Positions 1 to 64,000 of a stretch of 64,000 bases of DNA are shown here, piece by piece. The first letter of the stretch is position 1. The number at the start of each line of letters is the position of its first letter. This DNA comes from Bacillota bacterium. Its GTDB lineage: Bacteria > Bacillota > Clostridia > Monoglobales > Firm-18. Under the pieces are notes generated by a model that worked only from the letters and a program-made list of their open reading frames with translations, ran no database searches and had not been told where the DNA came from. Position numbers and translations under genes: made by a program. The stretch lies in the NCBI GenBank assembly GCA_022706765.1, contig JAKJBX010000010.1, forward strand, positions 1 to 64,000. Direction: 5' to 3'.

Positions 1-796
1 CCGCCGTTGTGGCGGGTATCAAAGCATTCGGCAGCAGCAGCCGCACCATCGCAATCAGCGTAACGGTCAGGTCGACGCTTCCTGCCGGCATTGCCGCAAA
101 CGGCGTGTCCTTGTGCGGGATGAACGGTCCGATGCCCACCATTTCGGGCTGCAAGTCCTTTAAGAACAGAAGGTCCTCGGCAATGCTTTCGGTAGTCTGG
201 TACGGGGAGCCGACCATAAAGCCCGCGCCCACCTGAAAGCCGATGTCTTTTAACTGGTACAGGCACGCCTTACGTGACGACAGCCGCATGATTTTGGGAT
301 GCAGCTTTTGGTAATGCGCCCCGTCGGCGGTTTCGTGCCGCAAAAGGTAGCGGTCTGCGCCAGCGTCATAATAACGCTTGTAGGATTCATAAGGCTTTTC
401 GCCGACGGACAGCGTCAGCGCACAGTCGGGATAAGCGCTCTTGACCGCCTTGATAATGCTGACCAGCCTATCGTCGGTATAATAATTATCCTCACCGCCC
501 TGGAGCACAAAGGTGCGGTAATCAAGCGCATAGCCCGTGCGGCAGCATTCGAGGATCTCCTCCTCGGTGAGGCGGTAACGCTGGGCGTTTTTGTTGCTCC
601 GCCTGATGCCGCAGTAGAGACAGTCGTTTGTACAATGGCTCGTAAATTCAATCAGCCCCCGGGTGAACACCTGCTTGCCGTAGACACGCTCACACACCCC
701 TGCGGCAGACTTTATCAGCGCCTCACGCTTCTCGGGCGTCAGGTCATCAATGAAATCGGTCAATTCCTGTTTCGTCATATCTGCGATCTCTGTCAT
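1..796 (-). CDS. hydE: [FeFe]-hydrogenase maturase HydE (radical SAM), partial
   Basis: HydE is a radical SAM enzyme that helps build the dithiolate-bridged diiron part of the hydrogenase H-cluster in the cytoplasm. The reading frame begins MTEIADMTKQEL and runs off the left window edge after about 265 residues, so the C-terminal part is missing. The cluster motif CTNDCLYC (CX3CX2C) lies near residue 55 within LIEFTSHCTNDCLYCG, which is typical of HydE. The ATG at 796 has a GGAGGAAA ribosome binding site and overlaps the hydF stop as ATGA, so the two are translationally coupled. It is the distal visible gene of a TM1266-hydF-hydE operon. hydG is not in the window. Confidence 0.93.
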   Translation of the reverse strand, partial: MTEIADMTKQELTDFIDDLTPEKREALIKSAAGVCERVYGKQVFTRGLIEFTSHCTNDCLYCGIRRSNKNAQRYRLTEEEILECCRTGYALDYRTFVLQGGEDNYYTDDRLVSIIKAVKSAYPDCALTLSVGEKPYESYKRYYDAGADRYLLRHETADGAHYQKLHPKIMRLSSRKACLYQLKDIGFQVGAGFMVGSPYQTTESIAEDLLFLKDLQPEMVGIGPFIPHKDTPFAAMPAGSVDLTVTLIAMVRLLLPNALIPATTA

Positions 797-2022
797 CTGC
801 TTTCCTCCTCCCATACCGTGCTTGCCGAATGAAACGGCTCTAAGACCCTGCCCAAAATCCCTTGGACATAAGCGATTAGCACGCCGTAGTTCACAATGGG
901 GACCCCGTATTCGAGCGCCTTGTCTATGCGTTCTTTCATCTCCCTGCCGCCAATCATACAGGCGCCGCAGTGAACGATGAGCGCATATTTCTTCAAATCC
1001 TCGCCGAAAGAACAGCCGGACGAGTGCTCAAAACGCAGCGCCTTGCCCGTCAGCCCCCGCAGCCACCTCGGGATTTTGACCGTGCCGATGTCGTCAGACT
1101 GCTTATGATGCGTACAGCCCTCCGCCACCAGCACCGTGTCGCCGTCCTTTAAGTCTTTGATTTTTGCCGCGCCCCGTACCAGCTCGGGCAGATCGCCCTT
1201 ATACCTTGCAAATAAAATCGAAAAGGAGGTCAGCGGGATGTCCCCCGGCGTGTCGGCGGACACCTCGGCAAAGGCTTGGGAATCGGTAATGACGAGCCTT
1301 GGCTTGACGCCCAGTGAACCAAGCGTTTGGCGCAGCTCATGCTCCCTTGTTACCACGGCGATGGCGCCGCTGTCCAGCACGTCCCTGACGACCTGCTGCT
1401 GCGGCAGTATCAGCCTGCCCTTGGGCGCCGCACTGTCGATCGGTGTGACCAGCACGACCAAATCGCCCGGACTGATGATGTCGCCGACGATGCGAAAAGC
1501 ATTTTCTTCCTGCGGAACAGTGGCGGCAATCAGTTCTTTGAGCGCATTGACGCCGTCATTTGTCACCGCCGACACCGCTATCGCAGGGAGGCCGTAGGCT
1601 TTGGCGACCGCCGCAGCATCAATGCTTGCGGCGTCGCTTTTGTTGACGGCGATAATAAGCGGGATATGCTTAGCCTTGATTTTGTCGATGATCAGCGTGT
1701 CGGTATCGTCAACCCCTGCCTGTGCGTCGGCGACATACACCGCCGCATCGGTCTTGCCCAGGACTTCAAGCGTCTTGGCAATGCGCAGCTGCCCAAGCTC
1801 CGTCACATCGTCAAGCCCTGCCGTGTCAATCAGCTCACAAGGACCGAGCGGCAGGATCTCCATGGATTTATACACAGGGTCGGTGGTCGTGCCCCTGACC
1901 GGCGATACGATAGCGAGCGCCTGACCCGTTATGGCGTTGATGATGCTGGATTTTCCCGCATTGCTCTTGCCGAAAAAAGCAATATGTGTCCGCACGGCAC
2001 GGGGAGTATTATTGAGCGACAT
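793..2022 (-). CDS. hydF: [FeFe]-hydrogenase maturation GTPase HydF
   Basis: HydF is the GTPase scaffold on which the 2Fe precursor of the H-cluster is assembled and from which it is handed to apo-hydrogenase. The N-terminal TrmE-like GTPase domain shows FGKSNAGKSS (P-loop), GTTTDPV, DTAGL and NKSD. The C-terminal part carries the metal-binding residues CTHH and HCGAC, matching the family CxH...HCxxC pattern. The length (409 residues from ATG 2022) is normal. I chose 2022 over upstream in-frame ATGs because AAAGGA lies about 9 nt away; ATG 2031 would sit directly on that site. The gene lies between the TM1266-like regulator and hydE. Confidence 0.95.
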   Translation of the reverse strand: MSLNNTPRAVRTHIAFFGKSNAGKSSIINAITGQALAIVSPVRGTTTDPVYKSMEILPLGPCELIDTAGLDDVTELGQLRIAKTLEVLGKTDAAVYVADAQAGVDDTDTLIIDKIKAKHIPLIIAVNKSDAASIDAAAVAKAYGLPAIAVSAVTNDGVNALKELIAATVPQEENAFRIVGDIISPGDLVVLVTPIDSAAPKGRLILPQQQVVRDVLDSGAIAVVTREHELRQTLGSLGVKPRLVITDSQAFAEVSADTPGDIPLTSFSILFARYKGDLPELVRGAAKIKDLKDGDTVLVAEGCTHHKQSDDIGTVKIPRWLRGLTGKALRFEHSSGCSFGEDLKKYALIVHCGACMIGGREMKERIDKALEYGVPIVNYGVLIAYVQGILGRVLEPFHSASTVWEEESR

Positions 2023-2089
2023 GGTGTTCATCCTTTCTTTGTTCCGGGTAGGCATAGTGATTTCGCCTGCTTTGAAATCTCTTGCACAA

Positions 2090-2341
2090 TCAGAACGCTT
2101 TTTTTGAGATCGAGGTCTTGACGCTGACGTCGGAGATATTCCCCAGCTTGCCGGTAAGACTGTTGATTTCGTCAAGGCTTCCGATGACGACGATCGAAAT
2201 AACTGCCATGCCCTGCTCATGCATGGGGATGCCCATCCTGCCCGAGATGATGCCCTTAAAAGACGACACCACGTTGTTGAATTGCGTCTGGGACTCGTCG
2301 GGACTCTCTAAAATCGCACTGATCACCGCTACTCTTGTCAT
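2090..2341 (-). CDS. TM1266-family putative iron-only hydrogenase system regulator
   Basis: This 83-residue protein (start MTRVAVISAILESP) resembles the small ACT/NikR-like ferredoxin-fold proteins of the TM1266 family, which are commonly encoded beside [FeFe]-hydrogenase maturases. Visible features are the alternating beta/alpha pattern, the central GRMGIP and a C-terminal stretch of hydrophobic beta strand (MAVISIVVIGSLDEIN). AAGGAG lies 8 nt before ATG 2341. It is the first gene of the operon that continues into hydF and hydE. A regulatory role is the family annotation only; no DNA-binding motif is obvious. Confidence 0.85.
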   Translation of the reverse strand: MTRVAVISAILESPDESQTQFNNVVSSFKGIISGRMGIPMHEQGMAVISIVVIGSLDEINSLTGKLGNISDVSVKTSISKKAF

Positions 2342-2390
2342 ATTTAATGCTCCTTTTTCTCAAATATAAAAGTGCCTTACGTCACTTTTT

Positions 2391-2479
2391 GGTGCGCTGA
2401 CGCAAGCCTTTGCCAAGGAATGAATTAATTTTATTTATCTCATAGGAAATTCGAAAAATTTCCTATGAGATAAATAAAA
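2391..2479. repeat. Dispersed hairpin repeat, copy A
   Basis: On the plus strand the copy reads GGTGCGCTGACGCAAGCC, then TTTGCCAAGGAATGAATTAA, then a hairpin. The hairpin is perfect: arm 2429-2451, loop CGAAA (2452-2456), arm 2457-2479. The loop-proximal stem is AGGAAATT/AATTTCCT. On the other side of the core, AAAAGTG...CACTTTT can form a second small hairpin. This copy lies in the leader of the hyd operon, with its hairpin on the promoter side. Confidence 0.85.
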
Positions 2480-2501
2480 AGCCTTTCCCTTTGGAAAGAC
2501 T
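2476..2501 (-). terminator. Intrinsic terminator inside the hyd leader
   Basis: Read on the minus strand, AGTCTTTCC-AAAG-GGAAAGGCT forms a 9-bp stem followed by TTTTT and a further AT-rich stretch. It lies about 150 nt downstream of the sigma-A-type promoter at 2653-2681 and about 135 nt upstream of the first hyd gene. It could attenuate the operon or end a separate small RNA. Its U-run merges into the repeat A hairpin. Confidence 0.65.
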
Positions 2502-2646
2502 TTACAGGCTCTTTATGCGCAACAAAAATATGCCGCGTGCAAAAACACGTATAAATCCTTCCTTCCAAATCAGCCGGCGCTTTTTTGTCAGGTCATATGA
2601 TTGCATATGCTCAGATGTTACAAGAATACTCTCATAAAAATCTGAT
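2502..2646 (-). ncRNA. Candidate structured leader RNA or sRNA upstream of the hyd genes
   Basis: A transcript from the promoter at 2653-2681 would run about 145 nt before the terminator at 2476-2501. Local pairings are visible: TCAGAT with ATCTGA, CATATG-CAAT-CATATG, and CGTG with CACG. I checked by eye for T-box, SAM, TPP, FMN, SRP and 6S hallmarks and found no match. It may be an attenuating leader or an independent small RNA. The remaining 2342-2475 holds repeat A and the first gene's ribosome binding site. Confidence 0.4.
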
Positions 2647-2652
2647 ACCGGT

Positions 2653-2681
2653 ATTGTACCACATTGTGAAGTTTTTGTCAA
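2653..2681 (-). promoter_or_regulatory. Sigma-A-type promoter for the hyd leader
   Basis: On the minus strand TTGACA (2676-2681) and TACAAT (2653-2658) are separated by exactly 17 nt. Transcription would start near 2646 and run towards the TM1266-like gene. Confidence 0.75.
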
Positions 2682-2692
2682 TATAAAGACCG

Positions 2693-3505
2693 TTACTTTT
2701 TCATCTTGATATATGCCGTCACAGAATTCGGGTTGTCTTTGTTGCCGTGAGGCACTTTTTTGATCTCAAACAAGCCGATGGATTCCAAAAACGGCACCAT
2801 CTTTCTGTATCCGAAATTTCGTACGTCAAAGTCCGCATAACGCTTGGCAATGATATTGCCGACTTCGCTGACCGAAATATAACCGTCGTCGTCCGAGTTG
2901 TCATTGATCAGTGCGACAATGGTGCTGGTGATCGTTTTTTCGCTGGTCTGCGAGGTTTCCGCCGGTTCGGCTTTTTCGTTTGCCGGCGCTGCGGCTGTCT
3001 TTTGTGTGTTTTTGACCATTTCCTTATGCTCAGACTTAGCGGGCGGCGGTGTAGAGCCACCGTCGTCTGTCTTTAACAGTTTATCGACAAATTTAAACTC
3101 GTCGCAGGCGGCAACAAAAGCCCTCGGCGTTTGCTCCCGACCCATGCCGATGACGACCACTCCCGACTCCCTGAGCCTTGCGGCAAGCTTTGTGAAGTCG
3201 CTGTCGGACGACGCCAAACAAAAACCCTCGACGCTTTTAGAATACAAAATGTCCATCGCATCAATAATCATGGCGGAATCGGTGGCGTTTTTCCCTGAGG
3301 TATAGCTATATTGCTGCATCGGCGTGATGGAATATTCCAGCAGAATATCCTTCCATTTTTTCAAATGAGGCTTTGTCCAGTCGCCGTAAATACGCTTATA
3401 GGTCGCAACGCCCTTTTTAGATATTTCATCCAGTATGGTTTTCACATACTCTGATGAAAAATTGTCGCCGTCAATTAAAATGGCAAACCGCTTTTCCACA
3501 TTCAT
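2693..3505 (-). CDS. NYN-domain (LabA/DUF88) protein with C-terminal OST-HTH/LOTUS domain
   Basis: The N-terminal half is a PIN-like NYN nuclease fold. It shows the acidic motif LIDGDN near residue 10, a conserved ATDSAMIIDAMDIL helix and SSDSDF, which together make the usual metal-binding acidic set. A low-complexity Ala/Glu/Thr linker (about 150-185) leads to a C-terminal OST-HTH/LOTUS-like domain, which probably binds RNA. The likely role is a cytoplasmic RNase or RNA-binding protein with unknown target. I used ATG 3505 because GGGGAA lies about 8 nt upstream; ATG 3511 is too close to it. The gene stands alone, followed by the hyd promoter. Confidence 0.85.
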   Translation of the reverse strand: MNVEKRFAILIDGDNFSSEYVKTILDEISKKGVATYKRIYGDWTKPHLKKWKDILLEYSITPMQQYSYTSGKNATDSAMIIDAMDILYSKSVEGFCLASSDSDFTKLAARLRESGVVVIGMGREQTPRAFVAACDEFKFVDKLLKTDDGGSTPPPAKSEHKEMVKNTQKTAAAPANEKAEPAETSQTSEKTITSTIVALINDNSDDDGYISVSEVGNIIAKRYADFDVRNFGYRKMVPFLESIGLFEIKKVPHGNKDNPNSVTAYIKMKK

Positions 3506-3600
3506 ATCCATTTCCCCTTCCGCAGCAGGAAAACGCCATGCCGCTATCTACATTATACGCCATAATTTTGCAAATTACAATATCTTTGACGGCATTGTTG

Positions 3601-4413
3601 TCAACATCTTTCCTCGCATGGCAGTGATAACGCCCATATGACCTTTTTGCCAAGCTGCGCGGCGGCGTTGAAGTCTACCCCACCGGGCTTGCTGGCAAGG
3701 TCAATGAGCAGGGCGTTGTCGCCCAAACAGCCGAGCAGCTTTTCGTCGAACACCAAATGCGGAACGGTGTTAAAAACAATCGCCTGGTCGGCAAGGACGC
3801 TTTTTAAATCGTCGGTCATCACGCCCTTATAGCCGTATGCGGTGATCCACGCAAGGTCGGAATGCCGCCTTGCGCTAACCGTCACGTCCGCACCAAGGCT
3901 TTGCAGCGCTTTTGCCAACAGCTTGCCGATGCGCCCGAAGCCGCAGACCAGGCATTTACTGGCGTGAATGGTGACCGGCAACTCCTCCATCGCAATCTGC
4001 AATGCGCCCTCAACCGTGGGAATAGCATTCAAAACGGTCAGCTCCTCACGCTCGAAATAATCGGATATGTATATGTTATACACATGCGTAAGGTTGGTGA
4101 TTTTTTCGGACACCATGCCCGCAACGATGATTTGATTTTTGTTCATATGCTTCAAAAGCTCGGTGATCGTCAGCTCTGCTGCCGACATAGGCATATTAAC
4201 GGTTGTGCCGTCAAGGCTACACGGCAGCGGCAGGATGACAATGTCCGTGCCCGAGAGTGCATCGGCAATGTCCGCACAGCACCTGACAGTGCTAGAGAAC
4301 CCTTCGTTGCATCCAAAGCCGTATGCGGCAACATCGCAGCCGTACGATGATATGATATTTGCAACGGTGATCTGCCTCAAATCGCCGCCGCAAACCAAAA
4401 AGCGCTTATCCAA
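3601..4413 (-). CDS. dpaA: Dipicolinate synthase subunit A-like protein with aberrant C-terminus
   Basis: DpaA (SpoVFA) with DpaB makes dipicolinic acid in the mother cell during sporulation. The N-terminal domain has FLVCGGDLRQ and the NAD-binding domain has CLVCGFGRIGKLLAKAL. The late LIDLASKPGGVDF and WALSLP motifs are characteristic. Family members usually continue LPGKVAP plus about 20 residues; here the frame ends LPCEERC and stops, so the end is truncated or shifted. I use TTG 4413 because GGAGG lies exactly 8 nt upstream. No dpaB follows; the next gene is the NYN protein. Function in spore DPA synthesis is inferred and may be impaired. Confidence 0.82.
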   Translation of the reverse strand: MDKRFLVCGGDLRQITVANIISSYGCDVAAYGFGCNEGFSSTVRCCADIADALSGTDIVILPLPCSLDGTTVNMPMSAAELTITELLKHMNKNQIIVAGMVSEKITNLTHVYNIYISDYFEREELTVLNAIPTVEGALQIAMEELPVTIHASKCLVCGFGRIGKLLAKALQSLGADVTVSARRHSDLAWITAYGYKGVMTDDLKSVLADQAIVFNTVPHLVFDEKLLGCLGDNALLIDLASKPGGVDFNAAAQLGKKVIWALSLPCEERC

Positions 4414-4511
4414 TTCGGTGACCTCCAATAGTAATCTACTATATTCTATGAGGACGCGTTTTTATTGGTGCAACGAAGACGAAGGAATAACAAAACGCCT
4501 TCGGCGTTTTA

Positions 4512-4595
4512 GGTGCGCAACTGAAACCCTTTGCCAAGGAATGAATTAAATATTTTTGTATGAGCAGGAAATAAAAATTTCCTATCATATGAAAA
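4512..4595. repeat. Dispersed hairpin repeat, copy B
   Basis: The plus-strand core GGTGCGCAACTGAAAC plus CCTTTGCCAAGGAATGAATT is followed by a hairpin with a bulge: GTATGAGCAGGAAAT, loop AAAA, then ATTTCCTATCATATG. On the far side of the core, AAAACGCC-GAA-GGCGTTTT forms the second hairpin. It lies between dpaA and carD. Confidence 0.8.
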
Positions 4596-4619
4596 AAGCA
4601 TCCGCCCCGGCGGATGCTT
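4592..4619 (-). terminator. Intrinsic terminator after carD
   Basis: On the minus strand AAGCATCCGCC pairs with GGCGGATGCTT across a two-base loop, followed by a run of T. It sits 25 nt after the carD stop, so it ends the carD transcript ahead of repeat B. Confidence 0.85.
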
Positions 4620-4644
4620 GAAAGGTCTGTATGAGATGTTTTTT

Positions 4645-5139
4645 CTATAAACAGCTGCATTCCTCGTCGATGATTTCTTCAAGGGTGCGTTCAAGCTCGT
4701 CATGCAGGGCGACCTGCGCCAGCACAAGCTCGCTGATCAATATCTGCTTGGCGTTGCACAGCATTTTACGTTCGCTGGTCGAAAGCCCTTTGATTTTCTC
4801 GCGGATCATCAAAGACTTGACCACGTCCAAAACGTCCAAAATATCGCCGGTCTTGATCTTGGTCATGTTTTCACGGTAACGCTTGTTCCAGTTGTCATTC
4901 TCGTCTGACTTATGGCTTTTGAACCTGGTTAAGACCTCGCAGGCGGCGGTGCGGTCTATGATGTATCTGATGCCGATTTCTTCGGTACAGGTGATGGGGA
5001 TCATCACCTTCATATCACCGATCGGCATCCGCATAATATAGTATGACTGTTTTTGTTTCAGAAATTTTTTTTCCTCAATGGCTTCGATTATCCCCGCACC
5101 GTGCATAGGATAAACGATCTTGTCACCTATACTGAACAT
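4645..5139 (-). CDS. CarD/CdnL-family transcriptional regulator
   Basis: CarD-type proteins bind RNA polymerase beta through an N-terminal Tudor-like domain and affect open-complex stability. The N-terminal GDKIVYPMHGAGIIEAIEE is the hallmark of the CarD_CdnL_TRCF domain. The C-terminal half is helical and includes EVLTRF, NDNWNKRYREN and LSTSERKML, as in CdnL. The protein ends in CSCL, which is unusual but of unknown meaning. I start at ATG 5139 because GGGAGG lies 9 nt upstream; the preceding TTG is too close. It is followed by a strong terminator, so it is probably monocistronic. Confidence 0.9.
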   Translation of the reverse strand: MFSIGDKIVYPMHGAGIIEAIEEKKFLKQKQSYYIMRMPIGDMKVMIPITCTEEIGIRYIIDRTAACEVLTRFKSHKSDENDNWNKRYRENMTKIKTGDILDVLDVVKSLMIREKIKGLSTSERKMLCNAKQILISELVLAQVALHDELERTLEEIIDEECSCL

Positions 5140-5196
5140 CAAATATTACCTCCCGTAGAACTCATATGGTAATTATACCACTTTTTAAGAAAATTG

Positions 5197-6567
5197 TCAA
5201 AAAGATTTGTTAAAAAATCTTAAGGTATCCAGCAGATGCGACACCTTGTGGACAGTAACGCCCTGCGGCAGGTCCAGCTTTTTTTCGTTTGCGGACGGAA
5301 TGATGATGGTATCAAAGCCCAGCTTTGCGCCCTCTGCGATACGCTTTTCAATCGAGCCTACCGCCCTGACCTCACCGGTCAGCCCGATTTCCCCGATGGC
5401 GAGGACGTTGTTCGGAATAACGGCGTTCTTAAAGCTTGACGCAATCGCCAGCGCAATGCCGAGGTCTGCGGCAGGCTCGTCGATCCGGATGCCGCCCGTC
5501 ACGTTGACATAGGCGTCCTGGGTGGCAAGGTTTAGCCCGACACGCTTTTCGAGCACCGCAATCAGCAGCGACACACGGTTATAGTCCACACCCGTCGCCA
5601 TACGCCTCGGCGCAGGGAAGTTTGAACGTGAGACCAGCGCCTGCACCTCGACGAGCATGGGGCGCGTGCCTTCAAGCGCGCAGATGACGCAGGAGCCGCT
5701 GGCGTTTTCGGGTCTCCCCGAAAGCAGCATCAGCGACGGGTTTGTCACCTCGGCAAGTCCGCTGTCTGACATTTCAAACACACCGATTTCGTTCGTGGAG
5801 CCGAAGCGGTTTTTGACCGCCCGCAGGATGCGGTGCATCTGGTGGCGCTCGCCCTCAAAGTACAGCACGCAGTCGACCATATGCTCGAGCACCTTGGGAC
5901 CTGCAATGGCGCCCTCCTTGGTGACGTGACCGACGATAAAGACTGATATGGCGTTTTCCTTAGCGATGCGCATCAGCGTCTGCGTGACCTCCCTGACCTG
6001 GCTGACGCTGCCGGCGGCGGAGGTGATGCCGTCACTGCTGACCGTCTGGACAGAGTCGATGATCACCACCGACGGAGCGGTATCGCTGATTGCCTGACAG
6101 ATGCCGCCAAGCTCAGTTTCGGCAAGCAGCAGGATTTTGGGGTTGGTGACGCCCAGCCTGTCCGCACGCATTTTGATTTGCTTTGCCGATTCCTCGGCGG
6201 ATATGTATAGTATTCCCCCTTCCGCCGCAACTGTTTCACACATTTGCAAAAGGAGGGTGGATTTTCCGATGCCCGGGTCGCCTCCCACCAACACCATCGA
6301 GCCCCGCACAATGCCGCCGCCAAGGACTCTGTCAAGCTCGGCGATATGGGTTTTCCAGCGATGCTCGCCGCCGAGCGTGATGTCTTTTAACGGACGTGGC
6401 GCAGCGTTTTTTTTGCCAAGTCCTGCCGCCGCAAGGCTTTTGTTGCTCTCCGGTTTGACGGTTTCTTCGACCATGGTGTTCCACGAGCTGCATGCCGGAC
6501 ACTTGCCCAGCCACTTAGGGGACTCGTATCCGCACTCGCTGCAAAAGAACACAGTTTTTACCTTCAT
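5197..6567 (-). CDS. radA: DNA repair protein RadA (Sms)
   Basis: RadA is a RecA-like, DnaB-type helicase that drives branch migration in recombinational repair. The N-terminal zinc finger is CSECGYESPKWLGKCPAC. The ATPase core follows with GGDPGIGKSTLL (Walker A), VVIIDSVQT (Walker B) and the RadA-specific KNRFGSTNEIG, then a C-terminal Lon-like domain. The length (456 residues from ATG 6567) is normal. In-frame GTG 6576 and ATG 6573 also exist, but AAGGTG suits ATG 6567 better. It follows the usual clostridial arrangement near carD. Confidence 0.96.
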   Translation of the reverse strand: MKVKTVFFCSECGYESPKWLGKCPACSSWNTMVEETVKPESNKSLAAAGLGKKNAAPRPLKDITLGGEHRWKTHIAELDRVLGGGIVRGSMVLVGGDPGIGKSTLLLQMCETVAAEGGILYISAEESAKQIKMRADRLGVTNPKILLLAETELGGICQAISDTAPSVVIIDSVQTVSSDGITSAAGSVSQVREVTQTLMRIAKENAISVFIVGHVTKEGAIAGPKVLEHMVDCVLYFEGERHQMHRILRAVKNRFGSTNEIGVFEMSDSGLAEVTNPSLMLLSGRPENASGSCVICALEGTRPMLVEVQALVSRSNFPAPRRMATGVDYNRVSLLIAVLEKRVGLNLATQDAYVNVTGGIRIDEPAADLGIALAIASSFKNAVIPNNVLAIGEIGLTGEVRAVGSIEKRIAEGAKLGFDTIIIPSANEKKLDLPQGVTVHKVSHLLDTLRFFNKSF

Positions 6568-6642
6568 ATACATCACCTTACATCTATATTACAACAAAAT
6601 TACAAGTTTGTCCACTGTTTACTTTTGACAACGGGTGTGGTA

Positions 6643-6723
6643 TACTTTTTATGGCAATGGGGGTATACCCCCATTGCCATAAAAAGTAATTCATTCATTA
6701 GCAAAGGCTTATGTCAGCGCACC
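6643..6723. repeat. Dispersed hairpin repeat, copy C, with a 46-bp perfect palindrome
   Basis: Positions 6643-6665 and 6666-6688 are perfectly complementary (23 bp, no loop), starting TACTTTTTATGGCAATGG. Unlike the other copies the stem lacks AGGAAAT. The conserved core follows: ATTCATTCATTAGCAAAGGC and then TTATGTCAGCGCACC. Next comes ACGC-TTTG-GCGT, the second hairpin. The copy lies between the divergent radA and ung genes. Confidence 0.82.
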
Positions 6724-6765
6724 CACAACAACTAAAACGCTTTGGCGTAAATTGAGGTGATTTTT

Positions 6766-7434
6766 ATGGTTTGCTTCGGAAACGCATGGGACGAAATTTT
6801 GAAGGATGAATTCTGCAAGGAGTATTATCAAAGGCTCCGGCAGTTTTTGAAGACGGAATATCGCAGCAATACGGTTTATCCGGACATGCACAACATATTC
6901 AATGCGCTCAAAGCCACCTCGTACGGCGATGTCAAGGCGGTGATTTTAGGGCAGGACCCCTATCACAGCCCCAATCAGGCGCACGGCATGGCTTTTTCCG
7001 TCCAGGACGGCACGCCGCAGCCTCCGTCACTGGTGAACATCTTAAAGGAATTGCACGACGACCTCGGCACAGACATCCCGACGAGCGGCAACCTGTCGCC
7101 GTGGGCGGCGCAAGGCGTGCTACTGCTTAATGCGGTGCTGACTGTCCGGCGGGGACAGCCGCTGTCGCACAGCAAGCAGGGGTGGGAGGTCTTTACCGAC
7201 TGCGTCATTTCGCACCTGAACGGGCGTGAAGCGCCGATGGTGTTTTTACTGTGGGGGCGGCCCGCACGGGAAAAGCAGTCGCTGATTACAAACCCCAATC
7301 ACCTCGTGCTGACCGCACCGCACCCCAGCCCCCTTTCGGCGTACAGCGGCTTTTTCGGATGCAGGCATTTTTCCAAAACCAATGACTTCCTGATAAAAAA
7401 CAACACAGCCCCCATTGATTGGAGGCTGGCATAG
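6766..7434 (+). CDS. ung: Uracil-DNA glycosylase (family 1)
   Basis: UNG removes uracil from DNA at the start of base excision repair. The catalytic motif GQDPYHSPNQAHG with the general-base Asp lies near residue 65, the Ser/Pro loop PPSL follows, and the C-terminal catalytic loop APHPSPLSAYSGF contains the conserved His. The length (222 residues) matches the family. I start at ATG 6766 because GAGGTG lies about 8 nt upstream. It is divergent from radA with repeat C between them. Confidence 0.97.
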   Translation: MVCFGNAWDEILKDEFCKEYYQRLRQFLKTEYRSNTVYPDMHNIFNALKATSYGDVKAVILGQDPYHSPNQAHGMAFSVQDGTPQPPSLVNILKELHDDLGTDIPTSGNLSPWAAQGVLLLNAVLTVRRGQPLSHSKQGWEVFTDCVISHLNGREAPMVFLLWGRPAREKQSLITNPNHLVLTAPHPSPLSAYSGFFGCRHFSKTNDFLIKNNTAPIDWRLA

Positions 7435-7489
7435 GCATGAAAGATTATGCCGAGGCAATCACTTTATGATTTAGATTATTGAATGCTTA

Positions 7490-8080
7490 TTAGCGGCATT
7501 TTCGTTTTCTAAATATCAATATATAATACAAAACAATAAAAACAGCAGCACAAATAACAACACTACAAACTACATATATTTGATTATTTGATATATTTTG
7601 CGGAGCAGAAGTAGTTGCTGCCGCAGGAATTTGAGCGTTTATTTTTGACAACCTTTCGACTTCTGCCCGTTCAAAGGCCCCGTCGTTTAGGTAGGTTTGC
7701 ATACGTTCCTCCTGCCCTCCGCCTGACTTATCTAAAATTTTGAGCGTTCTTGCGTCTATGCTTGTGGTGTGAAACGCAGTAAGAGGATTGTTTTCATCAT
7801 AGTATCCGAAAAGATATGTTTCTCCCTTTTTTATAGAAAATTTGCCGAGTGTGATAACCTCATTATATGACAGCTCTTTGCCAATTTCCACATCACCTTT
7901 GACTTTTTGCGTTGGCATGACGGTAATACTTTTATCGGCGTTATACGATACCGCTTCACCAAAAAAGACTAAGGCTTTATCAGAGCCAAGCAAAGACTCG
8001 GGTATATCCCCTGCAAAAGCGGTCATTGCATATGAAAATATTACGCCAATTGTTATAATAGCGCAAATTAGTTTTTTCAT
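7490..8080 (-). CDS. Secreted, membrane-anchored protein of unknown function
   Basis: I do not recognise the family. The 196 residues begin with a clear signal peptide (MKKLICAIITIGVIFSYA... cut after TAFAG). An extracytoplasmic domain of about 130 residues follows, rich in beta-strand-like segments (KALVFFGEAVSY, KGETYLFGYYDEN). After a linker comes a C-terminal transmembrane helix (about 165-188) ending in the basic tail FRKRKCR. The topology resembles small surface or sortase-like anchored proteins, but no LPXTG is visible. It stands next to the MITE-like element and convergently to ung. Confidence 0.6.
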   Translation of the reverse strand: MKKLICAIITIGVIFSYAMTAFAGDIPESLLGSDKALVFFGEAVSYNADKSITVMPTQKVKGDVEIGKELSYNEVITLGKFSIKKGETYLFGYYDENNPLTAFHTTSIDARTLKILDKSGGGQEERMQTYLNDGAFERAEVERLSKINAQIPAAATTSAPQNISNNQIYVVCSVVICAAVFIVLYYILIFRKRKCR

Positions 8081-8114
8081 TTTGTCACCTCGGCTTTCAT
8101 ATGTATTTTTACAT

Positions 8115-8197
8115 TAGACTTCTTGCAAAACCTGACGCCTTGATAAACAGAAAAAATTCTCGCTTATCCATTTGCGACAGGTTTTGCAAGAAGTCTA
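8115..8197. mobile_element. MITE-like element with 20-bp perfect terminal inverted repeats
   Basis: TAGACTTCTTGCAAAACCTG at 8115-8134 is repeated in perfect inverse at 8178-8197, enclosing only 43 bp. The ends begin and finish in TA, consistent with a TA target. The repeat resembles the ends of some IS families, but no transposase is present. It lies at the point where the pth operon breaks off. Confidence 0.6.
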
Positions 8198-8202
8198 TTA
8201 TC

Positions 8203-8355
8203 TTACCGATAAAGAAAACTCACTGTTATAATAGTAGGTCGGATATTCCTCACGTCTTTTCCCGAGGCATTTGCCTCTAACCCTTCCGCTGCCGCACGCT
8301 TACACCCGGGCAAACCGGCAGAGAAATCAAAAACACTTGGAGCGGAGGACTTCAT
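8203..8355 (-). pseudogene. Short ORF after pth, possibly a remnant of the mfd N-terminus
   Basis: A 50-residue frame starts with ATG overlapping the pth stop as ATGA. It contains VFDFSAGLPGCKRAAAEGLE, which is reminiscent of the N-terminus of transcription-repair coupling factor, often encoded after pth. The frame ends just before the MITE-like element. Translational coupling argues that a longer gene once stood here. The mfd assignment is weak and rests on context plus faint similarity. Confidence 0.35.
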
Positions 8356-8957
8356 TTCGCCGGGTTATATTTATTCATCGCTTCGTCAACGCCGCCCGTG
8401 ATAAGCGTTTCGATGATTTCGGGCATTTGTTTGGCAATTTGTGTCAGTGTTATAATTTCGTCCTTTGAAAACTTGCCCAGCACATAGTCCACCAAACCGT
8501 CGGACGGCGCGCCGATGCCGATGCGTACCCTCGGGAAGTCCTCGGACTTTAACTGATAGATGATGCTTTTCATGCCGTTATGCCCGCCGGCGCTGCCCTT
8601 TGGTCTGATGCGGATGCGCCCGACGTCTAAGGACACGTCGTCATAGATAACGATGATTTTCTCAGGCGGGATCTTGTAATACGCCGCAATCTCACGGATG
8701 CTCTCGCCGCTTAAATTCATAAAGGTCTGCGGCTTTGCCAGCACGGCGCTTTGCCCTGCGACGCTGCCCTCTCCGATGAGCGCCTTGAACTTAATTTTAG
8801 ACACTTTGATGTCGCTATGCGAAGCCACCACGTCCAGCATATCAAAACCCACGTTGTGCCTCGTGTCTATGTATTTTTTGCCCGGGTTGCCAAGCCCAGC
8901 AATCAGATACGGCTCGCCCTTCTTAAACGAAAAGCGTGGAAACGGATAAATCTTCAT
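8352..8957 (-). CDS. pth: Peptidyl-tRNA hydrolase
   Basis: Pth recycles peptidyl-tRNA released from stalled ribosomes. Conserved blocks are [21 protein letters not shown] (with catalytic His of the TRHN motif), [21 protein letters not shown] and [12 protein letters not shown]. The protein is 201 residues, with about 15 extra N-terminal residues before the usual start. The ATG at 8957 overlaps the prs end by 35 nt; a GAGAGGG sits just upstream. A later start cannot be excluded. It is the third gene of glmU-prs-pth. Confidence 0.95.
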
Positions 8958-9879
8958 ATACCCTCTCTATTGCCTCCGCAAAAACGGGGGCGACCGACAT
9001 CACTTTAATTTTATCAATCTTCTTTTCGGGCGGCAGCGTAACCGTGTCAAGCACCAGCAGCTCGTCGATCTCGGACTGCGCAATGCGCTCGACTGCGGGT
9101 CCTGACAGCACCGCATGGGTCGCACAGGCATACACTTCCTTTGCGCCCCGCTCCTTTAAAGCCTTTGCGCCGTGGCACAGCGTGCCGGCGGTATCAATCA
9201 TATCGTCCACCAAAATGATGCGCTTGTCCTTAATCTCACCGATGACATTCATGACCTCGGCAACATTTGCTTTCGGACGCCTTTTGTCGATGATCGCCAG
9301 CGGAACGTCCAGGCGGTCGGCAAAATTCCTTGCCCTTGTGACGCTGCCCAGGTCGGGCGACACGACCACCAAATCGCCCTTGTCCTCGCCAAACTTTTCG
9401 GCATAATAGGGCGCTAAAATCGGCGCGCCCAGCAGGTGGTCCACGGGGATATTAAAGAAGCCCTGGATCTGAGGAGCATGGAGGTCCATGGTCAGCACCC
9501 TGTCAGCGCCTGCGGTTGCGATCAAATCCGCCACCAGCTTTGCCGAAATGGGGTCACGCGCCTTTGCCTTCCTGTCCTGCCTTGCATAGCCGAAATACGG
9601 AATGACGGCGGTGATGCGCCCCGCCGACGCACGCTTGAAAGCGTCGATCATGATCAACAGTTCCATAATGTGCTCGTTGACGGGATATGAGGTCGACTGT
9701 ACCACAAAGACATCCGAGCCTCGCACCGTTTCGTTAATCGCCATCCCGATCTCACCGTCGCTGAAAGTCTGCACCTTGGAGTTGCCGATCGGCACCCCGA
9801 TGATGTTGGCAATGTCCTGTGCGAGCTTCGGGTTTGCATTCGCCGAAAAAACCTTGATGTTTTTTCCGTGGGCTATCAT
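8923..9879 (-). CDS. prs: Ribose-phosphate pyrophosphokinase
   Basis: Prs makes PRPP from ribose 5-phosphate and ATP for nucleotide, His and Trp synthesis. Motifs are [16 protein letters not shown] near the N-terminus, the ATP loop [12 protein letters not shown], the [12 protein letters not shown] block and the PRPP loop [13 protein letters not shown]. The length is 318 residues, as for class I enzymes. GGGAGG lies upstream of ATG 9879. It sits between glmU and pth, the conserved Firmicutes order. Confidence 0.97.
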
Positions 9880-9906
9880 TTGATTACCTCCCGTAAAATG
9901 TGTTCC

Positions 9907-11250
9907 CTATTTACGTTTCCAGTCCGTCCTGTTTGTCTGGTAGGCGCGCGCGATCGCCAGCGCATCGTCCGGCACATCGCTTGTGATGGTCGAGCCTGCC
10001 GCAATGAACGCACGCTTGCCGACCTTGACGGGTGATACGAGATTGGTGTTGCAGCCGATAAATGCATCGTCGGCTATCTCGGAGCGGTGCTTTTTCACAC
10101 CGTCATAGTTGACCAGCACGGTGCCGCAGCCGAAGTTGACACGCTCTCCGACGTCAGCGTCGCCGACATAGGTCAGGTGCGAAACCTTGGTTTTATTGCC
10201 GATGACGGAGTTTTTGACCTCGACAAAGTCACCGATCTTGACCCCGCTGCCGATGGTGCAATTCGGTCTGATATAGGCAAACGGTCCTACATGGGTGTCC
10301 TCACCGACAGCGCTGCGGACGACGACCGAGCTGTTCACCTCCGCACCGTCCGCAATCCGGCTGTTATCGATGCGTGAATTCGGACCGATGACGCAGCCCT
10401 CTCCAATGACGGTTTTGCCCTCGATGATGGTATTGGGCATAATAATAGTATCTCTGCCGATAGCCGCATCACCGCTGATGTAAGCGGTTTGAGGGGCGAT
10501 GAAGGTGACGCCGTTTTGCATATGTGCGTCCACGATGCGCCGCCTCATGATCTCGCTTGCCGCCGCAAGCTGTGCACGGTCATTGATACCTAATAATTCG
10601 TTATGGTCGCCAAGCAGGAATGCTCCGACTTTTTTGCCCTCACCGATAGCGATTTCAAGCGTATCGGTCAGGTAATACTCCTCCTGTGCGTTGTTGCTGG
10701 TCAGCTTGTCGAGCGCCGGCAAAAGCGCATCGGTGTTAAAGAAATAAATCCCCGAATTGATTTCGGAAATCATCAGCTCCTCCGAGCTTGCGTCCTTGTG
10801 TTCGACGATTCTTTCCACATCGCCGCCGTAGCTCCGAACGACCCTGCCATAGCCGTACGGGTCCGGTACGTGCGCCGTCAGGACGGTGATGTCGTTGCCC
10901 CCGGACCGATGATAGGCAAACGCCATATCCAGTGTGTTTTTAGTGATAAGAGGGGTGTCGCCGCTGATTACCAGCACATATTTTGAGCCGGCGATCTGTT
11001 CACGTGCCTGCATCACAGCGTGTCCTGTGCCGAGCTGCTGCGCCTGCACGACGTACCTTACGCTGTCGCCGAGCGCCGCCTTGACCTGCTCGCCGCCGTG
11101 CCCGACGACGACGATCCTCTCATCCGCTGCCGACACAGCCTCCAAAACCCAGCCGATAAGACTTTTGAATTCGACCTGATGCAATACCTTGGGCAGAGCC
11201 GACTTCATGCGCTTGCCTTCGCCTGCTGCCAATATTAAAGCAGAATACAT
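9907..11250 (-). CDS. glmU: Bifunctional GlmU, N-acetylglucosamine-1-phosphate uridyltransferase/acetyltransferase
   Basis: GlmU acetylates glucosamine 1-phosphate and converts it to UDP-GlcNAc, the precursor of peptidoglycan. The uridyltransferase domain opens LILAAGEGKRMKSALPKVLH and has SGDTPLI and the EINSGIY region. The C-terminal left-handed beta-helix has hexapeptide repeats (IGEGCVIGPNSRI and others) and the acetyltransferase motif NFGCGTVLVNYDG. I start at ATG 11250, because upstream residues are not conserved and AAGGA is suitably placed. The first gene of the glmU-prs-pth operon, 447 residues. Confidence 0.96.
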   Translation of the reverse strand: MYSALILAAGEGKRMKSALPKVLHQVEFKSLIGWVLEAVSAADERIVVVGHGGEQVKAALGDSVRYVVQAQQLGTGHAVMQAREQIAGSKYVLVISGDTPLITKNTLDMAFAYHRSGGNDITVLTAHVPDPYGYGRVVRSYGGDVERIVEHKDASSEELMISEINSGIYFFNTDALLPALDKLTSNNAQEEYYLTDTLEIAIGEGKKVGAFLLGDHNELLGINDRAQLAAASEIMRRRIVDAHMQNGVTFIAPQTAYISGDAAIGRDTIIMPNTIIEGKTVIGEGCVIGPNSRIDNSRIADGAEVNSSVVVRSAVGEDTHVGPFAYIRPNCTIGSGVKIGDFVEVKNSVIGNKTKVSHLTYVGDADVGERVNFGCGTVLVNYDGVKKHRSEIADDAFIGCNTNLVSPVKVGKRAFIAAGSTITSDVPDDALAIARAYQTNRTDWKRK

Positions 11251-11466
11251 CCAATCATCATCCTTAATTATTTTTAGACTTCTTTCGGAATCTGCGGCGG
11301 CAAAAACAGTCTTTCCCCGTTTCTCCGCACGCATCGGACGCCGCAAAAAGCCCATGATATTTATCTTATATCATTTTATCATAAGCCTATTAAAAAATCC
11401 ATAAAATCTTTAACAATTTTTTGTTAAAGTTTTGACGTTTTTTCGTATAAAATTTCGCGGCGCCTC

Positions 11467-12270
11467 TCATCCCCTCGCATAATGAAACAAATACTGCTGG
11501 GCAAAGCCGCCGTAAACCCCGAATTTTTCCCGCACGAAAGCGTCGATGCCCTTGTCACCGACACCGTAAAGCTCGCCGACGATCCGCTTGATCCACACAT
11601 CCTTGGGGAATACCTCAAATTTCTGATAGGCAAAAAGCAGGATACAGTCCGCCACCTTGTCGCCGACGCCCGCTATCTGTTTTAATACGCTGCGCCCCTC
11701 GTCTGCGTCCATGCAGCGGATGCTTTGCAGGTCAATCTGCCCCGAGGCGACCTTTCTTGCCGCATCAATAATATACTTGTCCCGAAAGCCGCACCGCGCG
11801 GGATAAAGCGCAGACGGATCAAGGATTGCCAGCGCGCCTGGCTCGGGAAAGGTATAGTACACCCTGCCGTCCGAGACGATTTTCTTGCCGAACGCGCAGC
11901 ACAGCGCCTCGATAATCTTTTTGATCCTCGGGATGTTGTTGTTTGCCGAGATAATAAACGACACCAAAGTTTCCCACGGGTCCTGCTTCAAAAGCCTGAT
12001 GCCGCCCGCGCCAATTAGCGCCTTTTGGATGACGGCGTCCTTTTTGATGGCGTTTTTGATACGGCTGTAATTGCGCTTTAAATCAAAATAGGCGGTCACA
12101 AAGTCCTCGTCGGGGCAGTCGATTTCGATGCCGCCGTCTATGCCGCGTGCCTTGATGACACAATTGCCGACCACGCAGGCATAGCCGTCGCCCTCGGCGT
12201 TCCAGCGAAAGCACTGACCGCAACCGAAGGTCTGCTTTAAGTCAAAATCCTGCGAATGGGGAAGAAACAT
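11467..12270 (-). CDS. 8-oxoguanine DNA glycosylase/AP lyase (OGG1-type)
   Basis: This HhH-GPD enzyme excises 8-oxoguanine. The N-terminal OGG domain has FGCGQCFRW. The helix-hairpin-helix and catalytic lysine are visible in IAGVGDKVADC, and the GPD aspartate in VFPKDVW; both match human OGG1-like spacing. The 267-residue length fits bacterial OGG1-like proteins of Clostridia. Its ATG at 12270 lies close to a promoter shared in mirror image with the divergent DUF6062 gene. Confidence 0.93.
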   Translation of the reverse strand: MFLPHSQDFDLKQTFGCGQCFRWNAEGDGYACVVGNCVIKARGIDGGIEIDCPDEDFVTAYFDLKRNYSRIKNAIKKDAVIQKALIGAGGIRLLKQDPWETLVSFIISANNNIPRIKKIIEALCCAFGKKIVSDGRVYYTFPEPGALAILDPSALYPARCGFRDKYIIDAARKVASGQIDLQSIRCMDADEGRSVLKQIAGVGDKVADCILLFAYQKFEVFPKDVWIKRIVGELYGVGDKGIDAFVREKFGVYGGFAQQYLFHYARG

Positions 12271-12286
12271 AAAATCACCTATTTCA

Positions 12287-12310
12287 ATTATACCGCTTTA
12301 ATGGTATAAT
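12287..12310. promoter_or_regulatory. Mirror-image -10 elements of divergent promoters
   Basis: ATTATACC (12287-12294) and GGTATAAT (12303-12310) form a perfect 8-bp dyad with an 8-nt spacer. Each half carries a TATAAT in the orientation needed for ogg (minus) or the DUF6062 gene (plus). The two polymerases would compete, and the dyad could also bind a repressor. Confidence 0.5.
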
Positions 12311-12345
12311 GACAATATAATTTTAAGTGAAAGGCGGCAATCGGA

Positions 12346-13065
12346 TTGAAAAATCAAATCTACACCATACCGATCAACGAAGCGTTTGACAGCGAATGCC
12401 TTTGCCCGATATGCGAAATCGCAAATAAGCTTGACCGTGAAGCCGTTGATTATACGCTGGGTGCGGCGATGATGGAGCCGGACTTTCGCACCGCCACCAA
12501 CGACAAGGGCTTTTGCAAGGCGCACTATGCCGCCTTGCTTGCAAAGGGCAAGGCGCTGCCGCTTGCGCTGATCATGCAGTCACAGTACCAAGTGCAAAAC
12601 GACAGGTTCAAGGCACCGCCCGCCGCCGCAAAAAAAGGGCTGCTGAAAAAAGCGTCCGTCCGGCAGACTGCGCTCATTCAATCCGATGCCATCCTGACGT
12701 TTGCGGAGTCCTGTGCGATTTGCGACAAAACGACCGGCACGATGAAGCAGTTTCTGACCAACATCATATTTCTATGGAAAACGGAAGAAAAATTCAAAGA
12801 AAATTTCGCCGCCAACACCTTTTGTATGCCGCATTTTGCCCTGCTGACCAGGTATGCGGCCGAGGGGCTTGGCGACGGGGACTTCGAAGCGTTCTACACA
12901 GCGCTGTGTAAAAAGCAGGTCTGCGAAAATGAAAAGCTTTCGGCAGACCTTGACAAATTCACACAGCTTTTTGACCACCGCAACGAAGGCACGCCGTCGC
13001 CGCAAGTGAGGTCCGCACTCAGGCGCTGCATTCACAATTATTCGGGCTTGGCGCAAAACGACTGA
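12346..13065 (+). CDS. DUF6062 family cysteine-rich protein
   Basis: This 239-residue protein has a repeated Cys/His pattern: CPICE near residue 21, GFCKAHY near 55, CAICD near 125 and FCMPHF near 160. Such CxxC...CxxH pairs suggest two metal sites or redox thiols. The function of the family is unknown. The start is TTG 12346 after AAAGGCGG. A second, more distant member lies at 28787-29437 in the fluoride-riboswitch operon. The 3' end overlaps gatD tail to tail by 47 nt. Confidence 0.8.
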   Translation: MKNQIYTIPINEAFDSECLCPICEIANKLDREAVDYTLGAAMMEPDFRTATNDKGFCKAHYAALLAKGKALPLALIMQSQYQVQNDRFKAPPAAAKKGLLKKASVRQTALIQSDAILTFAESCAICDKTTGTMKQFLTNIIFLWKTEEKFKENFAANTFCMPHFALLTRYAAEGLGDGDFEAFYTALCKKQVCENEKLSADLDKFTQLFDHRNEGTPSPQVRSALRRCIHNYSGLAQND

Positions 13066-13762
13066 CGATGTAGGCGTTTGCCGCAAGCTCGATTTTGTCG
13101 TCAAGCGGCGCAAGGTCTGTGTCGAAGCCCCTGCGTTCAAGCGCTTTCTGAATCACATAGTCGCAAAGGTGCGGGTTTTTGGGGAACAGCGGTCCATGCA
13201 GATAGGTGCCGATGACGTTCTTGTGCAGGATGCCCTCGCCGCCGTCCGCGCCGTTGTTTCCGCTGCCGAACAGCACGCTGCCCAGTGGCTTGTGATCGCC
13301 GATATGTGTTCTGCCGCCGTGGTTTTCAAAGCCAACCACCGGACGGTCTAAAAAATCGGTTTGCGCCACAACATTGCCGATGAGCCTGCCGTTGCCTCCC
13401 TCGGTAAAAGCGTCGATGATGGAAAGCCCCTCGATCAATTCGTCCTTGATTTTATAATAGTGCCCCAATAGCTGATAGCCGCCGCAGATGGCGACCACCA
13501 CGCCGTTGTCGCCAACATAATCGCTGATTTCGCTTTTAATCTCGCCCAAACGCTTGCAGACCAAAAGCTGCTCCCTGTCCGATCCGCCGCCGACAAACAC
13601 GATGTCAAGAGCGGAAAAGTCGATCTTATCGCTCAGCGTATATTCCGCTACCTCCGCCTCTATCCCCCGCCACTGCATACGCTTTTGCAGCGACAGGATA
13701 TTGCCCCTGTCGCCGTACAAATTCAACAGCTCAGGGTACAAATGCCCGATTTTTAGTTTCAT
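13019..13762 (-). CDS. gatD: Lipid II isoglutaminyl synthase, glutamine amidotransferase subunit GatD
   Basis: GatD releases ammonia from glutamine for MurT, which amidates the D-Glu of lipid II to D-isoglutamine. It is a CobB/CobQ-like class I amidotransferase: catalytic Cys in VAICGGYQLLG near residue 95 and catalytic His in TYLHGPLFPKNP near 190. The N-terminus IGHLYPELLNLYGDRGN is typical. ATG 13762 overlaps the murT stop as ATGA. The 247-residue length is normal. Confidence 0.94.
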   Translation of the reverse strand: MKLKIGHLYPELLNLYGDRGNILSLQKRMQWRGIEAEVAEYTLSDKIDFSALDIVFVGGGSDREQLLVCKRLGEIKSEISDYVGDNGVVVAICGGYQLLGHYYKIKDELIEGLSIIDAFTEGGNGRLIGNVVAQTDFLDRPVVGFENHGGRTHIGDHKPLGSVLFGSGNNGADGGEGILHKNVIGTYLHGPLFPKNPHLCDYVIQKALERRGFDTDLAPLDDKIELAANAYIVSRFAPSPNNCECSA

Positions 13763-15087
13763 CCTTTACCCTCCAAATGCTTTAAAATGTCCTGCGTCGA
13801 AAACAGCGCCGTATAGTTGACCAGCACATACAGCACCTTATTGCCGGTTTTCAGCGCATGTTCAATGGCTTCTTTTACATTGCCGTTATCCGAAGTGTTT
13901 TCAAGCCCGGCATATTTGAACCGCACCATCACGTCGTTATGGCGGATGCCGCTTGCTGTAAAGCTATGTGCCTTTACATCTGACAAACGCTCAAAATCCA
14001 CATCCCAAATCCACGAGATGTCACGCCCGTCCTGTGCGTTGTCGTTGATGACGACGATGATGTCCTTTTCGGCTGTGTCGCCAGCAATCGTAGAGATTGC
14101 CTGGTTAAAGCCTGCGGGGTTTTTGGACAGGTTGAATATCACGCTTTTGCCCGCGATGCGAAACGGCTCCATACGCCCGATCTGCGGCTTGTACTCCGCA
14201 AGGGTTTTGTCGATATTATCAAACGGAAGCCCGAGCAGCGACAACACCGAAATCGGCGCAAGGATGTTATAGATGTTGTAAAAGCCGCGGTAGTTGACGC
14301 TGATGCGCCTGCCTGCCGCATCAAAGGCGATGCCGCCCGTGAGATCGATGTTTTTCGCCTCGAAGTCCGCAGGCGGTCTTGCAAAGCCGCACTTGGCGCA
14401 ATCGTAGTCGCCCAGCTGGCTGTAATGATAGAATTGATAGGTCAGTTCGCTGCCGCAAAAGCTGCAAAAGCGCCCTTCCTTGGTTTCGTGCAGGGCAATG
14501 CCGACGTCCTCCCCGACGCCGTAAAAGACGCACTTCTTGCCGCTTTTTATGCCAAATGCGGCGACCAGCGGGTCGTCGCCGTTCAGCACCAGCGTGACAT
14601 CCCCCGCCATGGTGACCGCCCTCGACAGATAGTCGATGGTGATGTCGATCTCTCCGTAGCGGTCAAGCTGGTCACGGAACAGGTTGGTGATGACCATATA
14701 ATCGGGGACGAGGTGCGCAAAGACTTTGACAGTCGAGATCTCGTCCACCTCGATGCAGGCATAGTCGGCGTCAAGCCTGCCGAAGATGCCGGCGGCGCTG
14801 ACAAACGCCGTAACAACGCCCTCTAACATATTTGACCCCACATTGTTGCACACCACCCTTTTGCCCTGATCACGCAGCATGGAAAAAAGCAGGTTGTTGG
14901 TGGTGGTTTTACCGTTGGTGCCGCACACGACGATGATGCCCGACCTGACCTGCTTTGAAAGGATTTCTAAGATTTGCGGACAGATTTTAAGCGCAAAAAC
15001 ACCCGGGGTAGACGAGCCTTTCTTACCGCCCAGTTTCCCGAGAACTATCAGTATTTTGGTGATCCATACGGCAATGATTTTTCGCAT
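13759..15087 (-). CDS. murT: Lipid II isoglutaminyl synthase, Mur-ligase-like subunit MurT
   Basis: MurT is the ATP-dependent Mur-ligase-like partner of GatD. The P-loop CGTNGKTTTNN lies near residue 50. A Cys4 zinc ribbon typical of MurT is visible as CSFCGSEL...CAKCGF near residues 205-225. The C-terminal DUF1727-like domain has FNLSKNPAGFN and the DGRDISWIWD motif. I start at ATG 15087 (MRKIIAVW) after GAGGGA, giving 442 residues. murT-gatD form a two-gene operon, implying amidated peptidoglycan. Confidence 0.95.
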   Translation of the reverse strand: MRKIIAVWITKILIVLGKLGGKKGSSTPGVFALKICPQILEILSKQVRSGIIVVCGTNGKTTTNNLLFSMLRDQGKRVVCNNVGSNMLEGVVTAFVSAAGIFGRLDADYACIEVDEISTVKVFAHLVPDYMVITNLFRDQLDRYGEIDITIDYLSRAVTMAGDVTLVLNGDDPLVAAFGIKSGKKCVFYGVGEDVGIALHETKEGRFCSFCGSELTYQFYHYSQLGDYDCAKCGFARPPADFEAKNIDLTGGIAFDAAGRRISVNYRGFYNIYNILAPISVLSLLGLPFDNIDKTLAEYKPQIGRMEPFRIAGKSVIFNLSKNPAGFNQAISTIAGDTAEKDIIVVINDNAQDGRDISWIWDVDFERLSDVKAHSFTASGIRHNDVMVRFKYAGLENTSDNGNVKEAIEHALKTGNKVLYVLVNYTALFSTQDILKHLEGKG

Positions 15088-15118
15088 TGTAATCCCTCGA
15101 TATTTTTTTGAATTTATT

Positions 15119-15243
15119 TTGTATAATATTTGCAAAACCGGTTATAATTATTAATGACCTCACAAGATACATCTGTACTAATGAAAGTTAGTATGAGACC
15201 CCCTTTTATTTTTGCGGCGGACAAAAGTCTGCCGTCTTTTTTT
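15119..15243 (+). ncRNA. Candidate small RNA with own promoter and terminator upstream of metK
   Basis: TTGTAT (15119-15124) and TATAAT (15143-15148) are 18 nt apart on the plus strand. About 65 nt after the predicted start, a 9-bp hairpin GCGGCGGAC-AAAA-GTCTGCCGT is followed by CTTTTTTT. A small internal hairpin ACTAA/TTAGT is possible. No SAM-I, SAM-II or SAM-III features are visible although metK follows. A second hairpin (15238-15261, GCATC-AAA-GATGC flanked by T and A runs) can terminate in both directions. The rest of the gap to metK shows nothing further. Confidence 0.35.
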
Positions 15244-15414
15244 GCATCAAAGATGCAAAAAAGCTGATAACATATTACCACAACATGCACGATTTTTCAA
15301 GAAGGGAAAACGGTATTAGCCGAGTTTTCTGATATAAGGCTTGATTTTGCGGCAAAAAAAATATATAATATCTTTTATAGTACTGAGAAGCTGTACATGG
15401 AAAGGAAGAGGACA

Positions 15415-16598
<1,184 letters not shown>

Positions 16599-16602
<4 letters not shown>

Positions 16603-18770
16603 CACACACCGAACAGCCAATCACGCAAACGCTTGAACAAAACTATATGCCCTATGCGATGAGCGTCATCATTTCCCGTGCGATCCCCGAAATCGACGGG
16701 TTGAAGCCGTCGCACCGCAAGCTGCTCTATACCATGTACAAGATGGGGCTGCTCTCCGGCAACCGTACCAAGTCGGCGAACGTGGTCGGTCAGACGATGA
16801 AGCTCAATCCGCACGGCGATATGGCGATCTATGAAACGCTCGTCAGGCTGACGCAGGGCAACGATGCGCTGCTGCACCCGTTTATCGACAGCAAGGGCAA
16901 TTTCGGCAAGCAGTATTCGAGGGACATGGCGTATGCCGCCTCACGTTACACCGAGGTAAAGCTCTCCGCCATTTGCCAGGAGGTTTTTTCGGACATCGAT
17001 AAAAACACCGTCGACTTCATCGACAATTATGATGGCACGATGAAGGAGCCGACCCTTTTACCCGCACGGTTCCCCAACATTTTGGTCAACCCCAATCAGG
17101 GCATCGCAGTCGGTATGGCGTCCAATCTTTGCAGCTTTAATTTGAAAGAGGTATGCGATACGACCATCGCTTACCTGAAAAACCCGAATTGTGACATCAT
17201 CAAAACACTGACTGCCCCCGATTTTTCCACGGGCGGCGAACTGCTGTACGACGAGCACGCCATGCGGGAAATCTATAAGACCGGCAGGGGCGGCTTCAAG
17301 GTGCGTGCCAAATACGCCTTTGACAAAAAGAATAACTGCATCGACATCACCGAAATCCCCTATACCACCACCGTTGAAGCGATCATCGACAAAATTATCG
17401 AGCTGATCAAGCAGGGCAAGGTGCGCGAGATCAACGATGTGCGTGACGAAACCGATTTGAACGGTCTTAAAATCACCATCGACTTAAAGCGGGGGACAGA
17501 CGCCGACAAGCTGATGCCGCGCCTTTTCAAGCTGACGCCGCTGATGGACTCCTTCGGCTGCAACTTTAACATTTTAGTCGGCAATGTGCCGAAGGTTTTG
17601 GGCGTCGCCGGCATTTTGGGCGAATGGACAAGGTTTCGCATGGATTGTCTGAAACGTCAGCTCTCCTTCGACATCGAGAAAAAGAGCGACCGTCTGCACC
17701 TGCTGATGGGTCTCGAAAAAATCCTGCTCGACATCGACAAGGCGATCAAAATCATCCGTGAAACCGAAAAGGAAAGCGACGTCATCCCCAACCTCATCGA
17801 AGGCTTTGACATCGACGACATTCAGGCGGAGTTCATTGCCGAAATCAAGCTGCGTAACATCAACAAGGAATATATCTTAAAGCGTACGCAGGACATCGAG
17901 GAACTGATCGACGAAATCGCCGCACTGCGTGCCACGCTCGGCGACGACGACAAAATCAAGCAGCTCATCATCGGTCAGCTCAAAGAGATCGCCAAAAAAT
18001 ACGGTAAGGACAGGAGAACCGCCGTTGTTTCGCCCGACGAAGTCGAGGAATACGTCGAGCAGGAGCAGATCGACGACTATAACCTGACGCTGTTTTTGAC
18101 CCGTGACGGTTACCTTAAAAAGGTTTCCCACGTATCGCTGCGCGCCGCTTCCGAGCAAAAGCTCAAAGAGGGTGACGATATCGTACAGACGATCGAGACC
18201 ACCAACAAGACCGAAATCCTTGTTTTTTCAGACAAGTGCAGCGTCTATAAGACCAAGGCGTATGAAATCAACGACTGCAAAGCAAGCCAGCTCGGCGAGT
18301 ATCTGCCCGGCGTTTTGAATATGGACGACGGCGAAAAGGTCGCCGGCATCGCCGTGACGTGCGATTACACGGGCTTTATGCTTTTCTGCTTTGAAAACGG
18401 CAAAATTGCTAAGGTCGGCATCGCAAGCTATGCGACAAAGCTCAACCGCAAAAAATTAGCGAACGCATACAGCGGGGCTTCAAGGCTTGTAAAGGTTTTT
18501 CACTTTACAGAGGAAACCGACCTTGCGGCCTTTTCCAGCATCGACAAGTTATTGGTCTTTAACACCGCCGCCATTGCGATGAAGTCCACTAGGGATTCAC
18601 AGGGCGTGAACGTGATGACCCTCAAAAAGTCCGCCGTGCTGCGAGACATCAAACGACTTGAAGACGTGCCGCTTGCCGACCCAAAATATTATAAGACCAA
18701 AAACATCCCTGCCGTCGGTTGTTTCTTGCGTGACGAGGACAGCAAAACTATTCAGACAAGTTTGTTTTGA
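16599..18770 (+). CDS. Type IIA DNA topoisomerase subunit A (ParC/GyrA-like)
   Basis: This subunit breaks and rejoins DNA in a topoisomerase IV or gyrase-like heterotetramer. The winged-helix region has [25 protein letters not shown]; the catalytic tyrosine is in [11 protein letters not shown] near residue 118. A GyrA-like C-terminal beta-pinwheel follows from about residue 490 ([12 protein letters not shown] and repeats). It is 723 residues, shorter than typical GyrA, and belongs to a divergent clostridial group. No ATPase subunit is adjacent; the partner gene must lie elsewhere. It is translationally coupled to metK. Confidence 0.88.
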
Positions 18771-18797
18771 TAAAGTGTATTGCAGCGTATCGCCATG

Positions 18798-18868
18798 ACC
18801 CTTTGTCAAGGAATGAATTAATATGTTTTATAAAGATAGGAAATGAATATTTCCTATCCTTATAAAAC
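18798..18868. repeat. Dispersed hairpin repeat, copy D
   Basis: The plus-strand core ACCCTTTGTCAAGGAATGAA is followed by the hairpin GTTTTATAAAGATAGGAAAT (18825-18844), loop GAAT, and its complement at 18849-18868 with one mismatch. It lies between the topoisomerase gene and the small Gly/Cys peptide gene and may act as terminator for the metK operon. Confidence 0.82.
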
Positions 18869-18930
18869 AATCACACAAAAAATACCTCCCGCATAGTATG
18901 TAACAAATACTATAATAGGAGGTTATTTTT

Positions 18931-19059
18931 ATGGGATGCAATAACGGCGGGCTCTTCGGGGGCAATAACGACTGGATTTGGATCATCATCGCTATCTTCA
19001 TCATTATGTGCCTGTGCGACAACGGAGGCATTTTCGGGAACAACGACTGTTGCTGCTGA
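18931..19059 (+). CDS. Small Gly/Asn/Cys-rich membrane peptide (YjcZ/sporulation-peptide-like)
   Basis: A 42-residue frame starts ATG 18931, with AGGAGG ideally placed upstream. The peptide begins MGCNNGGLFGGNNDWIW, has one hydrophobic helix (IIIAIFIIMCLC) and ends NGGIFGNNDCCC. Symmetric GG(L/I)FG-N motifs flank the helix. Such architecture is like short sporulation membrane peptides of the YjcZ type, but I cannot confirm the family. Its neighbours, the convergent spmB and spmA, support a sporulation role. Six cysteines in 42 residues is unusual. Confidence 0.7.
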   Translation: MGCNNGGLFGGNNDWIWIIIAIFIIMCLCDNGGIFGNNDCCC

Positions 19060-19067
19060 CACACATA

Positions 19068-19589
19068 TCATCCGAGCATTAACCTGACAACATAGACACT
19101 CGCGATCATACCGCAAAGGTCTGCCAAAAGCGCGGCCTTTACGGTATAGCGGGTGTCCTTCATATTGACGCAGCCGAAGTAGACGGCAAGGGTGTAAAAG
19201 GTGGTTTCGGTCGACCCCATCATCACCGAGGCGCACCTGCCCAAAAAAGAGTCGGCGCCGTGCTGGGTCAGCAAATCCCGGACAAGCGCCAGCGAGGCGC
19301 TGCCTGATATCGGACGCATCAGCGCCAGCGGCGCAAGCTCCTTCGGAAAGCTGATGACCGACAAAAGCGGTGAGATCAGCGACGTCAGCATTTCGAGGGC
19401 GCCGGATGCCCTGAACATCGTGATCGCCACGAGCAGCGCAATGAGCGACGGCAGTATGCGTACGCTGGTTTCCAGTCCGTCCTTTGCGCCGTCGATAAAA
19501 CATTCAAAGGTCTTGATCCCTCTTGACATGCCGAATGCAACGATGCCAAAGATCATGAGCGGTATTGCGGCGGCGGATATGTATTGCAT
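19068..19589 (-). CDS. spmB: Spore maturation protein SpmB
   Basis: SpmB with SpmA is needed for spore core dehydration. The sequence is a nucleoside-recognition (Gate) domain membrane protein with several helices, and conserved features such as GAKDGLETSVRILPSL, LMRPISGSASLAL and MMGSTETTFYTLAVYFG. The last block is the strongest family signature. The length (173 residues) is normal. It follows spmA after a 4-nt gap and ends convergently with the small peptide gene. Confidence 0.94.
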   Translation of the reverse strand: MQYISAAAIPLMIFGIVAFGMSRGIKTFECFIDGAKDGLETSVRILPSLIALLVAITMFRASGALEMLTSLISPLLSVISFPKELAPLALMRPISGSASLALVRDLLTQHGADSFLGRCASVMMGSTETTFYTLAVYFGCVNMKDTRYTVKAALLADLCGMIASVYVVRLMLG

Positions 19590-19593
19590 GGGT

Positions 19594-20160
19594 CTACTCC
19601 TTCAACGCGAAAAGTTTGGCTGCCGTCACGGCAACGGCCAGCGTGATCACGCTGACGATCCAGACAGGGATGATGATTTCGTAAGGGTTTGAAGCGCCCT
19701 GGCGCAGTGCGATGACCGTTGAGGGAATCAGCTGCAACGACGCGGTATTGATGACGGCAAACATACACATCTCATGGCTTGCCACCTGACTTTTGCTGAT
19801 GCGGGAAAGCTCCTTCATCGCCTTTAATCCGAGCGGTGTTGCAGCGTTTGCCATACCGAAAATATTGGCGACCATGTTCATCACGATGGCATCAAGCGCT
19901 TCGCTGTCCCTGGGCAGACGTGGAAACAAAAACCGGGTCAGCGGCCGCAAAAGCTTGGAAAACAGCGCAATGACGCCCGCGTGCTGGGCGATTTTCATAA
20001 TCCCCGTCCACAGGCACATCACCCCAAGCAGCGACAGCGACAGCGTGACCGCCTCCGTTGCGCCCTGCATCGCCGCATTTGCGACCTCCTCTACCCTGCC
20101 GAACAAAAATGCCGCCGCAATCGAAACCGTCATCAATCCGCCCCAGATGTAGTTAATCAT
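19594..20160 (-). CDS. spmA: Spore maturation protein SpmA
   Basis: This is the partner of SpmB in spore core dehydration. The membrane protein has the Gate-domain block LLGVMCLWTGIMKIAQHAG, MVANIFGMANAATPLGLKAM and the late segment NTASLQLIPSTVIALR. I start at ATG 20160 (MINYIWGG), giving 188 residues; the upstream frame extension lacks family similarity. It is transcribed just before spmB as a two-gene operon. Confidence 0.94.
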   Translation of the reverse strand: MINYIWGGLMTVSIAAAFLFGRVEEVANAAMQGATEAVTLSLSLLGVMCLWTGIMKIAQHAGVIALFSKLLRPLTRFLFPRLPRDSEALDAIVMNMVANIFGMANAATPLGLKAMKELSRISKSQVASHEMCMFAVINTASLQLIPSTVIALRQGASNPYEIIIPVWIVSVITLAVAVTAAKLFALKE

Positions 20161-20303
20161 ATGCGCTACCCCACAATATATTGAAATTTCTGCATAAATT
20201 TGGTGATTATTTTTGCGCAAACGTTTGTGATTGACGAGCGCTTATAAAAATATATGCAATATGTTAAAATTAAATTACAATTTAAAAAAGTGCACAAAAA
20301 TGG

Positions 20304-20332
20304 TTGACTTATTTTGGTAATTGTGGTAGAAT
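20304..20332 (+). promoter_or_regulatory. Promoter of the AbrB/SpoVT-type gene
   Basis: TTGACT (20304-20309) and TAGAAT (20327-20332) are 17 nt apart, upstream of the AbrB-family start. Confidence 0.6.
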
Positions 20333-20366
20333 GGTGTCGAAGCCAAAAGATAAAGGAGGGGTCATT

Positions 20367-20606
20367 ATGAAATCAACGGGTATCGTAAGGAAAGTTGACG
20401 AACTGGGACGAATCGTTCTTCCAATTGAACTGCGTCGCACACTGGGCATCAACATCAAAGATTCATTGGAAATTTCCGTTAACGGAAATCAAGTCATTCT
20501 GTCCAAGTACGAACCGGCCTGTATTTTTTGCGGCAATGCTAAGGATGTTATTACATTTAAGGAAAAGAAAATTTGCCCAAAATGTGCAGCAGAGATAAGC
20601 AAGTAA
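20367..20606 (+). CDS. AbrB/SpoVT-family transition-state regulator with zinc-ribbon tail
   Basis: This 79-residue protein has the AbrB swapped-hairpin DNA-binding domain: MKSTGIVRKVDELGRIVLPIELRRTL with the RIVLP-ELR signature, then DSLEISV and the closing strand. The short C-terminal part carries CIFC...CPKC, a probable zinc ribbon replacing the usual dimerisation tail. AAAGGAGGGG precedes ATG 20367. The likely role is a global regulator of stationary phase or sporulation. It stands alone after its own promoter. Confidence 0.92.
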   Translation: MKSTGIVRKVDELGRIVLPIELRRTLGINIKDSLEISVNGNQVILSKYEPACIFCGNAKDVITFKEKKICPKCAAEISK

Positions 20607-20624
20607 GTAAACGCATCGGGCGTC

Positions 20625-20686
20625 TTGACAACGCAGTTTAAATAATGTTATAATTGGTTAGCCGGCTAAATATTAGCGCGCTAACC
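20625..20686 (+). promoter_or_regulatory. Promoter with tandem palindromic operators for the marR-ABC operon
   Basis: TTGACA (20625-20630) and TATAAT (20649-20654) are 18 nt apart. Immediately downstream are two perfect 12-bp palindromes, TTAGCCGGCTAA (20658-20669) and TTAGCGCGCTAA (20673-20684), themselves within a larger dyad. They cover the expected start site, an ideal place for MarR repression. Confidence 0.75.
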
Positions 20687-20696
20687 TTTCTTTTTT

Positions 20697-20763
20697 TTCA
20701 TAAGGAGAAATAAAATTTCTCCTTATGAACGTTAATCCATTCCTTGGCAAAGGCTTCCGGCGA
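20697..20763. repeat. Dispersed hairpin repeat, copy E
   Basis: Hairpin arms 20697-20711 and 20715-20729 (CATAAGGAGAAAT, loop AAA, ATTTCTCCTTATG) are followed by the core ATCCATTCCTTGGCAAAGGC. The adjacent TTCC-GGCGA-GGAA could form the second hairpin. This copy is in the 5' leader of the marR operon. Confidence 0.78.
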
Positions 20764-20880
20764 GGAACTTATTACAACACACAAAGCAAAAAGCATCAAT
20801 AAAAGTAATGATTTCCTTGGTAATAGGCGGCATAAACAGGCGCTTTGTTATCAAGGGCTATATTTAAAGAGGTGATCATT

Positions 20881-21321
20881 ATGCAGGACCAGGACATGAG
20901 CAGTCAAATCGTCAAGTCGCTGATGCACATTCCGAGGCTTTACAAAATCGAAATGAGCAAACATTTCTCGGACATCGACATCTTCGGCTGTCAGGTGCCG
21001 ATGCTGCACTATCTGTCAAAGAACGGCGGCGCCACGCAGCGTGCGCTCGCCGAAGAGTTTCGTGTCGCCGCACCGACGATGACCGCCATGCTCAAACGCC
21101 TTGAAAATGCCGGCTTTATCAAAAGGCTGCCGGATCAAAGTGATGCGCGGATCATGCGTGTGTCGCTGACCGACAAAGGGATTGTGACCGAGCAAAAGAC
21201 CAAGGAAGCTTTTAAAGCCATTCAGCAGGAGCTGCTGTCGGGATTTGACGATGCCGAAAAAGTTCAGTTTCTTGCTTACCTGCAACGCATCACGTCAAGT
21301 CTCAGGGGGTTGTCTGATTGA
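20881..21321 (+). CDS. MarR-family transcriptional regulator
   Basis: This is a winged-helix repressor of 146 residues. The helix-turn-helix spans ATQRALAEEFRVAAPTMTAM, followed by LKRLENAGFIKRLPDQSDARIMRVSLTDKG, the classical MarR wing. ATG 20881 follows GAGGTGAT. It heads an operon with two ABC exporter half-transporters, so it probably senses a drug or metabolite exported by them and represses its own promoter through the palindromes at 20658-20684. Confidence 0.93.
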   Translation: MQDQDMSSQIVKSLMHIPRLYKIEMSKHFSDIDIFGCQVPMLHYLSKNGGATQRALAEEFRVAAPTMTAMLKRLENAGFIKRLPDQSDARIMRVSLTDKGIVTEQKTKEAFKAIQQELLSGFDDAEKVQFLAYLQRITSSLRGLSD

Positions 21322-23039
21322 AAAAACTGTTAAGATTTTTAAAGCCATATATGTGGTACGTCATTGCGGCGCCACTGTTTATGGTCATGGAGGTGGCATT
21401 CGAGCTGCAACAGCCTCGCCTGATGAGCCAAATCGTCGACATCGGCATCAAAAATTCCGACATGTCGTATGTTTGGATAACGGGCACAAAGATGATCGCA
21501 GTTGCGCTGTTAATTTCGCTGGGCGGTATTGGCTGCGGCTATTTCTCGTCCAAGGCGGGGCAGTGGTTTGCCACCGACCTGCGAAACGAGATGTTTACGA
21601 AAATCCAGTCTTTCAGCTTTGCCGACATTGACAAGTTCAAATCCGCCTCGCTGATCACCCGCCTCACCAACGACGTGACCGCCGTGCAGATGATGGTGAT
21701 GATGGGGCTGCGGATCATGGTGCGGGCGCCGCTGGTCAGCGTCGGCGGGTTTATCATGGCGGCAAGCATCAATCCGAAGCTCTCGGTCGTGCTTGCCCTC
21801 TCCCTTCCTCTGCTCTTTGTTGTGATTGTGCTGGTCATCCGCAGCAGCTTTCCTCTCTTTAAAGTCGTTCAGGAAAAGCTCGACAGGGTCAACGCCGTCA
21901 TGCGTGAGAACCTCAGCGGCGTACGTGTCATCAAAGCGTTTGTGCGTGCCGATTATGAGAAAAAGCGTTTTGACGACGCCAATGACGACCTGACACAAAT
22001 GGGCGTAACGGCGGGCAGGATCACTGCCGTCGGTATGCCGGTCATGCGTATGATCATGAACGTCACCATCATCGGCATCCTTTGGTACGGCGGATTTTTA
22101 GCAAAGGCGGGCGATATTGAGGTCGGCAAAATCATCGCGTACATCAACTATGCCACGCAAATTATGTTTTCGTTCATGATGCTGGCGTTCCTGTTCGTTT
22201 TTGTGTCGAGGGCGTACGCTTCCGCAGCCCGTATCAATGAGGTGCTCGATACCGTGCCGTCGATGAAAGACGCCGAAAATCCTGCCACCAAACCAATAGA
22301 GAATGGCGTTATCCAGTTCAAAAACGTGTCCTTTTCGTACAACGGCAGCAATGAGGAGCTGAAAAACATCGACCTGACGATCCATCAGGGCGAAACCGTC
22401 GCCATATTGGGCGAAACGGGTTCGGGGAAAACGACGCTGGTCAGCCTGATACCCAGGCTTTATGACGTGTCGGAGGGTCAGGTTTTGATCGACAGCACCG
22501 ACGTTCGGGATTATGACATCAGGGTGCTGCGGCGTGACATCGGGGTGGTCTTGCAGGACACCGTTCTGTTCACCGGCTCCGTCGCCGACAATATTCGCTG
22601 GGGTAACCAGTCGGCGGACGACATGCAGATCCGTGAGGCAGCCATGTTGTCACAGGCAAGCGAATTTTTGGAGCAGATCCCCGACGGCTATGACACCATG
22701 GTGGGACAGCGGGGAGTCGGGCTTTCCGGCGGTCAAAAGCAGAGGGTCGCCATCGCACGCGCCGTCATCAAGCAGCCTAAGATACTAATCATGGACGACA
22801 GCACAAGTGCGGTGGATGTGATGACCGAGGTCAAAATCCAGCAGGCGTTCCGTGAAAAGCTCGCCGGCTGTACCAACGTCATCATTGCACAGCGCATCAG
22901 CACGGCGCTTGACGCCGACAGGATCATCGTCTTAAAGGACGGTCAGATCGCACAGCAGGGAACACATGAAGAGCTGATCAGGCAAGAGGGCATCTACCTC
23001 GAAATCTACCGGTCGCAGCTCGGAACGGAGGGAATATAA
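21318..23039 (+). CDS. ABC exporter half-transporter with degenerate ATPase site
   Basis: This 573-residue protein has an N-terminal six-helix membrane domain and a C-terminal nucleotide-binding domain. Walker A is GETGSGKTT and the signature is VGLSGGQKQR. The Walker B catalytic Glu is replaced (ILIMDDSTSA) and the H-loop His is Gln (IIAQRIST). This is the degenerate half of heterodimeric exporters of the TM287/288, LmrCD or YheI/YheH type. The start is TTG 21318, overlapping the marR stop; GGGGG precedes it. The next gene is its partner. Confidence 0.94.
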   Translation: MKKLLRFLKPYMWYVIAAPLFMVMEVAFELQQPRLMSQIVDIGIKNSDMSYVWITGTKMIAVALLISLGGIGCGYFSSKAGQWFATDLRNEMFTKIQSFSFADIDKFKSASLITRLTNDVTAVQMMVMMGLRIMVRAPLVSVGGFIMAASINPKLSVVLALSLPLLFVVIVLVIRSSFPLFKVVQEKLDRVNAVMRENLSGVRVIKAFVRADYEKKRFDDANDDLTQMGVTAGRITAVGMPVMRMIMNVTIIGILWYGGFLAKAGDIEVGKIIAYINYATQIMFSFMMLAFLFVFVSRAYASAARINEVLDTVPSMKDAENPATKPIENGVIQFKNVSFSYNGSNEELKNIDLTIHQGETVAILGETGSGKTTLVSLIPRLYDVSEGQVLIDSTDVRDYDIRVLRRDIGVVLQDTVLFTGSVADNIRWGNQSADDMQIREAAMLSQASEFLEQIPDGYDTMVGQRGVGLSGGQKQRVAIARAVIKQPKILIMDDSTSAVDVMTEVKIQQAFREKLAGCTNVIIAQRISTALDADRIIVLKDGQIAQQGTHEELIRQEGIYLEIYRSQLGTEGI

Positions 23040-24844
23040 TGCCGCCGCCAATTATGGGGAACCGTGGAGGCAATCATCACGGTATGCCCGTTTCAAAGGC
23101 ACGCAATGTCTCGGGAACACTCAGACGCATCTGGTCTTATGTGGCAAAGTCACCCCGTTTGCTGACGCTGATCTGTCTTTTGGTCGTCGTCAGCACCTAT
23201 ACGACGGTTTTAGGCACCTCGCTCATCGGTCAGGCGATCGACAAATATATCATAACCTTTGACTTTGCTGGACTGGCGCAGTTTTCAGTCTGGGTTATCG
23301 CCATTTTTGCCGTGTCCGCTGCGGCGACATGGCTGCAAATGCGGCTCGTGGTCAGCGTTGCGCAAAATACCATCCGCGACATCCGGCAGGATTTGTTCTA
23401 TAAGCTGCACACCCTGCCGATCGTCTATTTTGACAGGCATACCCACGGTGAGCTGATGAGCAGGCTGGCAAACGACGTCGACAACGTGGGTCAGACGCTG
23501 AACCAATCGCTGATCCAATTCGTGTCGAGCATCCTGACCGTTCTGATGACCGTAACGGCAATGCTGCTCATCAGCCCTGTGCTGACCATCATCGCCCTGC
23601 TTATCCTGCCGGCAAGCATTTTCGTCACCAAAAGCATCGCCCAATTTTCGAGGCGGTACTTTTCATTGCAGCAGCGGGGGCTCGGAGATCTGAACGGCTT
23701 GATCGAAGAAACCATCAGCGGACAGCGGGTCGTTAAGGTGTTCGGACGTGAGCGCATCGTCATTGACGAGTTCGTCAAAAAAAATAACGCACTGAAAGAC
23801 GCCGGCTTTAAGGCACAGTTTTTCTCGGGCATCATCTACCCGCTGATGAACTCGCTCAACAACCTCGGCTTTGCGCTGATCGCCGTCACCGGCGGCTGGC
23901 TCGCCGTCACGGGCTATGCCGGACTGACCATCGGCAAAATTTCCAACATGCTCATCTTTTCACGCCAGCTTTCGCAGCCGATCGTGGAAATATCCAACCT
24001 TTACGGCACTCTGCAATCGGCAATCGCCGGTGCGGAGCGTGTCTTTGAGGTCATCGACGAGCCCGCCGAGCTGTCGGACGGCAAGCTCGTGGACAAAAGC
24101 ACACTGCGGGGGAATGTGGAATTCCAAAACGTCACCTTCGCCTATAAAAAAGGCGAGAATGTTTTGGAAAACGTGTCCATCTCCGCCAAGCAGGGCAGCA
24201 CCGTTGCGCTGGTCGGTCCGACCGGGGCGGGCAAAACCACCATCGTCAACCTGCTCACACGCTTTTACGACGTTGACGAAGGGGCTATCACGCTCGACGG
24301 CGAGGACATCAGGACGCTTGACCGCAGGACACTCCGGCAAAATCTTGGCATGGTCTTGCAGGACACCTACCTCTTCTCCGCCTCCATCCGTGAAAACATC
24401 CGCTACGGACGGCTGAACGCCACCGACGAGGAAGTCGAGCAGGCGGCGATGCTGGCAAACGTGCACCGTTTCATCTCGCACCTGCCAAACGGTTACGACA
24501 CGGTTTTAGCCGACGGCGGCGAGGGAATCAGCCAGGGGCAGCGGCAGCTGATCGCCATCGCCCGCGTGATGCTTGCCGACCCGTCGGTGCTCATCCTAGA
24601 CGAAGCGACCAGCAGCATCGACACCCGCACAGAAAAGCACATCCAGCAGGCGCTGCTGACCCTGATGAACGGCAGGACCAGCTTTGTCATCGCCCACCGC
24701 CTCAGCACCATACGGGACGCGGACGAAATTTTGGTCATCAACCACGGGCGGATCATCGAGCGGGGCAACCACGACACGCTTTATGCACAAAAGGGTTTTT
24801 ATTATAATTTATACACCAGCCAGTTCAAACGAGTAGCGGGGTAA
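23039..24844 (+). CDS. ABC exporter half-transporter, catalytically canonical partner
   Basis: This is the second half of the heterodimeric exporter, 601 residues. It has a six-helix exporter domain with SVAQNTIRDIRQDLFYKL, then an ATPase with GPTGAGKTT (Walker A), GISQGQRQL (variant signature), VLILDEATSSID (Walker B with Glu) and FVIAHRLST (H-loop His). The variant signature GISQGQ pairs with the degenerate site of the partner. ATG 23039 overlaps the previous stop as TAATG. A terminator follows the gene. Confidence 0.95.
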   Translation: MPPPIMGNRGGNHHGMPVSKARNVSGTLRRIWSYVAKSPRLLTLICLLVVVSTYTTVLGTSLIGQAIDKYIITFDFAGLAQFSVWVIAIFAVSAAATWLQMRLVVSVAQNTIRDIRQDLFYKLHTLPIVYFDRHTHGELMSRLANDVDNVGQTLNQSLIQFVSSILTVLMTVTAMLLISPVLTIIALLILPASIFVTKSIAQFSRRYFSLQQRGLGDLNGLIEETISGQRVVKVFGRERIVIDEFVKKNNALKDAGFKAQFFSGIIYPLMNSLNNLGFALIAVTGGWLAVTGYAGLTIGKISNMLIFSRQLSQPIVEISNLYGTLQSAIAGAERVFEVIDEPAELSDGKLVDKSTLRGNVEFQNVTFAYKKGENVLENVSISAKQGSTVALVGPTGAGKTTIVNLLTRFYDVDEGAITLDGEDIRTLDRRTLRQNLGMVLQDTYLFSASIRENIRYGRLNATDEEVEQAAMLANVHRFISHLPNGYDTVLADGGEGISQGQRQLIAIARVMLADPSVLILDEATSSIDTRTEKHIQQALLTLMNGRTSFVIAHRLSTIRDADEILVINHGRIIERGNHDTLYAQKGFYYNLYTSQFKRVAG

Positions 24845-24846
24845 CA

Positions 24847-24875
24847 TTTTCCCGGGACAAAATGTCCCGGGAAAA
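24847..24875 (+). terminator. Terminator after the ABC exporter operon
   Basis: TTTTCCCGGGACA (24847-24859) pairs perfectly with TGTCCCGGGAAAA (24863-24875) across AAA, followed by a TTTTCTT run. Confidence 0.8.
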
Positions 24876-24892
24876 TTTTCTTCAAAACAGTC

Positions 24893-24936
24893 TTGACAAC
24901 AGAAACGTATTATTGTATTATAACATCAGTACAATA
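24893..24936 (+). promoter_or_regulatory. Promoter and probable operator of the GntR-ABC operon
   Basis: TTGACA (24893-24898) and TATTAT (24916-24921) are 17 nt apart. TATTGTA (24911-24917) and TACAATA (24930-24936) form an inverted repeat spanning the -10, as expected for a YtrA-type GntR autorepressor. Confidence 0.65.
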
Positions 24937-24950
24937 AGGAGGTGTGCATT

Positions 24951-25319
24951 ATGTCATGGGCTTTTGACAACAGCGTTCCCATCTATATTCAGATCATCGA
25001 CAGGATCAAGCTTCTGATTATATCCGGGAAGCTGGCGCCGGGCGAAAAAATTGCGTCGGTACGTGACCTTGCCGAGGAATCCGGCGTGAATCCCAACACG
25101 ATGCAGCGTGCGCTGACCGAGCTTGAGCGCGAGGGGCTGATCCATTCCGTTCGGACAAGCGGCAAATTTGTGACCGAGGACGGCGATTCGGTGAGGCAAC
25201 TGCGGGAAAAAATGGCGCAGGAAAAAATCGAAGCGCTGTTCTCGTCACTGACCGGGCTGCGTTATTCCCGTGAGGAAATCGCAAAATTAGTAAGCGAAAG
25301 GGTGAATCAAAATGGCTGA
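24951..25319 (+). CDS. GntR-family (YtrA subfamily) transcriptional regulator
   Basis: A 122-residue protein with the GntR winged helix (PIYIQIIDRIKLLIISGKLAPGEKIASVRDLAEESGVNPNTMQRAL) and a short helical tail, as in YtrA. The start ATG 24951 follows AGGAGG. It is the first gene of an operon with an ABC ATPase and a permease, and the inverted repeat in its promoter is a likely autoregulatory site. Confidence 0.93.
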   Translation: MSWAFDNSVPIYIQIIDRIKLLIISGKLAPGEKIASVRDLAEESGVNPNTMQRALTELEREGLIHSVRTSGKFVTEDGDSVRQLREKMAQEKIEALFSSLTGLRYSREEIAKLVSERVNQNG

Positions 25320-26010
25320 GCTATTGAAATTTTCGGGCACAAGCAAGCTCTACGGCAGCAATATGGCGCTCAGTAACGTCAATCTGACGATAGAAAGCGG
25401 TAAGATCATCGGCCTGCTCGGTCCGAACGGCAGCGGCAAGACGACGATGCTCAAACTGGCAAACGGTCTTTTGCAGCCCACCTCAGGCGAGGTGCTGGTC
25501 GCGGGCATCAAGCCTAATCCCGCAACGAAAAGCATCGTGTCGTATCTGCCGGAGCGCACCTACTTGAACGATTGGATGAAGGTCGGGCAGCTACTCAATT
25601 TCTTTGCAGACTTTTACAAGGACTTTTCCATGGGAAAAGCGAAAAAGATGCTGGCGTCGCTGGATATCGACGAAAACGCCAAGCTGAAAACCCTGTCGAA
25701 GGGTACCAAGGAAAAGGTGCAGCTCATTTTGGTGATGAGCCGAAACGCCAGGCTGTATCTGCTCGATGAGCCGATCGGCGGCGTAGACCCCGCCGCAAGG
25801 GATTATATCCTGAGCACCATCCTCACCAACTACAACGAGGATGCGTCGGTGGTCATCTCGACCCACCTCATTTCCGACGTTGAAAAGGTGCTCGACGAAG
25901 TCATCTTTATTTCCAAAGGCGAAATCGCCCTCCACGACAGCGTGGACAATATCCGTGAGCAGCACGGTAAGTCGGTCGACGAGTTATTCAGGGAGGTGTT
26001 CAAATGTTAG
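25312..26010 (+). CDS. ABC transporter ATP-binding protein (YtrB-like)
   Basis: A 232-residue ATPase: Walker A GPNGSGKTTM, a short signature LSKGTKEKVQL instead of LSGGQ, Walker B LYLLDEPIGGVD and a switch His in VISTHL. The shape resembles ATPases of lantibiotic-resistance or YtrB-type exporters. The gene overlaps the GntR gene by 8 nt and the permease by 7 nt, so all three are co-translated. Substrate unknown; cell-envelope stress is the family association. Confidence 0.92.
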   Translation: MAELLKFSGTSKLYGSNMALSNVNLTIESGKIIGLLGPNGSGKTTMLKLANGLLQPTSGEVLVAGIKPNPATKSIVSYLPERTYLNDWMKVGQLLNFFADFYKDFSMGKAKKMLASLDIDENAKLKTLSKGTKEKVQLILVMSRNARLYLLDEPIGGVDPAARDYILSTILTNYNEDASVVISTHLISDVEKVLDEVIFISKGEIALHDSVDNIREQHGKSVDELFREVFKC

Positions 26011-26756
26011 GGAAGCTCTTAAAATATGAATTAAACGCCACGGGGCGCAAATTCCTTCCCCTCTACGGCGCAATTCTGATCGTTTCGCTGTTTGTGAGAA
26101 CAAGCTTTTTCAGCGGACAAAACGCTGCGCCGAAAACCCTGATTACCCTGCTGATCATTGGTCTGTTCGTTGCACTGGGCATCATCACGCTGATGACCAT
26201 TGTACAGCGGTTCCGCACCAACCTGCTGTCCGACGAGGGGTATCTGATGTTTACGCTGCCCGTTTCGACGGAAGTCTTGATTTGCTCCAAGATGATTGCG
26301 GCGCTGATTTGGGCGGTTTTCAGTGCGGTAGTGTCTGGTCTGTCGCTTTTCATCATCGGGCTAATAAATGATGTATTCAGCATTGCGGACATTCGCTATG
26401 CTCTGGCGATCCTAAGTCAGGAGCACATCCTGCTCGCCGTCACGGCTGTCGTCTGCGTCGCCACGCAGTTCATCTATTTTGTGCTGTTGGTGTATACGTC
26501 GCTGTCAGTTTCGCAAATTCCGGCTTTCAACAAGCACAGGGGGATCGTCTCGTTCGTGACGTTTATGGTCATCACGGTCGTTGTTAACGTGTTTATCGAA
26601 ATGTCGGTCAGCCAAATCTTCGGTCAGCGAAACCTTGCGGACATCGGCGAAATGACGGCATTGCTCGGGAACGCCGCGCTGGTCAACCTGTCGCTGGCAA
26701 TCCTCCTGTTCTTTGCGACGGACTTCATCCTCAAAAAGCGCCTGAACCTTGAATAG
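26004..26756 (+). CDS. ABC-2-type membrane permease of the GntR operon
   Basis: A 250-residue protein with about six hydrophobic segments (about 18-36, 45-65, 95-120, 135-160, 170-195, 220-243). The start is ATG 26004 inside the end of the ATPase gene. It is the membrane partner of the adjacent ATPase. No sequence feature indicates the substrate. Confidence 0.85.
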   Translation: MLGKLLKYELNATGRKFLPLYGAILIVSLFVRTSFFSGQNAAPKTLITLLIIGLFVALGIITLMTIVQRFRTNLLSDEGYLMFTLPVSTEVLICSKMIAALIWAVFSAVVSGLSLFIIGLINDVFSIADIRYALAILSQEHILLAVTAVVCVATQFIYFVLLVYTSLSVSQIPAFNKHRGIVSFVTFMVITVVVNVFIEMSVSQIFGQRNLADIGEMTALLGNAALVNLSLAILLFFATDFILKKRLNLE

Positions 26757-26775
26757 ACTAACCTTCATCAAAAAA

Positions 26776-26887
26776 AGCCGCCCCTTTGGGCGGCTATTGA
26801 CAGAGAAATTTCATGAAAATCATTAAAATAGCCGATTGAGAGAAAAAGAGATGTAACTATCTATCGAAACAGTTACATCTCTTTTTT
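26776..26887 (+). terminator. Two hairpins after the GntR-ABC operon
   Basis: AGCCGCCC-CTTT-GGGCGGCT (26776-26795) is followed by a weak T content. A second hairpin with 16-bp arms (26843-26858 and 26871-26886, AGAGATGTAACT...AGTTACATCTCT) has an A-run before and a T-run after, so it can terminate both ways. The stretch 26888-27054 shows nothing I can name. Confidence 0.7.
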
Positions 26888-27054
26888 GGATAACTGAAAC
26901 TTGATCAGCAATATAGTCCAATCCCCTAAATTCTTGTTCATACTTTTATAAGCATAATCGGGGCAACGTTGGATCCCTACGTTACGCTTGCCGCAGCTTA
27001 TGTCTTAATACTTATTATGCATCATCAATATGGGAACCTCACCAATTTTTACGC

Positions 27055-28056
27055 TTACTTCTTCAAAGATTCTTCCACCGCGACAGCGACCGCAACTGTC
27101 GCTCCTACCATGGGGTTATTACCCATTCCTAAGAATCCCATCATTTCAACATGTGCCGGAACAGAGGAGGATCCTGCAAATTGTGCGCTTGAGTGCATTC
27201 TTCCCATGGTATCTGTCATCCCATATGAAGCAGGACCTGCCGCCATATTATCGGGGTGAAGGGTTCTGCCCGTACCGCCGCCCGAAGCAACGGAAAAGTA
27301 TTTTTTTCCTTGCTCGACGCACTCTTTTTTATATGTGCCTGCGACAGGATGCTGAAATCTTGTGGGATTGGTGGAATTTCCGGTAATCGAAACATCAACA
27401 CCCTCCAAGTGCATAATAGCCACACCTTCGCGCACATCATCAGCGCCGTAACAGTTTACTTGGGCGCGTTCGCCCTTAGAATAAGGCATCTTCCTTACCA
27501 CCTTAACTTCACCGGTTGCGTAATTAAACTCCGTCTGGCAATAGGTGAAGCCGTTAATTCTGGAAATAATCATGGCGGCGTCCTTGCCTAAACCGTTTAA
27601 TATAACACGCAAAGGCTTGTTGCGCACCTTGTTGGCACTTTTGGCAATCCCAATAGCACCTTCGGCAGCGGCAAAGGATTCATGCCCTGCCAGAAAAGCG
27701 AAACAGTTTGTTTCCTCCCTTAGCAGCATTGCTCCAAGGTTTCCATGACCTAAGCCTACTTTTCTGTCCTCCGCGACAGATCCGGGAATACAAAATGCCT
27801 GCAAGCCGATTCCAATTGCTTCCGCAGCCTCTGGTGCGGATTTTCTGTTCTTTTTTATGGCGATTGCAGCGCCTGCCACATAAGCCCAGCAGGTGTTTTC
27901 AAACGCGATCGGCTGTATTTCCTTCACAATACGATATGGATCAATCCCATTTTCAACGCAGATTTGTTTCGCTTCTTCCAGCGAATTAATATCGTATTGT
28001 TTTAAAACTGCATTGATTTTTTCAACTCTTCTTTCGTATCCTTCAAATGATATCAT
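27055..28056 (-). CDS. GGGtGRT protein of unknown function
   Basis: A 333-residue protein of the family named after the Gly-rich motif SGGGTGRTLHPDNMAAGPAS near residue 280. Other conserved-looking blocks are GHGNLGAMLL, FAFLAGHESFAAAEGAIGIAK and the C-terminal GMGNNPMVGATVAVAVAVEE. Function is not known; it is typically encoded next to a NifU-like scaffold, as here. It is the last gene of the operon starting after the fluoride-type riboswitch, and lies 19 nt after the scaffold gene. Confidence 0.85.
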   Translation of the reverse strand: MISFEGYERRVEKINAVLKQYDINSLEEAKQICVENGIDPYRIVKEIQPIAFENTCWAYVAGAAIAIKKNRKSAPEAAEAIGIGLQAFCIPGSVAEDRKVGLGHGNLGAMLLREETNCFAFLAGHESFAAAEGAIGIAKSANKVRNKPLRVILNGLGKDAAMIISRINGFTYCQTEFNYATGEVKVVRKMPYSKGERAQVNCYGADDVREGVAIMHLEGVDVSITGNSTNPTRFQHPVAGTYKKECVEQGKKYFSVASGGGTGRTLHPDNMAAGPASYGMTDTMGRMHSSAQFAGSSSVPAHVEMMGFLGMGNNPMVGATVAVAVAVEESLKK

Positions 28057-28075
28057 GTGCGTCTCCTCCTCTCAA

Positions 28076-28768
28076 TTATTCGTATCTTGGGTTAATGTAT
28101 TTTACCGCCTCGTCAAAACGGCCGTATTTTCCTTTCGCCTTCTCCAGCGCTTCCTTCGGATCGACGCCTTTTTGAATGGCATCCATCATTTTTCCAAGGT
28201 GCATGAACTCATAACCGATAACAAGGTCATCCTTATCCAATGCCATCTTTGTGACATAACCCTCGGCCATTTCCAGATAACGGCAGCCCTTTGCCTTGCT
28301 GCCGAACATGGTGCCAACCTGGCTGCGCAAGCCTTTTCCTAAATCTTCCAAGCTTGCGCCAATCGGAAGCCCGCCTTCCGAAAAAGCGGTCTGCGATCTT
28401 CCATATACCATTTGCAAAAACAATTCTCTCATTGCCACATTAATGGCATCACAAACAAGGTCGGTATTCAACGCTTCCAGTATTGTTTTTCCCGGCAGTA
28501 TTTCAGATGCCATCGCCGCCGAATGTGTCATGCCGCTGCATCCTAAGGTTTCCACTAACGCTTCTTCAACGATACCATCCTTTATATTCAGCGTAAGCTT
28601 ACAGGCGCCCTGCTGCGGCGCACACCAACCAACGCCATGCGTCAACCCTGAAATATCGCTGACCTCTTTGGCTTTGATCCATTGACCTTCCTCCGGTATC
28701 GGCGCGGGACCGTGATTCGCGCCTTTGGCAACGCGGCACATGTTACTGACCTCTGTTGAATAAATCAT
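28076..28768 (-). CDS. NifU/IscU-like iron-sulfur scaffold protein
   Basis: A 230-residue protein with an N-terminal IscU-like domain. Visible cysteines are GWCAPQQGAC near residue 50 and LGCSGMTHSAA near 76, matching the metal-binding region of the U-type scaffolds. The C-terminal half includes GCRYLEMAEGYVTKMAL. The protein may hold an Fe-S cluster or other metal for the neighbouring GGGtGRT protein. It sits between the DUF6062 gene and the GGGtGRT gene in the riboswitch-controlled operon. Confidence 0.82.
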   Translation of the reverse strand: MIYSTEVSNMCRVAKGANHGPAPIPEEGQWIKAKEVSDISGLTHGVGWCAPQQGACKLTLNIKDGIVEEALVETLGCSGMTHSAAMASEILPGKTILEALNTDLVCDAINVAMRELFLQMVYGRSQTAFSEGGLPIGASLEDLGKGLRSQVGTMFGSKAKGCRYLEMAEGYVTKMALDKDDLVIGYEFMHLGKMMDAIQKGVDPKEALEKAKGKYGRFDEAVKYINPRYE

Positions 28769-28786
28769 ACAAACACTCCTTATATA

Positions 28787-29437
28787 TTATTTTCTAATAC
28801 CTGTTTTGTCATTGGTAATGAAAACAGCTTTTTTCCAAGAAATTTTCAGCTCCTCTGTCCAAGGCTCCTGCGAAAATCTGTAATCGTTTCGTTGTTGTAT
28901 CTCTTCCAAGTCTTTCAGCATGGATTCGTATTTCTGTTTGGTTGGCTTTTTTATGCCTTCCAATACATTCGCCCGGATTCCTTTTAAGCTTGACAGTAAT
29001 ACGAGATGGGGATAACAAAGCATTCCGGCATCTTCATATCTTTTTCGGAATGCAGCATCCAAAAAGGTATCGGCAAACGATTGTAAATACTGCTTTTCAG
29101 ATAGGATTGCCTGCTCACAAAAAATACAGCGGGAATGGGTTAGCGCTTCTTCATTGTATTTGCCCAAGTTCATATGATATATCGCCTGATGTATCAAATC
29201 ATGATAAATCAGGGCGTGGGCAAGCGGATCACCGGAATTCATCAGCATTGACGCATGGTAATTGCACAAGCCATATGACGATTTTATTTTCTCACGAACC
29301 GAAGAATCATTCACGCCTTCGTATAAAATGCTCCCCATAAAGCTTTTGGTGCGTTGTAAAATCAACTCGCATACCGGGCACCTATTTCCCTCCATTCGGT
29401 CATAAAGCTCATGCCACACCATATCTTTTGCCATCAT
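28787..29437 (-). CDS. DUF6062-like cysteine-rich protein
   Basis: A 216-residue protein with the same Cys/His layout as the DUF6062 protein at 12346-13065: CPVCE near residue 20, GLCNYH near 55, CIFCE near 105 and CYPHL near 145. The start is ATG 29437, six nt after AGGAGG. It is the first gene of the riboswitch operon, ahead of the NifU-like scaffold. A redox or metal-handling partner of the scaffold is a guess from its thiol content. Confidence 0.75.
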   Translation of the reverse strand: MMAKDMVWHELYDRMEGNRCPVCELILQRTKSFMGSILYEGVNDSSVREKIKSSYGLCNYHASMLMNSGDPLAHALIYHDLIHQAIYHMNLGKYNEEALTHSRCIFCEQAILSEKQYLQSFADTFLDAAFRKRYEDAGMLCYPHLVLLSSLKGIRANVLEGIKKPTKQKYESMLKDLEEIQQRNDYRFSQEPWTEELKISWKKAVFITNDKTGIRK

Positions 29438-29457
29438 CTGTTTCCTCCTGTTTAAAC

Positions 29458-29545
29458 AAAAAAAGCCAATGATTCTACGAAAATTCGCAGAAGTCATCAG
29501 CTTTCAAAGCAGTTTTGGCAATCACCACGGGAGAACTTCATTCCC
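29458..29545 (-). promoter_or_regulatory. Fluoride riboswitch (crcB motif) with intrinsic terminator
   Basis: Read on the minus strand, P1 is GGGA (29545-29542) with UCCC (29532-29529). The pseudoknot strands GAAGU (29539-29535) and ACUUC (29494-29490) are complementary. AAACUGC...GCUGAUGACUUC reproduces the conserved crcB block. The 3' strand is also the 5' arm of a 16-pair terminator (29501-29485 with 29480-29465, one bulge) followed by UUUUUUU (29464-29458). Ligand binding and termination are therefore mutually exclusive, as in known fluoride riboswitches. About 13 nt are inserted between P1 and the AAACUGC block. Confidence 0.83.
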
Positions 29546-29563
29546 TAAAATTTATTTTAATTA

Positions 29564-29592
29564 ATTATATCACATGATTAAAATAAAATCAA
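29564..29592 (-). promoter_or_regulatory. Promoter of the fluoride-riboswitch operon
   Basis: On the minus strand TTGATT (29587-29592) and TATAAT (29564-29569) are 17 nt apart. The start site would lie about 12 nt before the riboswitch P1 stem. Confidence 0.6.
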
Positions 29593-29599
29593 TCACAAA

Positions 29600-29891
29600 T
29601 AAAATCATTTTTTATTACATTTCCGCAAAATTATAGACGATTAAATAATTTTGTCGCATTTGGCTATAGACTTCCACCGTCGGGATCAAGCTTTCAAAAG
29701 GTGATGCAGACGGTATCGAATAATGAAGAAAAGCTGCTGCTTTTGTTGACGAGAAAAGAAAAGGATTGATTTGTCGACTTGGCTAACGCACAAAGCAAAG
29801 GAAAAGCAGACAGCCTGAAAACTGTCTGCTTCCCATCACAGGAAAACTTCCCTAATGATCACCGCCCATTGGGGCGGCTTTTTTTGATGCT
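29600..29891. other. Intergenic stretch with hairpins and a possible gene-end remnant
   Basis: Plus-strand positions about 29690-29769 read as the tail of a protein (VMQTVSNNEEKLLLLLTRKEKD then stop), perhaps a relic. GCAGACAG...CTGTCTGC forms a hairpin at about 29807-29831, and CCGCCC-ATTG-GGGCGG followed by CTTTTTTT (29867-29887) is a plus-strand terminator. No full gene is visible. Confidence 0.4.
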
Positions 29892-30281
29892 TTATTCCGT
29901 TTCTTCCGGGACGGTCTTTTCATCCTTCGGAATACTGATGCCGTCTACAAATATGTTGACCTCCAAAACGTCAAGCCCTGTCATGCTTTCCACCGCACGC
30001 TTGACCCGCTCCTGAACCTCCCAGGCAACGTCGGGAATCCTTGCGCCATAGTTCACGATCAGTGAAACGCCGATCGACGCCGTGGTTTCACTAAGCTCCA
30101 CCTTCACGCCCTTTGACATGCTCTTTTTCCCCAAAAGCTCTGCGATGCCGCCTGCGAACGAATTGCTCATGCCTGCAACGCCGTCCACCTCGCTTGCCGC
30201 AATGCCGGATACCACCGCAACAACTTCTTCCGCTATTTTAATGCTTCCCTGCGCTTCCGGTACACTGTTTTGTTCACTCAT
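29892..30281 (-). CDS. Asp23/Gls24 family envelope stress protein
   Basis: A 129-residue Asp23 (DUF322) protein: GSIKIAEEVVAVVSGIAASEVDGVAGM at the N-terminus, then the VNYGARIPDVAWEVQERVKRAVESMTGL block typical of the family, and a conserved VNIFVDGISI end. These proteins associate with the membrane or envelope and respond to alkaline or cell-wall stress. The gene follows spoIIIAH by about 60 nt on the same strand and may be co-transcribed. Confidence 0.93.
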   Translation of the reverse strand: MSEQNSVPEAQGSIKIAEEVVAVVSGIAASEVDGVAGMSNSFAGGIAELLGKKSMSKGVKVELSETTASIGVSLIVNYGARIPDVAWEVQERVKRAVESMTGLDVLEVNIFVDGISIPKDEKTVPEETE

Positions 30282-30344
30282 GGACTTCTCACTCCTTTCT
30301 CATTGGCAATATTGTACCACAATGTGATGAAAAAATAAAGGGTT

Positions 30345-30863
30345 TTATTTAATCTCAATGATCTTAGTCTTTTCGGCGGATATGTTTGCATTCTCCTTGA
30401 CCAGGTCCTTGATCTGCGCCGCCTGTGCGGGCGTGAGCCCGATGGTTTTGACGACGACGCTGGCGCTGTCCGCATTGATATACACCAGCGCTTCCTCAAA
30501 GCCCTTCGCCCTGATTAGCCCTTCGATGACGGTTTCCGCCTCCATCGCTGCGGCGGCGGCGGTGAGGCTCGCCTGTGCGGCGTCCTTGGCTTCCTTACCG
30601 CTGTCTTTGTTGCTGACTACCTCCCGGTATACCGCCATCGCAGCGCTCCTGCTCTTGTCACGCTCATAGCGTGACAGCGAGAAATAATCGTCCGGCTGCG
30701 CCGTCTGCTGCGGCGTGTCGGTGATCACCGCACCGCCCGACGCCGGGACGACTTCTTCGTCCTTTTGCGTCAGGTTGATATAACCCGCCACAGCAATCAA
30801 AACCACCAGTGACAAAAGCGTCACCTGCCGTCTGCCAAAGCCCGCCAAATTTAACTTTTTCAT
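30345..30863 (-). CDS. spoIIIAH: Stage III sporulation protein AH
   Basis: SpoIIIAH is the mother-cell channel subunit that binds SpoIIQ of the forespore across the intermembrane space. The sequence has one N-terminal transmembrane helix (residues about 13-31), a linker, then the FliF/EscJ-like ring-building domain (AETVIEGLIRAKGFEEALVYINADSASVVVKT). The ATG overlaps the spoIIIAG stop. It is the last gene of spoIIIA. Confidence 0.94.
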   Translation of the reverse strand: MKKLNLAGFGRRQVTLLSLVVLIAVAGYINLTQKDEEVVPASGGAVITDTPQQTAQPDDYFSLSRYERDKSRSAAMAVYREVVSNKDSGKEAKDAAQASLTAAAAAMEAETVIEGLIRAKGFEEALVYINADSASVVVKTIGLTPAQAAQIKDLVKENANISAEKTKIIEIK

Positions 30864-31228
30864 TTTTCTTCCCCTCTCTTTTTTGAAAATACTTCAATTT
30901 TATGCTGCGGTATGCCAAGCGCCGCAGCCGCGGCATTGCTGATGTTATTCTTCGTTCCGGTATTCTCCGCCCCCTTTGCCACAATAATCACGCCCTGCGC
31001 CCTGTTGTTTTCGCTGTCTATCATCACGGTGACGTCGCTGACGCCGTCAATCTGCTCCAAAACCGCGGCGAGCTTTTTTTCCGTCGCCGCTTGGCTCATT
31101 CGGTTGCCGCCGCTTTGCATCAGGGACGACGACGCAATCAGTATCATCACCCCGATGCAAATCATTATCAGGTATTTTGTATTTTTACCCCTCAACATTT
31201 TTTCGACCGTCTCGTTCACGCTAATCAC
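30860..31228 (-). CDS. spoIIIAG: Stage III sporulation protein AG
   Basis: SpoIIIAG forms a large ring of the mother cell to forespore channel. It has one N-terminal transmembrane segment (NTKYLIMICIGVMILIASS) and a ring-building domain with VTVMIDSENNRAQGVIIVAKGAENTGTKNNISNAA, the typical family block. 122 residues is short for the family. It overlaps the genes on both sides by a few bases. Confidence 0.92.
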   Translation of the reverse strand: MISVNETVEKMLRGKNTKYLIMICIGVMILIASSSLMQSGGNRMSQAATEKKLAAVLEQIDGVSDVTVMIDSENNRAQGVIIVAKGAENTGTKNNISNAAAAALGIPQHKIEVFSKKRGEEK

Positions 31229-31619
31229 CCACTTTGTTTATCGGTATGCCTAAGTATTCTGCTATCTCCGCTTTTTTCTGCGCAGCTTTGACGTATAAGA
31301 TTTCGCCCGGGTCGTCGGCGCTGACGGTGATCTTGACGCCCGTGACGCCGAGCGCCTGCTCCACATTTGCCGCCAGACGTTTTTCAAAGGCTTCGGCAAC
31401 GCTCACGCCGGAATAGCTTACCGACGCAGCAGTATCAAATGACGGAAGGTCTATCCTGTCTATATGCAAAAGCGGCTGGACTGTCATTACCACAATGATG
31501 ACGCCCGAAGCGAAGCTGACAAACTTTTTGATGCCGCCCTTGGGGACTAAAAGCTCCAAAAACGCCGAGATGACAACAATTGATATAAGCCCCCTGGCAT
31601 AGCCGGAAAACGCTTCCAT
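31221..31619 (-). CDS. spoIIIAF: Stage III sporulation protein AF
   Basis: Small protein with two N-terminal transmembrane helices (ISIVVISAFLELLV and FASGVIIVVMTVQPLL) and a soluble C-terminal domain that includes EKRLAANVEQALG and ILYVKAAQKKAEIAEYLG. These match the SpoIIIAF family, part of the spore channel complex. I start at ATG 31619 (MEAFSGYARG) because GGGAGG is 8 nt upstream, giving 132 residues. Confidence 0.9.
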   Translation of the reverse strand: MEAFSGYARGLISIVVISAFLELLVPKGGIKKFVSFASGVIIVVMTVQPLLHIDRIDLPSFDTAASVSYSGVSVAEAFEKRLAANVEQALGVTGVKITVSADDPGEILYVKAAQKKAEIAEYLGIPINKVGD

Positions 31620-31686
31620 CCGTATGACCTCCCAAGGCAAGGCAATTCAAATACGAACACGCCTCGCACCGATTAATTTGCCTCGC

Positions 31687-32844
31687 CTATCTGCCGAGCA
31701 GTGCGGCGCTGTTTCCTGCGCCGATGACGATAGCAAGCTCGATAACGACCATCACCGCCGTGACAGTGACCGCTACAAAAGTCAGCATCACCGCCTCGCC
31801 GAGCTTTGAAAGCATTTCCGATATGCGCTTGTCGGCAATCGGCTCGGTCAGGGCGGCGGCGACCGCAAACATCGTCGCCTGCGCAATCAGGCGGATGAGC
31901 GGCACGCTGCAAATACCAAGCAGCACCAGCAGTCCCGTTATACCGACGGCGTTTTTGAGGATCAGCGAACACCCGAATACCAGGTCGACCGTTTCGGAAA
32001 GCACGCTGCCGACCACGGGAACGAGGCTCCCCACCGCAAACTTCGCCGTCTTGACCGAGATGCCGTCAATTGCGGGAGCGGCAAGGCTTTGTATCGTAAC
32101 CACCCCGACGAACACGGTGAGCATGACGCCCATCGTCCACTTGGCAACGCTTTTAAACAGCCCTGCCAGGCGGGAAACCGTGCTTTTTCCGCTGACGCAG
32201 TCGGCGATAGACAGGGCGGCGGATAGCAGTATCAGCGGCATGATGACCGTTTTAACGATGACCGGGACAGCCGTAACGGACAGCATCAGCACAGGATGGA
32301 ATATGCCGGCGCTGACTACGCCGCCGCTTGCCGCCAGCAGCGTCAGCGTCATCGGAACGAGGGCGCTTATGAACACGACCATATCGTCTATGACGCCCGC
32401 CGCCGCGGATATACAGGCGATGAACGCCTTGACCGCCACCGCCGCCGTCAGAAAAAAACCGAAGAAAAACGCCGCCTCGCCCAGCCCGCCCTCACAAAAG
32501 CTCTTTTGAAGATTGTCCGCAAGGCTGCACGCAAGCGCAAGCGCAATCAGGGTGATAAGGATTTTAAGGCTGAGATACAGCTCCTTGCAGTAAAAGGCAA
32601 AGGCACGCTTTATGAGTACCGAAATGTCCCAGCTCCAACCGCCCTTGGTCAGCGATTTGGTCATCCTTGTTAAGTCAAAGTCGGGTATCATTTCGTCAAA
32701 ATCATGGTTTTTTACCTTGTCAAGCTGCTCCGACAGCGTTCCGATGCCGCTCTTCTCAATCTGGGCGTTGATCATGTCGTCAACGTCGTCGGCGCAGACC
32801 GTCAGCGGGATACAAAGCAAGAGCAGGATGAGCAGCTTTTTCAT
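31687..32844 (-). CDS. spoIIIAE: Stage III sporulation protein AE
   Basis: A 385-residue polytopic membrane protein: signal-like N-terminus, a soluble part with LIKRAFAFYCKELYLSL, and several helices. Characteristic motifs are LAGLFKSVAKWTMG, FAVGSLVPVVGSVLSETVD and the late IAQATMFAVAAALTEPIADKRIS. It is part of the SpoIIIA-SpoIIQ channel feeding the forespore. It overlaps spoIIIAD by 4 nt (ATGA). Confidence 0.95.
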   Translation of the reverse strand: MKKLLILLLLCIPLTVCADDVDDMINAQIEKSGIGTLSEQLDKVKNHDFDEMIPDFDLTRMTKSLTKGGWSWDISVLIKRAFAFYCKELYLSLKILITLIALALACSLADNLQKSFCEGGLGEAAFFFGFFLTAAVAVKAFIACISAAAGVIDDMVVFISALVPMTLTLLAASGGVVSAGIFHPVLMLSVTAVPVIVKTVIMPLILLSAALSIADCVSGKSTVSRLAGLFKSVAKWTMGVMLTVFVGVVTIQSLAAPAIDGISVKTAKFAVGSLVPVVGSVLSETVDLVFGCSLILKNAVGITGLLVLLGICSVPLIRLIAQATMFAVAAALTEPIADKRISEMLSKLGEAVMLTFVAVTVTAVMVVIELAIVIGAGNSAALLGR

Positions 32845-33224
32845 GGCAGTATCTCCGTTATCAGTTTGATGAGCGCAAGCAGGACAGGCGCCGACAGCAG
32901 GACAATCACCAGCCTGCCCGCAAGCTCGACCTTCATGGCGATCGCCTTTTCTCCTGCATCCTCACAGACGGACGCCCCGAACTGGGTGAGATAGGCGACG
33001 CCGACAATTTTGATTAGCGTGTTGATATAAACCGTGTCGATACCCAAAACGTCTGCCGAGGTGCGCAGCGCCGCAAGAACCGCAGCAATGTCATCCTTTA
33101 ACATCGTCAGAAGCACAATGCCGCACGCCACCGCAACGCCTATGGCGTATTCCGGCTTGTACTGTCTGAGGATAACCGAAAGCACTGCGCCAACGATGGC
33201 AATGGCGATGATTTTGATGATCAT
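32841..33224 (-). CDS. spoIIIAD: Stage III sporulation protein AD
   Basis: A 127-residue hydrophobic protein with about four helices (IAIVGAVLSVIL, YAIGVAVACGIVLLTML, then the GVAYLTQFGASVCEDAGEKAIAMKVELAG block and a final helix). This pattern and size match SpoIIIAD. It is overlapped on both sides by spoIIIAC and spoIIIAE. Confidence 0.93.
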   Translation of the reverse strand: MIIKIIAIAIVGAVLSVILRQYKPEYAIGVAVACGIVLLTMLKDDIAAVLAALRTSADVLGIDTVYINTLIKIVGVAYLTQFGASVCEDAGEKAIAMKVELAGRLVIVLLSAPVLLALIKLITEILP

Positions 33225-33421
33225 AGCCCGAACAGCGTCTGGATGGTGCCGAACAGGTCGCTGATCTCATGCACAATGATAAAGAGGATCACAATGATGC
33301 CGCCGATGGAAGTCATGATCGCCATCTCTTCTTTTTGCGAGCTTCTCAGCAGTTGATGCAGCACCGCCGTCACAATCCCGATGGCGGCAATCTTAAAAAT
33401 CAGTTCCACGCCTGTACCCAT
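33221..33421 (-). CDS. spoIIIAC: Stage III sporulation protein AC
   Basis: A 66-residue membrane peptide with two helices (LIFKIAAIGIVTAVLHQLL and IGGIIVILFIIVHEI), the family's usual size and topology. It overlaps spoIIIAD by 4 nt and lies 15 nt after spoIIIAB. Confidence 0.93.
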   Translation of the reverse strand: MGTGVELIFKIAAIGIVTAVLHQLLRSSQKEEMAIMTSIGGIIVILFIIVHEISDLFGTIQTLFGL

Positions 33422-33436
33422 TTTCTGTTCCCGCCT

Positions 33437-33955
33437 TTATATAAAAATAACTGCCAGCACAATGCCGCCGATGATGCCGAGGGTTCTGTACAGGCGGGCA
33501 TGCTTACGCTCGTCCTCTATCGCCTCGCCCTCGCTGACCGACAGTCTTGCCATCGCAAGGTCGATATTTTCAAGCTGCCCCGCCACGTCGCCGCCTCCCA
33601 GCAATTCCCCGAACGAGCGGATGATATAGATGTCGTCCTCCTTTAGTGCAAGGTCTTTCTTTGATGCGTCAATGCCGGTTTCCCACGCCGTGCCTGCCGT
33701 GATGTCACAGGTTCTCAGCGCCTCGCCCGACGCCGAGAAGATACCGGCGACGGCGGTTTTCAGTCTTTGCCCCGTTTTGATGAGCGCTTCCGGCATCGGC
33801 GTCCTTGCAAAGCCGATCTCACCCTTCAAGGCGGCAAGCGCCGTTTGCAGCTCACGGATCTCGCCGACCCTGCGGGTGAACCTGCCCGCCTTGTCAAACC
33901 CGATTTTTGCTGTACAGAGCATGATAATGCCGCAGCCTAACAGTTTGATAAGCAT
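33437..33955 (-). CDS. spoIIIAB: Stage III sporulation protein AB
   Basis: SpoIIIAB resembles the GspF membrane component of type II secretion. The 172 residues contain an N-terminal hydrophobic segment, the GRFTRRVGEIRELQTALAALKGEIGF block and a conserved FGELLGGGDVAGQLENIDLA near residue 110, and a C-terminal transmembrane helix. It lies between spoIIIAA and spoIIIAC. Confidence 0.94.
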   Translation of the reverse strand: MLIKLLGCGIIMLCTAKIGFDKAGRFTRRVGEIRELQTALAALKGEIGFARTPMPEALIKTGQRLKTAVAGIFSASGEALRTCDITAGTAWETGIDASKKDLALKEDDIYIIRSFGELLGGGDVAGQLENIDLAMARLSVSEGEAIEDERKHARLYRTLGIIGGIVLAVIFI

Positions 33956-34057
33956 CCCGTTCCCTCCTCTTTGGTTATAGCATCGGTCGAACCCGCACGG
34001 GCTTTCGGCTGCCGGAGGCTATGTGTGTTTGGTTCTTTAATGCTATAAAATATCTTA

Positions 34058-34924
34058 TTAAGCTTTGTCCGCTTTTAGAACGCTTTCTATGGTTCCCGCA
34101 CCGTTTTTTCTGCTAAGCAGGACGATACATTCAAACTCGCCCGCAACATCGCCGAGCTTCAGCCTTTGCCTGACCTGCTCGAAATTGTCTCCGTGCGCCG
34201 TGGCGATAACCTTGACGCCGCAGGACAGCGCCTGTGTGATGGCTGCGATATCGCCGCTTGAAATCTCATCGGTGACGACGACCTCGGGCGACATGCTCCG
34301 CAGCATCAGACCGATGCCGACAGACTTCGGGCAGAGGTCTAGGACATCCGTCATCTCGCCGACGTCGAGCTGCGGGACGCCCGCATGCATTGCGGCGATC
34401 TCGCCCCGCTCGTCGATGACGCTCACCCTTCGGCTGCCGCCGAGCGTTCTTGCAAGGTCACGCAGGATTGTCGTTTTTCCGCACTGCGGGGGCGAGATGA
34501 TCAGCGTGTTTTTCAGCCTGCCGCCGATGACGTGCCTGACAACGCCGTCCGCACAGCCGACGACCTGACGTGCCAGGCGCAGGTTGATGCCGCTGATTTG
34601 AATAAGGTTGATGATTTCGCCGCCGCTGATGACCGCCCTGCCGCACAGCCCCGCCCTGTGTCCGCCCTCGACGGTAACAAAGCAGTTTTTGATTTCCTCG
34701 ATATACGCATACACCGACGCCCTGCTGATGATCTGCATGGTTTGTTCAAGCTCCGCCTGCGAGGCAGTGCAGTCAAGCAGGATGTTATTACCGTCAATGC
34801 CGAGCGCACAACGCTTTCCCGCACGCAGGCGGATTTCCTCTAATTTGGACAAGTCGGTTGCTTCAAGTATCCTTTGCAGCTTTTCTGGAAAGTACCTGAT
34901 GATTTTTTCTTTGTTCACGGACAA
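34058..34924 (-). CDS. spoIIIAA: Stage III sporulation protein AA (secretion-type ATPase)
   Basis: SpoIIIAA is a type II/IV secretion-like ATPase that powers the spore channel. The core shows ISPPQCGKTTILRDLART (Walker A variant PPQCGKTT), VSVIDERGEIAA and VVTDEISSGDIAA (Walker B). It is 288 residues, near the clostridial norm. It is the first gene of the operon; about 100 nt without a gene separate it from spoIIIAB, where I see only a GC-rich short stretch. Confidence 0.95.
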   Translation of the reverse strand: MSVNKEKIIRYFPEKLQRILEATDLSKLEEIRLRAGKRCALGIDGNNILLDCTASQAELEQTMQIISRASVYAYIEEIKNCFVTVEGGHRAGLCGRAVISGGEIINLIQISGINLRLARQVVGCADGVVRHVIGGRLKNTLIISPPQCGKTTILRDLARTLGGSRRVSVIDERGEIAAMHAGVPQLDVGEMTDVLDLCPKSVGIGLMLRSMSPEVVVTDEISSGDIAAITQALSCGVKVIATAHGDNFEQVRQRLKLGDVAGEFECIVLLSRKNGAGTIESVLKADKA

Positions 34925-34999
34925 CGCCTCCTGTTACATTTGTATACGGGTTTGTCCTTTTTTAGAACATCAGATTGGCAAATTCATGCCATATAAAAA

Positions 35000-35026
35000 G
35001 CGGCTTGGGGGGAACCCCCAAGCCGC
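35000..35026 (-). terminator. Terminator after the SLH-serpin gene
   Basis: A 12-bp GC-rich stem (35000-35011 with 35015-35026; GCGGCTTGGGGG) is followed on the minus strand by TTTTTATATGG. It separates the serpin gene from spoIIIAA. Confidence 0.85.
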
Positions 35027-35035
35027 CGGTTTTAA

Positions 35036-35063
35036 ATGATAGGAAATTTCTATTTCCTATCAT
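35036..35063. repeat. Partial copy F of the dispersed hairpin (hairpin only)
   Basis: ATGATAGGAAAT, loop TTCT, ATTTCCTATCAT is a 12-bp hairpin of the AGGAAAT type directly after the serpin stop. The conserved core is absent apart from AATTATTCC. Confidence 0.6.
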
Positions 35064-35066
35064 CAA

Positions 35067-36758
35067 TTATTCCACAAACGCATATTTGCCAACAAACAGT
35101 ATCTCGCCGCTGACGTCATCACGGATAAAGTACGTAAACGGCTTGTCAAACTTGACGGGAACCGGCTGGTCGGTCGGCATGCTTGTTGTGCTGACCATCA
35201 CCGCCGTGACCGCTGCCGCTTCCGTACCGTTTTCATCAACCTCGATGAAGGTCTTATGGATGACCTTTGAGATATACGCATTTTCCGGCAGCGCCGTGAA
35301 CATCGGCTTTAAGTCCGCCGCATCGGGGCTGAACGCCGCCTTGACGCCCAATGCGCCCAGCGCATCAATCAACTCCATCGAATATTCGGTCTTGAACTTC
35401 GGCAGGCTCAGCGCAAGTCGTGCCGGCTGCATTTTCCCGACATACTGCTCAAAATCCTCTGCGCCCTTTTCAGACATCGCAAGGTACATGCTTGTCTTGC
35501 CGTCCTTGTACGGCAGTTTCACCATCGTGACGGTCTCATCTCCATAATATGCATAGCTTTGCGTCGCATTCATAAAGTCAATTTGATGCTCAGCGCCGTT
35601 TTTGTCAATAAACGCATCCTTTGCGGTGGCTTTTTCATCAAACTGGGTCTGCCATTCCCCTTTGAAGTAAATGGTATTCACCAGCGCCGCCAAAAAATCG
35701 GGGTCGTCAATGACCTTCCTAATGCGCTCCTGCGTCTTTTCACTGACCCACTTGTTGATTTCACTCACCGCATCGGCGTTGGTGACCGTTTTGCTGTCGG
35801 CATTATAAAAGCCGGTGATCTTATCCTTAAAACTCTGCGAAAAATCCACACTCAAGCCTTTAAAATAATCGGTATTCAGCCAGATGGAATTAGAAATGTT
35901 CAAGTTTACCTTATCGTTTTGGCTGTATTCTGCGATCAAGTCCTTCGTAAAAAGGTTGAACGCATCCAAATCGGTCACGCCGATAGCTTTTAAAATCTCC
36001 GCCCGGGTCACACCGTCGGCGCCGTTTGCCGCCATGGCGAACGCCAGCTTTATGCTGAGCGGCGAGAACATATAATTCTTATCCGCCGGCATCACGGCGT
36101 TCATCTGCCAGCTAAATGCGGTTTCTTCATATTTATAACCCTTTTGGATAAGGTCAAAGATACGCACCGTGGTCGCCGTCGCCTGCTCGCGGGTGATAAA
36201 GCTTTTGGGCGCAAAGAAACCCTCCGTATCCCCCCGCATAATACGGGCGCAATACATGTGATACACCGCGCCCCTTGCCCACTCGGCGATCTCTCCCTCA
36301 TCCTGATAGCCGTATGCGTCGTCCACATAGGCTTTCATGATGCCAAGCTTGTTGAGTATCCTGTTCAGGATCGTTGCGGCTTCCTCACGGGTGATGGGGT
36401 CTTCGGGGGCAAACAGCTCATCGCCCTTGCCGTATATGATGCCATTGGCATACAGCGACAGGATGTGTTCGCCGCCTGCGTCATTGAACGGGTTTCTGAT
36501 AAACTGTACGGTTCCCAGCTTAAATGCGGTTTTATTCAGCATTTTATAGACCAGATCGCAAAATTCGCTGCGGGTGATGTCCTGTATGTAGCTGCCGCCA
36601 AAGCTGTCCGGGAGGATGCCCAGCGTATTTGCACGGTCGAGTTCGGCTGCCGCCCAGTCGGAGGCGGTGACCTGCGGTGAGCCTGCGGTTTCGGCAAGCA
36701 CGCCGGCTTGACCGGTCAGCATCATCAACACCAAAACCCAAGCATATATTTTTTTCAT
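35067..36758 (-). CDS. Secreted SLH-domain serpin (serine protease inhibitor)
   Basis: The 563 residues begin with a signal peptide (MKKIYAWVLVLMMLTGQAG), then about three S-layer homology repeats (AELDRANTLGILPDSF, NPFNDAGGEHILSLYANGII, EWARGAVYHMYCARIMRG) for wall attachment. From about residue 215 a serpin domain follows with NAVMPADKNYMFSPLSIKLAFAMAANGA. The hinge ENGTEAAAVTAV has the small residues of inhibitory serpins. Counting from the hinge puts P1-P1' near Thr-Ser in VSTTSMP. I start at ATG 36758 (MKKIY). Likely a surface-bound protease trap. Confidence 0.9.
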   Translation of the reverse strand: MKKIYAWVLVLMMLTGQAGVLAETAGSPQVTASDWAAAELDRANTLGILPDSFGGSYIQDITRSEFCDLVYKMLNKTAFKLGTVQFIRNPFNDAGGEHILSLYANGIIYGKGDELFAPEDPITREEAATILNRILNKLGIMKAYVDDAYGYQDEGEIAEWARGAVYHMYCARIMRGDTEGFFAPKSFITREQATATTVRIFDLIQKGYKYEETAFSWQMNAVMPADKNYMFSPLSIKLAFAMAANGADGVTRAEILKAIGVTDLDAFNLFTKDLIAEYSQNDKVNLNISNSIWLNTDYFKGLSVDFSQSFKDKITGFYNADSKTVTNADAVSEINKWVSEKTQERIRKVIDDPDFLAALVNTIYFKGEWQTQFDEKATAKDAFIDKNGAEHQIDFMNATQSYAYYGDETVTMVKLPYKDGKTSMYLAMSEKGAEDFEQYVGKMQPARLALSLPKFKTEYSMELIDALGALGVKAAFSPDAADLKPMFTALPENAYISKVIHKTFIEVDENGTEAAAVTAVMVSTTSMPTDQPVPVKFDKPFTYFIRDDVSGEILFVGKYAFVE

Positions 36759-36904
36759 GAACATCCCATCCTTTACAGTTTGATATTCTTTTGACGCAGC
36801 ATAGCGTGATATAGTTCCATTATACAATGCAAAAAGCCACTTGGTCAAGCCTTAGTGACCGTGCATTTTATGTATACGCTTGACACGAAACGTATAAACA
36901 TATA

Positions 36905-37099
36905 GAATATTTGTACCTACAAAATAAGAACCTGAAAACTTTGGTCGTCCAGATGTTCAGCTTTCAGGGTGAATTTTTCAACGATTGGAGCGCCATATTC
37001 GCCGCCATCCTGCTGATTATCCTGCCTGCAACGCTGGTATATATCAAGGCGCAGGAATTCATCATCAGCGGTATGACAACGGGCGCAGTCAAGGGCTGA
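36905..37099 (+). pseudogene. C-terminal fragment of a sugar ABC transporter permease
   Basis: The frame KTLVVQMFSFQGEFFNDWSA through FIISGMTTGAVKG is the last third of a CUT1-type (MalG/LacG-like) inner-membrane permease; such proteins end in the ISG-T-GAVKG motif. The first two thirds and any promoter are missing. It is a relic, probably left after deletion of a sugar uptake operon. Confidence 0.65.
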
Positions 37100-37127
37100 C
37101 AGCAAAGCGCAGGGCGGATAAATTGGC

Positions 37128-37385
37128 GTGATAGAAGAAAGCATCTATAAACAGTATGTGCTGGGCATCGTCCCACTCGAGGATGGAAAACAGGAAACGC
37201 TGTGGTTTGTGTTAGTGTTGGTCAATATACTTGGCAGGGTGACGGCAGAAAAGATATGCATACCCACAGCGGCGGATCTTGAACAATGGGAGTTGACCGT
37301 AATTGACGAACTGCATCTCGGCTTGCCGGATAAAAAGCCCTGCTATGCGATAACAATGTGGTTTGTAAATTATCCGGCACTTTAA
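37128..37385 (+). CDS. Hypothetical small protein
   Basis: An 85-residue frame with GTG start (MIEESIYKQYVLGIVPLED). It contains a hydrophobic stretch (LWFVLVLVNILG) and a Trp-rich tail. I do not recognise the family, and it lies among gene relics, so it may itself be decayed. A hairpin AGGACAGCGG...CCGCTGTCCT follows at about 37388-37417. Confidence 0.35.
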   Translation: MIEESIYKQYVLGIVPLEDGKQETLWFVLVLVNILGRVTAEKICIPTAADLEQWELTVIDELHLGLPDKKPCYAITMWFVNYPAL

Positions 37386-37516
37386 TCAGGACAGCGGGGG
37401 ATCTTTTCCGCTGTCCTCGTCTAATCTGTTTGAGGGCGTGACCCATACTGCGTTATTGTACGATGAAAAACAGGGGGAAATATATGCGGCTTACATTTTT
37501 AAAGTATTTTTGAAGG

Positions 37517-37545
37517 CTTGACAACCCCGTATTTTTTAGATAAAA
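37517..37545 (+). promoter_or_regulatory. Promoter of glnS
   Basis: TTGACA (37517-37522) and TAAAAT (37540-37545) are 17 nt apart, about 50 nt before the glnS ribosome binding site. Confidence 0.7.
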
Positions 37546-37602
37546 TATACAAATACTCTATGCATTGTACTCTAAGTTGCACAAAAGAAAGGAATGCCTA
37601 AA

Positions 37603-39255
37603 ATGCACGAAACCAATTCCAATTTTATTCACGATATCATTGACAGGGACTTAGAGAGCGGTTATGTGCAAGAGATTCACACACGCTTTCCGCCCGAGCC
37701 AAACGGATACCTGCATATCGGCAGCGCCAAGGCGATTTGGATCAACTACATGGCGGCAAAGAAATATGGCGGCAAGTTTAATCTGCGGTATGACGATACC
37801 AATCCCGTCAAAGAGGACGACGAATATGTGCGCGCGATCGAGGAGGACCTGCGCTGGCTGGGCGCAGACCCGGGCGGCGGTATTTTCTATGGCTCCGACT
37901 ATTTCGACAAGTGCTATGAATACGCCGAAAAGCTGATCATGGACGGCAAGGCATATGTTTGTGACCTGTCGCAGGAGCAGATGAGCGAGTACCGGGGCAC
38001 CTTGACCGAGCCGGGCAAGCCGAGCCCTTACCGTGACCGAAGCATAGAGAAAAGCCTCGACCTTTTCAGAAGGATGAAGGCGGGCGAGTTTGCCGAGGGC
38101 GCCAAGACCCTGCGTGCGCGGATCGATATGTCGTCGCCGAATATGAATATGCGTGACCCTGTCATCTACCGCATTTTGTTTGCCCACCACCACCGGCAGG
38201 GCGACAAATGGTGCATCTACCCCATGTACGACTTTGCGCACCCGATCCAGGACGCCTTGGAGGGCATCACACATTCGCTGTGCAGCATAGAGTTTGAAAA
38301 CCACCGTCCGCTTTATGACTGGGTGACAGACAATATCGGCTTTGAGAAAAAGCCGCACCAGTATGAATTCGCAAGGCTGAACATGACCTATACCGTCATG
38401 AGCAAGCGCTATCTCAGAAAGCTCGTGGAAACCAACACAGTCGACGGCTGGGACGACCCGAGGATGCCCACCCTGTGCGGATTGCGCAGAAAGGGCTACA
38501 CCCCGTCGGCGATCTTTGACTTTATAGCCCGCAACGGCGTTTCAAAGGCGCTCAGTATGGCGGATGTGAGGCTGTTGGAATACTGCATCTGCGAGGAGCT
38601 CAACGATACCGCAATCAGGCGTGTCGCCATCGTCGAGCCTTTGAAGGTGACGGTGACGAACTATCCCGCCGGTCAAACCGAGTATTTTACGTTTTCAAAC
38701 CACCCCAAAAAGCCGGAGCTCGGCAGCCGTGAGCTGCCCTTTACCGGGGAGTTGTATATTGAAAAATCCGACTTTATGGCGGAGCCTGTCGACGGATTTT
38801 TAAGGCTCAGACCAAACGGCGAGGTGCGCCTGATGAGCGCCTATATCTTAAAATGCAACGAAGTGGTCTTTGACGACAAGGGTCAGCCGTGCGAGCTTTT
38901 GTGTACAGTCGACCTCGAAACCCGAAACAACAAGCCTGCCGACGGCAGAAAGGTCAAGGGGACGATCCATTGGCTGTCCGCGGCGCATACCGAAACCGCC
39001 GAGGTGCGCTATTACAATCAGCTTTTCAACAAGGAAAACGTGGCGACCCTGTTGGAGGACGACAATTTTGACGAATTTATCGGTGACGACTCGCTGGTGA
39101 TCTACGGCGGCTGCAAGCTCGAACCGTCGCTTGGCAGCGCAACGACCGACGAGCGCTTCCAGTTCGTCCGCATGGGTTATTTCATCAAGGATTCCAAGAC
39201 CGACGGCGTCTTTAACCGCATTTCTCCGCTCAAAAGCAGCTTCAAGCCGGAATAG
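37603..39255 (+). CDS. glnS: Glutaminyl-tRNA synthetase
   Basis: GlnRS charges tRNA-Gln directly. The class I motifs are PPEPNGYLHIGSAKA (HIGH) near residue 30 and VMSKRYL (KMSKS) near 262. The catalytic domain, the RMPTL-GLRRKGYTPSAI region and two anticodon-binding beta-barrels (from about residue 340) are complete. I start at ATG 37603 since AAAGGA is about 10 nt upstream; ATG 37594 touches it. A direct GlnRS is common in only some Firmicutes, and the gene family is known to move horizontally. Confidence 0.96.
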   Translation: MHETNSNFIHDIIDRDLESGYVQEIHTRFPPEPNGYLHIGSAKAIWINYMAAKKYGGKFNLRYDDTNPVKEDDEYVRAIEEDLRWLGADPGGGIFYGSDYFDKCYEYAEKLIMDGKAYVCDLSQEQMSEYRGTLTEPGKPSPYRDRSIEKSLDLFRRMKAGEFAEGAKTLRARIDMSSPNMNMRDPVIYRILFAHHHRQGDKWCIYPMYDFAHPIQDALEGITHSLCSIEFENHRPLYDWVTDNIGFEKKPHQYEFARLNMTYTVMSKRYLRKLVETNTVDGWDDPRMPTLCGLRRKGYTPSAIFDFIARNGVSKALSMADVRLLEYCICEELNDTAIRRVAIVEPLKVTVTNYPAGQTEYFTFSNHPKKPELGSRELPFTGELYIEKSDFMAEPVDGFLRLRPNGEVRLMSAYILKCNEVVFDDKGQPCELLCTVDLETRNNKPADGRKVKGTIHWLSAAHTETAEVRYYNQLFNKENVATLLEDDNFDEFIGDDSLVIYGGCKLEPSLGSATTDERFQFVRMGYFIKDSKTDGVFNRISPLKSSFKPE

Positions 39256-39289
39256 TATCACAAAAATTTCCAAGTTGAGGTGATAAGCT

Positions 39290-39673
39290 TTGGGATTATA
39301 TGCTGTGAAATTGTTATATAAAGATATCGTTACCGGCATGCCTGTTGAAAGCAAAATTGATGAATTCTACAACGAGATCACTGAATTTTTTGAAGAACAG
39401 ATATTATTGGTAAAGGCAAATTCTTTCGATGAGGCTTACGAAAAAGCAGAGAATGAAAGTAAAGCCTATGAAGATTTTTATACGAATAAGTATGGTCAAA
39501 TGGTAGAACATAAATTTTTTGACTTTGTCGACTGCTTTCATTTATTTGATGAAATAACGGATGTGACCGAAGTTTACTCATGCTGTTTCAAAGGCGACAC
39601 GGATATTGCAAAAAGATATGAGCAAGCCGGTGCGGACGACATGCATAAGCTCAGAAATATCGCATTCAACTGA
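39290..39673 (+). CDS. DUF4288-domain protein
   Basis: A 127-residue protein beginning LYAVKLLYKDIVTG from TTG 39290, with GAGGTG upstream. The KLLYK...FEEQILLVKANSFDEAYEKAENE arrangement is typical of the DUF4288 family, whose function is unknown. A duplicate of its first 20 codons survives as a fragment at 39857-39922. Confidence 0.72.
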   Translation: MGLYAVKLLYKDIVTGMPVESKIDEFYNEITEFFEEQILLVKANSFDEAYEKAENESKAYEDFYTNKYGQMVEHKFFDFVDCFHLFDEITDVTEVYSCCFKGDTDIAKRYEQAGADDMHKLRNIAFN

Positions 39674-39822
39674 CAGGGATATATTGTATTCATGTTTAGG
39701 CAAGAGAAAACGATGACAGGGGTGAATGACGCCATAAGCAAAAGACTCTGTTGTATCCTTGTTCTGATGTTGATATAAGCAAGACCCCGGTACAGCCGGA
39801 AGCTTTGAATAAATAATGACAA

Positions 39823-39858
39823 ACAAGCGTGTTTTCAGGTTACTGAAAACACGCTTGT
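39823..39858. terminator. Perfect 16-bp hairpin between DUF4288 and xdh genes
   Basis: ACAAGCGTGTTTTCAG pairs with CTGAAAACACGCTTGT across GTTA. On the minus strand it is followed by TTTGTCATTATTTATT, so it may end the xdh transcript; on the plus strand no T-run follows. Confidence 0.55.
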
Positions 39859-39922
39859 TAAATTATTGCATAAAGAGGTCATTGCCGGTGCGCCGGTCAG
39901 CAATAAAACGGTACGGGCTTAG
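39857..39922 (+). pseudogene. Fragment repeating the DUF4288 N-terminus
   Basis: The frame VKLLHKEVIAGAPVSNKTVRA then stop matches VKLLYKDIVTGMPVESKIDEF at the start of the intact DUF4288 gene. Only about 21 codons remain, overlapping the end of the xdh small subunit gene. It is the relic of a tandem duplication or a recombination end point. Confidence 0.6.
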
Positions 39923-40398
39923 GGCATATTCTGTTGATATATGATTTGGACGGCTTTTCGTATCTCCCGGTAACTGGTACAGCGGCAAAGGTTTGATTGA
40001 AGCCATTCTTCAACCACACATTCCTCCGGCATACTCGGGTGCTGCGTTTTGAGCGCATGGCACACCATGAGAAAGCCTGATGTACAGTAGCCGCATTGAA
40101 AAGCATTTGCCTCTACGAATGCTTTTTGGACAGCCGCCGTCCCGCCAAGACCCTCTACCGTCAAAATGCTGCGCCCTTCCGCCTCTACCGCAAGCATTAG
40201 GCAGGATTTTGCCGGCCAGCCGTCAACCATGACCGTGCAGGCGCCGCAGTCACCGTTTAGGCACCCGGGCTTTGCGGCGGTCAGTCCGAGCTGCTCCCTT
40301 AACACATCGAGCAACAGGTCCGCAGGTCGTACCGCAAGCGTTTGCGTTTCTCCGTTGATGTCAAGTGAAATGACCACTTTGTTTTCATATCTTACCAT
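39919..40398 (-). CDS. Xanthine dehydrogenase-type [2Fe-2S] subunit
   Basis: A 159-residue small subunit of a molybdenum hydroxylase. The N-terminal plant-type [2Fe-2S] domain has CLNGDCGACTVMVDG with a further Cys in AKSC; the C-terminal domain has CGYCTSGFLMVCHAL and CRCTSYREI. All eight cluster cysteines appear present. ATG 40398 overlaps the end of the FAD subunit gene by 14 nt. The complex may oxidise xanthine or another heterocycle, but its catalytic subunit gene here is incomplete. Confidence 0.92.
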   Translation of the reverse strand: MVRYENKVVISLDINGETQTLAVRPADLLLDVLREQLGLTAAKPGCLNGDCGACTVMVDGWPAKSCLMLAVEAEGRSILTVEGLGGTAAVQKAFVEANAFQCGYCTSGFLMVCHALKTQHPSMPEECVVEEWLQSNLCRCTSYREIRKAVQIIYQQNMP

Positions 40399-41224
40399 TT
40401 TCCCACTCCTCCAACAGTGCTTGCAGCGTGTTTTTCAGCACAAAAGCCCTGTATTCCCCGGAATCCTTCGCATCACTGTATGCCGGCTCTGGCAGCAAGT
40501 CTACCGCTTGTCCGGCTCGCTCCTTGCACGGCTTGGTACGGTCGTTTAAAACCGATTCGATCTCCCCGCTTCTGAACGGATAGGAACAAATGCCCGAGAA
40601 CGCTATACGCAGGTTGCCGTCTTTCCAAATTGCCGCAAGGCTGACCAGCGGATAGTCTATTTTTTCATGCGCCGTTTTTTTGATATGCGCATAGCGTGCG
40701 GACAAAGCCCAGGTCGGGATATGTACCTGAACAATGAATTCGCCCTGTTTCAATTGTATTCTCCCTTGAAAAACGCTTTGAAAACTGACGGTGCGCTTGC
40801 CCTCGGGACCAAATAGCGTGACCTGTGCATCTGAAATCAGCAACGGAAGGCTTGCTTCCCGATAGATGATGCTTCCGCACAGATTGCCGCCCAGCGTTAT
40901 CCTGCATTGGTTCGTATGGTCGGCAATCCTGCCGCATGCAAGACGCAGCAGCGGAAACAAGTTGGACTCTTTAATCTGGTTCAGCGTGCATACCGACCCG
41001 ATATTCAGATGCTGTCCGTCAACGGACAACGGCATACATTCCGGAATATGCTTTATGTCGATAACGGCATCCGGTCGGATATTGCCTGCACGGCACATCG
41101 TAATGACCTCACTGCCGCCGCTGTAATAAACGGCGGATTTCCCTTTGACATAAAGCGATTGGCAAACCTCCGCCGCTTCATTGAGCGAATCGGGACGGTA
41201 ATAGATAAAATCAAACGGTATCAT
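40385..41224 (-). CDS. Xanthine dehydrogenase-type FAD-binding subunit
   Basis: A 279-residue CoxM/XdhB-like flavin subunit. It opens FDFIYYRPDSLNEAAEVCQSL and shows the FAD-binding block AVYYSGGSEVITM, then CGRIADHTNQCRITLGGNLCG typical of the PCMH fold. I start at ATG 41224 because GAAGGAG precedes it and it overlaps the previous stop as ATGA. The C-terminal CO-dehydrogenase flavoprotein domain is complete. Confidence 0.9.
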   Translation of the reverse strand: MIPFDFIYYRPDSLNEAAEVCQSLYVKGKSAVYYSGGSEVITMCRAGNIRPDAVIDIKHIPECMPLSVDGQHLNIGSVCTLNQIKESNLFPLLRLACGRIADHTNQCRITLGGNLCGSIIYREASLPLLISDAQVTLFGPEGKRTVSFQSVFQGRIQLKQGEFIVQVHIPTWALSARYAHIKKTAHEKIDYPLVSLAAIWKDGNLRIAFSGICSYPFRSGEIESVLNDRTKPCKERAGQAVDLLPEPAYSDAKDSGEYRAFVLKNTLQALLEEWENGKI

Positions 41225-42219
41225 AACGGCTCCTTCATAGGTGTGCGCCAAATATTTTCGGGCGTCAGCGGCAAGGAACAGAGCTGCTTCCCGAACGCAG
41301 AGGCAAGGGCATTCCCGAGTGCGCCCGGTATACCAATGATACCATGCTCCGTATAGCTCCGTACGCCGTAGGGAGACCCGCTTTCCGGCGTTTCTACCAA
41401 GCCTACCCGATAATCCGGCTCCTGCCCGATGTGCATGAGCTTGTAGGTTCGCAGGTTAGGCGCCTTTGGAATACCGTCGGCATCATAAACAAAAGCCTCC
41501 CGACTCGCCATGCTGATACCCATCGCCATGCCGCCTGCCACCATCGCACGCACGGATTCCGGATTGATGGCCTTGCCGACATCCATGACAGTCGAGGCGT
41601 TGATCATACGATACGTATAGGTTTGCAAATCCGCCTCCACTTCGACTACCTGTGCACCCAATGTCCATGCAGGTCCTGTCTTTCCCTGTCCTGTTTGGGC
41701 ATCCAGCTGGCTGAGCCCTTTGAGCATAAACCCCGCACAGCTTAAAACCGGCTCGCCTATTGATTCGCCGTCCGCTGATTGATACCCTTGAACAATGTCT
41801 TTGAAGGCAATAAAGTGTTCGGGATTCTTTTTTGAAAAAACCCTGTCATGGGCGATCTCTATATCTTCGGCAGGGCAGCTTAAAACCTGCGCCCCATTAC
41901 TGCGCAGTTGACGGAGCAGCGCGTCCGCAGCACGCATCACGGCATGACCTGCCATATATTCGGTCATGCTGGCGACTGTTTTCCAGTGCTCCGGAACGAT
42001 GCGGGTATCCACCGGCATCACGACATGGACCTGATCGGTATCTATTTTCAATTTCTCCGCAAGCATCTGCGCCAAATGGGTTTGCCCGCTCGACCCCATT
42101 TCCACAACCCCTGTGTTCAGGTTCACACTGCCGTCAGGGTTGCATGTGATCATCGCTCCGGATATGTTATTGCGCAGCATCAGATCAAATATAACATCGA
42201 TTACCGCGCGGAATCCCAA
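41221..42219 (-). pseudogene. C-terminal part of a molybdopterin-binding xanthine dehydrogenase subunit
   Basis: The 332-residue frame corresponds only to the C-terminal ~45% of the large molybdopterin subunit: LNTGVVEMGSSGQTHLAQ (Gly-rich Moco region), WTLGAQVVEVEAD and the closing GVRSYTEHGIIGIPGALGNALASAFG. The N-terminal half that binds substrate and cofactor is absent. Upstream the frame stays open only about 75 nt before a stop and the bidirectional terminator at 42308-42341. A deletion has removed the 5' end and any promoter. Confidence 0.8.
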
Positions 42220-42307
42220 ACGAATCCCGTTATGGCGCTGACCGACCGAACAACGGACAACACGGAGCTTGCACGCACCGCTAAAATTTTAGTGCCATCC
42301 TAAACTT

Positions 42308-42341
42308 AAAACGCCGCCCTAAACAATCCGGGCGGCGTTTT
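42308..42341. terminator. Bidirectional terminator between xdh remnant and crp gene
   Basis: AAAACGCCGCCC (42308-42319) pairs with GGGCGGCGTTTT (42330-42341), giving A/T runs on both sides. The xdh fragment would have to be transcribed through it from outside, which supports the view that it is a remnant. Confidence 0.8.
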
Positions 42342-42454
42342 ATCATCTTCCTGCTTATGATCATTTTCTTTCCGAGGATTGAAATATATTGGCGAATGTG
42401 TTAAAATAACCTAAGAAACAGGCATATAACCTGCCGGTTGAAAGAAGGTGCTTG

Positions 42455-43126
42455 ATGCTCTTGCAGCTCAAAAACAGTCCGTTGTTTTCCGGCATCCCGG
42501 AAGCGGATATTGAACATTGCATCAGATGCAGCAAAGCGGAAATAAAATTTTATGATAAGGATGAATTTATTTTTCATCAGCAGGATGCGCCGCAAAAGCT
42601 TTTTGTGCTTTTGGAGGGGTCTGTCGCCGTAGGGAATGATTCCATTGACGGCAGGCGCAGCATTGTTGCGACCTTCGGTCGGTCGGGTGAGCTGTTTGGC
42701 GAGGTTTTCCTGTTTATCGACCAAAAGGTGTATGATCATTACGCCCAAGCGGTGACGTCATCTAAGGTCTTAGCCATACCAAAGGATTTCCTCTGCCATA
42801 CCTGCGGCGAAAACTGCGGATGCCACACAAAACTGATTTCCAATATGCTGTCCATCCTCGCAAATAAAGCGTATTATTTAAACCAAAAGGTCCAGCTGCT
42901 CTCCTGCGCAACCCTTCGGCAAAAAATTGCAAAGACGCTGCTTAAACATGCTTTGCCGGACGGAAGCGTAGCGCTTTCGATGAACCGGGAGGAACTGGCT
43001 GATTTTCTGAATACGGCGCGCCCGTCCTTGTCCCGCACGCTGATGGAGATGCAGGCTGACGGGCTGATCAAGATCAAGAAAAAGACCATTTATATTGCTG
43101 ATCTTCCGGGCATACAGAAGATTTAA
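42455..43126 (+). CDS. Crp/Fnr-family regulator with a cysteine cluster
   Basis: A 223-residue regulator: cyclic-nucleotide-like beta-roll (LFVLLEGSVAVGNDS, FGRSGELFGEVFLF) then a C-terminal winged helix (SMNREELADFLNTARPSLSRTLMEMQADGLIKIKKKTI). Between them is an unusual CHTCGENCGCH stretch near residue 114, which could hold an Fe-S or other redox centre. The start is ATG 42455 after GAAGG. It most likely activates the downstream DUF1858/DUF438/cupin operon through the palindrome at 43140-43155. Confidence 0.9.
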   Translation: MLLQLKNSPLFSGIPEADIEHCIRCSKAEIKFYDKDEFIFHQQDAPQKLFVLLEGSVAVGNDSIDGRRSIVATFGRSGELFGEVFLFIDQKVYDHYAQAVTSSKVLAIPKDFLCHTCGENCGCHTKLISNMLSILANKAYYLNQKVQLLSCATLRQKIAKTLLKHALPDGSVALSMNREELADFLNTARPSLSRTLMEMQADGLIKIKKKTIYIADLPGIQKI

Positions 43127-43139
43127 AAATTTCACATAC

Positions 43140-43182
43140 CGTAACATATGTTACGCTTTTTCACCTGCCGGTCTGATATAAT
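43140..43182 (+). promoter_or_regulatory. Crp/Fnr-type palindrome and promoter
   Basis: CGTAACATATGTTACG (43140-43155) is a perfect 16-bp palindrome of the Crp/Fnr-superfamily type. TATAAT lies at 43177-43182 with no good -35. With the start expected near 43189 the palindrome centre is at -41.5, the classical class II activator position. Confidence 0.8.
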
Positions 43183-43243
43183 ATCTACATCAAAAGCCGG
43201 AGGTTTGGAAAAAGGCGGAGGTCACAGAAAGGACGGTATAAAA

Positions 43244-43474
43244 ATGGGTGTAAAACGTATTGATTTGGGTCAAACTGTCTATGCGCTCTGCAAGGAATAC
43301 CCTGATATTATCACGATCCTGTCGGAAATCGGCTTTGAAGACATCCAAAAGCCGGGTATGCTGAATACTGTCGGCAGGTTTATGACCATTCCCAAGGGAG
43401 CGGCAATGAAAAAGATAGATTTAGCATTTGTAAAGCAGGCTTTTGCAAGCCACGGCTATGAAGTACAAGAATAA
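43244..43474 (+). CDS. DUF1858-domain protein
   Basis: A 76-residue protein (MGVKRIDLGQTVYALCKEYPDI...). DUF1858 is a small helical domain, often combined with hybrid-cluster or hemerythrin-type redox proteins; here TVYALCKEYPDIITILSEIGFEDI is its core. A single Cys is retained. ATG 43244 follows AAAGGACGG. It is the first gene after the Crp/Fnr site and overlaps the spacing of the DUF438 gene by only 13 nt. Confidence 0.8.
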   Translation: MGVKRIDLGQTVYALCKEYPDIITILSEIGFEDIQKPGMLNTVGRFMTIPKGAAMKKIDLAFVKQAFASHGYEVQE

Positions 43475-43487
43475 CGGAGGTGTAAAA

Positions 43488-44693
43488 ATGAGCGAACAAA
43501 TCAATAACCGTGCCTATCGAAAGGAAGTGATCAAACAGATCATTTCCCAATTGCATGAGGGGAAAAATGTAGACGAGGTCAAAAAGCTGTTTGAAGCCGC
43601 TTTTGACGGGGTTTCGGCAACGGAGATCTCCGAAGCCGAGCAAGCGCTGGTTGCGGAGGGGCTTCCAATCTCCGAGGTGCAGCGGCTTTGCGATGTTCAT
43701 GCAGCCGCTTTCAAAGACATTATTACAGAGACCCCGCCACCGGCGGATACATCGCAGATCCCCGGACATCCCGCAAATACCTTGAAGTGGGAAAACAGAC
43801 ACATAGAAAACCTGATCGAACAAAAAATACAGCCTTACATCTCGGCATTGCCGCAAGCGGAGGCGCTGGAAGCGCTAAAAGCAGGCTTTGCGGATTTGGT
43901 TAAAATAGACCTGCATTATCTGAAAAAAGAAAACCTGCTCTTCCCCTATATGGAGCGCCACGGCATTACCGCGCCGCCAAAGGTCATGTGGGGGGTGGAT
44001 GATGAAATACGGGGTATGATCAAAGACTGCCTTTCGGCGCTGTCCTCAAATACTTTGCCTGCCGGCGAATTAAAAACACGCATAGAAAACGCAACGGAAA
44101 AGGTCATTGAAATGATCTTTAAAGAAGAAAATATTATGCTGCCCATGCTACTCGATACACTGACCCGTGACGAGTGGAAGCGCATTGCTGATGAGAGTAT
44201 GGAAATCGGGTTTCTTGTTGACAATGTACCGGTTTGGGCGCCGGCGCCCGAAGAAAAACCCGTTGTCGAAGCGCAAAAGGCGCTTCCCGGCGTCATTACC
44301 ATGCCAAGCGGCGTCTTAACGACGGACGAACTCATTCATATGCTGAACACCATGCCTTTTGACATCACCTTTGTGGATAAAAACGACGTGGTCAAGTATT
44401 TCTCCGAAAGCAGCGAACGTATTTTCCCGCGGACAAAAGCGGTTATCGGACGTAATGTTTCCAATTGCCACCCGCCTGCAAGCGTGCACATTGTGGAGAA
44501 AATCGTTGACAATTTCAAAACAGGCAAAAAAGACCACGAGGATTTTTGGATCAACATGGGGGAACGGTATATTTTAATCCGGTATTTTGCGGTGCGCAAT
44601 GCGCAAAAGGAATATTTGGGCGTTCTTGAAGTCACACAAAATATTAAACCCATTCAGGAGATCACCGGGGAAAACCGGTTAATGTCGCAATAG
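43488..44693 (+). CDS. DUF438-hemerythrin-PAS protein
   Basis: A 401-residue sensor-like protein. The N-terminal DUF438 domain has YRKEVIKQIISQLHEGKNVDEVKKLF. A hemerythrin-like HHE segment follows (HPANTLKWENRHIENLIEQ, DLHYLKKENLLFPYMERHG, EENIMLPMLLDTL), with His/Glu residues that could bind a diiron centre. The C-terminal PAS_10-type domain has FDITFVDKNDVVKYFSE and a final MGERYILIRYFAVRN. Such proteins are linked to oxygen or nitric-oxide sensing. ATG 43488 follows GGAGG. Confidence 0.88.
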   Translation: MSEQINNRAYRKEVIKQIISQLHEGKNVDEVKKLFEAAFDGVSATEISEAEQALVAEGLPISEVQRLCDVHAAAFKDIITETPPPADTSQIPGHPANTLKWENRHIENLIEQKIQPYISALPQAEALEALKAGFADLVKIDLHYLKKENLLFPYMERHGITAPPKVMWGVDDEIRGMIKDCLSALSSNTLPAGELKTRIENATEKVIEMIFKEENIMLPMLLDTLTRDEWKRIADESMEIGFLVDNVPVWAPAPEEKPVVEAQKALPGVITMPSGVLTTDELIHMLNTMPFDITFVDKNDVVKYFSESSERIFPRTKAVIGRNVSNCHPPASVHIVEKIVDNFKTGKKDHEDFWINMGERYILIRYFAVRNAQKEYLGVLEVTQNIKPIQEITGENRLMSQ

Positions 44694-44718
44694 AAGCATA
44701 AAAAGGAGGCGTTTGTAA

Positions 44719-45078
44719 ATGCGTACAAAGTATCTGAAAAATATCGAGTCGGATCAAGCGTTAGAGCTGACAAAGCTGGTGGAATACCAGCCGGGGCAGG
44801 TCATCAGCCGGACCCTGGTCCAAAACGGAGCGGTGGGTATCACACTTTTTTCCTTTGACCAAGGGGAAGAAATCAGCACCCACGCATCCGACGGGGACGC
44901 TATTTTATCCGTTTTAGAAGGGGACGCCCGCATTACAATAGGCGGAAAAATACACATGCTGTCACAGGGACAGACGATCGTCATGCCCGCCGGCATCCCC
45001 CACGCGGTTGCGGCGGAGAGCCAATTCAAAATGCTGCTGACGGTTGTGTTTCCTTTGCCCGAAGCAAAAAAGGCATGA
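44719..45078 (+). CDS. Small cupin-domain protein
   Basis: A 119-residue single-domain cupin (ATG 44719 after AAGGAGG). The cupin core is visible: SFDQGEEISTHASDGDAILSVLEGDARITIGGKIHMLSQGQTIVMPAGIPHAV. The metal ligands of motif 1 (H) and motif 2 (PAGIPHAV) are present. It may detoxify or sense small molecules and ends the Crp/Fnr-activated operon. A terminator follows at 45149-45179. Confidence 0.9.
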   Translation: MRTKYLKNIESDQALELTKLVEYQPGQVISRTLVQNGAVGITLFSFDQGEEISTHASDGDAILSVLEGDARITIGGKIHMLSQGQTIVMPAGIPHAVAAESQFKMLLTVVFPLPEAKKA

Positions 45079-45148
45079 GGAAAGCGAATATCCGCGGATA
45101 TTCGGCTGGCGAGTAACGCAATGTATTCAAAGATAACGCAAAAAGAAG

Positions 45149-45179
45149 ATCCGGCAAGCTGATAACTGGCTTGCCGGAT
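45149..45179 (+). terminator. Terminator of the cupin operon
   Basis: ATCCGGCAAGC (45149-45159) pairs with GCTTGCCGGAT (45169-45179), followed by TTCATTTTTCTT. Confidence 0.8.
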
Positions 45180-45227
45180 TTCATTTTTCTTAAAGTGTGT
45201 TTGTTATGCCAAAAAGATGCAGTATGG

Positions 45228-45340
45228 TTGCGGGCATAAAAGTCGCCCATAGCAATTGCTATGGGCGAAATAAACGGACCATGTCCGTGGAGGTGTTGAA
45301 CGGCTTCGGACTGCCTCCCTCTTTCTTACCAAGAAAAGCG
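45228..45340. repeat. Left direct repeat of a probable tRNA-Thr island (degenerate tRNA 3' half)
   Basis: GTTGCGGGCATAAAAGTCG, the 24-bp palindrome CGCCCATAGCAA/TTGCTATGGGCG and ATAAACGGACCATGTCCGTG repeat 50692-50752 almost exactly. The similarity then runs on into a decayed copy of the tRNA-Thr 3' half (TGGAGGTGTTGAAC... up to TTACCAAG), the shape of an attachment site. Downstream to 45394 the sequence reads as an unidentified short C-terminal tail ending KEIFKKF. Confidence 0.72.
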
Positions 45341-45394
45341 GTGGTATCACCGATACGGAATTGAAGGAGATTTTTAAGAAATTTTAAAAATATA

Positions 45395-45431
45395 TTGACA
45401 AAATGTTTTATATAGTGTAATATTACACTAT
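45395..45431 (+). promoter_or_regulatory. Promoter with perfect palindromic operator for the island operon
   Basis: TTGACA (45395-45400) and TAATAT (45418-45423) are 17 nt apart. ATAGTGTAATATTACACTAT (45412-45431) is a perfect 20-bp palindrome that covers the -10, so a bound dimer would block transcription. The first gene downstream encodes an XRE-type regulator, the natural candidate. Confidence 0.75.
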
Positions 45432-45470
45432 TGCGAGATGGGTTAGATTACGTAAGGGAGTGTGATCGCT

Positions 45471-45929
45471 ATGGACAGGGAAGCGTTTATTTCTAAATGC
45501 AATGACAAATTAAAGTTAACGCGCACGGAGTTTGATCTCAGTCAGGAAAAGATGGCGTGGAAGCTCGGCTTGTCTAAGAAAACGCTGATTGAAATCGAAA
45601 AAGGGCGTGCGACATTAGGGTGGACCGGCGCCGTCGCATTGACTGCCATTTTTGCGGACAGTGAAATTTTAGCGGCTACCTTCGGAGGTAACCCTGCCGA
45701 GCTTGTAAATCTGCTTGCGTTCGACGGATATGCATCAAATTTTCCGCAGACAATGGGCGGAAAGGTTTGGTGGAGAAATATTCACGAAACAGACGGGTAC
45801 AAAATACAGCAAAACATAATTTCGTTCCATTACAGGCTTTTAGATGATAAAGACAGGAGAATATGTTCATCCTTTAACTTGGAGGATATGAAACTAAAAT
45901 TAAAAGCATTTGGAAGTGAGAAAAGTTGA
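45471..45929 (+). CDS. XRE-family transcriptional regulator
   Basis: A 152-residue protein with an N-terminal helix-turn-helix (RTEFDLSQEKMAWKLGLSKKTLIEIEKGRATLG). The C-terminal part (about residues 65-152) is of unknown fold. The start ATG 45471 follows GGGAG. Its stop overlaps the ubiA start (TGATG), so it is co-translated with the metabolic genes it probably controls through the palindrome at 45412-45431. Confidence 0.85.
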   Translation: MDREAFISKCNDKLKLTRTEFDLSQEKMAWKLGLSKKTLIEIEKGRATLGWTGAVALTAIFADSEILAATFGGNPAELVNLLAFDGYASNFPQTMGGKVWWRNIHETDGYKIQQNIISFHYRLLDDKDRRICSSFNLEDMKLKLKAFGSEKS

Positions 45930-46906
45930 TGCAATTTGTCAAAGCGTATGTAAAAAGCATGAGATTATATTATGCCTTTATAACCGGAATTGCGGGTTGG
46001 CTCGGCGTATCCTTTTATGAATTCATAACAAAAACACTTTTTTATGATGTTCAGATCGTGCCGCCGACAGAAAAGAAAGTCATGATACTGGTATTCTTAT
46101 TTTTGGGTTGGGGAATCAATCAAATTTTCAATGATTTCTTAGGGCTGAAAGAAGACAGGATCAACGCTCCGCACCGTCCTATGGTTACGGGAGAGCTCAA
46201 CGCCAAAGCCGCTATGTGGGTATCCTTCGGTTTGTTGTGCATCGTAGGCGCCGTGACATGGTTTTACCTTGAACCGATTGCGCTTATCCCAATGCTGCTC
46301 GGCATTGTTTTGAACATTGTTTATGAATACGCCAAGGGTTATGGGATATGGGGGAACATTGTTTTCGGACTTATGATAAGCACTTGTTCCGCATATGGCT
46401 TCTTAGCCGCAGGACCGGCGGCGCATCCGATTCTTACGCCGGACAGGGTTGCGGTCATATGTATGGTCTGGCTTATGAACGCGCTTATGACTTACTATAC
46501 ATATTTTAAAGATTACCAGGGTGACAAAGCCGCAGGAAAGAAAACAATGGTGGTGAAATACGGCTTGAACCGCTCAAAATGGATCGGGATCGTTTCAGCC
46601 TTTTTGCCCGCAATTGTGTTTGCGATCATTTACGCCTGCGGAATTATTCCGGTAAGGCTCAGCCCTACGTTTTGGATACTTGCGACTTTAACGGTCTTTT
46701 TAGAAATTTGGACAGGATACCTGTACTTCAAAAACCCGGTTGGAGAAAGAACCTACTATTCCCTTGTGACCAACTTCCGCGCTTGCGCCTGCGGACAGGC
46801 GGCATTCATTGCAATATATGACGATCAACTGGCGCTAATCCTGTTTTTAGTTACATATATTTTTGTGGGATTTTTGTTCGATTTGCACCCCAATAAGGAG
46901 GCGTAG
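45929..46906 (+). CDS. UbiA-family prenyltransferase
   Basis: A 325-residue polytopic membrane enzyme that transfers an isoprenyl chain to an acceptor. The first Asp-rich motif is NQIFNDFLGLKEDRINAPHRP near residue 70, the second is YFKDYQGDKAAGKKT near 190, and about eight hydrophobic segments are visible. Both motifs bind the prenyl diphosphate with magnesium. Acceptor and chain length are not predictable. ATG 45929 overlaps the XRE gene. Confidence 0.88.
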   Translation: MQFVKAYVKSMRLYYAFITGIAGWLGVSFYEFITKTLFYDVQIVPPTEKKVMILVFLFLGWGINQIFNDFLGLKEDRINAPHRPMVTGELNAKAAMWVSFGLLCIVGAVTWFYLEPIALIPMLLGIVLNIVYEYAKGYGIWGNIVFGLMISTCSAYGFLAAGPAAHPILTPDRVAVICMVWLMNALMTYYTYFKDYQGDKAAGKKTMVVKYGLNRSKWIGIVSAFLPAIVFAIIYACGIIPVRLSPTFWILATLTVFLEIWTGYLYFKNPVGERTYYSLVTNFRACACGQAAFIAIYDDQLALILFLVTYIFVGFLFDLHPNKEA

Positions 46907-46909
46907 CAT

Positions 46910-47986
46910 ATGGAGATTATTCGCAGCGCAACCTTTGAAGGGATGGCAGACAAAGACGGATTCCCAACTGCGCAGTACCAAAAACTTTATGAAACGCTTG
47001 CTAAAAACGGCGTAAAAAATATGATTACAGGCTTTATGTTCGTATCAAACGAAGGCCGGGCAATGCAGACAGGGCAAGCGGGGCTTGACAGCGAAGAAAA
47101 GGCCGCGGCATTTAAAACGGTTATAGACGCAGTACATTTGAACGGTTCAAAAATAATAGCGCAAATTGCGCATGCAGGGCGGCAAACCACAAAAACGGGA
47201 TATAGAATCGTTGGCGTTTCTTCAAAAAAATCAATCTATTTCGGTGAAACCCCGCATGTGCTTACTACCAATGAGATTTATGAGGTAATAGAGCAATTTG
47301 CGAATTCGGCTTACTATGCAAAATCAGCCGGTTTTGACGGTGTTCAGCTTCATGCGGCGCATGGCTATCTGATTCATCAGTTTTTGATCGCATCAATAAA
47401 TAACAGGACCGATGAATTTAAAGACGGCACGTTGCTTTTGCGAAAAATTATAGAAAGCATCCGTGATAAATGCGGCGATTTCCCGATATGGGTCAAGGTC
47501 AGCGGTGATGTTGACATCGAAAAAAACCATAAAGCTCAGTTTATCAAGGTGATCAAACTGCTTAACGGCTTAAAAGTAGACTTAATTGAAGTCAGTTATG
47601 GCACAATGGATCACGCGCTGAATATTTTCCGCGGAAAGGTACCGATAAAAACCGTGTTTAAGTTTAATCCTATTTACAAAAACAAGGGGTTGCTTTGGAA
47701 GGTATTCAACATGCCGCCGCTCCTTGCCAAGATAAAACCATATACGGCGCAGTACAACCTTGAATACGCAAAGTTAGCCGGGAGCTATACCAATATTCCT
47801 GTCTCGGCTGTTGGCGGGTTTCGGTCGCTTGCGGAAGCGCAGGACTGCGGATTGCCATATGTGAGCTTTTGCCGCCCTTTTATTTGCGAATCTGATTTTT
47901 TGATAAAGAGCAAAAATAATGAAAGCTATATATCTAAATGCACAAACTGCAATGTGTGCGCTATGTATTGGAAGCATGCAGGGTAA
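46910..47986 (+). CDS. Old-yellow-enzyme-type NADH:flavin oxidoreductase
   Basis: A 358-residue TIM-barrel flavoprotein. Family marks are IAQIAHAGRQT, the FDGVQLHAAHGYLIHQFL block with paired His, VKVSGDV and SAVGGFRSLAEAQ for FMN phosphate binding. The C-terminal CTNCNVC suggests an Fe-S ligand set, but the chain stops soon after, overlapping the next frame. It could reduce a double bond in the isoprenoid product. It starts 4 nt after ubiA. Confidence 0.87.
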   Translation: MEIIRSATFEGMADKDGFPTAQYQKLYETLAKNGVKNMITGFMFVSNEGRAMQTGQAGLDSEEKAAAFKTVIDAVHLNGSKIIAQIAHAGRQTTKTGYRIVGVSSKKSIYFGETPHVLTTNEIYEVIEQFANSAYYAKSAGFDGVQLHAAHGYLIHQFLIASINNRTDEFKDGTLLLRKIIESIRDKCGDFPIWVKVSGDVDIEKNHKAQFIKVIKLLNGLKVDLIEVSYGTMDHALNIFRGKVPIKTVFKFNPIYKNKGLLWKVFNMPPLLAKIKPYTAQYNLEYAKLAGSYTNIPVSAVGGFRSLAEAQDCGLPYVSFCRPFICESDFLIKSKNNESYISKCTNCNVCAMYWKHAG

Positions 47987-48708
47987 ACGGTATTAAGCAA
48001 ATCATCCTCACCTCCTCATGCGCTGTTTTCGGTGAAGAAAACAACTTTGCCGTAAAAGATGAATCAGAACCGTATAGGTCACATTATCCTTACTTTTTAG
48101 ACAAAGTGTTTCCCTGCGCTATGAACTTTTACCGCGACACAAAACAAATCGCTTTTGACTCCGCGGTATCCTTCGCAAAAAAAGAAAATCAAAACCTAAC
48201 GATTTTGGCGCCTGTCTGGGTGTACGGTGAAAGGGAGTTTAACACCGGATTTTATGAATACATAAAAACCGCAAGAAGCGTTCCGTTTATCATGGGCAGC
48301 CGTAAAAACAAGTTCCATGTGATATACGCAAAGGATTTGGCAAAAGCTTATTATTTGGTGTACAAAGCAAAGCCGCAAGGCGTTAATATCTATATTGTCG
48401 GCGATGATACGGCACAGCCTATGGAGAAAATCTACTCCCTGTTTTGCGAAAACGCAGGATTTCAAAAACCGAAAAACCTGCCCAAATGGCTCGTTTATCC
48501 GATTGCCTTTATGATGGAGCTTTTATGGACGGTGTTTAAATCGAAAACACCGCCAATGCTCACCCGCGGAAGGGTTAATATGTTTTATGACAACATTGAA
48601 TATAATACGCAAAAAATCAGAAATGAATTAGGGTTTGCCTGTGATTTTACTATGGATAACGCAATTAAAAGAACGGTGAATTGGTATAAGGAAGGCGGGT
48701 ATTTATGA
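47938..48708 (+). CDS. N-terminally truncated NAD-dependent epimerase/dehydratase (extended SDR)
   Basis: The 256-residue frame aligns with extended SDR enzymes from the YVLEACRVNGIKQIILTSSCAVFGE region onward. The active-site Tyr-Lys pair is visible as YRDTK near residue 62. The first ~80 residues with the GxxGxxG NAD-binding strand are absent, and the frame starts inside the end of the upstream gene. A deletion joining the two genes is likely, so activity is doubtful. It overlaps the radical SAM gene by 4 nt. Confidence 0.65.
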   Translation: MHKLQCVRYVLEACRVNGIKQIILTSSCAVFGEENNFAVKDESEPYRSHYPYFLDKVFPCAMNFYRDTKQIAFDSAVSFAKKENQNLTILAPVWVYGEREFNTGFYEYIKTARSVPFIMGSRKNKFHVIYAKDLAKAYYLVYKAKPQGVNIYIVGDDTAQPMEKIYSLFCENAGFQKPKNLPKWLVYPIAFMMELLWTVFKSKTPPMLTRGRVNMFYDNIEYNTQKIRNELGFACDFTMDNAIKRTVNWYKEGGYL

Positions 48709-49958
48709 AACAATGGATACTTTTGAAAGTTAAGATGGCGGTGTTTTTTCATTATCTGCCGCTTGTTTTCCGCAAAGAATTATCAATACAGCGTTTTGCT
48801 GCGCTGATAAGAAGGCTGCTTTTATTCCTATCAAAAATATCCCACAATAAATTTACAAAAATCGGAAATCAGGTGCGGCTGGATTTGTATGTACCCAATT
48901 TTTCGTCCAAAGCTTTTTTTGTAGCTTGTGATAAATTCAAAACATTTGGCGAAAAACTGCCATGTACGGGGGTGTTGGTATCCATAACGAATGCCTGTGC
49001 TTTTCGTTGCAAACACTGCTATCAGCGGTTTGATAAAGGCGCAGACGTGAGCCTTGATTTGGTTGTAGATGCGGTCAAGTATTTACAAAAGGCGGGCGTT
49101 TGTTTTTTCAACATCGAAGGCGGAGACCCGTTTTTAAAATTTGACAGGCTTAAAGCGGTGTGCGACGCTATCTCTGACAGCGCTGAAATTTGGGTCAACT
49201 CGACAGGATACGGCATGACCCGTGAGCGGCTTTCGGACATTCGGATTTCAGGGGTCATGTTTTCGCTGCATAGCTTTAATGCAGAAGATTTAAACGATTT
49301 TATGGGGCGGGATGACGCTTGGGCGCAGATGGAGAACGGCGTTGAGCTTTGCCATGAGATGAATATTCCGGTTGCGTTCAACACCTGCCTTATGAAAGAA
49401 GCCTTTTATAACGGTACATTTGAAAAAATAATGGACACCGCAAAGGAAAAGCAAGCAACCCTTGTTCAAATGATTAAGCCAAAGCCCGCCGGCGCATGGC
49501 TTAAAAAAGGTGACGGGTTCTTCTCGGAAGCCGACATAAAGCAAGCAATACATAAAATTAACATGTATAACACAGCAAAAAAATATCGGAATTATCCTTC
49601 TGTTTCAGCACAAATTATTGAAGAATCTCCTGAAATTTTCGGATGCACAGCAGGTGGCACTGACCGTTTTTATATAAACGCAAAAGGTGATGTTCAGCCG
49701 TGTGAGTTTTTGAATCTGTCCTTTGGAAACATTGCGGAGGAGCCATTTGAGAATATTTATGACAGGATGAGAAAAGTGTTTAACACGCCGGGAGAATGTA
49801 TGTTATGTGAACAGACGGCAGGAAAAATTCACAGATTGTTTGAAGAAAACAACTGTGAAGCATTGCCGCTGCCTCCGGACCTATCAAAGCAAGTTTATGA
49901 TAATTGGGATGCGGGGGCAGCTACCGGGCTTTATCAGAAAGTAAAAGATATACAATAA
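48705..49958 (+). CDS. Radical SAM protein with SPASM-like C-terminus
   Basis: A 417-residue protein. An N-terminal hydrophobic/basic segment (about 1-45) is followed by the radical SAM motif CAFRCKHCYQ near residue 104 (CX3CX2C), IEGGDP and a TIM-barrel-like core. The C-terminal Cys set FGCTAGGTDRFYINAKGDVQPCEFLNLSFGNI...CMLCE is SPASM/Twitch-like and could bind auxiliary clusters. The natural substrate is unknown; chemistry on a lipid or small molecule is inferred from its neighbours. ATG 48705 overlaps the previous stop as ATGA. Confidence 0.87.
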   Translation: MKQWILLKVKMAVFFHYLPLVFRKELSIQRFAALIRRLLLFLSKISHNKFTKIGNQVRLDLYVPNFSSKAFFVACDKFKTFGEKLPCTGVLVSITNACAFRCKHCYQRFDKGADVSLDLVVDAVKYLQKAGVCFFNIEGGDPFLKFDRLKAVCDAISDSAEIWVNSTGYGMTRERLSDIRISGVMFSLHSFNAEDLNDFMGRDDAWAQMENGVELCHEMNIPVAFNTCLMKEAFYNGTFEKIMDTAKEKQATLVQMIKPKPAGAWLKKGDGFFSEADIKQAIHKINMYNTAKKYRNYPSVSAQIIEESPEIFGCTAGGTDRFYINAKGDVQPCEFLNLSFGNIAEEPFENIYDRMRKVFNTPGECMLCEQTAGKIHRLFEENNCEALPLPPDLSKQVYDNWDAGAATGLYQKVKDIQ

Positions 49959-49976
49959 ATTGTTAGGTGTGATCAT

Positions 49977-50636
49977 ATGACAACCGGAGTATTGTTGCTG
50001 CACGGCTTTGCGGGAATGCGCAAAGAAATTATGCCTTTGTGCGAACACCTTGAAAAATGTGGGTTTATCGTTTCGATTCCCGTATTATCCGGACATGAGT
50101 CGACCCAAAAGGAATTCGCCAATTCGAAATATACAGACTGGATAAAATCTGCGGATGAAGCGGCAAAAGAACTCAAAAAATGTTGTGACAGAATAATGAT
50201 AATCGGTTTTTCAATGGGCGGAATGATTGCGGTAAATCTATGTCAGGATATAGAAGTTGAAAAATTAGTCTTTATAAATACGCCTGTTTATTATTGGCAT
50301 ATGATTCGTATGATAAAAAACTTGACCAACGACTTTCGGTTATATTTCAAGAAATATTTCATAGCCGGTACAAATAAACCATTGAAGGCGTTGTTGGAAT
50401 TTCAAAAGCTCTTAATTAAAACAAAACCGTTGTTTTCTGACATTAAATGTCCTGCTTTAATTATACAAACCCTTGACGATGATACCGTACATCCCAAAAG
50501 CGCTGATTTTATCTATAAGAAATTGAACTGTAAAAAGTCAATGAAAAAAATCGAAACGGGCGGTCATATGGTCTTTGGTAATGAAGCAGGCGTTGAGCTT
50601 TGCAAATGGGTACTTGACTTTGTTGAAGCTGAGTAA
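49977..50636 (+). CDS. Alpha/beta-hydrolase, carboxylesterase-like
   Basis: A 219-residue hydrolase similar in layout to Est30-type carboxylesterases. It has the oxyanion region LLLHGFAGM, nucleophile elbow GFSMGG (Ser near residue 80), the acid in LDDDTVHP and the base His in TGGHMVFGN. The cap domain (about 105-150) is basic and hydrophobic, which might suit lipid-like substrates. It is the last gene of the island operon, 18 nt after the radical SAM gene. Confidence 0.88.
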   Translation: MTTGVLLLHGFAGMRKEIMPLCEHLEKCGFIVSIPVLSGHESTQKEFANSKYTDWIKSADEAAKELKKCCDRIMIIGFSMGGMIAVNLCQDIEVEKLVFINTPVYYWHMIRMIKNLTNDFRLYFKKYFIAGTNKPLKALLEFQKLLIKTKPLFSDIKCPALIIQTLDDDTVHPKSADFIYKKLNCKKSMKKIETGGHMVFGNEAGVELCKWVLDFVEAE

Positions 50637-50691
50637 CAAAAAAGCATGACCTCTGTTTTTCAAATGACTCTATATATGAACAAACCGCATA

Positions 50692-50752
50692 GTTGCGGGC
50701 ATAAAAGTCGCCCATAGCAATTGCTATGGGCGAAATAAACGGACAATGTCCG
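50692..50752. repeat. Right direct repeat of the tRNA-Thr island, with tRNA terminators
   Basis: This 61-bp stretch matches 45229-45289 nearly exactly, differing only at one base inside GGAC-n-ATGTCC. It contains two hairpins (GGAC/GTCC and the 24-bp CGCCCATAGCAA/TTGCTATGGGCG palindrome) that terminate the tRNA transcript on the minus strand. Confidence 0.78.
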
Positions 50753-50828
50753 TGGAGCTGTTGAGCAGATTCGAACTGCCGACCTCTTCCTTACCAAGGA
50801 AGTGCTCTGCCGACTGAGCTACAACAGC
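50753..50828 (-). tRNA. tRNA-Thr (anticodon GGT)
   Basis: On the minus strand the cloverleaf is complete: acceptor GCTGTTG/CAACAGC, D-arm GCTC...GAGC, anticodon arm CTTCC-TTGGTAA-GGAAG, T-arm GGCAG-TTCGAAT-CTGCT, and an encoded 3' CCA after T. Anticodon GGT reads ACC/ACT threonine codons. Its 3' end borders the island, the usual tRNA integration geometry. Confidence 0.95.
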
Positions 50829-51027
50829 AAAAACAGACAACGAACATATTATAAGATAAATCGGACGTTTTGTCAATACATTTTTTGCGCCCTGTCACAC
50901 TCTTTTGTCAATTTCGGCTGCAATATTAAGGACATATTTCAGATAATCAAATGTTATTGAAAAAAACGTGGTTTTATGTTAGCATATAAGGGGAGTTTGT
51001 ATCATACAGGATTGGGGGGCGGACTCG

Positions 51028-51576
51028 GTGGACGACAAACAGTTGTTTGCAAAAGCACGAAACGGAGATATGACTGCTTTTGAACAGCTTGTGATGCTAT
51101 ATCAGTCGAAGGTATATAACCTTGCGCACAAGCTGACCGGCAATTATGACGACGCTTCCGACGCCGCTCAGGAGGCTTTTATCAAGCTGTATAAAAGCCT
51201 TGGCTCCTTCAAGGAACAAAGCAGTATCTCCACATGGATATACAGGATTACATACAATGTCTGTATCGACAGGCTAAGACAAAATAAGCGGCACATGGTA
51301 GCGGAGGCGGACGAAACGGTGGCGGACAGGTCCCCGACGCCGGACGATGTGGTGATTGCCAACGACGACCGGCGTAGAATTCACGAGGCGATCAGGCGTC
51401 TGCCCGAAGAATACAGGGCGGCTGTGGTGCTGCGTGACGTCAACGGACATTCCTATGACGAGGTCGCCGCCATCCTTGGCTGCTCGCTCGGCACCGTCAA
51501 ATCGCGCATCAGCCGCGGCAGAGGACTGCTCAAAGAATACCTTTCGCATTATCTGGAACAAACAGAAACCATTTAA
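51028..51576 (+). CDS. ECF-type sigma-70 factor (SigW-like)
   Basis: A 182-residue sigma factor with regions 2 and 4 only. Region 2 has DASDAAQEAFIKLYKSLGSF and SISTWIYRITYNVCIDRLR; region 4 has RLPEEYRAAVVLRDVNGHSYDEVAAILGCSLGTVKSRISRGR. The start is GTG 51028 after GGGGGGCGG. It is followed by its anti-sigma gene. Between the tRNA and this start (50829-51027) I see no gene, only its upstream promoter region. Confidence 0.95.
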   Translation: MDDKQLFAKARNGDMTAFEQLVMLYQSKVYNLAHKLTGNYDDASDAAQEAFIKLYKSLGSFKEQSSISTWIYRITYNVCIDRLRQNKRHMVAEADETVADRSPTPDDVVIANDDRRRIHEAIRRLPEEYRAAVVLRDVNGHSYDEVAAILGCSLGTVKSRISRGRGLLKEYLSHYLEQTETI

Positions 51577-51609
51577 CGTCTATATAATAAAAGAGGGGGT
51601 GAGATTGAT

Positions 51610-52641
51610 ATGCCAAACGAATGCGCAAAAATTCAGGACAAAATAAATGATTATGCGGATGGTTTGTTAGATGACGCCCAAAAGGCTGCCGTTGAGGCGC
51701 ATATCAATGCCTGCCCTGAGTGCATGAACGAGTACCGCGCTCTCCAAAAGCTTCTCGGCACGCTTGGTGCGCTGCAAGATGCGCCTGTGCCCGACGACTT
51801 TGCCGACAACCTGCGGATGCGCCTTGCCCAAAGCAAAAGACCGTCGGCGTATGTATACCGTCATCTCAGGTCCTTTTCCGCCCTTGCCGCAGGACTTTTG
51901 CTGGTTTTGTTGGTGCGTGCGGGTTATTATGCCGATTTCGGAAAGTATAAAACGGCATATGTCAATGACATTGAGCTCAAAACGGTTGACGGAACACCTT
52001 CCCCCCAACCGCCCGACGGCTATAAAGAGCAAGCAGCTACAGAAGCGCCCAGCCCGGAGCCAGCGGCTACCGCACGAGCTGCAATCAGAAAGCAGCATGC
52101 GGAGGATAGAACCGACATTCAGATGCGCCGCATAGCCGATACCGTGCCGGTTGTTGAAGACACCCCTGCACCGGAAGCCGCACAGGAGTACAAAGCTTTC
52201 TCCGTTTTGGGCGACACACCGCCTGCACCGGATAATGCAGACACCGGAAATGTGAAGATGGATTCTAATGATAACGCAGCGCCCACACAGGAGTCCGGGG
52301 AGCCCCTCCTCCCTGACGCTGCCGTAAAGAGGGCAGCCGGCACCGGCGCAACAATGCCTTCGCCGTCAGCGGAACCGTTGCAGAAATACTCCGTCAGCAC
52401 ACACGACGTTGACGAGCCGAGCTTTGTCAGCGTGAGCGTACAGGTGGACGACTATCAGGCGGTTTTGACAGCGTTGAAAGCGTATAACGCTGTTGATAAC
52501 GATGGCTGCATCGTTTTAGAGCTCGATGGCGAGGACTTTCAAAACGTGATGACCCTGCTTGTGAATTATGGCGCAAGGGTCGTGCAGGACGAAACGGCGA
52601 CAGGGCTGACAGCCAACAAAATCGTTATCACATCAAAATAA
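51610..52641 (+). CDS. Zinc-finger anti-sigma factor with large extracytoplasmic domain
   Basis: A 343-residue membrane protein. The N-terminal ASD/zf-HC2 domain has HINACPEC (HX3CX2C) that clamps the sigma factor, followed by a transmembrane helix (about 86-104), a Pro/Ala/Glu/Thr-rich linker (about 130-260) and a C-terminal globular part (SVSVQVDDYQAVLTALKAYNAV). The outer part may sense envelope stress. ATG 51610 follows GAGGGGGTGA. It pairs with the ECF sigma gene. Confidence 0.9.
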   Translation: MPNECAKIQDKINDYADGLLDDAQKAAVEAHINACPECMNEYRALQKLLGTLGALQDAPVPDDFADNLRMRLAQSKRPSAYVYRHLRSFSALAAGLLLVLLVRAGYYADFGKYKTAYVNDIELKTVDGTPSPQPPDGYKEQAATEAPSPEPAATARAAIRKQHAEDRTDIQMRRIADTVPVVEDTPAPEAAQEYKAFSVLGDTPPAPDNADTGNVKMDSNDNAAPTQESGEPLLPDAAVKRAAGTGATMPSPSAEPLQKYSVSTHDVDEPSFVSVSVQVDDYQAVLTALKAYNAVDNDGCIVLELDGEDFQNVMTLLVNYGARVVQDETATGLTANKIVITSK

Positions 52642-52656
52642 AATGCTTGCATTTTA

Positions 52657-52681
52657 ACACCGACATTTGTCGGTGTTTTTT
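52657..52681 (+). terminator. Terminator after the anti-sigma gene
   Basis: ACACCGACA pairs with TGTCGGTGT across TT, followed by TTTTT. It runs straight into the hairpin of repeat G. Confidence 0.85.
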
Positions 52682-52760
52682 ATGTAATAGGAAATTTTCA
52701 TTTCCTATTACATAAAAAACAATTAATTCATTCCTTGGCAAAGGCTTGCGTCAGCGCACC
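52676..52760. repeat. Dispersed hairpin repeat, copy G
   Basis: Perfect 20-bp arms (52676-52695, 52700-52719) around TTTC, with AGGAAAT/ATTTCCT nearest the loop. The core follows: AATTAATTCATTCCTTGGCA then AAGGCTTGCGTCAGCGCACC. Beyond it come further hairpins: GCGTTCGAG/CTCGAACGC (52766-52797), CGCTCG...CGAGCG, and GGAAATTA/TAATTTCC (52819-52846). No gene is visible in 52642-52896. Confidence 0.88.
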
Positions 52761-52896
52761 AAAAAGCGTTCGAGCGCGTATGCGCTTTCTCGAACGCATC
52801 CGCTCGCCGTGCGAGCGTGGAAATTATGCGGTTTTGCGTAATTTCCTATGAAATGAAGTGTTGATGCTGCATTCAGCTATTCACCCATTGCCGCGT

Positions 52897-53664
52897 TCAT
52901 TCCCCGCACCACTTTTTGATATGCGCAAGACTGATCGCAAGACTTTCAAACGGGTCCCTCCGGCAGACGTCCTGCTCCACCGCGTACCATTGGACACGGA
53001 TATCCCCGCAGGCTTTTATGATGGATTGCCAATCCATATTTCCCTCGCCGACCTCCGCCATGACGGCCTCGTCTTTAATGACCTGCATATCCTTTAAGTG
53101 GACCACTTCAATCCGGTCAGCATACTGCTCGATGAACGCCGTCGGAGAAGCGCCTCCCGCTTGCAGCCAGAAGGTGTCGATCAAAAAACCCAGCTCTTTG
53201 GGATCGGTATGGTCTTCAAACACCTCAAAAAGATTCTTTCCGTTGTGTTTTTCAAATTCAAACTTATGATTGTGGTACACCAGTTTTAGTCCACTTTTTG
53301 CCACCTCTTTGGCGATAGGGTTTATGATCTCCGTAAATGCGACCGCGTTTTCATAGCTCCCGCGGAACTCGGGCGGCAGAGAGCCCAGACCGATATAATC
53401 ACAGCCCCACATTTGATGCTCCCTGATCAGATTTGCCAGGTCCTCCCGCATCCTTTGAAAAGGAGAATGCGTCGCACATATTTTTATATCAAGGCTGTCG
53501 GCGATTTGCTTTACCTCCCTGTAATCGATCGGTCCTATTGCCGAAATCTGAACGGCGTCGTACCCGATATCTTTCAGCTTTTTCATCGTTTGCGCAAAGT
53601 CCTCCGCGGTTTTCGTAAAATTCCGCACCGTAAAAAGCTGCGCCGCTATTTGTGACGTATTCAT
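52897..53664 (-). CDS. Xylose-isomerase-like sugar phosphate isomerase/epimerase (TIM barrel)
   Basis: A 255-residue AP-endonuclease-2-type TIM barrel. Likely metal ligands are in VYHNHKF, FLIDTFW, VVHLKD and the late YAVEQD. I start at ATG 53664, seven nt after GGAGG, although ATG 53667 is possible. It is the last gene of an operon with a Gfo/Idh/MocA oxidoreductase and a second isomerase, a common set for catabolism of sugars or inositol-like compounds. Confidence 0.88.
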   Translation of the reverse strand: MNTSQIAAQLFTVRNFTKTAEDFAQTMKKLKDIGYDAVQISAIGPIDYREVKQIADSLDIKICATHSPFQRMREDLANLIREHQMWGCDYIGLGSLPPEFRGSYENAVAFTEIINPIAKEVAKSGLKLVYHNHKFEFEKHNGKNLFEVFEDHTDPKELGFLIDTFWLQAGGASPTAFIEQYADRIEVVHLKDMQVIKDEAVMAEVGEGNMDWQSIIKACGDIRVQWYAVEQDVCRRDPFESLAISLAHIKKWCGE

Positions 53665-53681
53665 CATCGTTCCTCCTGTCT

Positions 53682-54845
53682 TTAATAGGTTCCGCGCACA
53701 TCGAGAATCGCCGATGACGCGGATTTTTTTGGAGCAGATTTTTTTGCTTTTTCCTGTAACTTTTCGCAGAACAACTCTTCATCCACCGGAAACGTAACCC
53801 AGTCGTCAAGCCATGAGGATAAATGGATGGCGTTGGATATTTCAAGCCCTCTGATCCCCTCGATCCCCGGCGCCAAAAGAGGCGTTCCCTTTAATACCGC
53901 GTTTGAAAAGTTTTCGATAATACCGATATGCTCGGTTGCCGTGCCTTGAACGGGTATTTCACATTTCCAGCATTCGGGATGACCGAAGCCGCCCTTAAAT
54001 TCCGCGTTGAACCTGCGCTCCGACATCGTGTTGCGCCAAAAGGTGATCTTGCCGTCTTCGACAAGAAGCTTGCCCATGTCCCCGGATATTTCCAGCCTGT
54101 TGGTGCCGGGGGATTCATAGGTCGATGTGATAAATACCGCTGTCGCCCCGTTTGCATATTCGGCATATGCCGTTACGTCGTCCTCTACCTCTATGTCGTG
54201 CATTTTGCCGTATGTGCAAAAAGCTTTTACGCGCACAGGCAGGACGTCTCCCATGATCCACTGCCACAAGTCAAGCTGATGCGGGCACTGATTCAACAGG
54301 ACACCGCCGCCCTCTCCCGCCCAGGTGGCGCGCCATGTTCCAGAATCGTAATAGCTCTGAGACCGGTACCATGCCGTGACGATCCAGTTCAGGCGCCGTA
54401 TGTCGCCAAGCTCGCCGTCTTTGATCAGCTCGCGCACCTTTTGATAGACCGGATTGGTCCTTTGATTATACATGATTCCGAAAACCCTGTCGGTTGTAAG
54501 CGCCGCGGCGTTCATCTCCCTGACCTGCTTCGTATATACCCCCGCCGGCTTTTCGCACAGCACGTGCAGGTTGTGCGCGAACGCCTCGACAGCAAGGTTG
54601 GGATGGCTGTAATGTGACGTTGCGATTAACACCGCGTCAATCTCATTGGATTGATACAGCTCGGCATGGCGCTCAAAATATTTTATTTTGTCGCCGTACA
54701 CTTCCTTTGCGCGCGATAATTTTATGGGGTCGTTGTCACACACCGCCGTTACGGCTGCATTGGGGGCAAGTCCCTTAAACAATTTTTCCGTGTGCGCTCT
54801 GCCCATATTGCCGTAGCCTATGATGCCAAACCTTACCTGATCCAT
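53682..54845 (-). CDS. Gfo/Idh/MocA-family oxidoreductase
   Basis: A 387-residue NAD(P)-dependent dehydrogenase. The Rossmann motif IIGYGNMGRAH is at the N-terminus, the conserved CEKPAG lies near residue 96, and DSGTWRATWAGEGGGVLLNQCPHQLDLWQWI holds the catalytic His region. ATG 54845 follows AGGAGG. The sequence is the usual partner of TIM-barrel isomerases, as found on both sides here; the substrate is unknown. Confidence 0.93.
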   Translation of the reverse strand: MDQVRFGIIGYGNMGRAHTEKLFKGLAPNAAVTAVCDNDPIKLSRAKEVYGDKIKYFERHAELYQSNEIDAVLIATSHYSHPNLAVEAFAHNLHVLCEKPAGVYTKQVREMNAAALTTDRVFGIMYNQRTNPVYQKVRELIKDGELGDIRRLNWIVTAWYRSQSYYDSGTWRATWAGEGGGVLLNQCPHQLDLWQWIMGDVLPVRVKAFCTYGKMHDIEVEDDVTAYAEYANGATAVFITSTYESPGTNRLEISGDMGKLLVEDGKITFWRNTMSERRFNAEFKGGFGHPECWKCEIPVQGTATEHIGIIENFSNAVLKGTPLLAPGIEGIRGLEISNAIHLSSWLDDWVTFPVDEELFCEKLQEKAKKSAPKKSASSAILDVRGTY

Positions 54846-54859
54846 TTATGATACCTCCT

Positions 54860-55708
54860 TTATTTGGGCAACAAGTTTTTCAGCGCCGCCGCCGCAATGC
54901 TGAAAGCCCGAACGCTGTCGGTTTCGTCGCTTTGGATGCTGCCGCCGTTTTCCAGCTCGGCAAAGCCTTTAAAATCCGCCAAATGCGGCTCAAGGGTCAA
55001 AAACCCTGTGTAACCGCTGCTTTTCAGGCTGCCGATAATTTCTTTAAGCCCGCCGTCCCCGGTTCCCGCGGGAACGACCCGACCGCTCTTCGCTTCCGCA
55101 TCCTTTATATGCAGATATTTTATGTATGGTCTCAGCAGCTCAAAGGCGTAAGGGAACGCCTCGACGCCGCATTGAACAAAGTTCGCGGGATCGAAGGTCG
55201 CAAAAAGATACGGGCTGCTCAGGGTTTTAAAAAGGTCGAGGCAGCGTTCGGGAATATCGCCGTAAATATCCTTTTCGTTCTCGTGCAAAAGGGTAAGCCC
55301 GCTGCCCTTTGCCGTATCAAGATAGCCTGCATACCGGCTCAGCACCTCATCCCGGTAGTTACCGGCGTCCTCGCCCGGCGGGATAAAAAAGCTGAACACT
55401 CTGATATACGCTGTTTCCAGAATATGCGCGATTTCCAAAATGCGCTTGAACTTTTCCATTTCGGGCGCCATGTCATCGGTAATTTTAATTTTGCCTATGG
55501 GCGACCCCACAGCCGAAACCTTGAATCCCCGGTCGTCGAGCTGTTTTTTGATTGCTTTTGCTTCGGCAGGCGTGTAGGACGCAATGTTCCTCCCGTACAC
55601 CCCTCTGATTTCAATGTGTTTGATGCCGTGCTCCGCAAGCGTGTCCATCTGCATGGATAAATCCTCGTTGATTTCATCCCCGAATGCAGACAGGATAAAT
55701 TGGCTCAT
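54860..55708 (-). CDS. Sugar phosphate isomerase/epimerase (TIM barrel)
   Basis: A 282-residue TIM barrel beginning MSQFILSAFGDEINEDLSMQM. Metal-site candidates are HIEIRGVYG, LLHENEKDIYGD, ATFDPANFVQ and LTLEPHL. GGAGG precedes ATG 55708. It is the first gene of the three-gene operon and is divergent from the AraC regulator, which probably controls it. Confidence 0.9.
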   Translation of the reverse strand: MSQFILSAFGDEINEDLSMQMDTLAEHGIKHIEIRGVYGRNIASYTPAEAKAIKKQLDDRGFKVSAVGSPIGKIKITDDMAPEMEKFKRILEIAHILETAYIRVFSFFIPPGEDAGNYRDEVLSRYAGYLDTAKGSGLTLLHENEKDIYGDIPERCLDLFKTLSSPYLFATFDPANFVQCGVEAFPYAFELLRPYIKYLHIKDAEAKSGRVVPAGTGDGGLKEIIGSLKSSGYTGFLTLEPHLADFKGFAELENGGSIQSDETDSVRAFSIAAAALKNLLPK

Positions 55709-55835
55709 AGCTTTTTCCTCCGCTGAATTTTTTGATGTTTCCATTATCGCATATCCCGCCTGAAAATAACATCATCATTCTTGCTTGAAATATTGCAAAT
55801 CTTGTGGTATGATTAGGCACAGGGGTGAACAGGGG

Positions 55836-56669
55836 ATGAACAATCAAAATTTTACGTACCGGTCTGCCTGCAACGGATTTTATTACAGCTATCAGGACTA
55901 TGCCGCCTTGCCCAACGTTGTGCCGCATATGCACGATTCTTATGAGATCTATCTGTTTTTGCAAGGCGACGCCGTCTACTCGGTGGAAGGCAATTTGTAC
56001 GACCTCACGCACAACGACATTTTGTTCACAAATTCAAGGGAGCTGCATGCGCCCATCTTCAAATCCAACGCAAAATATACAAGGGCGTTGGTGTTTTTGA
56101 AGCTGAATTTTCTGTCAGAATTCATAACAAAAGACTACAATCCGTTTCACGGTATTGAGCAGAGAAAGCTGGGGCAGCAGAACAAAATTGACGCAAAAAC
56201 CGTAGAGGCGTATGCTTTGGATGAAAAGTTCAGAAATATAGATTACTACACGCGGAACGCTCTGCCGCAAAGCAACCTGATGATTAAAACAAATATGGTT
56301 CAGATCATCGCTGCCATCAGCGCAGCCTTGTCGGGCGGCGGCAAAAAATTTTACAGGTCGAGCAAGGCGCAAAGCATCATCGAATATATCAACGAAAACC
56401 TGTCCGGTCCGATCACCCTGGATGAGCTGGAAAGTGAATTCCATTTAAATAAGTTTCATCTTTCCCATCTGTTCAAGGATCAGACGGGTTACTCCGTCGG
56501 GCAGTTCATTGCGCAAAAACGGGTGCAAAGGGCGAAGGATCTTTTGATTAAAAATGTGCCTATTTCAGAGATAGCCGCTATGGTAGGGTTTAATGATTAC
56601 TCCAACTTTTATAAAACCTTCAAAAACATCACGGGCGTTTCGCCCAAAAGCTTTACCAAAATATTATAG
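55836..56669 (+). CDS. AraC-family transcriptional regulator
   Basis: A 277-residue regulator with an N-terminal cupin-like sensing domain (VVPHMHDSYEIYLFLQGDAVYSVEG) and a C-terminal double helix-turn-helix (LDELESEFHLNKFHLSHLFKDQTGYSVGQFIAQKRV then IAAMVGFNDYSNFYKTFKNITGVSPKSF). The start is ATG 55836; ATG 55809 is possible. It is divergent from the isomerase operon and is its likely activator. Confidence 0.92.
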   Translation: MNNQNFTYRSACNGFYYSYQDYAALPNVVPHMHDSYEIYLFLQGDAVYSVEGNLYDLTHNDILFTNSRELHAPIFKSNAKYTRALVFLKLNFLSEFITKDYNPFHGIEQRKLGQQNKIDAKTVEAYALDEKFRNIDYYTRNALPQSNLMIKTNMVQIIAAISAALSGGGKKFYRSSKAQSIIEYINENLSGPITLDELESEFHLNKFHLSHLFKDQTGYSVGQFIAQKRVQRAKDLLIKNVPISEIAAMVGFNDYSNFYKTFKNITGVSPKSFTKIL

Positions 56670-56680
56670 GGGTAGCATGC

Positions 56681-57433
56681 TTAGTTGTTTGCCGTCCATT
56701 GCCGTCCTGTGTGGTCGATGGTATAGTTTTCGGTAAAAATCAGCTGTGATACGGGCAGGAATGTGTAGCCCTGCTCGGTGAGCTTGGGCAGGATTTGCGT
56801 CAGCGCCTTTGCGGTATTGGGTGTGCCGTTATGCAGCAAAATGATCGAGCCGCTCTTGGTTTTGCTCACCACACGCTCCGTGATTTGCCCGGTCGTCAGC
56901 TTTTGCCAATCGAGGCTGTCGACATCCCACTGGATACAAAACCTGGCGGTTTCGGCGCAGGCACGCACGACGTCGTTGTTGTATTCGCCGTAGGGCGCAC
57001 GGAACAGGCGGCTTTTGTTGCCTGTAAGGCTTTCAATCACACTGTCCGCCTTATCCATATCCGTCTTCATAGCGTCCTTCGAAAGCCTTGAATAATGCGC
57101 ATGGTCATAGGAATGGTTGGCGACCTCATGTCCCGCAGCCGCAAGCTTTTTGACCGCATCGGGATATTTTTCCGCCCAGTCGCCGACCACAAAAAAGGTG
57201 CCGGGACATTTGTACTTGTCCAGCACCGCAATGATTTCGTCAATGTCGTCGGCGTTCCACGCACAGTCAAAGGTCACGGAGATCGCCTTGTCGTCCCTTT
57301 GGACGCTGTAAACCGGCAGCTCACGGGGAGCGGTCGCAGCCGGCACGGCAAGCTGTGCCGCTAAAACCGAAGCAATCGCCGCAGCCAGCGCAAATAGCAT
57401 AATCATCCGCTTGGTTATCACAAATATCCTCAT
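56681..57433 (-). CDS. PdaB-like polysaccharide deacetylase
   Basis: A 250-residue secreted protein with an N-terminal signal/anchor (MIMLFALAAAIASVLAA) and a NodB deacetylase domain. Motifs are SVTFDCAWNADD (the first Asp-containing motif with Cys instead of the usual DDG), HEVANHSYDHAHYS (zinc His pair), RAPYGEYN and the late ILLHNGTPNTA. This variant is typical of PdaB-type sporulation deacetylases. Confidence 0.88.
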   Translation of the reverse strand: MRIFVITKRMIMLFALAAAIASVLAAQLAVPAATAPRELPVYSVQRDDKAISVTFDCAWNADDIDEIIAVLDKYKCPGTFFVVGDWAEKYPDAVKKLAAAGHEVANHSYDHAHYSRLSKDAMKTDMDKADSVIESLTGNKSRLFRAPYGEYNNDVVRACAETARFCIQWDVDSLDWQKLTTGQITERVVSKTKSGSIILLHNGTPNTAKALTQILPKLTEQGYTFLPVSQLIFTENYTIDHTGRQWTANN

Positions 57434-57482
57434 ACCATATCAACCCTTTCTCAGGCAGTGTTTATAGTATAAGATATTAGGT

Positions 57483-60400
57483 TCACTGCATAATTATTTC
57501 AATATTATGATAATTTCCGTCGTCTGTGAGCGCGACCTCGGCGGCTTTTTCACTTCTGCTGATGCCGTTTGGGTTTTTAACGGTGAAGCGGTATGGCGTA
57601 TCTTTATAGGTGTATTCAAACGAGAATTCCTTCCACCCTTCGGGTATGCACGGGTTGATAAAAAGCTTGTCACCCTGTTTTTTGATGCCCAAAATCCATT
57701 CGGTCGCCACACGATACATCCACCCCGAGGCTCCCGTGTACCACGTCCAGCCGCCCCTGCCCGCACTGGTATGAGCAGAGTAGACGTCCGCCGCGATGAC
57801 ATACGGCTCCGCCTTGTATTTGAGCGCCTCGATCGGCGTTCTTGAATGGTTGACGGGGTTGATCATGGCATAGAGGTCCGCCGCCACGCCGCCCATACCG
57901 AGCTTGGCAAACGCCATGATGACCCATGCGGCGGCGTGGGTGTACTGTCCGCCGTTTTCACGCACGCCCGGGACATAGCTTTTGATATAGCCGACCTCAT
58001 GCTCAGCGCTGTCAAAGGGCGGGGTCAGCAGCTTGATGATGCCGTCCTCACGACTGACAAGGTGCTTGATGACCGAGTCCATTGCCTGAACCTGATAGTC
58101 CTCCTGACCTGCACCCGAAATAACCGACCATGCCTGTGCGATGGCGTCGATCTTGCACTCCGTGCTTTGGGCGGAGCCGATGACGCTGCCGTCGTCGGTA
58201 TACGCCCTGTGGTACCACGAGCCGTCCCACGCCTTGTTTAGGCTCTCCCCAAGCGCGTCGGTGTTATAGCCGAACTTGCGCATGATGTCGAACAGGAACC
58301 ACCCGAGCCACACGCTCTCTCCCGCACCGCCCGCACCGACCTTGTTCATGCCGTCGTTCCAGTCGCCGCTGCCCATCAGCGGCAGACCGTGACTTCCGAA
58401 CTTCATCGCGCGTTCAAGCGCCTTGGCGCAGTGCTCCCGTATCGTCCCCGTATGGGGCGTCGGAAGAGCGGGGCAGTATTTTTCGTGCTCACTGTCGCAA
58501 AGCTGCTCGCCGTCGATATAGGGCACGTCAACATCAAGGATGGACGTGTCCCCCGTGGCGTGCATATACTCCCACACCGCATAAGGCAGCCACAAAAGGT
58601 CGTCGGAGAACTTCGTCCTGATGCCCTTAAAGCCGCTCGCCACCTCATGCCACCAATGCTGGACGTCGCCCTCGACGAACTGGCGCGCAGCACACCGGAT
58701 GATGTGCGCCCTTGCAAGCTCCGGATCGGCGTGCAGCAGCGCCAAAACGTCCTGAAGCTGGTCGCGGAAGCCATATGCGCCGCCGCACTGGTAGAATGCC
58801 GCCCTCGCATAGATACGGCAGGAGATGGTTTGATACAAAAGCCACGAATTCACCATCAGGTTCATCGACATATCAGGGGTGTTGATTTTGATCGCACCTG
58901 TGCGCTTTTGCCACGCCGCTTTGCTCTCGTCGAGCAGCCGGCAGGCGTCGTTTGCGCCAATGACCCTGCCGGTCATGCCGAGGGAAAAGACGACGGTCTT
59001 TCGCTCGTTCGGCAGCAGCGTGACCTTGCACTGCATCGCAACGCAGGCGTCATACCCCACGCCGCTCGCACCCGAGAACCGCTCCCTTAGCAGTCCGTTC
59101 GGCGTCTGTGAGAGACGGCTATCACCGAAAAACTCCCGCTTGTCACAGGTATAGGAGCCAATTTTTTCCGAGCAGGCGGCATAGACCGTCTGACCCGGAT
59201 AATCGGTGTTATAGTTGTTTCGCACGGTCATTACATGCTCGCCGCCGCTGACCGACAAAAACGGCTTTTCCTCGCTCTCCGAGGCGCCGAGCACTGGGTT
59301 TAGATAGTAAAACAGCGTGATGCTGCGCTCGGTGTCGGTGGTGTTGCGCAGCTCGGTAATGCTGACCTTGGCGTCTTCGTTTTCGGGCACAAACACCGAA
59401 AAGGTGCTGTGTATGCCGTAGTTGACCGTGTCAAAGACGCTGTAACCGATGCCGTGGCGCACGATATACTGCGCCGAGCAGGCGTGCCACACCCCGCCGC
59501 ATTCATCGTCGCGCATATAAATGATTTCGTGCGGGGGGTCGGTGACGGGGTCGTTCGTCCACGGGGTCAGCTTGTTTTCACGGCTGTTGTGGTACCAGGC
59601 ATAGCCGCCGCCGCTTTCGGAAACCACAAAACCGAAGGACGGACTTGCGACCACGTTGCACCACGGCAGCGGCGTTTTGTTCCCCCCGTCCTGCATGATG
59701 CGGTATTCACCGCCCGCAAAGCCGCCGTAGCCGTTATAGAACATCACGTCGCCAAGCTCGAGCCTTACCGGGTCATATTCATGCTTTGAAAAGCTGACAT
59801 AGGGGATAGCGTTCTCAAAGGGCGGCGCTTCGAGCTGATCGGAAATGTTGCCCATATTGGAGTGCAACACCACCCTTGACGCCGCAAGCACAAGGTTTTT
59901 CACCTCGGGCGACAGAATGCTCCCCCCGAGGATATAGATGCCGCCGCGCACGCCGACCAGCTCCCTGATGTGGCTGATCGAGATGATTTCATGGATGGCG
60001 GTGAGCAGCGGCTGGATATAGCTGCCCTCGTCCTCGCTGATGATGACAAGGTCTATGCTCTTGCCCTTGATACGCCACAGCTCATGGATCTGCAGCAGGC
60101 TTCTTAAAATGTCCAGCTCGTCCGCACTGTAAACACGCAGGGTGACGATCGGGTTGTCGCCCGATATGCCCAGCGACCACAGGCTTTGCTGCCCCAGTGT
60201 ATTTTGCGAGATATATTCGGCAAGCCGCTGCCTGTAAGGCAGGATATACAGCACGTTCGCCAAAATGTCATAGGCGGCCTTTTCATCACGGATACTGATG
60301 CCGAGGTATTTATTTTCGACCTGACTGCGAGAGAACGCCATATCAAACGCCCGGGAAATATTCATCGCCGTCTTGTACTTCTGCGCAATTTCCAGCGCCT

Positions 60401-63400
60401 CCTCACGGCGCTCGCAACACGCCGTAACGATGGTGAAGGACGCCACTGAGCCCTTTTCAATTTTCAGCCGGAACCGCTGGGAAAACACCGGATCCAAAAC
60501 CGCTCCCGCCGTGCCCGTCATCTCTGCGCCGTCCGCAATAATCTGCGGGGTCCGGACAGTGTGCTTCCTGCCCAAAAACTTTGCCCTGTCGGTTTCAAAT
60601 TCCGTCTTGCTGACCTTTTCGCTCCCGACGCAGACAGTCTGCATCGCATACAGCGGCGTTTCCTTTTCATCACGGGTGCGGCGGGTAGCGATCAGCGCGT
60701 CGCTCGTCTCGTCATACTCAGTCTTGACAAACAGGCTGGAAAACGCCGGATGTGCGGTGTCCGCCTGAGTGGTGGTTAGGATGACCTCCTGATAGTTGGT
60801 GATTTCGAGCAGGGCGTCCTCCTCGGTGTGGTTAGCAATAGTGACCCTGCGCAGCTCAGCATTTTCCTCGGGCGACACGATGATCTCAGTGGTCGTGTCG
60901 ATGCCGCAGACGCTGCGGTAAAACTCCGCCTTGTGGGGTGAGAACACCGCACGGCTGCCCTCACAGTCGGTAAAGGACGGCGCAACGGTGTTCGTCCAGA
61001 CGGTCTTGCTGCCAAGGTCCTGGATATATACAAAATTGCCGTAGACGCCGCTTTGCAAATCACCTGTAAAGCGGGTAACGGCGGTTGCCCCGACCGTACT
61101 GTATCCGCAGCCGCTGTCGGTGAGCAGCACCGTCATCTTGCCGTTTGACAGCATATGCGCTTTCGGGTTGTTGACGTCTATATGCTCGACGACCCGGACG
61201 CACATGCCCTCCTCCCGCTCTATGGGCTTGAGCGGCTCGACCTTTTCACGGTTTTCCTTGGAAATAATCACGTTGACCGGCACACGCTCGCCAAGCAGTT
61301 CCTCGGTCGCCTTGATGTAGGGGTTGGCGTGAAAGCGCTTTTGCAGGATGTTGTCATTTAAAACATTGCTCACCGACAGCAGGCTCATCCCTAAGTGGTG
61401 CACCATATAGCTTTTGATGACGCTGCATGTGCTGCCCGGCAGGGTACGCTCCGGCGTGTAGTCGATCGCCTCATACAGCCCGTATTTGCCCAAGATGCCG
61501 CTGTCACGCAGCTGGCGAATGTTCGCCATCGCCGCCTCATAGTCTACCATCAACGCCATGACCGAGGCATAGGGCGCAACGACCATGTCGCTGACAAGCC
61601 CTCTTTTCAGCCCTAAATCCGGCACGCCGAATGCCTTGTACTGATAGTTGAGGTCGATGTCAAAAGCATTAAAGCCACTCTCCGACGTGCCCCACGGCAC
61701 GCCCCGAAGCGCACCGTACTTCCTTTGCGCCCTGATGACGAAGTAATAGGTTTCGTCCAGCAGGGTGTTTTTGATATTCTTCATCAAAATGAGCGGCATC
61801 AGGTACTCAAACATCGTGCCCGTCCACGACACCAAACCGCGATAGCCGTCCCTTGTGACCAGCGTCCTGCCGAGAGTGAACCAGTGCTTTTTGGGGATGT
61901 CGCCCTTGGCGATGGCGATAAAGCTCGCCATCCTCGCCTCGGAGGACAACAAATCGTAATACGATTTGGTCAGATGCTCCTCCTCCGCATTGTAACCGAT
62001 GGTGAACAGGTCACGCTGCCTGTCATAGAGCGGTCTGAAATTCATCCGGTCGTACATTTCCTGAAAGCCATCCGCAAGCGCCTTGGCGCGCCCGGCAAGC
62101 TCCTCATGCTCGTTAGCGATGGACAAAAACGCCGAGATGACGATGATCAGATAGCCGCAGAGGTTGCCGCTGTCCACCGTCGAGATATAGCGCGGGCGCA
62201 GCACCTCTAAGGTCTTGGTGTTGTACCAGTTATAAAAATGTCCGTTCCACTTTTCCAGCCTTTGCAGCGTGCCGTAAATCTTTTCGGTCATGTCCACCGC
62301 CTTGTGTGCGGTGATAAACCCAAAGTCCTTGGCGCACACGATCGCCGCAAGCTCCAAGCCGATGTTGGTCGGCGAGGTCCTGTGCGCAAGCCCGTTGGGC
62401 GGGTCCTCCTGATAGTTATCGGGGGTCAGGTAGTTGTCCGAGGCAGCGGTGAAGTCGTCAAAATACTGCCATGTCCGCCTTGCGATGTCGATCAGGAAAT
62501 CCCTGTCCTCCTTCTTCATCAGATGCGGTCTGTCCTTGCGGCTGCGGCTGGCGTAATACATGATCAGCGGCGAGGCAAACCACAACGCGGATATGGCATA
62601 GGCTAAAACATGGTATTTTGTCGAAAAAACGCACATCGCCGCCGCAAAGACGCAGGACGGTAGCATCAGGCGGTAGTAACCGAAAACGCCCGAATCCTTT
62701 TTGCGGTCGGCGTCGGCAGCCGTCACCCATTCGAGTATCTTTCTTTTCGACACCATCATGCGCCAAAGCGCACGGCAGATGGCGTCCGCCGCCACATAGG
62801 CATAGTGGGGCAGCAGGATGAACAGCAAAAACGCCTCGAACAGGACGCCCCGCAGACCATAGACAATTTTGGCGTTGCAACGCTGACCTATATAGCGGTA
62901 GCCCTCGCTCGCCATCCAGTCGATGGTCGACAGCGCAAGCGAGATCAACACCGACGCCAGCGCGAAGCCAAACCACACATGGCTCGAGTCGGGCAGAAGG
63001 TTAAACGACAAAAAGATGATGACCGACAAGAAAAGCGGGATCACCGAACGCCGCAGATTATCTAATATTTTCCATTTTGAAATAGCGTTCAGCGGATTTT
63101 TGACTGTGCCGATAAGCCACGGGAGTATCTGCCAGTCGCCCCTGAGCCAGCGGTGCATACGGGCGGAGTATGACGAATATTTCCAGGGAAATCCATCCAC
63201 AAGCACGATGTCCGTGGCAAGCCCGCAGCGCAGGTAGCTGCCCTCTAAGAGGTCGTGGCTGAGCACAGTGTTTTCGGGAATGGCGATTGGCAGGAGCTCG
63301 CAGAACACGTCCACATCAAAGATGCCCTTGCCCGTAAAGATGCCCTCGTCAAACAAATCCTGATACACGTCCGACACCGCGCCCGAATAGACGTCAATGC

Positions 63401-64000
63401 CGCCCTGACCTGCGAACACGCTTGAAAAGAACGAGGTGTTGGCGCTCTCGATGTCGATGTTGATTTTGGGCTGCAAGATGCCGTACCCTTTTACGACGCG
63501 CCCGTTTTTCACCTCGGGCTTATTGAGCGGGTGCGCCATGGCGCCGATAAGCTCCTTTGCCGTGTCACGCCCGAGCCTTGTGTCGGCGTCAAGGGTGATG
63601 ACGTACTTGACGCTTTGCAACAGGGCAAGGTCGCCGATGACGGTGGTAAAGGAGGTATCCTTGTGACCCCGCAGCAGCCTGCACAGCTCCACGATGGCGC
63701 CGCGCTTGCGCTCCCAACCCATGTAGCTGTTGTTGCGTTTGTCGTATGTTCGCCGTCGGTGCAGCAAGCAGAACCTGTCACCGTACTTTGCGTTCAGGTC
63801 GTCAATGACCTGCCGCACCGCGGTGATAATGCCATTGTCCTCGGGGGTAACCTCGTCCTTGCCGTCGGCGAAGTCACCGAGCACACCGAACAGGATATTG
63901 TCCTGACGGTTGGCAAGGTAGTAGATTTCAAGCTGCTTTGAAAGCTTCTTTGCCGCGTCGGCGTTCGGGAGCAGTGCGGAGATCACCACCAGTGTGCGGT
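57483..64000 (-). CDS. Cyclic beta-1,2-glucan synthase-like protein (GT84-GH189-GH94), partial
   Basis: This huge protein runs off the right window edge; 2168 residues are counted from GTG 63989 and the frame continues beyond. A GT84 glycosyltransferase part (VITLDADTRLG) comes first, with transmembrane helices (about 310-480). A glycoamylase-like (GH189) domain follows (SGNLCGYLIIV, LVSWTGTMFEYLMPL, WGTSESGFNAFD). The C-terminus has a GH94 phosphorylase domain with GSGDWNDGMNKVG and the GWTWYTGASGWMYR block. It would synthesise cyclic or linear beta-1,2-glucan. Only the N-terminal portion is missing. Confidence 0.93.
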   Translation of the reverse strand, partial: RTLVVISALLPNADAAKKLSKQLEIYYLANRQDNILFGVLGDFADGKDEVTPEDNGIITAVRQVIDDLNAKYGDRFCLLHRRRTYDKRNNSYMGWERKRGAIVELCRLLRGHKDTSFTTVIGDLALLQSVKYVITLDADTRLGRDTAKELIGAMAHPLNKPEVKNGRVVKGYGILQPKINIDIESANTSFFSSVFAGQGGIDVYSGAVSDVYQDLFDEGIFTGKGIFDVDVFCELLPIAIPENTVLSHDLLEGSYLRCGLATDIVLVDGFPWKYSSYSARMHRWLRGDWQILPWLIGTVKNPLNAISKWKILDNLRRSVIPLFLSVIIFLSFNLLPDSSHVWFGFALASVLISLALSTIDWMASEGYRYIGQRCNAKIVYGLRGVLFEAFLLFILLPHYAYVAADAICRALWRMMVSKRKILEWVTAADADRKKDSGVFGYYRLMLPSCVFAAAMCVFSTKYHVLAYAISALWFASPLIMYYASRSRKDRPHLMKKEDRDFLIDIARRTWQYFDDFTAASDNYLTPDNYQEDPPNGLAHRTSPTNIGLELAAIVCAKDFGFITAHKAVDMTEKIYGTLQRLEKWNGHFYNWYNTKTLEVLRPRYISTVDSGNLCGYLIIVISAFLSIANEHEELAGRAKALADGFQEMYDRMNFRPLYDRQRDLFTIGYNAEEEHLTKSYYDLLSSEARMASFIAIAKGDIPKKHWFTLGRTLVTRDGYRGLVSWTGTMFEYLMPLILMKNIKNTLLDETYYFVIRAQRKYGALRGVPWGTSESGFNAFDIDLNYQYKAFGVPDLGLKRGLVSDMVVAPYASVMALMVDYEAAMANIRQLRDSGILGKYGLYEAIDYTPERTLPGSTCSVIKSYMVHHLGMSLLSVSNVLNDNILQKRFHANPYIKATEELLGERVPVNVIISKENREKVEPLKPIEREEGMCVRVVEHIDVNNPKAHMLSNGKMTVLLTDSGCGYSTVGATAVTRFTGDLQSGVYGNFVYIQDLGSKTVWTNTVAPSFTDCEGSRAVFSPHKAEFYRSVCGIDTTTEIIVSPEENAELRRVTIANHTEEDALLEITNYQEVILTTTQADTAHPAFSSLFVKTEYDETSDALIATRRTRDEKETPLYAMQTVCVGSEKVSKTEFETDRAKFLGRKHTVRTPQIIADGAEMTGTAGAVLDPVFSQRFRLKIEKGSVASFTIVTACCERREEALEIAQKYKTAMNISRAFDMAFSRSQVENKYLGISIRDEKAAYDILANVLYILPYRQRLAEYISQNTLGQQSLWSLGISGDNPIVTLRVYSADELDILRSLLQIHELWRIKGKSIDLVIISEDEGSYIQPLLTAIHEIISISHIRELVGVRGGIYILGGSILSPEVKNLVLAASRVVLHSNMGNISDQLEAPPFENAIPYVSFSKHEYDPVRLELGDVMFYNGYGGFAGGEYRIMQDGGNKTPLPWCNVVASPSFGFVVSESGGGYAWYHNSRENKLTPWTNDPVTDPPHEIIYMRDDECGGVWHACSAQYIVRHGIGYSVFDTVNYGIHSTFSVFVPENEDAKVSITELRNTTDTERSITLFYYLNPVLGASESEEKPFLSVSGGEHVMTVRNNYNTDYPGQTVYAACSEKIGSYTCDKREFFGDSRLSQTPNGLLRERFSGASGVGYDACVAMQCKVTLLPNERKTVVFSLGMTGRVIGANDACRLLDESKAAWQKRTGAIKINTPDMSMNLMVNSWLLYQTISCRIYARAAFYQCGGAYGFRDQLQDVLALLHADPELARAHIIRCAARQFVEGDVQHWWHEVASGFKGIRTKFSDDLLWLPYAVWEYMHATGDTSILDVDVPYIDGEQLCDSEHEKYCPALPTPHTGTIREHCAKALERAMKFGSHGLPLMGSGDWNDGMNKVGAGGAGESVWLGWFLFDIMRKFGYNTDALGESLNKAWDGSWYHRAYTDDGSVIGSAQSTECKIDAIAQAWSVISGAGQEDYQVQAMDSVIKHLVSREDGIIKLLTPPFDSAEHEVGYIKSYVPGVRENGGQYTHAAAWVIMAFAKLGMGGVAADLYAMINPVNHSRTPIEALKYKAEPYVIAADVYSAHTSAGRGGWTWYTGASGWMYRVATEWILGIKKQGDKLFINPCIPEGWKEFSFEYTYKDTPYRFTVKNPNGISRSEKAAEVALTDDGNYHNIEIIMQ

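What the first reader, a model, noticed from the sequence alone, without database searches (positions are those of the whole stretch)
28787..29592. Fluoride-type riboswitch in front of an operon with no known fluoride exporter
Seen: a promoter, then a minus-strand RNA with P1, the AAACUGC...GCUGAUGACUUC block, a GAAGU/ACUUC pseudoknot and a 16-pair terminator whose 5' arm is the 3' half of the aptamer. Known: this architecture is that of crcB fluoride riboswitches, which usually control exporters (CrcB/Fluc, CLC-F) or fluoride-sensitive enzymes. Inference: the DUF6062-NifU-GGGtGRT operon may be a new fluoride response, for example repairing or storing Fe-S or metal cofactors damaged by fluoride.
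Basis: partly seen in the sequence, partly recalled or inferred. Interest (0 to 1): 0.88.

Follow-up and report, generated by a model that had tools for sequence, protein, structure and literature searches.

The report
Fluoride switch on iron-sulfur scaffold operon
A bona fide fluoride-sensing RNA switch sits in front of an operon with no fluoride pump but with an iron-sulfur-scaffold-like protein and its partner, and the same pairing recurs in at least five other bacteria, which suggests that some anaerobes protect iron-sulfur chemistry when fluoride rises.

Summary
Window 29481-29554 (-) matches the Rfam fluoride riboswitch RF01734 at 47.6 bits (cut-off 34). It has the 6-pair pseudoknot with a top wobble pair, and a 20-pair terminator (-22.8 kcal/mol) whose 5' arm uses the pseudoknot strand: a transcriptional ON switch. 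It precedes DUF6062 - NifU-like - GGGtGRT genes. The operon holds no exporter; the genome has an unlinked crcB without the switch and no CLC.

The pairing is not a one-off. The aptamer lies before nifU-GGGtGRT in five other genomes (four pass the Rfam cut-off), in at least three to four separate places on the gene tree; about 0.005 cases were expected by chance. In one, fluoride-sensitive pyrophosphatase is the first gene; elsewhere a universal stress protein, Na+/H+ antiporter or MutS-like gene lies next door. DUF6062 relatives, several of them fragments, also occur beside fluoride switches, sometimes with crcB.

Best reading: nifU-GGGtGRT belongs to the fluoride regulon of some Clostridia, and probably maintains iron or Fe-S cofactors. 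The regulatory part is well supported; the biochemical role is inferred. No held paper links GGGtGRT with fluoride; the 2012 gene list could not be checked.

The parts
29564..29592 (-). promoter-like site TTGATT-17-TATAAT with TG before the -10
   Evidence: 10 of 12 matches; not above chance by itself; position just upstream of the aptamer
29481..29554 (-). fluoride riboswitch aptamer (RF01734)
   Evidence: 47.6 bits, gathering 34; own model R1 79.6 bits, of which it is a training row
29534..29539 (-). 5' strand of the pseudoknot (GAAGUU, top pair U.G wobble)
   Evidence: sequence; 5 of its 6 pairs counted
29490..29495 (-). 3' strand of the pseudoknot (GACUUC), also part of the 5' arm of the terminator
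   Evidence: sequence
29454..29505 (-). intrinsic terminator (expression platform), 20-pair hairpin plus U run
   Evidence: -22.8 kcal/mol, z -6.6
28787..29437 (-). DUF6062-family protein, 216 aa, with CxxC/CxxH motifs; start placed at the ATG behind AGGAGG
   Evidence: PF19538, 65.2 bits, cut-off 27; sequence
28076..28768 (-). NifU/IscU-like protein, 230 aa, Cys 49, 56, 77, 106 conserved in all relatives examined
   Evidence: PF01592 20.3 bits, below cut-off 22
27055..28056 (-). GGGtGRT protein, 333 aa, function unknown
   Evidence: PF14057, 646 bits
26843..26887 (-). hairpin with U run after GGGtGRT, likely end of the operon
   Evidence: by inspection of the sequence; not folded separately

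Best explanation
A transcriptional fluoride ON riboswitch controls a three-gene operon. [quoted passage not shown] With Mg-bound fluoride the pseudoknotted aptamer is held, the terminator cannot form, and DUF6062, the NifU/IscU-like protein and GGGtGRT are made. The operon is part of a fluoride stress regulon seen in several Clostridia. Its most likely job is to keep iron or Fe-S cofactors assembled or supplied when fluoride disturbs metal ions: the NifU-like protein as scaffold, GGGtGRT as its regular partner of unknown chemistry, DUF6062 as a Cys-rich metal-binding accessory. Shown by computation: the aptamer, the mutually exclusive terminator, and the recurrent association. Inferred from the known class: fluoride as ligand and ON logic. 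Inferred without test: the Fe-S role.
For: Rfam match over cut-off; covariation in P1, P2, the variable hairpin and the pseudoknot; terminator overlap. Recurrence: RF01734 over cut-off directly upstream of the nifU-GGGtGRT unit in Tissierellia MAG L133, C. minihomine L079 (with pyrophosphatase first), Oscillospiraceae L075 and G091 (L216); Faecalibacterium An122 (L062) by model R1 at 45.6 bits. Expected by chance about 0.005 cases in about 109 loci. Riboswitch-linked loci need at least 4 label changes on the tree. Neighbours are PPase, Usp, Na+/H+ exchanger, MutS-like; other fluoride switches in those genomes drive CrcB or the antiporter. nifU was found just upstream of GGGtGRT in 109 of the 110 loci examined. 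Iron responsiveness of the pair in two species; anaerobic NaF induces suf and iron uptake in E. coli.
Against: No ligand binding or expression data. Most nifU-GGGtGRT operons have no such switch: 6 of about 111 loci have it, and 2 of roughly 40 class genomes that hold both features, so the pair has a general role and fluoride control is an add-on. The NifU-like protein misses the Pfam and NCBIfam cut-offs. GGGtGRT has no relative of known structure. In B. thetaiotaomicron the pair goes down in iron starvation, which does not simply fit an iron-deficiency rescue role.
Confidence: 0.6

Rival explanations
1. NifU-like/GGGtGRT (or DUF6062) are themselves fluoride-sensitive metalloproteins, and the switch makes more of the target, as with pyrophosphatase and enolase.
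For: Pyrophosphatase is the first gene of the same transcription unit in C. minihomine L079; enolase is found under another fluoride switch (L199, named from its sequence). Overproduction of the fluoride-inhibited enzyme is an accepted logic (PMC11139923). Conserved Cys/His/Asp suggest a metal site.
Against: No enzymatic activity or fluoride inhibition is known for either protein.
Confidence: 0.22
2. The switch is a hitchhiker: it once drove crcB or another fluoride gene, and nifU-GGGtGRT came under it by gene loss or transfer without selective value.
For: G091 keeps a 38-residue CrcB remnant between GGGtGRT and the next fluoride switch; DUF6062 remnants sit in crcB operons; sister loci L112, L118 and L136 have leaders without a recognisable aptamer; the window's copy falls in another clade than its same-family relatives.
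Against: At least three to four separate places on the tree with an intact aptamer, pseudoknot and terminator; neutral switches would decay.
Confidence: 0.12
3. The operon handles fluoride directly, for example as metal-fluoride sequestration or defluorination.
For: The operon has no exporter, and it carries the only fluoride switch over the cut-off in the genome.
Against: The nifU-GGGtGRT pair is far more common without a fluoride switch; iron responses in other species.
Confidence: 0.04
4. The RNA is a variant aptamer for another ligand.
For: Two relatives (L079, G091) carry AAAG instead of AAUG in the P1 loop.
Against: The window keeps AAUG and the conserved core letters; 47.6 bits; co-location of relatives with classic fluoride genes.
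Confidence: 0.02

Closest known systems
crcB / fluoride riboswitch, RF01734 (B. cereus crcB type, transcriptional ON switch)
   Same: Aptamer, pseudoknot with a top wobble pair, overlapping terminator, promoter-proximal position
   Different: Controls an operon without CrcB, CLC-F, antiporter, enolase, pyrophosphatase or MutS
Known fluoride-riboswitch regulon genes (CrcB, CLC-F, Na+/H+ antiporter, PPase, enolase, MutS, formate hydrogenlyase)
   Same: Recurrent placement downstream of the aptamer; in L079 one transcription unit with pyrophosphatase
   Different: nifU-GGGtGRT and DUF6062 are not named in the papers held here that list these genes
NifU_N / IscU Fe-S scaffold family
   Same: Weak sequence match around the IscU C63 equivalent (C77), and a weak, low-confidence fold resemblance to IscU/SufU
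   Different: Below family cut-offs; about 110 further C-terminal residues; sits beside GGGtGRT in 109 of 110 GGGtGRT loci
GGGtGRT protein PF14057
   Same: Full-length member, 646 bits
   Different: Fluoride control was not reported in the papers held

Membership tests
Fluoride riboswitch RF01734 | Covariance score over the curated cut-off | tested here: met
   47.6 bits, cut-off 34
Fluoride riboswitch RF01734 | P1, P2 and long pseudoknot supported by compensatory changes | tested here: met
   6 of 15 pairs changed on both sides, 1 of 500 shuffles as high; slid structures 0-2
Fluoride riboswitch RF01734 | Mutually exclusive expression platform | tested here: met
   Terminator 5' arm contains the pseudoknot strand, -22.8 kcal/mol
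Fluoride riboswitch RF01734 | Binds fluoride and raises expression | not testable with these tools
   needs in-line probing or a transcription assay
NifU_N / IscU (PF01592, TIGR03419, TIGR01999) | Score over the curated cut-off | tested here: not met
   20.3 against 22; 25.6 against 187.9; 20.8 against 192.4
NifU_N / IscU (PF01592, TIGR03419, TIGR01999) | Three ligand cysteines of IscU | tested here: inconclusive
   C77 aligns with IscU C63; C49/C56 near C37 and C106 are invariant but not aligned one to one
NifU_N / IscU (PF01592, TIGR03419, TIGR01999) | IscU fold | tested here: inconclusive
   Best Foldseek hits are IscU/SufU but E is 0.015 or worse; model pLDDT 62
GGGtGRT PF14057 | Score over the curated cut-off | tested here: met
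   646 bits, cut-off 27, model positions 1-326 of 327
DUF6062 PF19538 | Score over the curated cut-off | tested here: met
   65.2 bits, cut-off 27; a divergent member, the same genome holds a second, better-scoring copy
Fluoride exporter operon (CrcB/CLC-F) | Exporter gene in the transcription unit | tested here: not met
   No such family in the operon; CrcB unlinked on contig C2, no CLC in the genome

The most novel reading that the evidence does not exclude
NifU-like/GGGtGRT is a dedicated Fe-S or iron maintenance module that anaerobes deploy against fluoride. This would mean that Fe-S metabolism is a physiological target of fluoride, and would give the first defined inducing condition, beyond iron supply, for a conserved gene pair of unknown function.
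Probability: 0.4. Interest if true: 0.8.

Novelty: new variant of a known kind. Interest (0 to 1): 0.6.

Why it matters
Fluoride riboswitches have served as a guide to which cell functions fluoride harms. Adding a NifU-like/GGGtGRT pair, found in half of the sampled class genomes (191 of 391) and also in Bacteroidota, Synergistota, Deferribacterota and Pseudomonadota, points to iron or Fe-S chemistry as a further target. It also gives a testable inducer for two protein families (GGGtGRT, DUF6062) of unknown function.

Tried and rejected
A second RF01734 match in the genome (contig C18, 24.2 bits, below cut-off) lies antisense within a GGDEF/HD-domain-like gene: taken as chance. L112 (R1 17.4 bits), L118 and L136 leaders were checked as possible aptamers and rejected: none reaches the Rfam cut-off, and a permissive scan of L112 and L136 gave only a weak sRNA match. 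GGGtGRT: no sequence relative in the PDB; AlphaFold2 model pLDDT 79; Foldseek best E 6e-3 with TM 0.24, VIA-align Z 7.5 to many Rossmann proteins, so no fold is claimed. DUF6062: no convincing PDB relative. Literature searches for GGGtGRT, NifU or DUF6062 with fluoride gave nothing. The fluoride-riboswitch paper of 2012 with its gene list is not held. The L263 locus (fluoride-like aptamer by R1, 37 bits, then full-length DUF6062) did not reach the Rfam cut-off and is treated as weak. A sample of 398 phylum genomes with R1 gave no further nifU-linked case among the 48 loci examined; the weakest places of that list were not read.

Full report
What is there. The minus strand from 29592 down to 27055 reads promoter-like site, fluoride aptamer, terminator, DUF6062, NifU-like, GGGtGRT. 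The aptamer matches RF01734 over its full length at 47.6 bits, cut-off 34. The three genes are separated by gaps of 18 and 19 bases, so they read as one transcription unit. The upstream Asp23-family gene ends before hairpins with T runs.

Is it more than chance? Eleven aptamers, from the window and other genomes, aligned with the pseudoknot written in, pair in 93.9% of cells. Six pairs show changes on both sides (shuffled mean 2.0), and structures slid by one to three columns give 0 to 2. The window RNA folds into a 20-pair terminator of -22.8 kcal/mol, z -6.6. Its 5' arm holds the 3' pseudoknot strand and the 3' side of P2, so aptamer and terminator exclude each other. The top pair of the pseudoknot is a U.G wobble; a wobble at that place was found important for switching in the B. 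cereus and T. petrophila riboswitches (PMC11077080). By class logic it is an ON switch.

Does the association recur? Eighty named GGGtGRT loci were fetched from public genomes and scanned with a covariance model built here. Confident aptamers lay in L133 (Tissierellia MAG), L079 (Clostridium minihomine), L075 (Oscillospiraceae MAG, two aptamers) and L062 (Faecalibacterium sp. An122), always on the operon's strand just upstream. A survey of relatives added G091. Rfam itself accepts the nifU-linked aptamers in L133, L075, L079 and G091; L062 is below its cut-off at 23.8 bits. With the density of fluoride switches measured in 391 class genomes (about 1 per 9-11 Mb, genome size approximated), about 0.005 such placements are expected in 109 loci, against 5 seen. 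That estimate ignores kinship, but on a tree of concatenated NifU-like and GGGtGRT proteins the six linked loci need at least four label changes, and three independent cases would still give P near 4e-8 or less.

What travels with it? In C. minihomine the first gene under the switch is inorganic pyrophosphatase, a classic fluoride-inhibited enzyme, then nifU and GGGtGRT. In L133 a universal stress protein follows. In L075 a second fluoride aptamer and a Na+/H+ exchanger follow. In G091 a CrcB remnant, a second aptamer and two MutS-like genes follow. Other fluoride switches in these genomes drive the antiporter (G423, G426) or CrcB (G424). In the window's genome the only fluoride switch over the cut-off is this one; a CrcB gene exists elsewhere without it, and no CLC was found in the 82%-complete assembly. 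In 391 class genomes 86 have a fluoride switch and 191 have GGGtGRT. Comparing the listed coordinates by eye, only G000 and G091, of roughly 40 genomes with both, show adjacency (a few GGGtGRT places were not listed). So the link is recurrent but rare.

DUF6062. The canonical gene is widespread (204 of 391 genomes), usually one per genome; the listed copies do not lie beside the switches. The window's copy is a divergent second one. Divergent relatives, most of them fragments, sit beside fluoride aptamers in G179 (L196), G053 (L004, before two crcB), G300 (L162, before two crcB) and G113 (L020, after crcB). A full-length one follows a weaker aptamer in another class (L263). DUF6062 is thus a second fluoride-linked family, often decaying.

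What could it do? The NifU-like protein resembles IscU/SufU around residues 49-113 and keeps four invariant cysteines, but it fails the family cut-offs. nifU was found next to GGGtGRT in 109 of 110 loci, the exception being a locus cut short at a contig end, which suggests joint action. GGGtGRT has conserved Cys, His and Asp and no assignable fold. The pair falls strongly in iron-starved B. thetaiotaomicron (PMC10434189), and GGGtGRT/NifU abundance changes with iron in C. pasteurianum (PMC5395762). E. coli under anaerobic NaF raises suf and iron uptake (PMC10100675). Together these make an iron or Fe-S maintenance role the best guess; a fluoride-sensitive-target role is the main rival.

Origin. 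The window's nifU-GGGtGRT groups with Tyzzerella, Megasphaera and other Clostridia, not with copies from its own family (L047-L049), so transfer is likely. Sisters L112 and L118 keep a terminator-like hairpin but no recognisable aptamer, which suggests loss or replacement of the switch.

Known or new? The review of fluoride responses lists exporters, antiporters, pyrophosphatase, enolase, formate hydrogenlyase and others (PMC11139923); the motif's discovery paper lists mutS and transporters (PMC2864571). No paper in the held library joins GGGtGRT, NifU or DUF6062 to fluoride riboswitches. The 2012 paper with the long gene list was not available, so prior mention there cannot be excluded.

Noticed in passing
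window 35067-36848 (-): ORF with S-layer-homology-like repeats at its start followed by what reads as a serpin domain: a possibly surface-anchored protease inhibitor (by eye, not searched).
   Followed up: no
L112 4098-4215, L118 and L136 upstream of nifU: Leaders of close relatives keep a terminator-like hairpin (L112, L118) or a P1-like hairpin (L136) but no recognisable fluoride aptamer; possibly decayed or replaced switches.
   Followed up: partly
L015, L028, L030, L199, L205: Dynamin-like GTPases downstream of fluoride riboswitches in several Clostridia (L028 confirmed as Dynamin_N, the rest by a look at the sequence).
   Followed up: partly
G252 C11 68817/68907 and G354 C42 372/479: Two fluoride aptamers in tandem about 90-107 bases apart.
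   Followed up: no
L004, L020, L162, L196: Truncated or broken DUF6062 genes inside fluoride-riboswitch operons, often with crcB.
   Followed up: yes
L003 1935-1984: Near-perfect inverted repeat of about 20 bases between the thioredoxin-like gene and crcB of the window's genome.
   Followed up: no
L216 3643-3756 (G091 C1:554642-554755): CrcB C-terminal remnant of 38 residues between GGGtGRT and a second fluoride riboswitch.
   Followed up: partly
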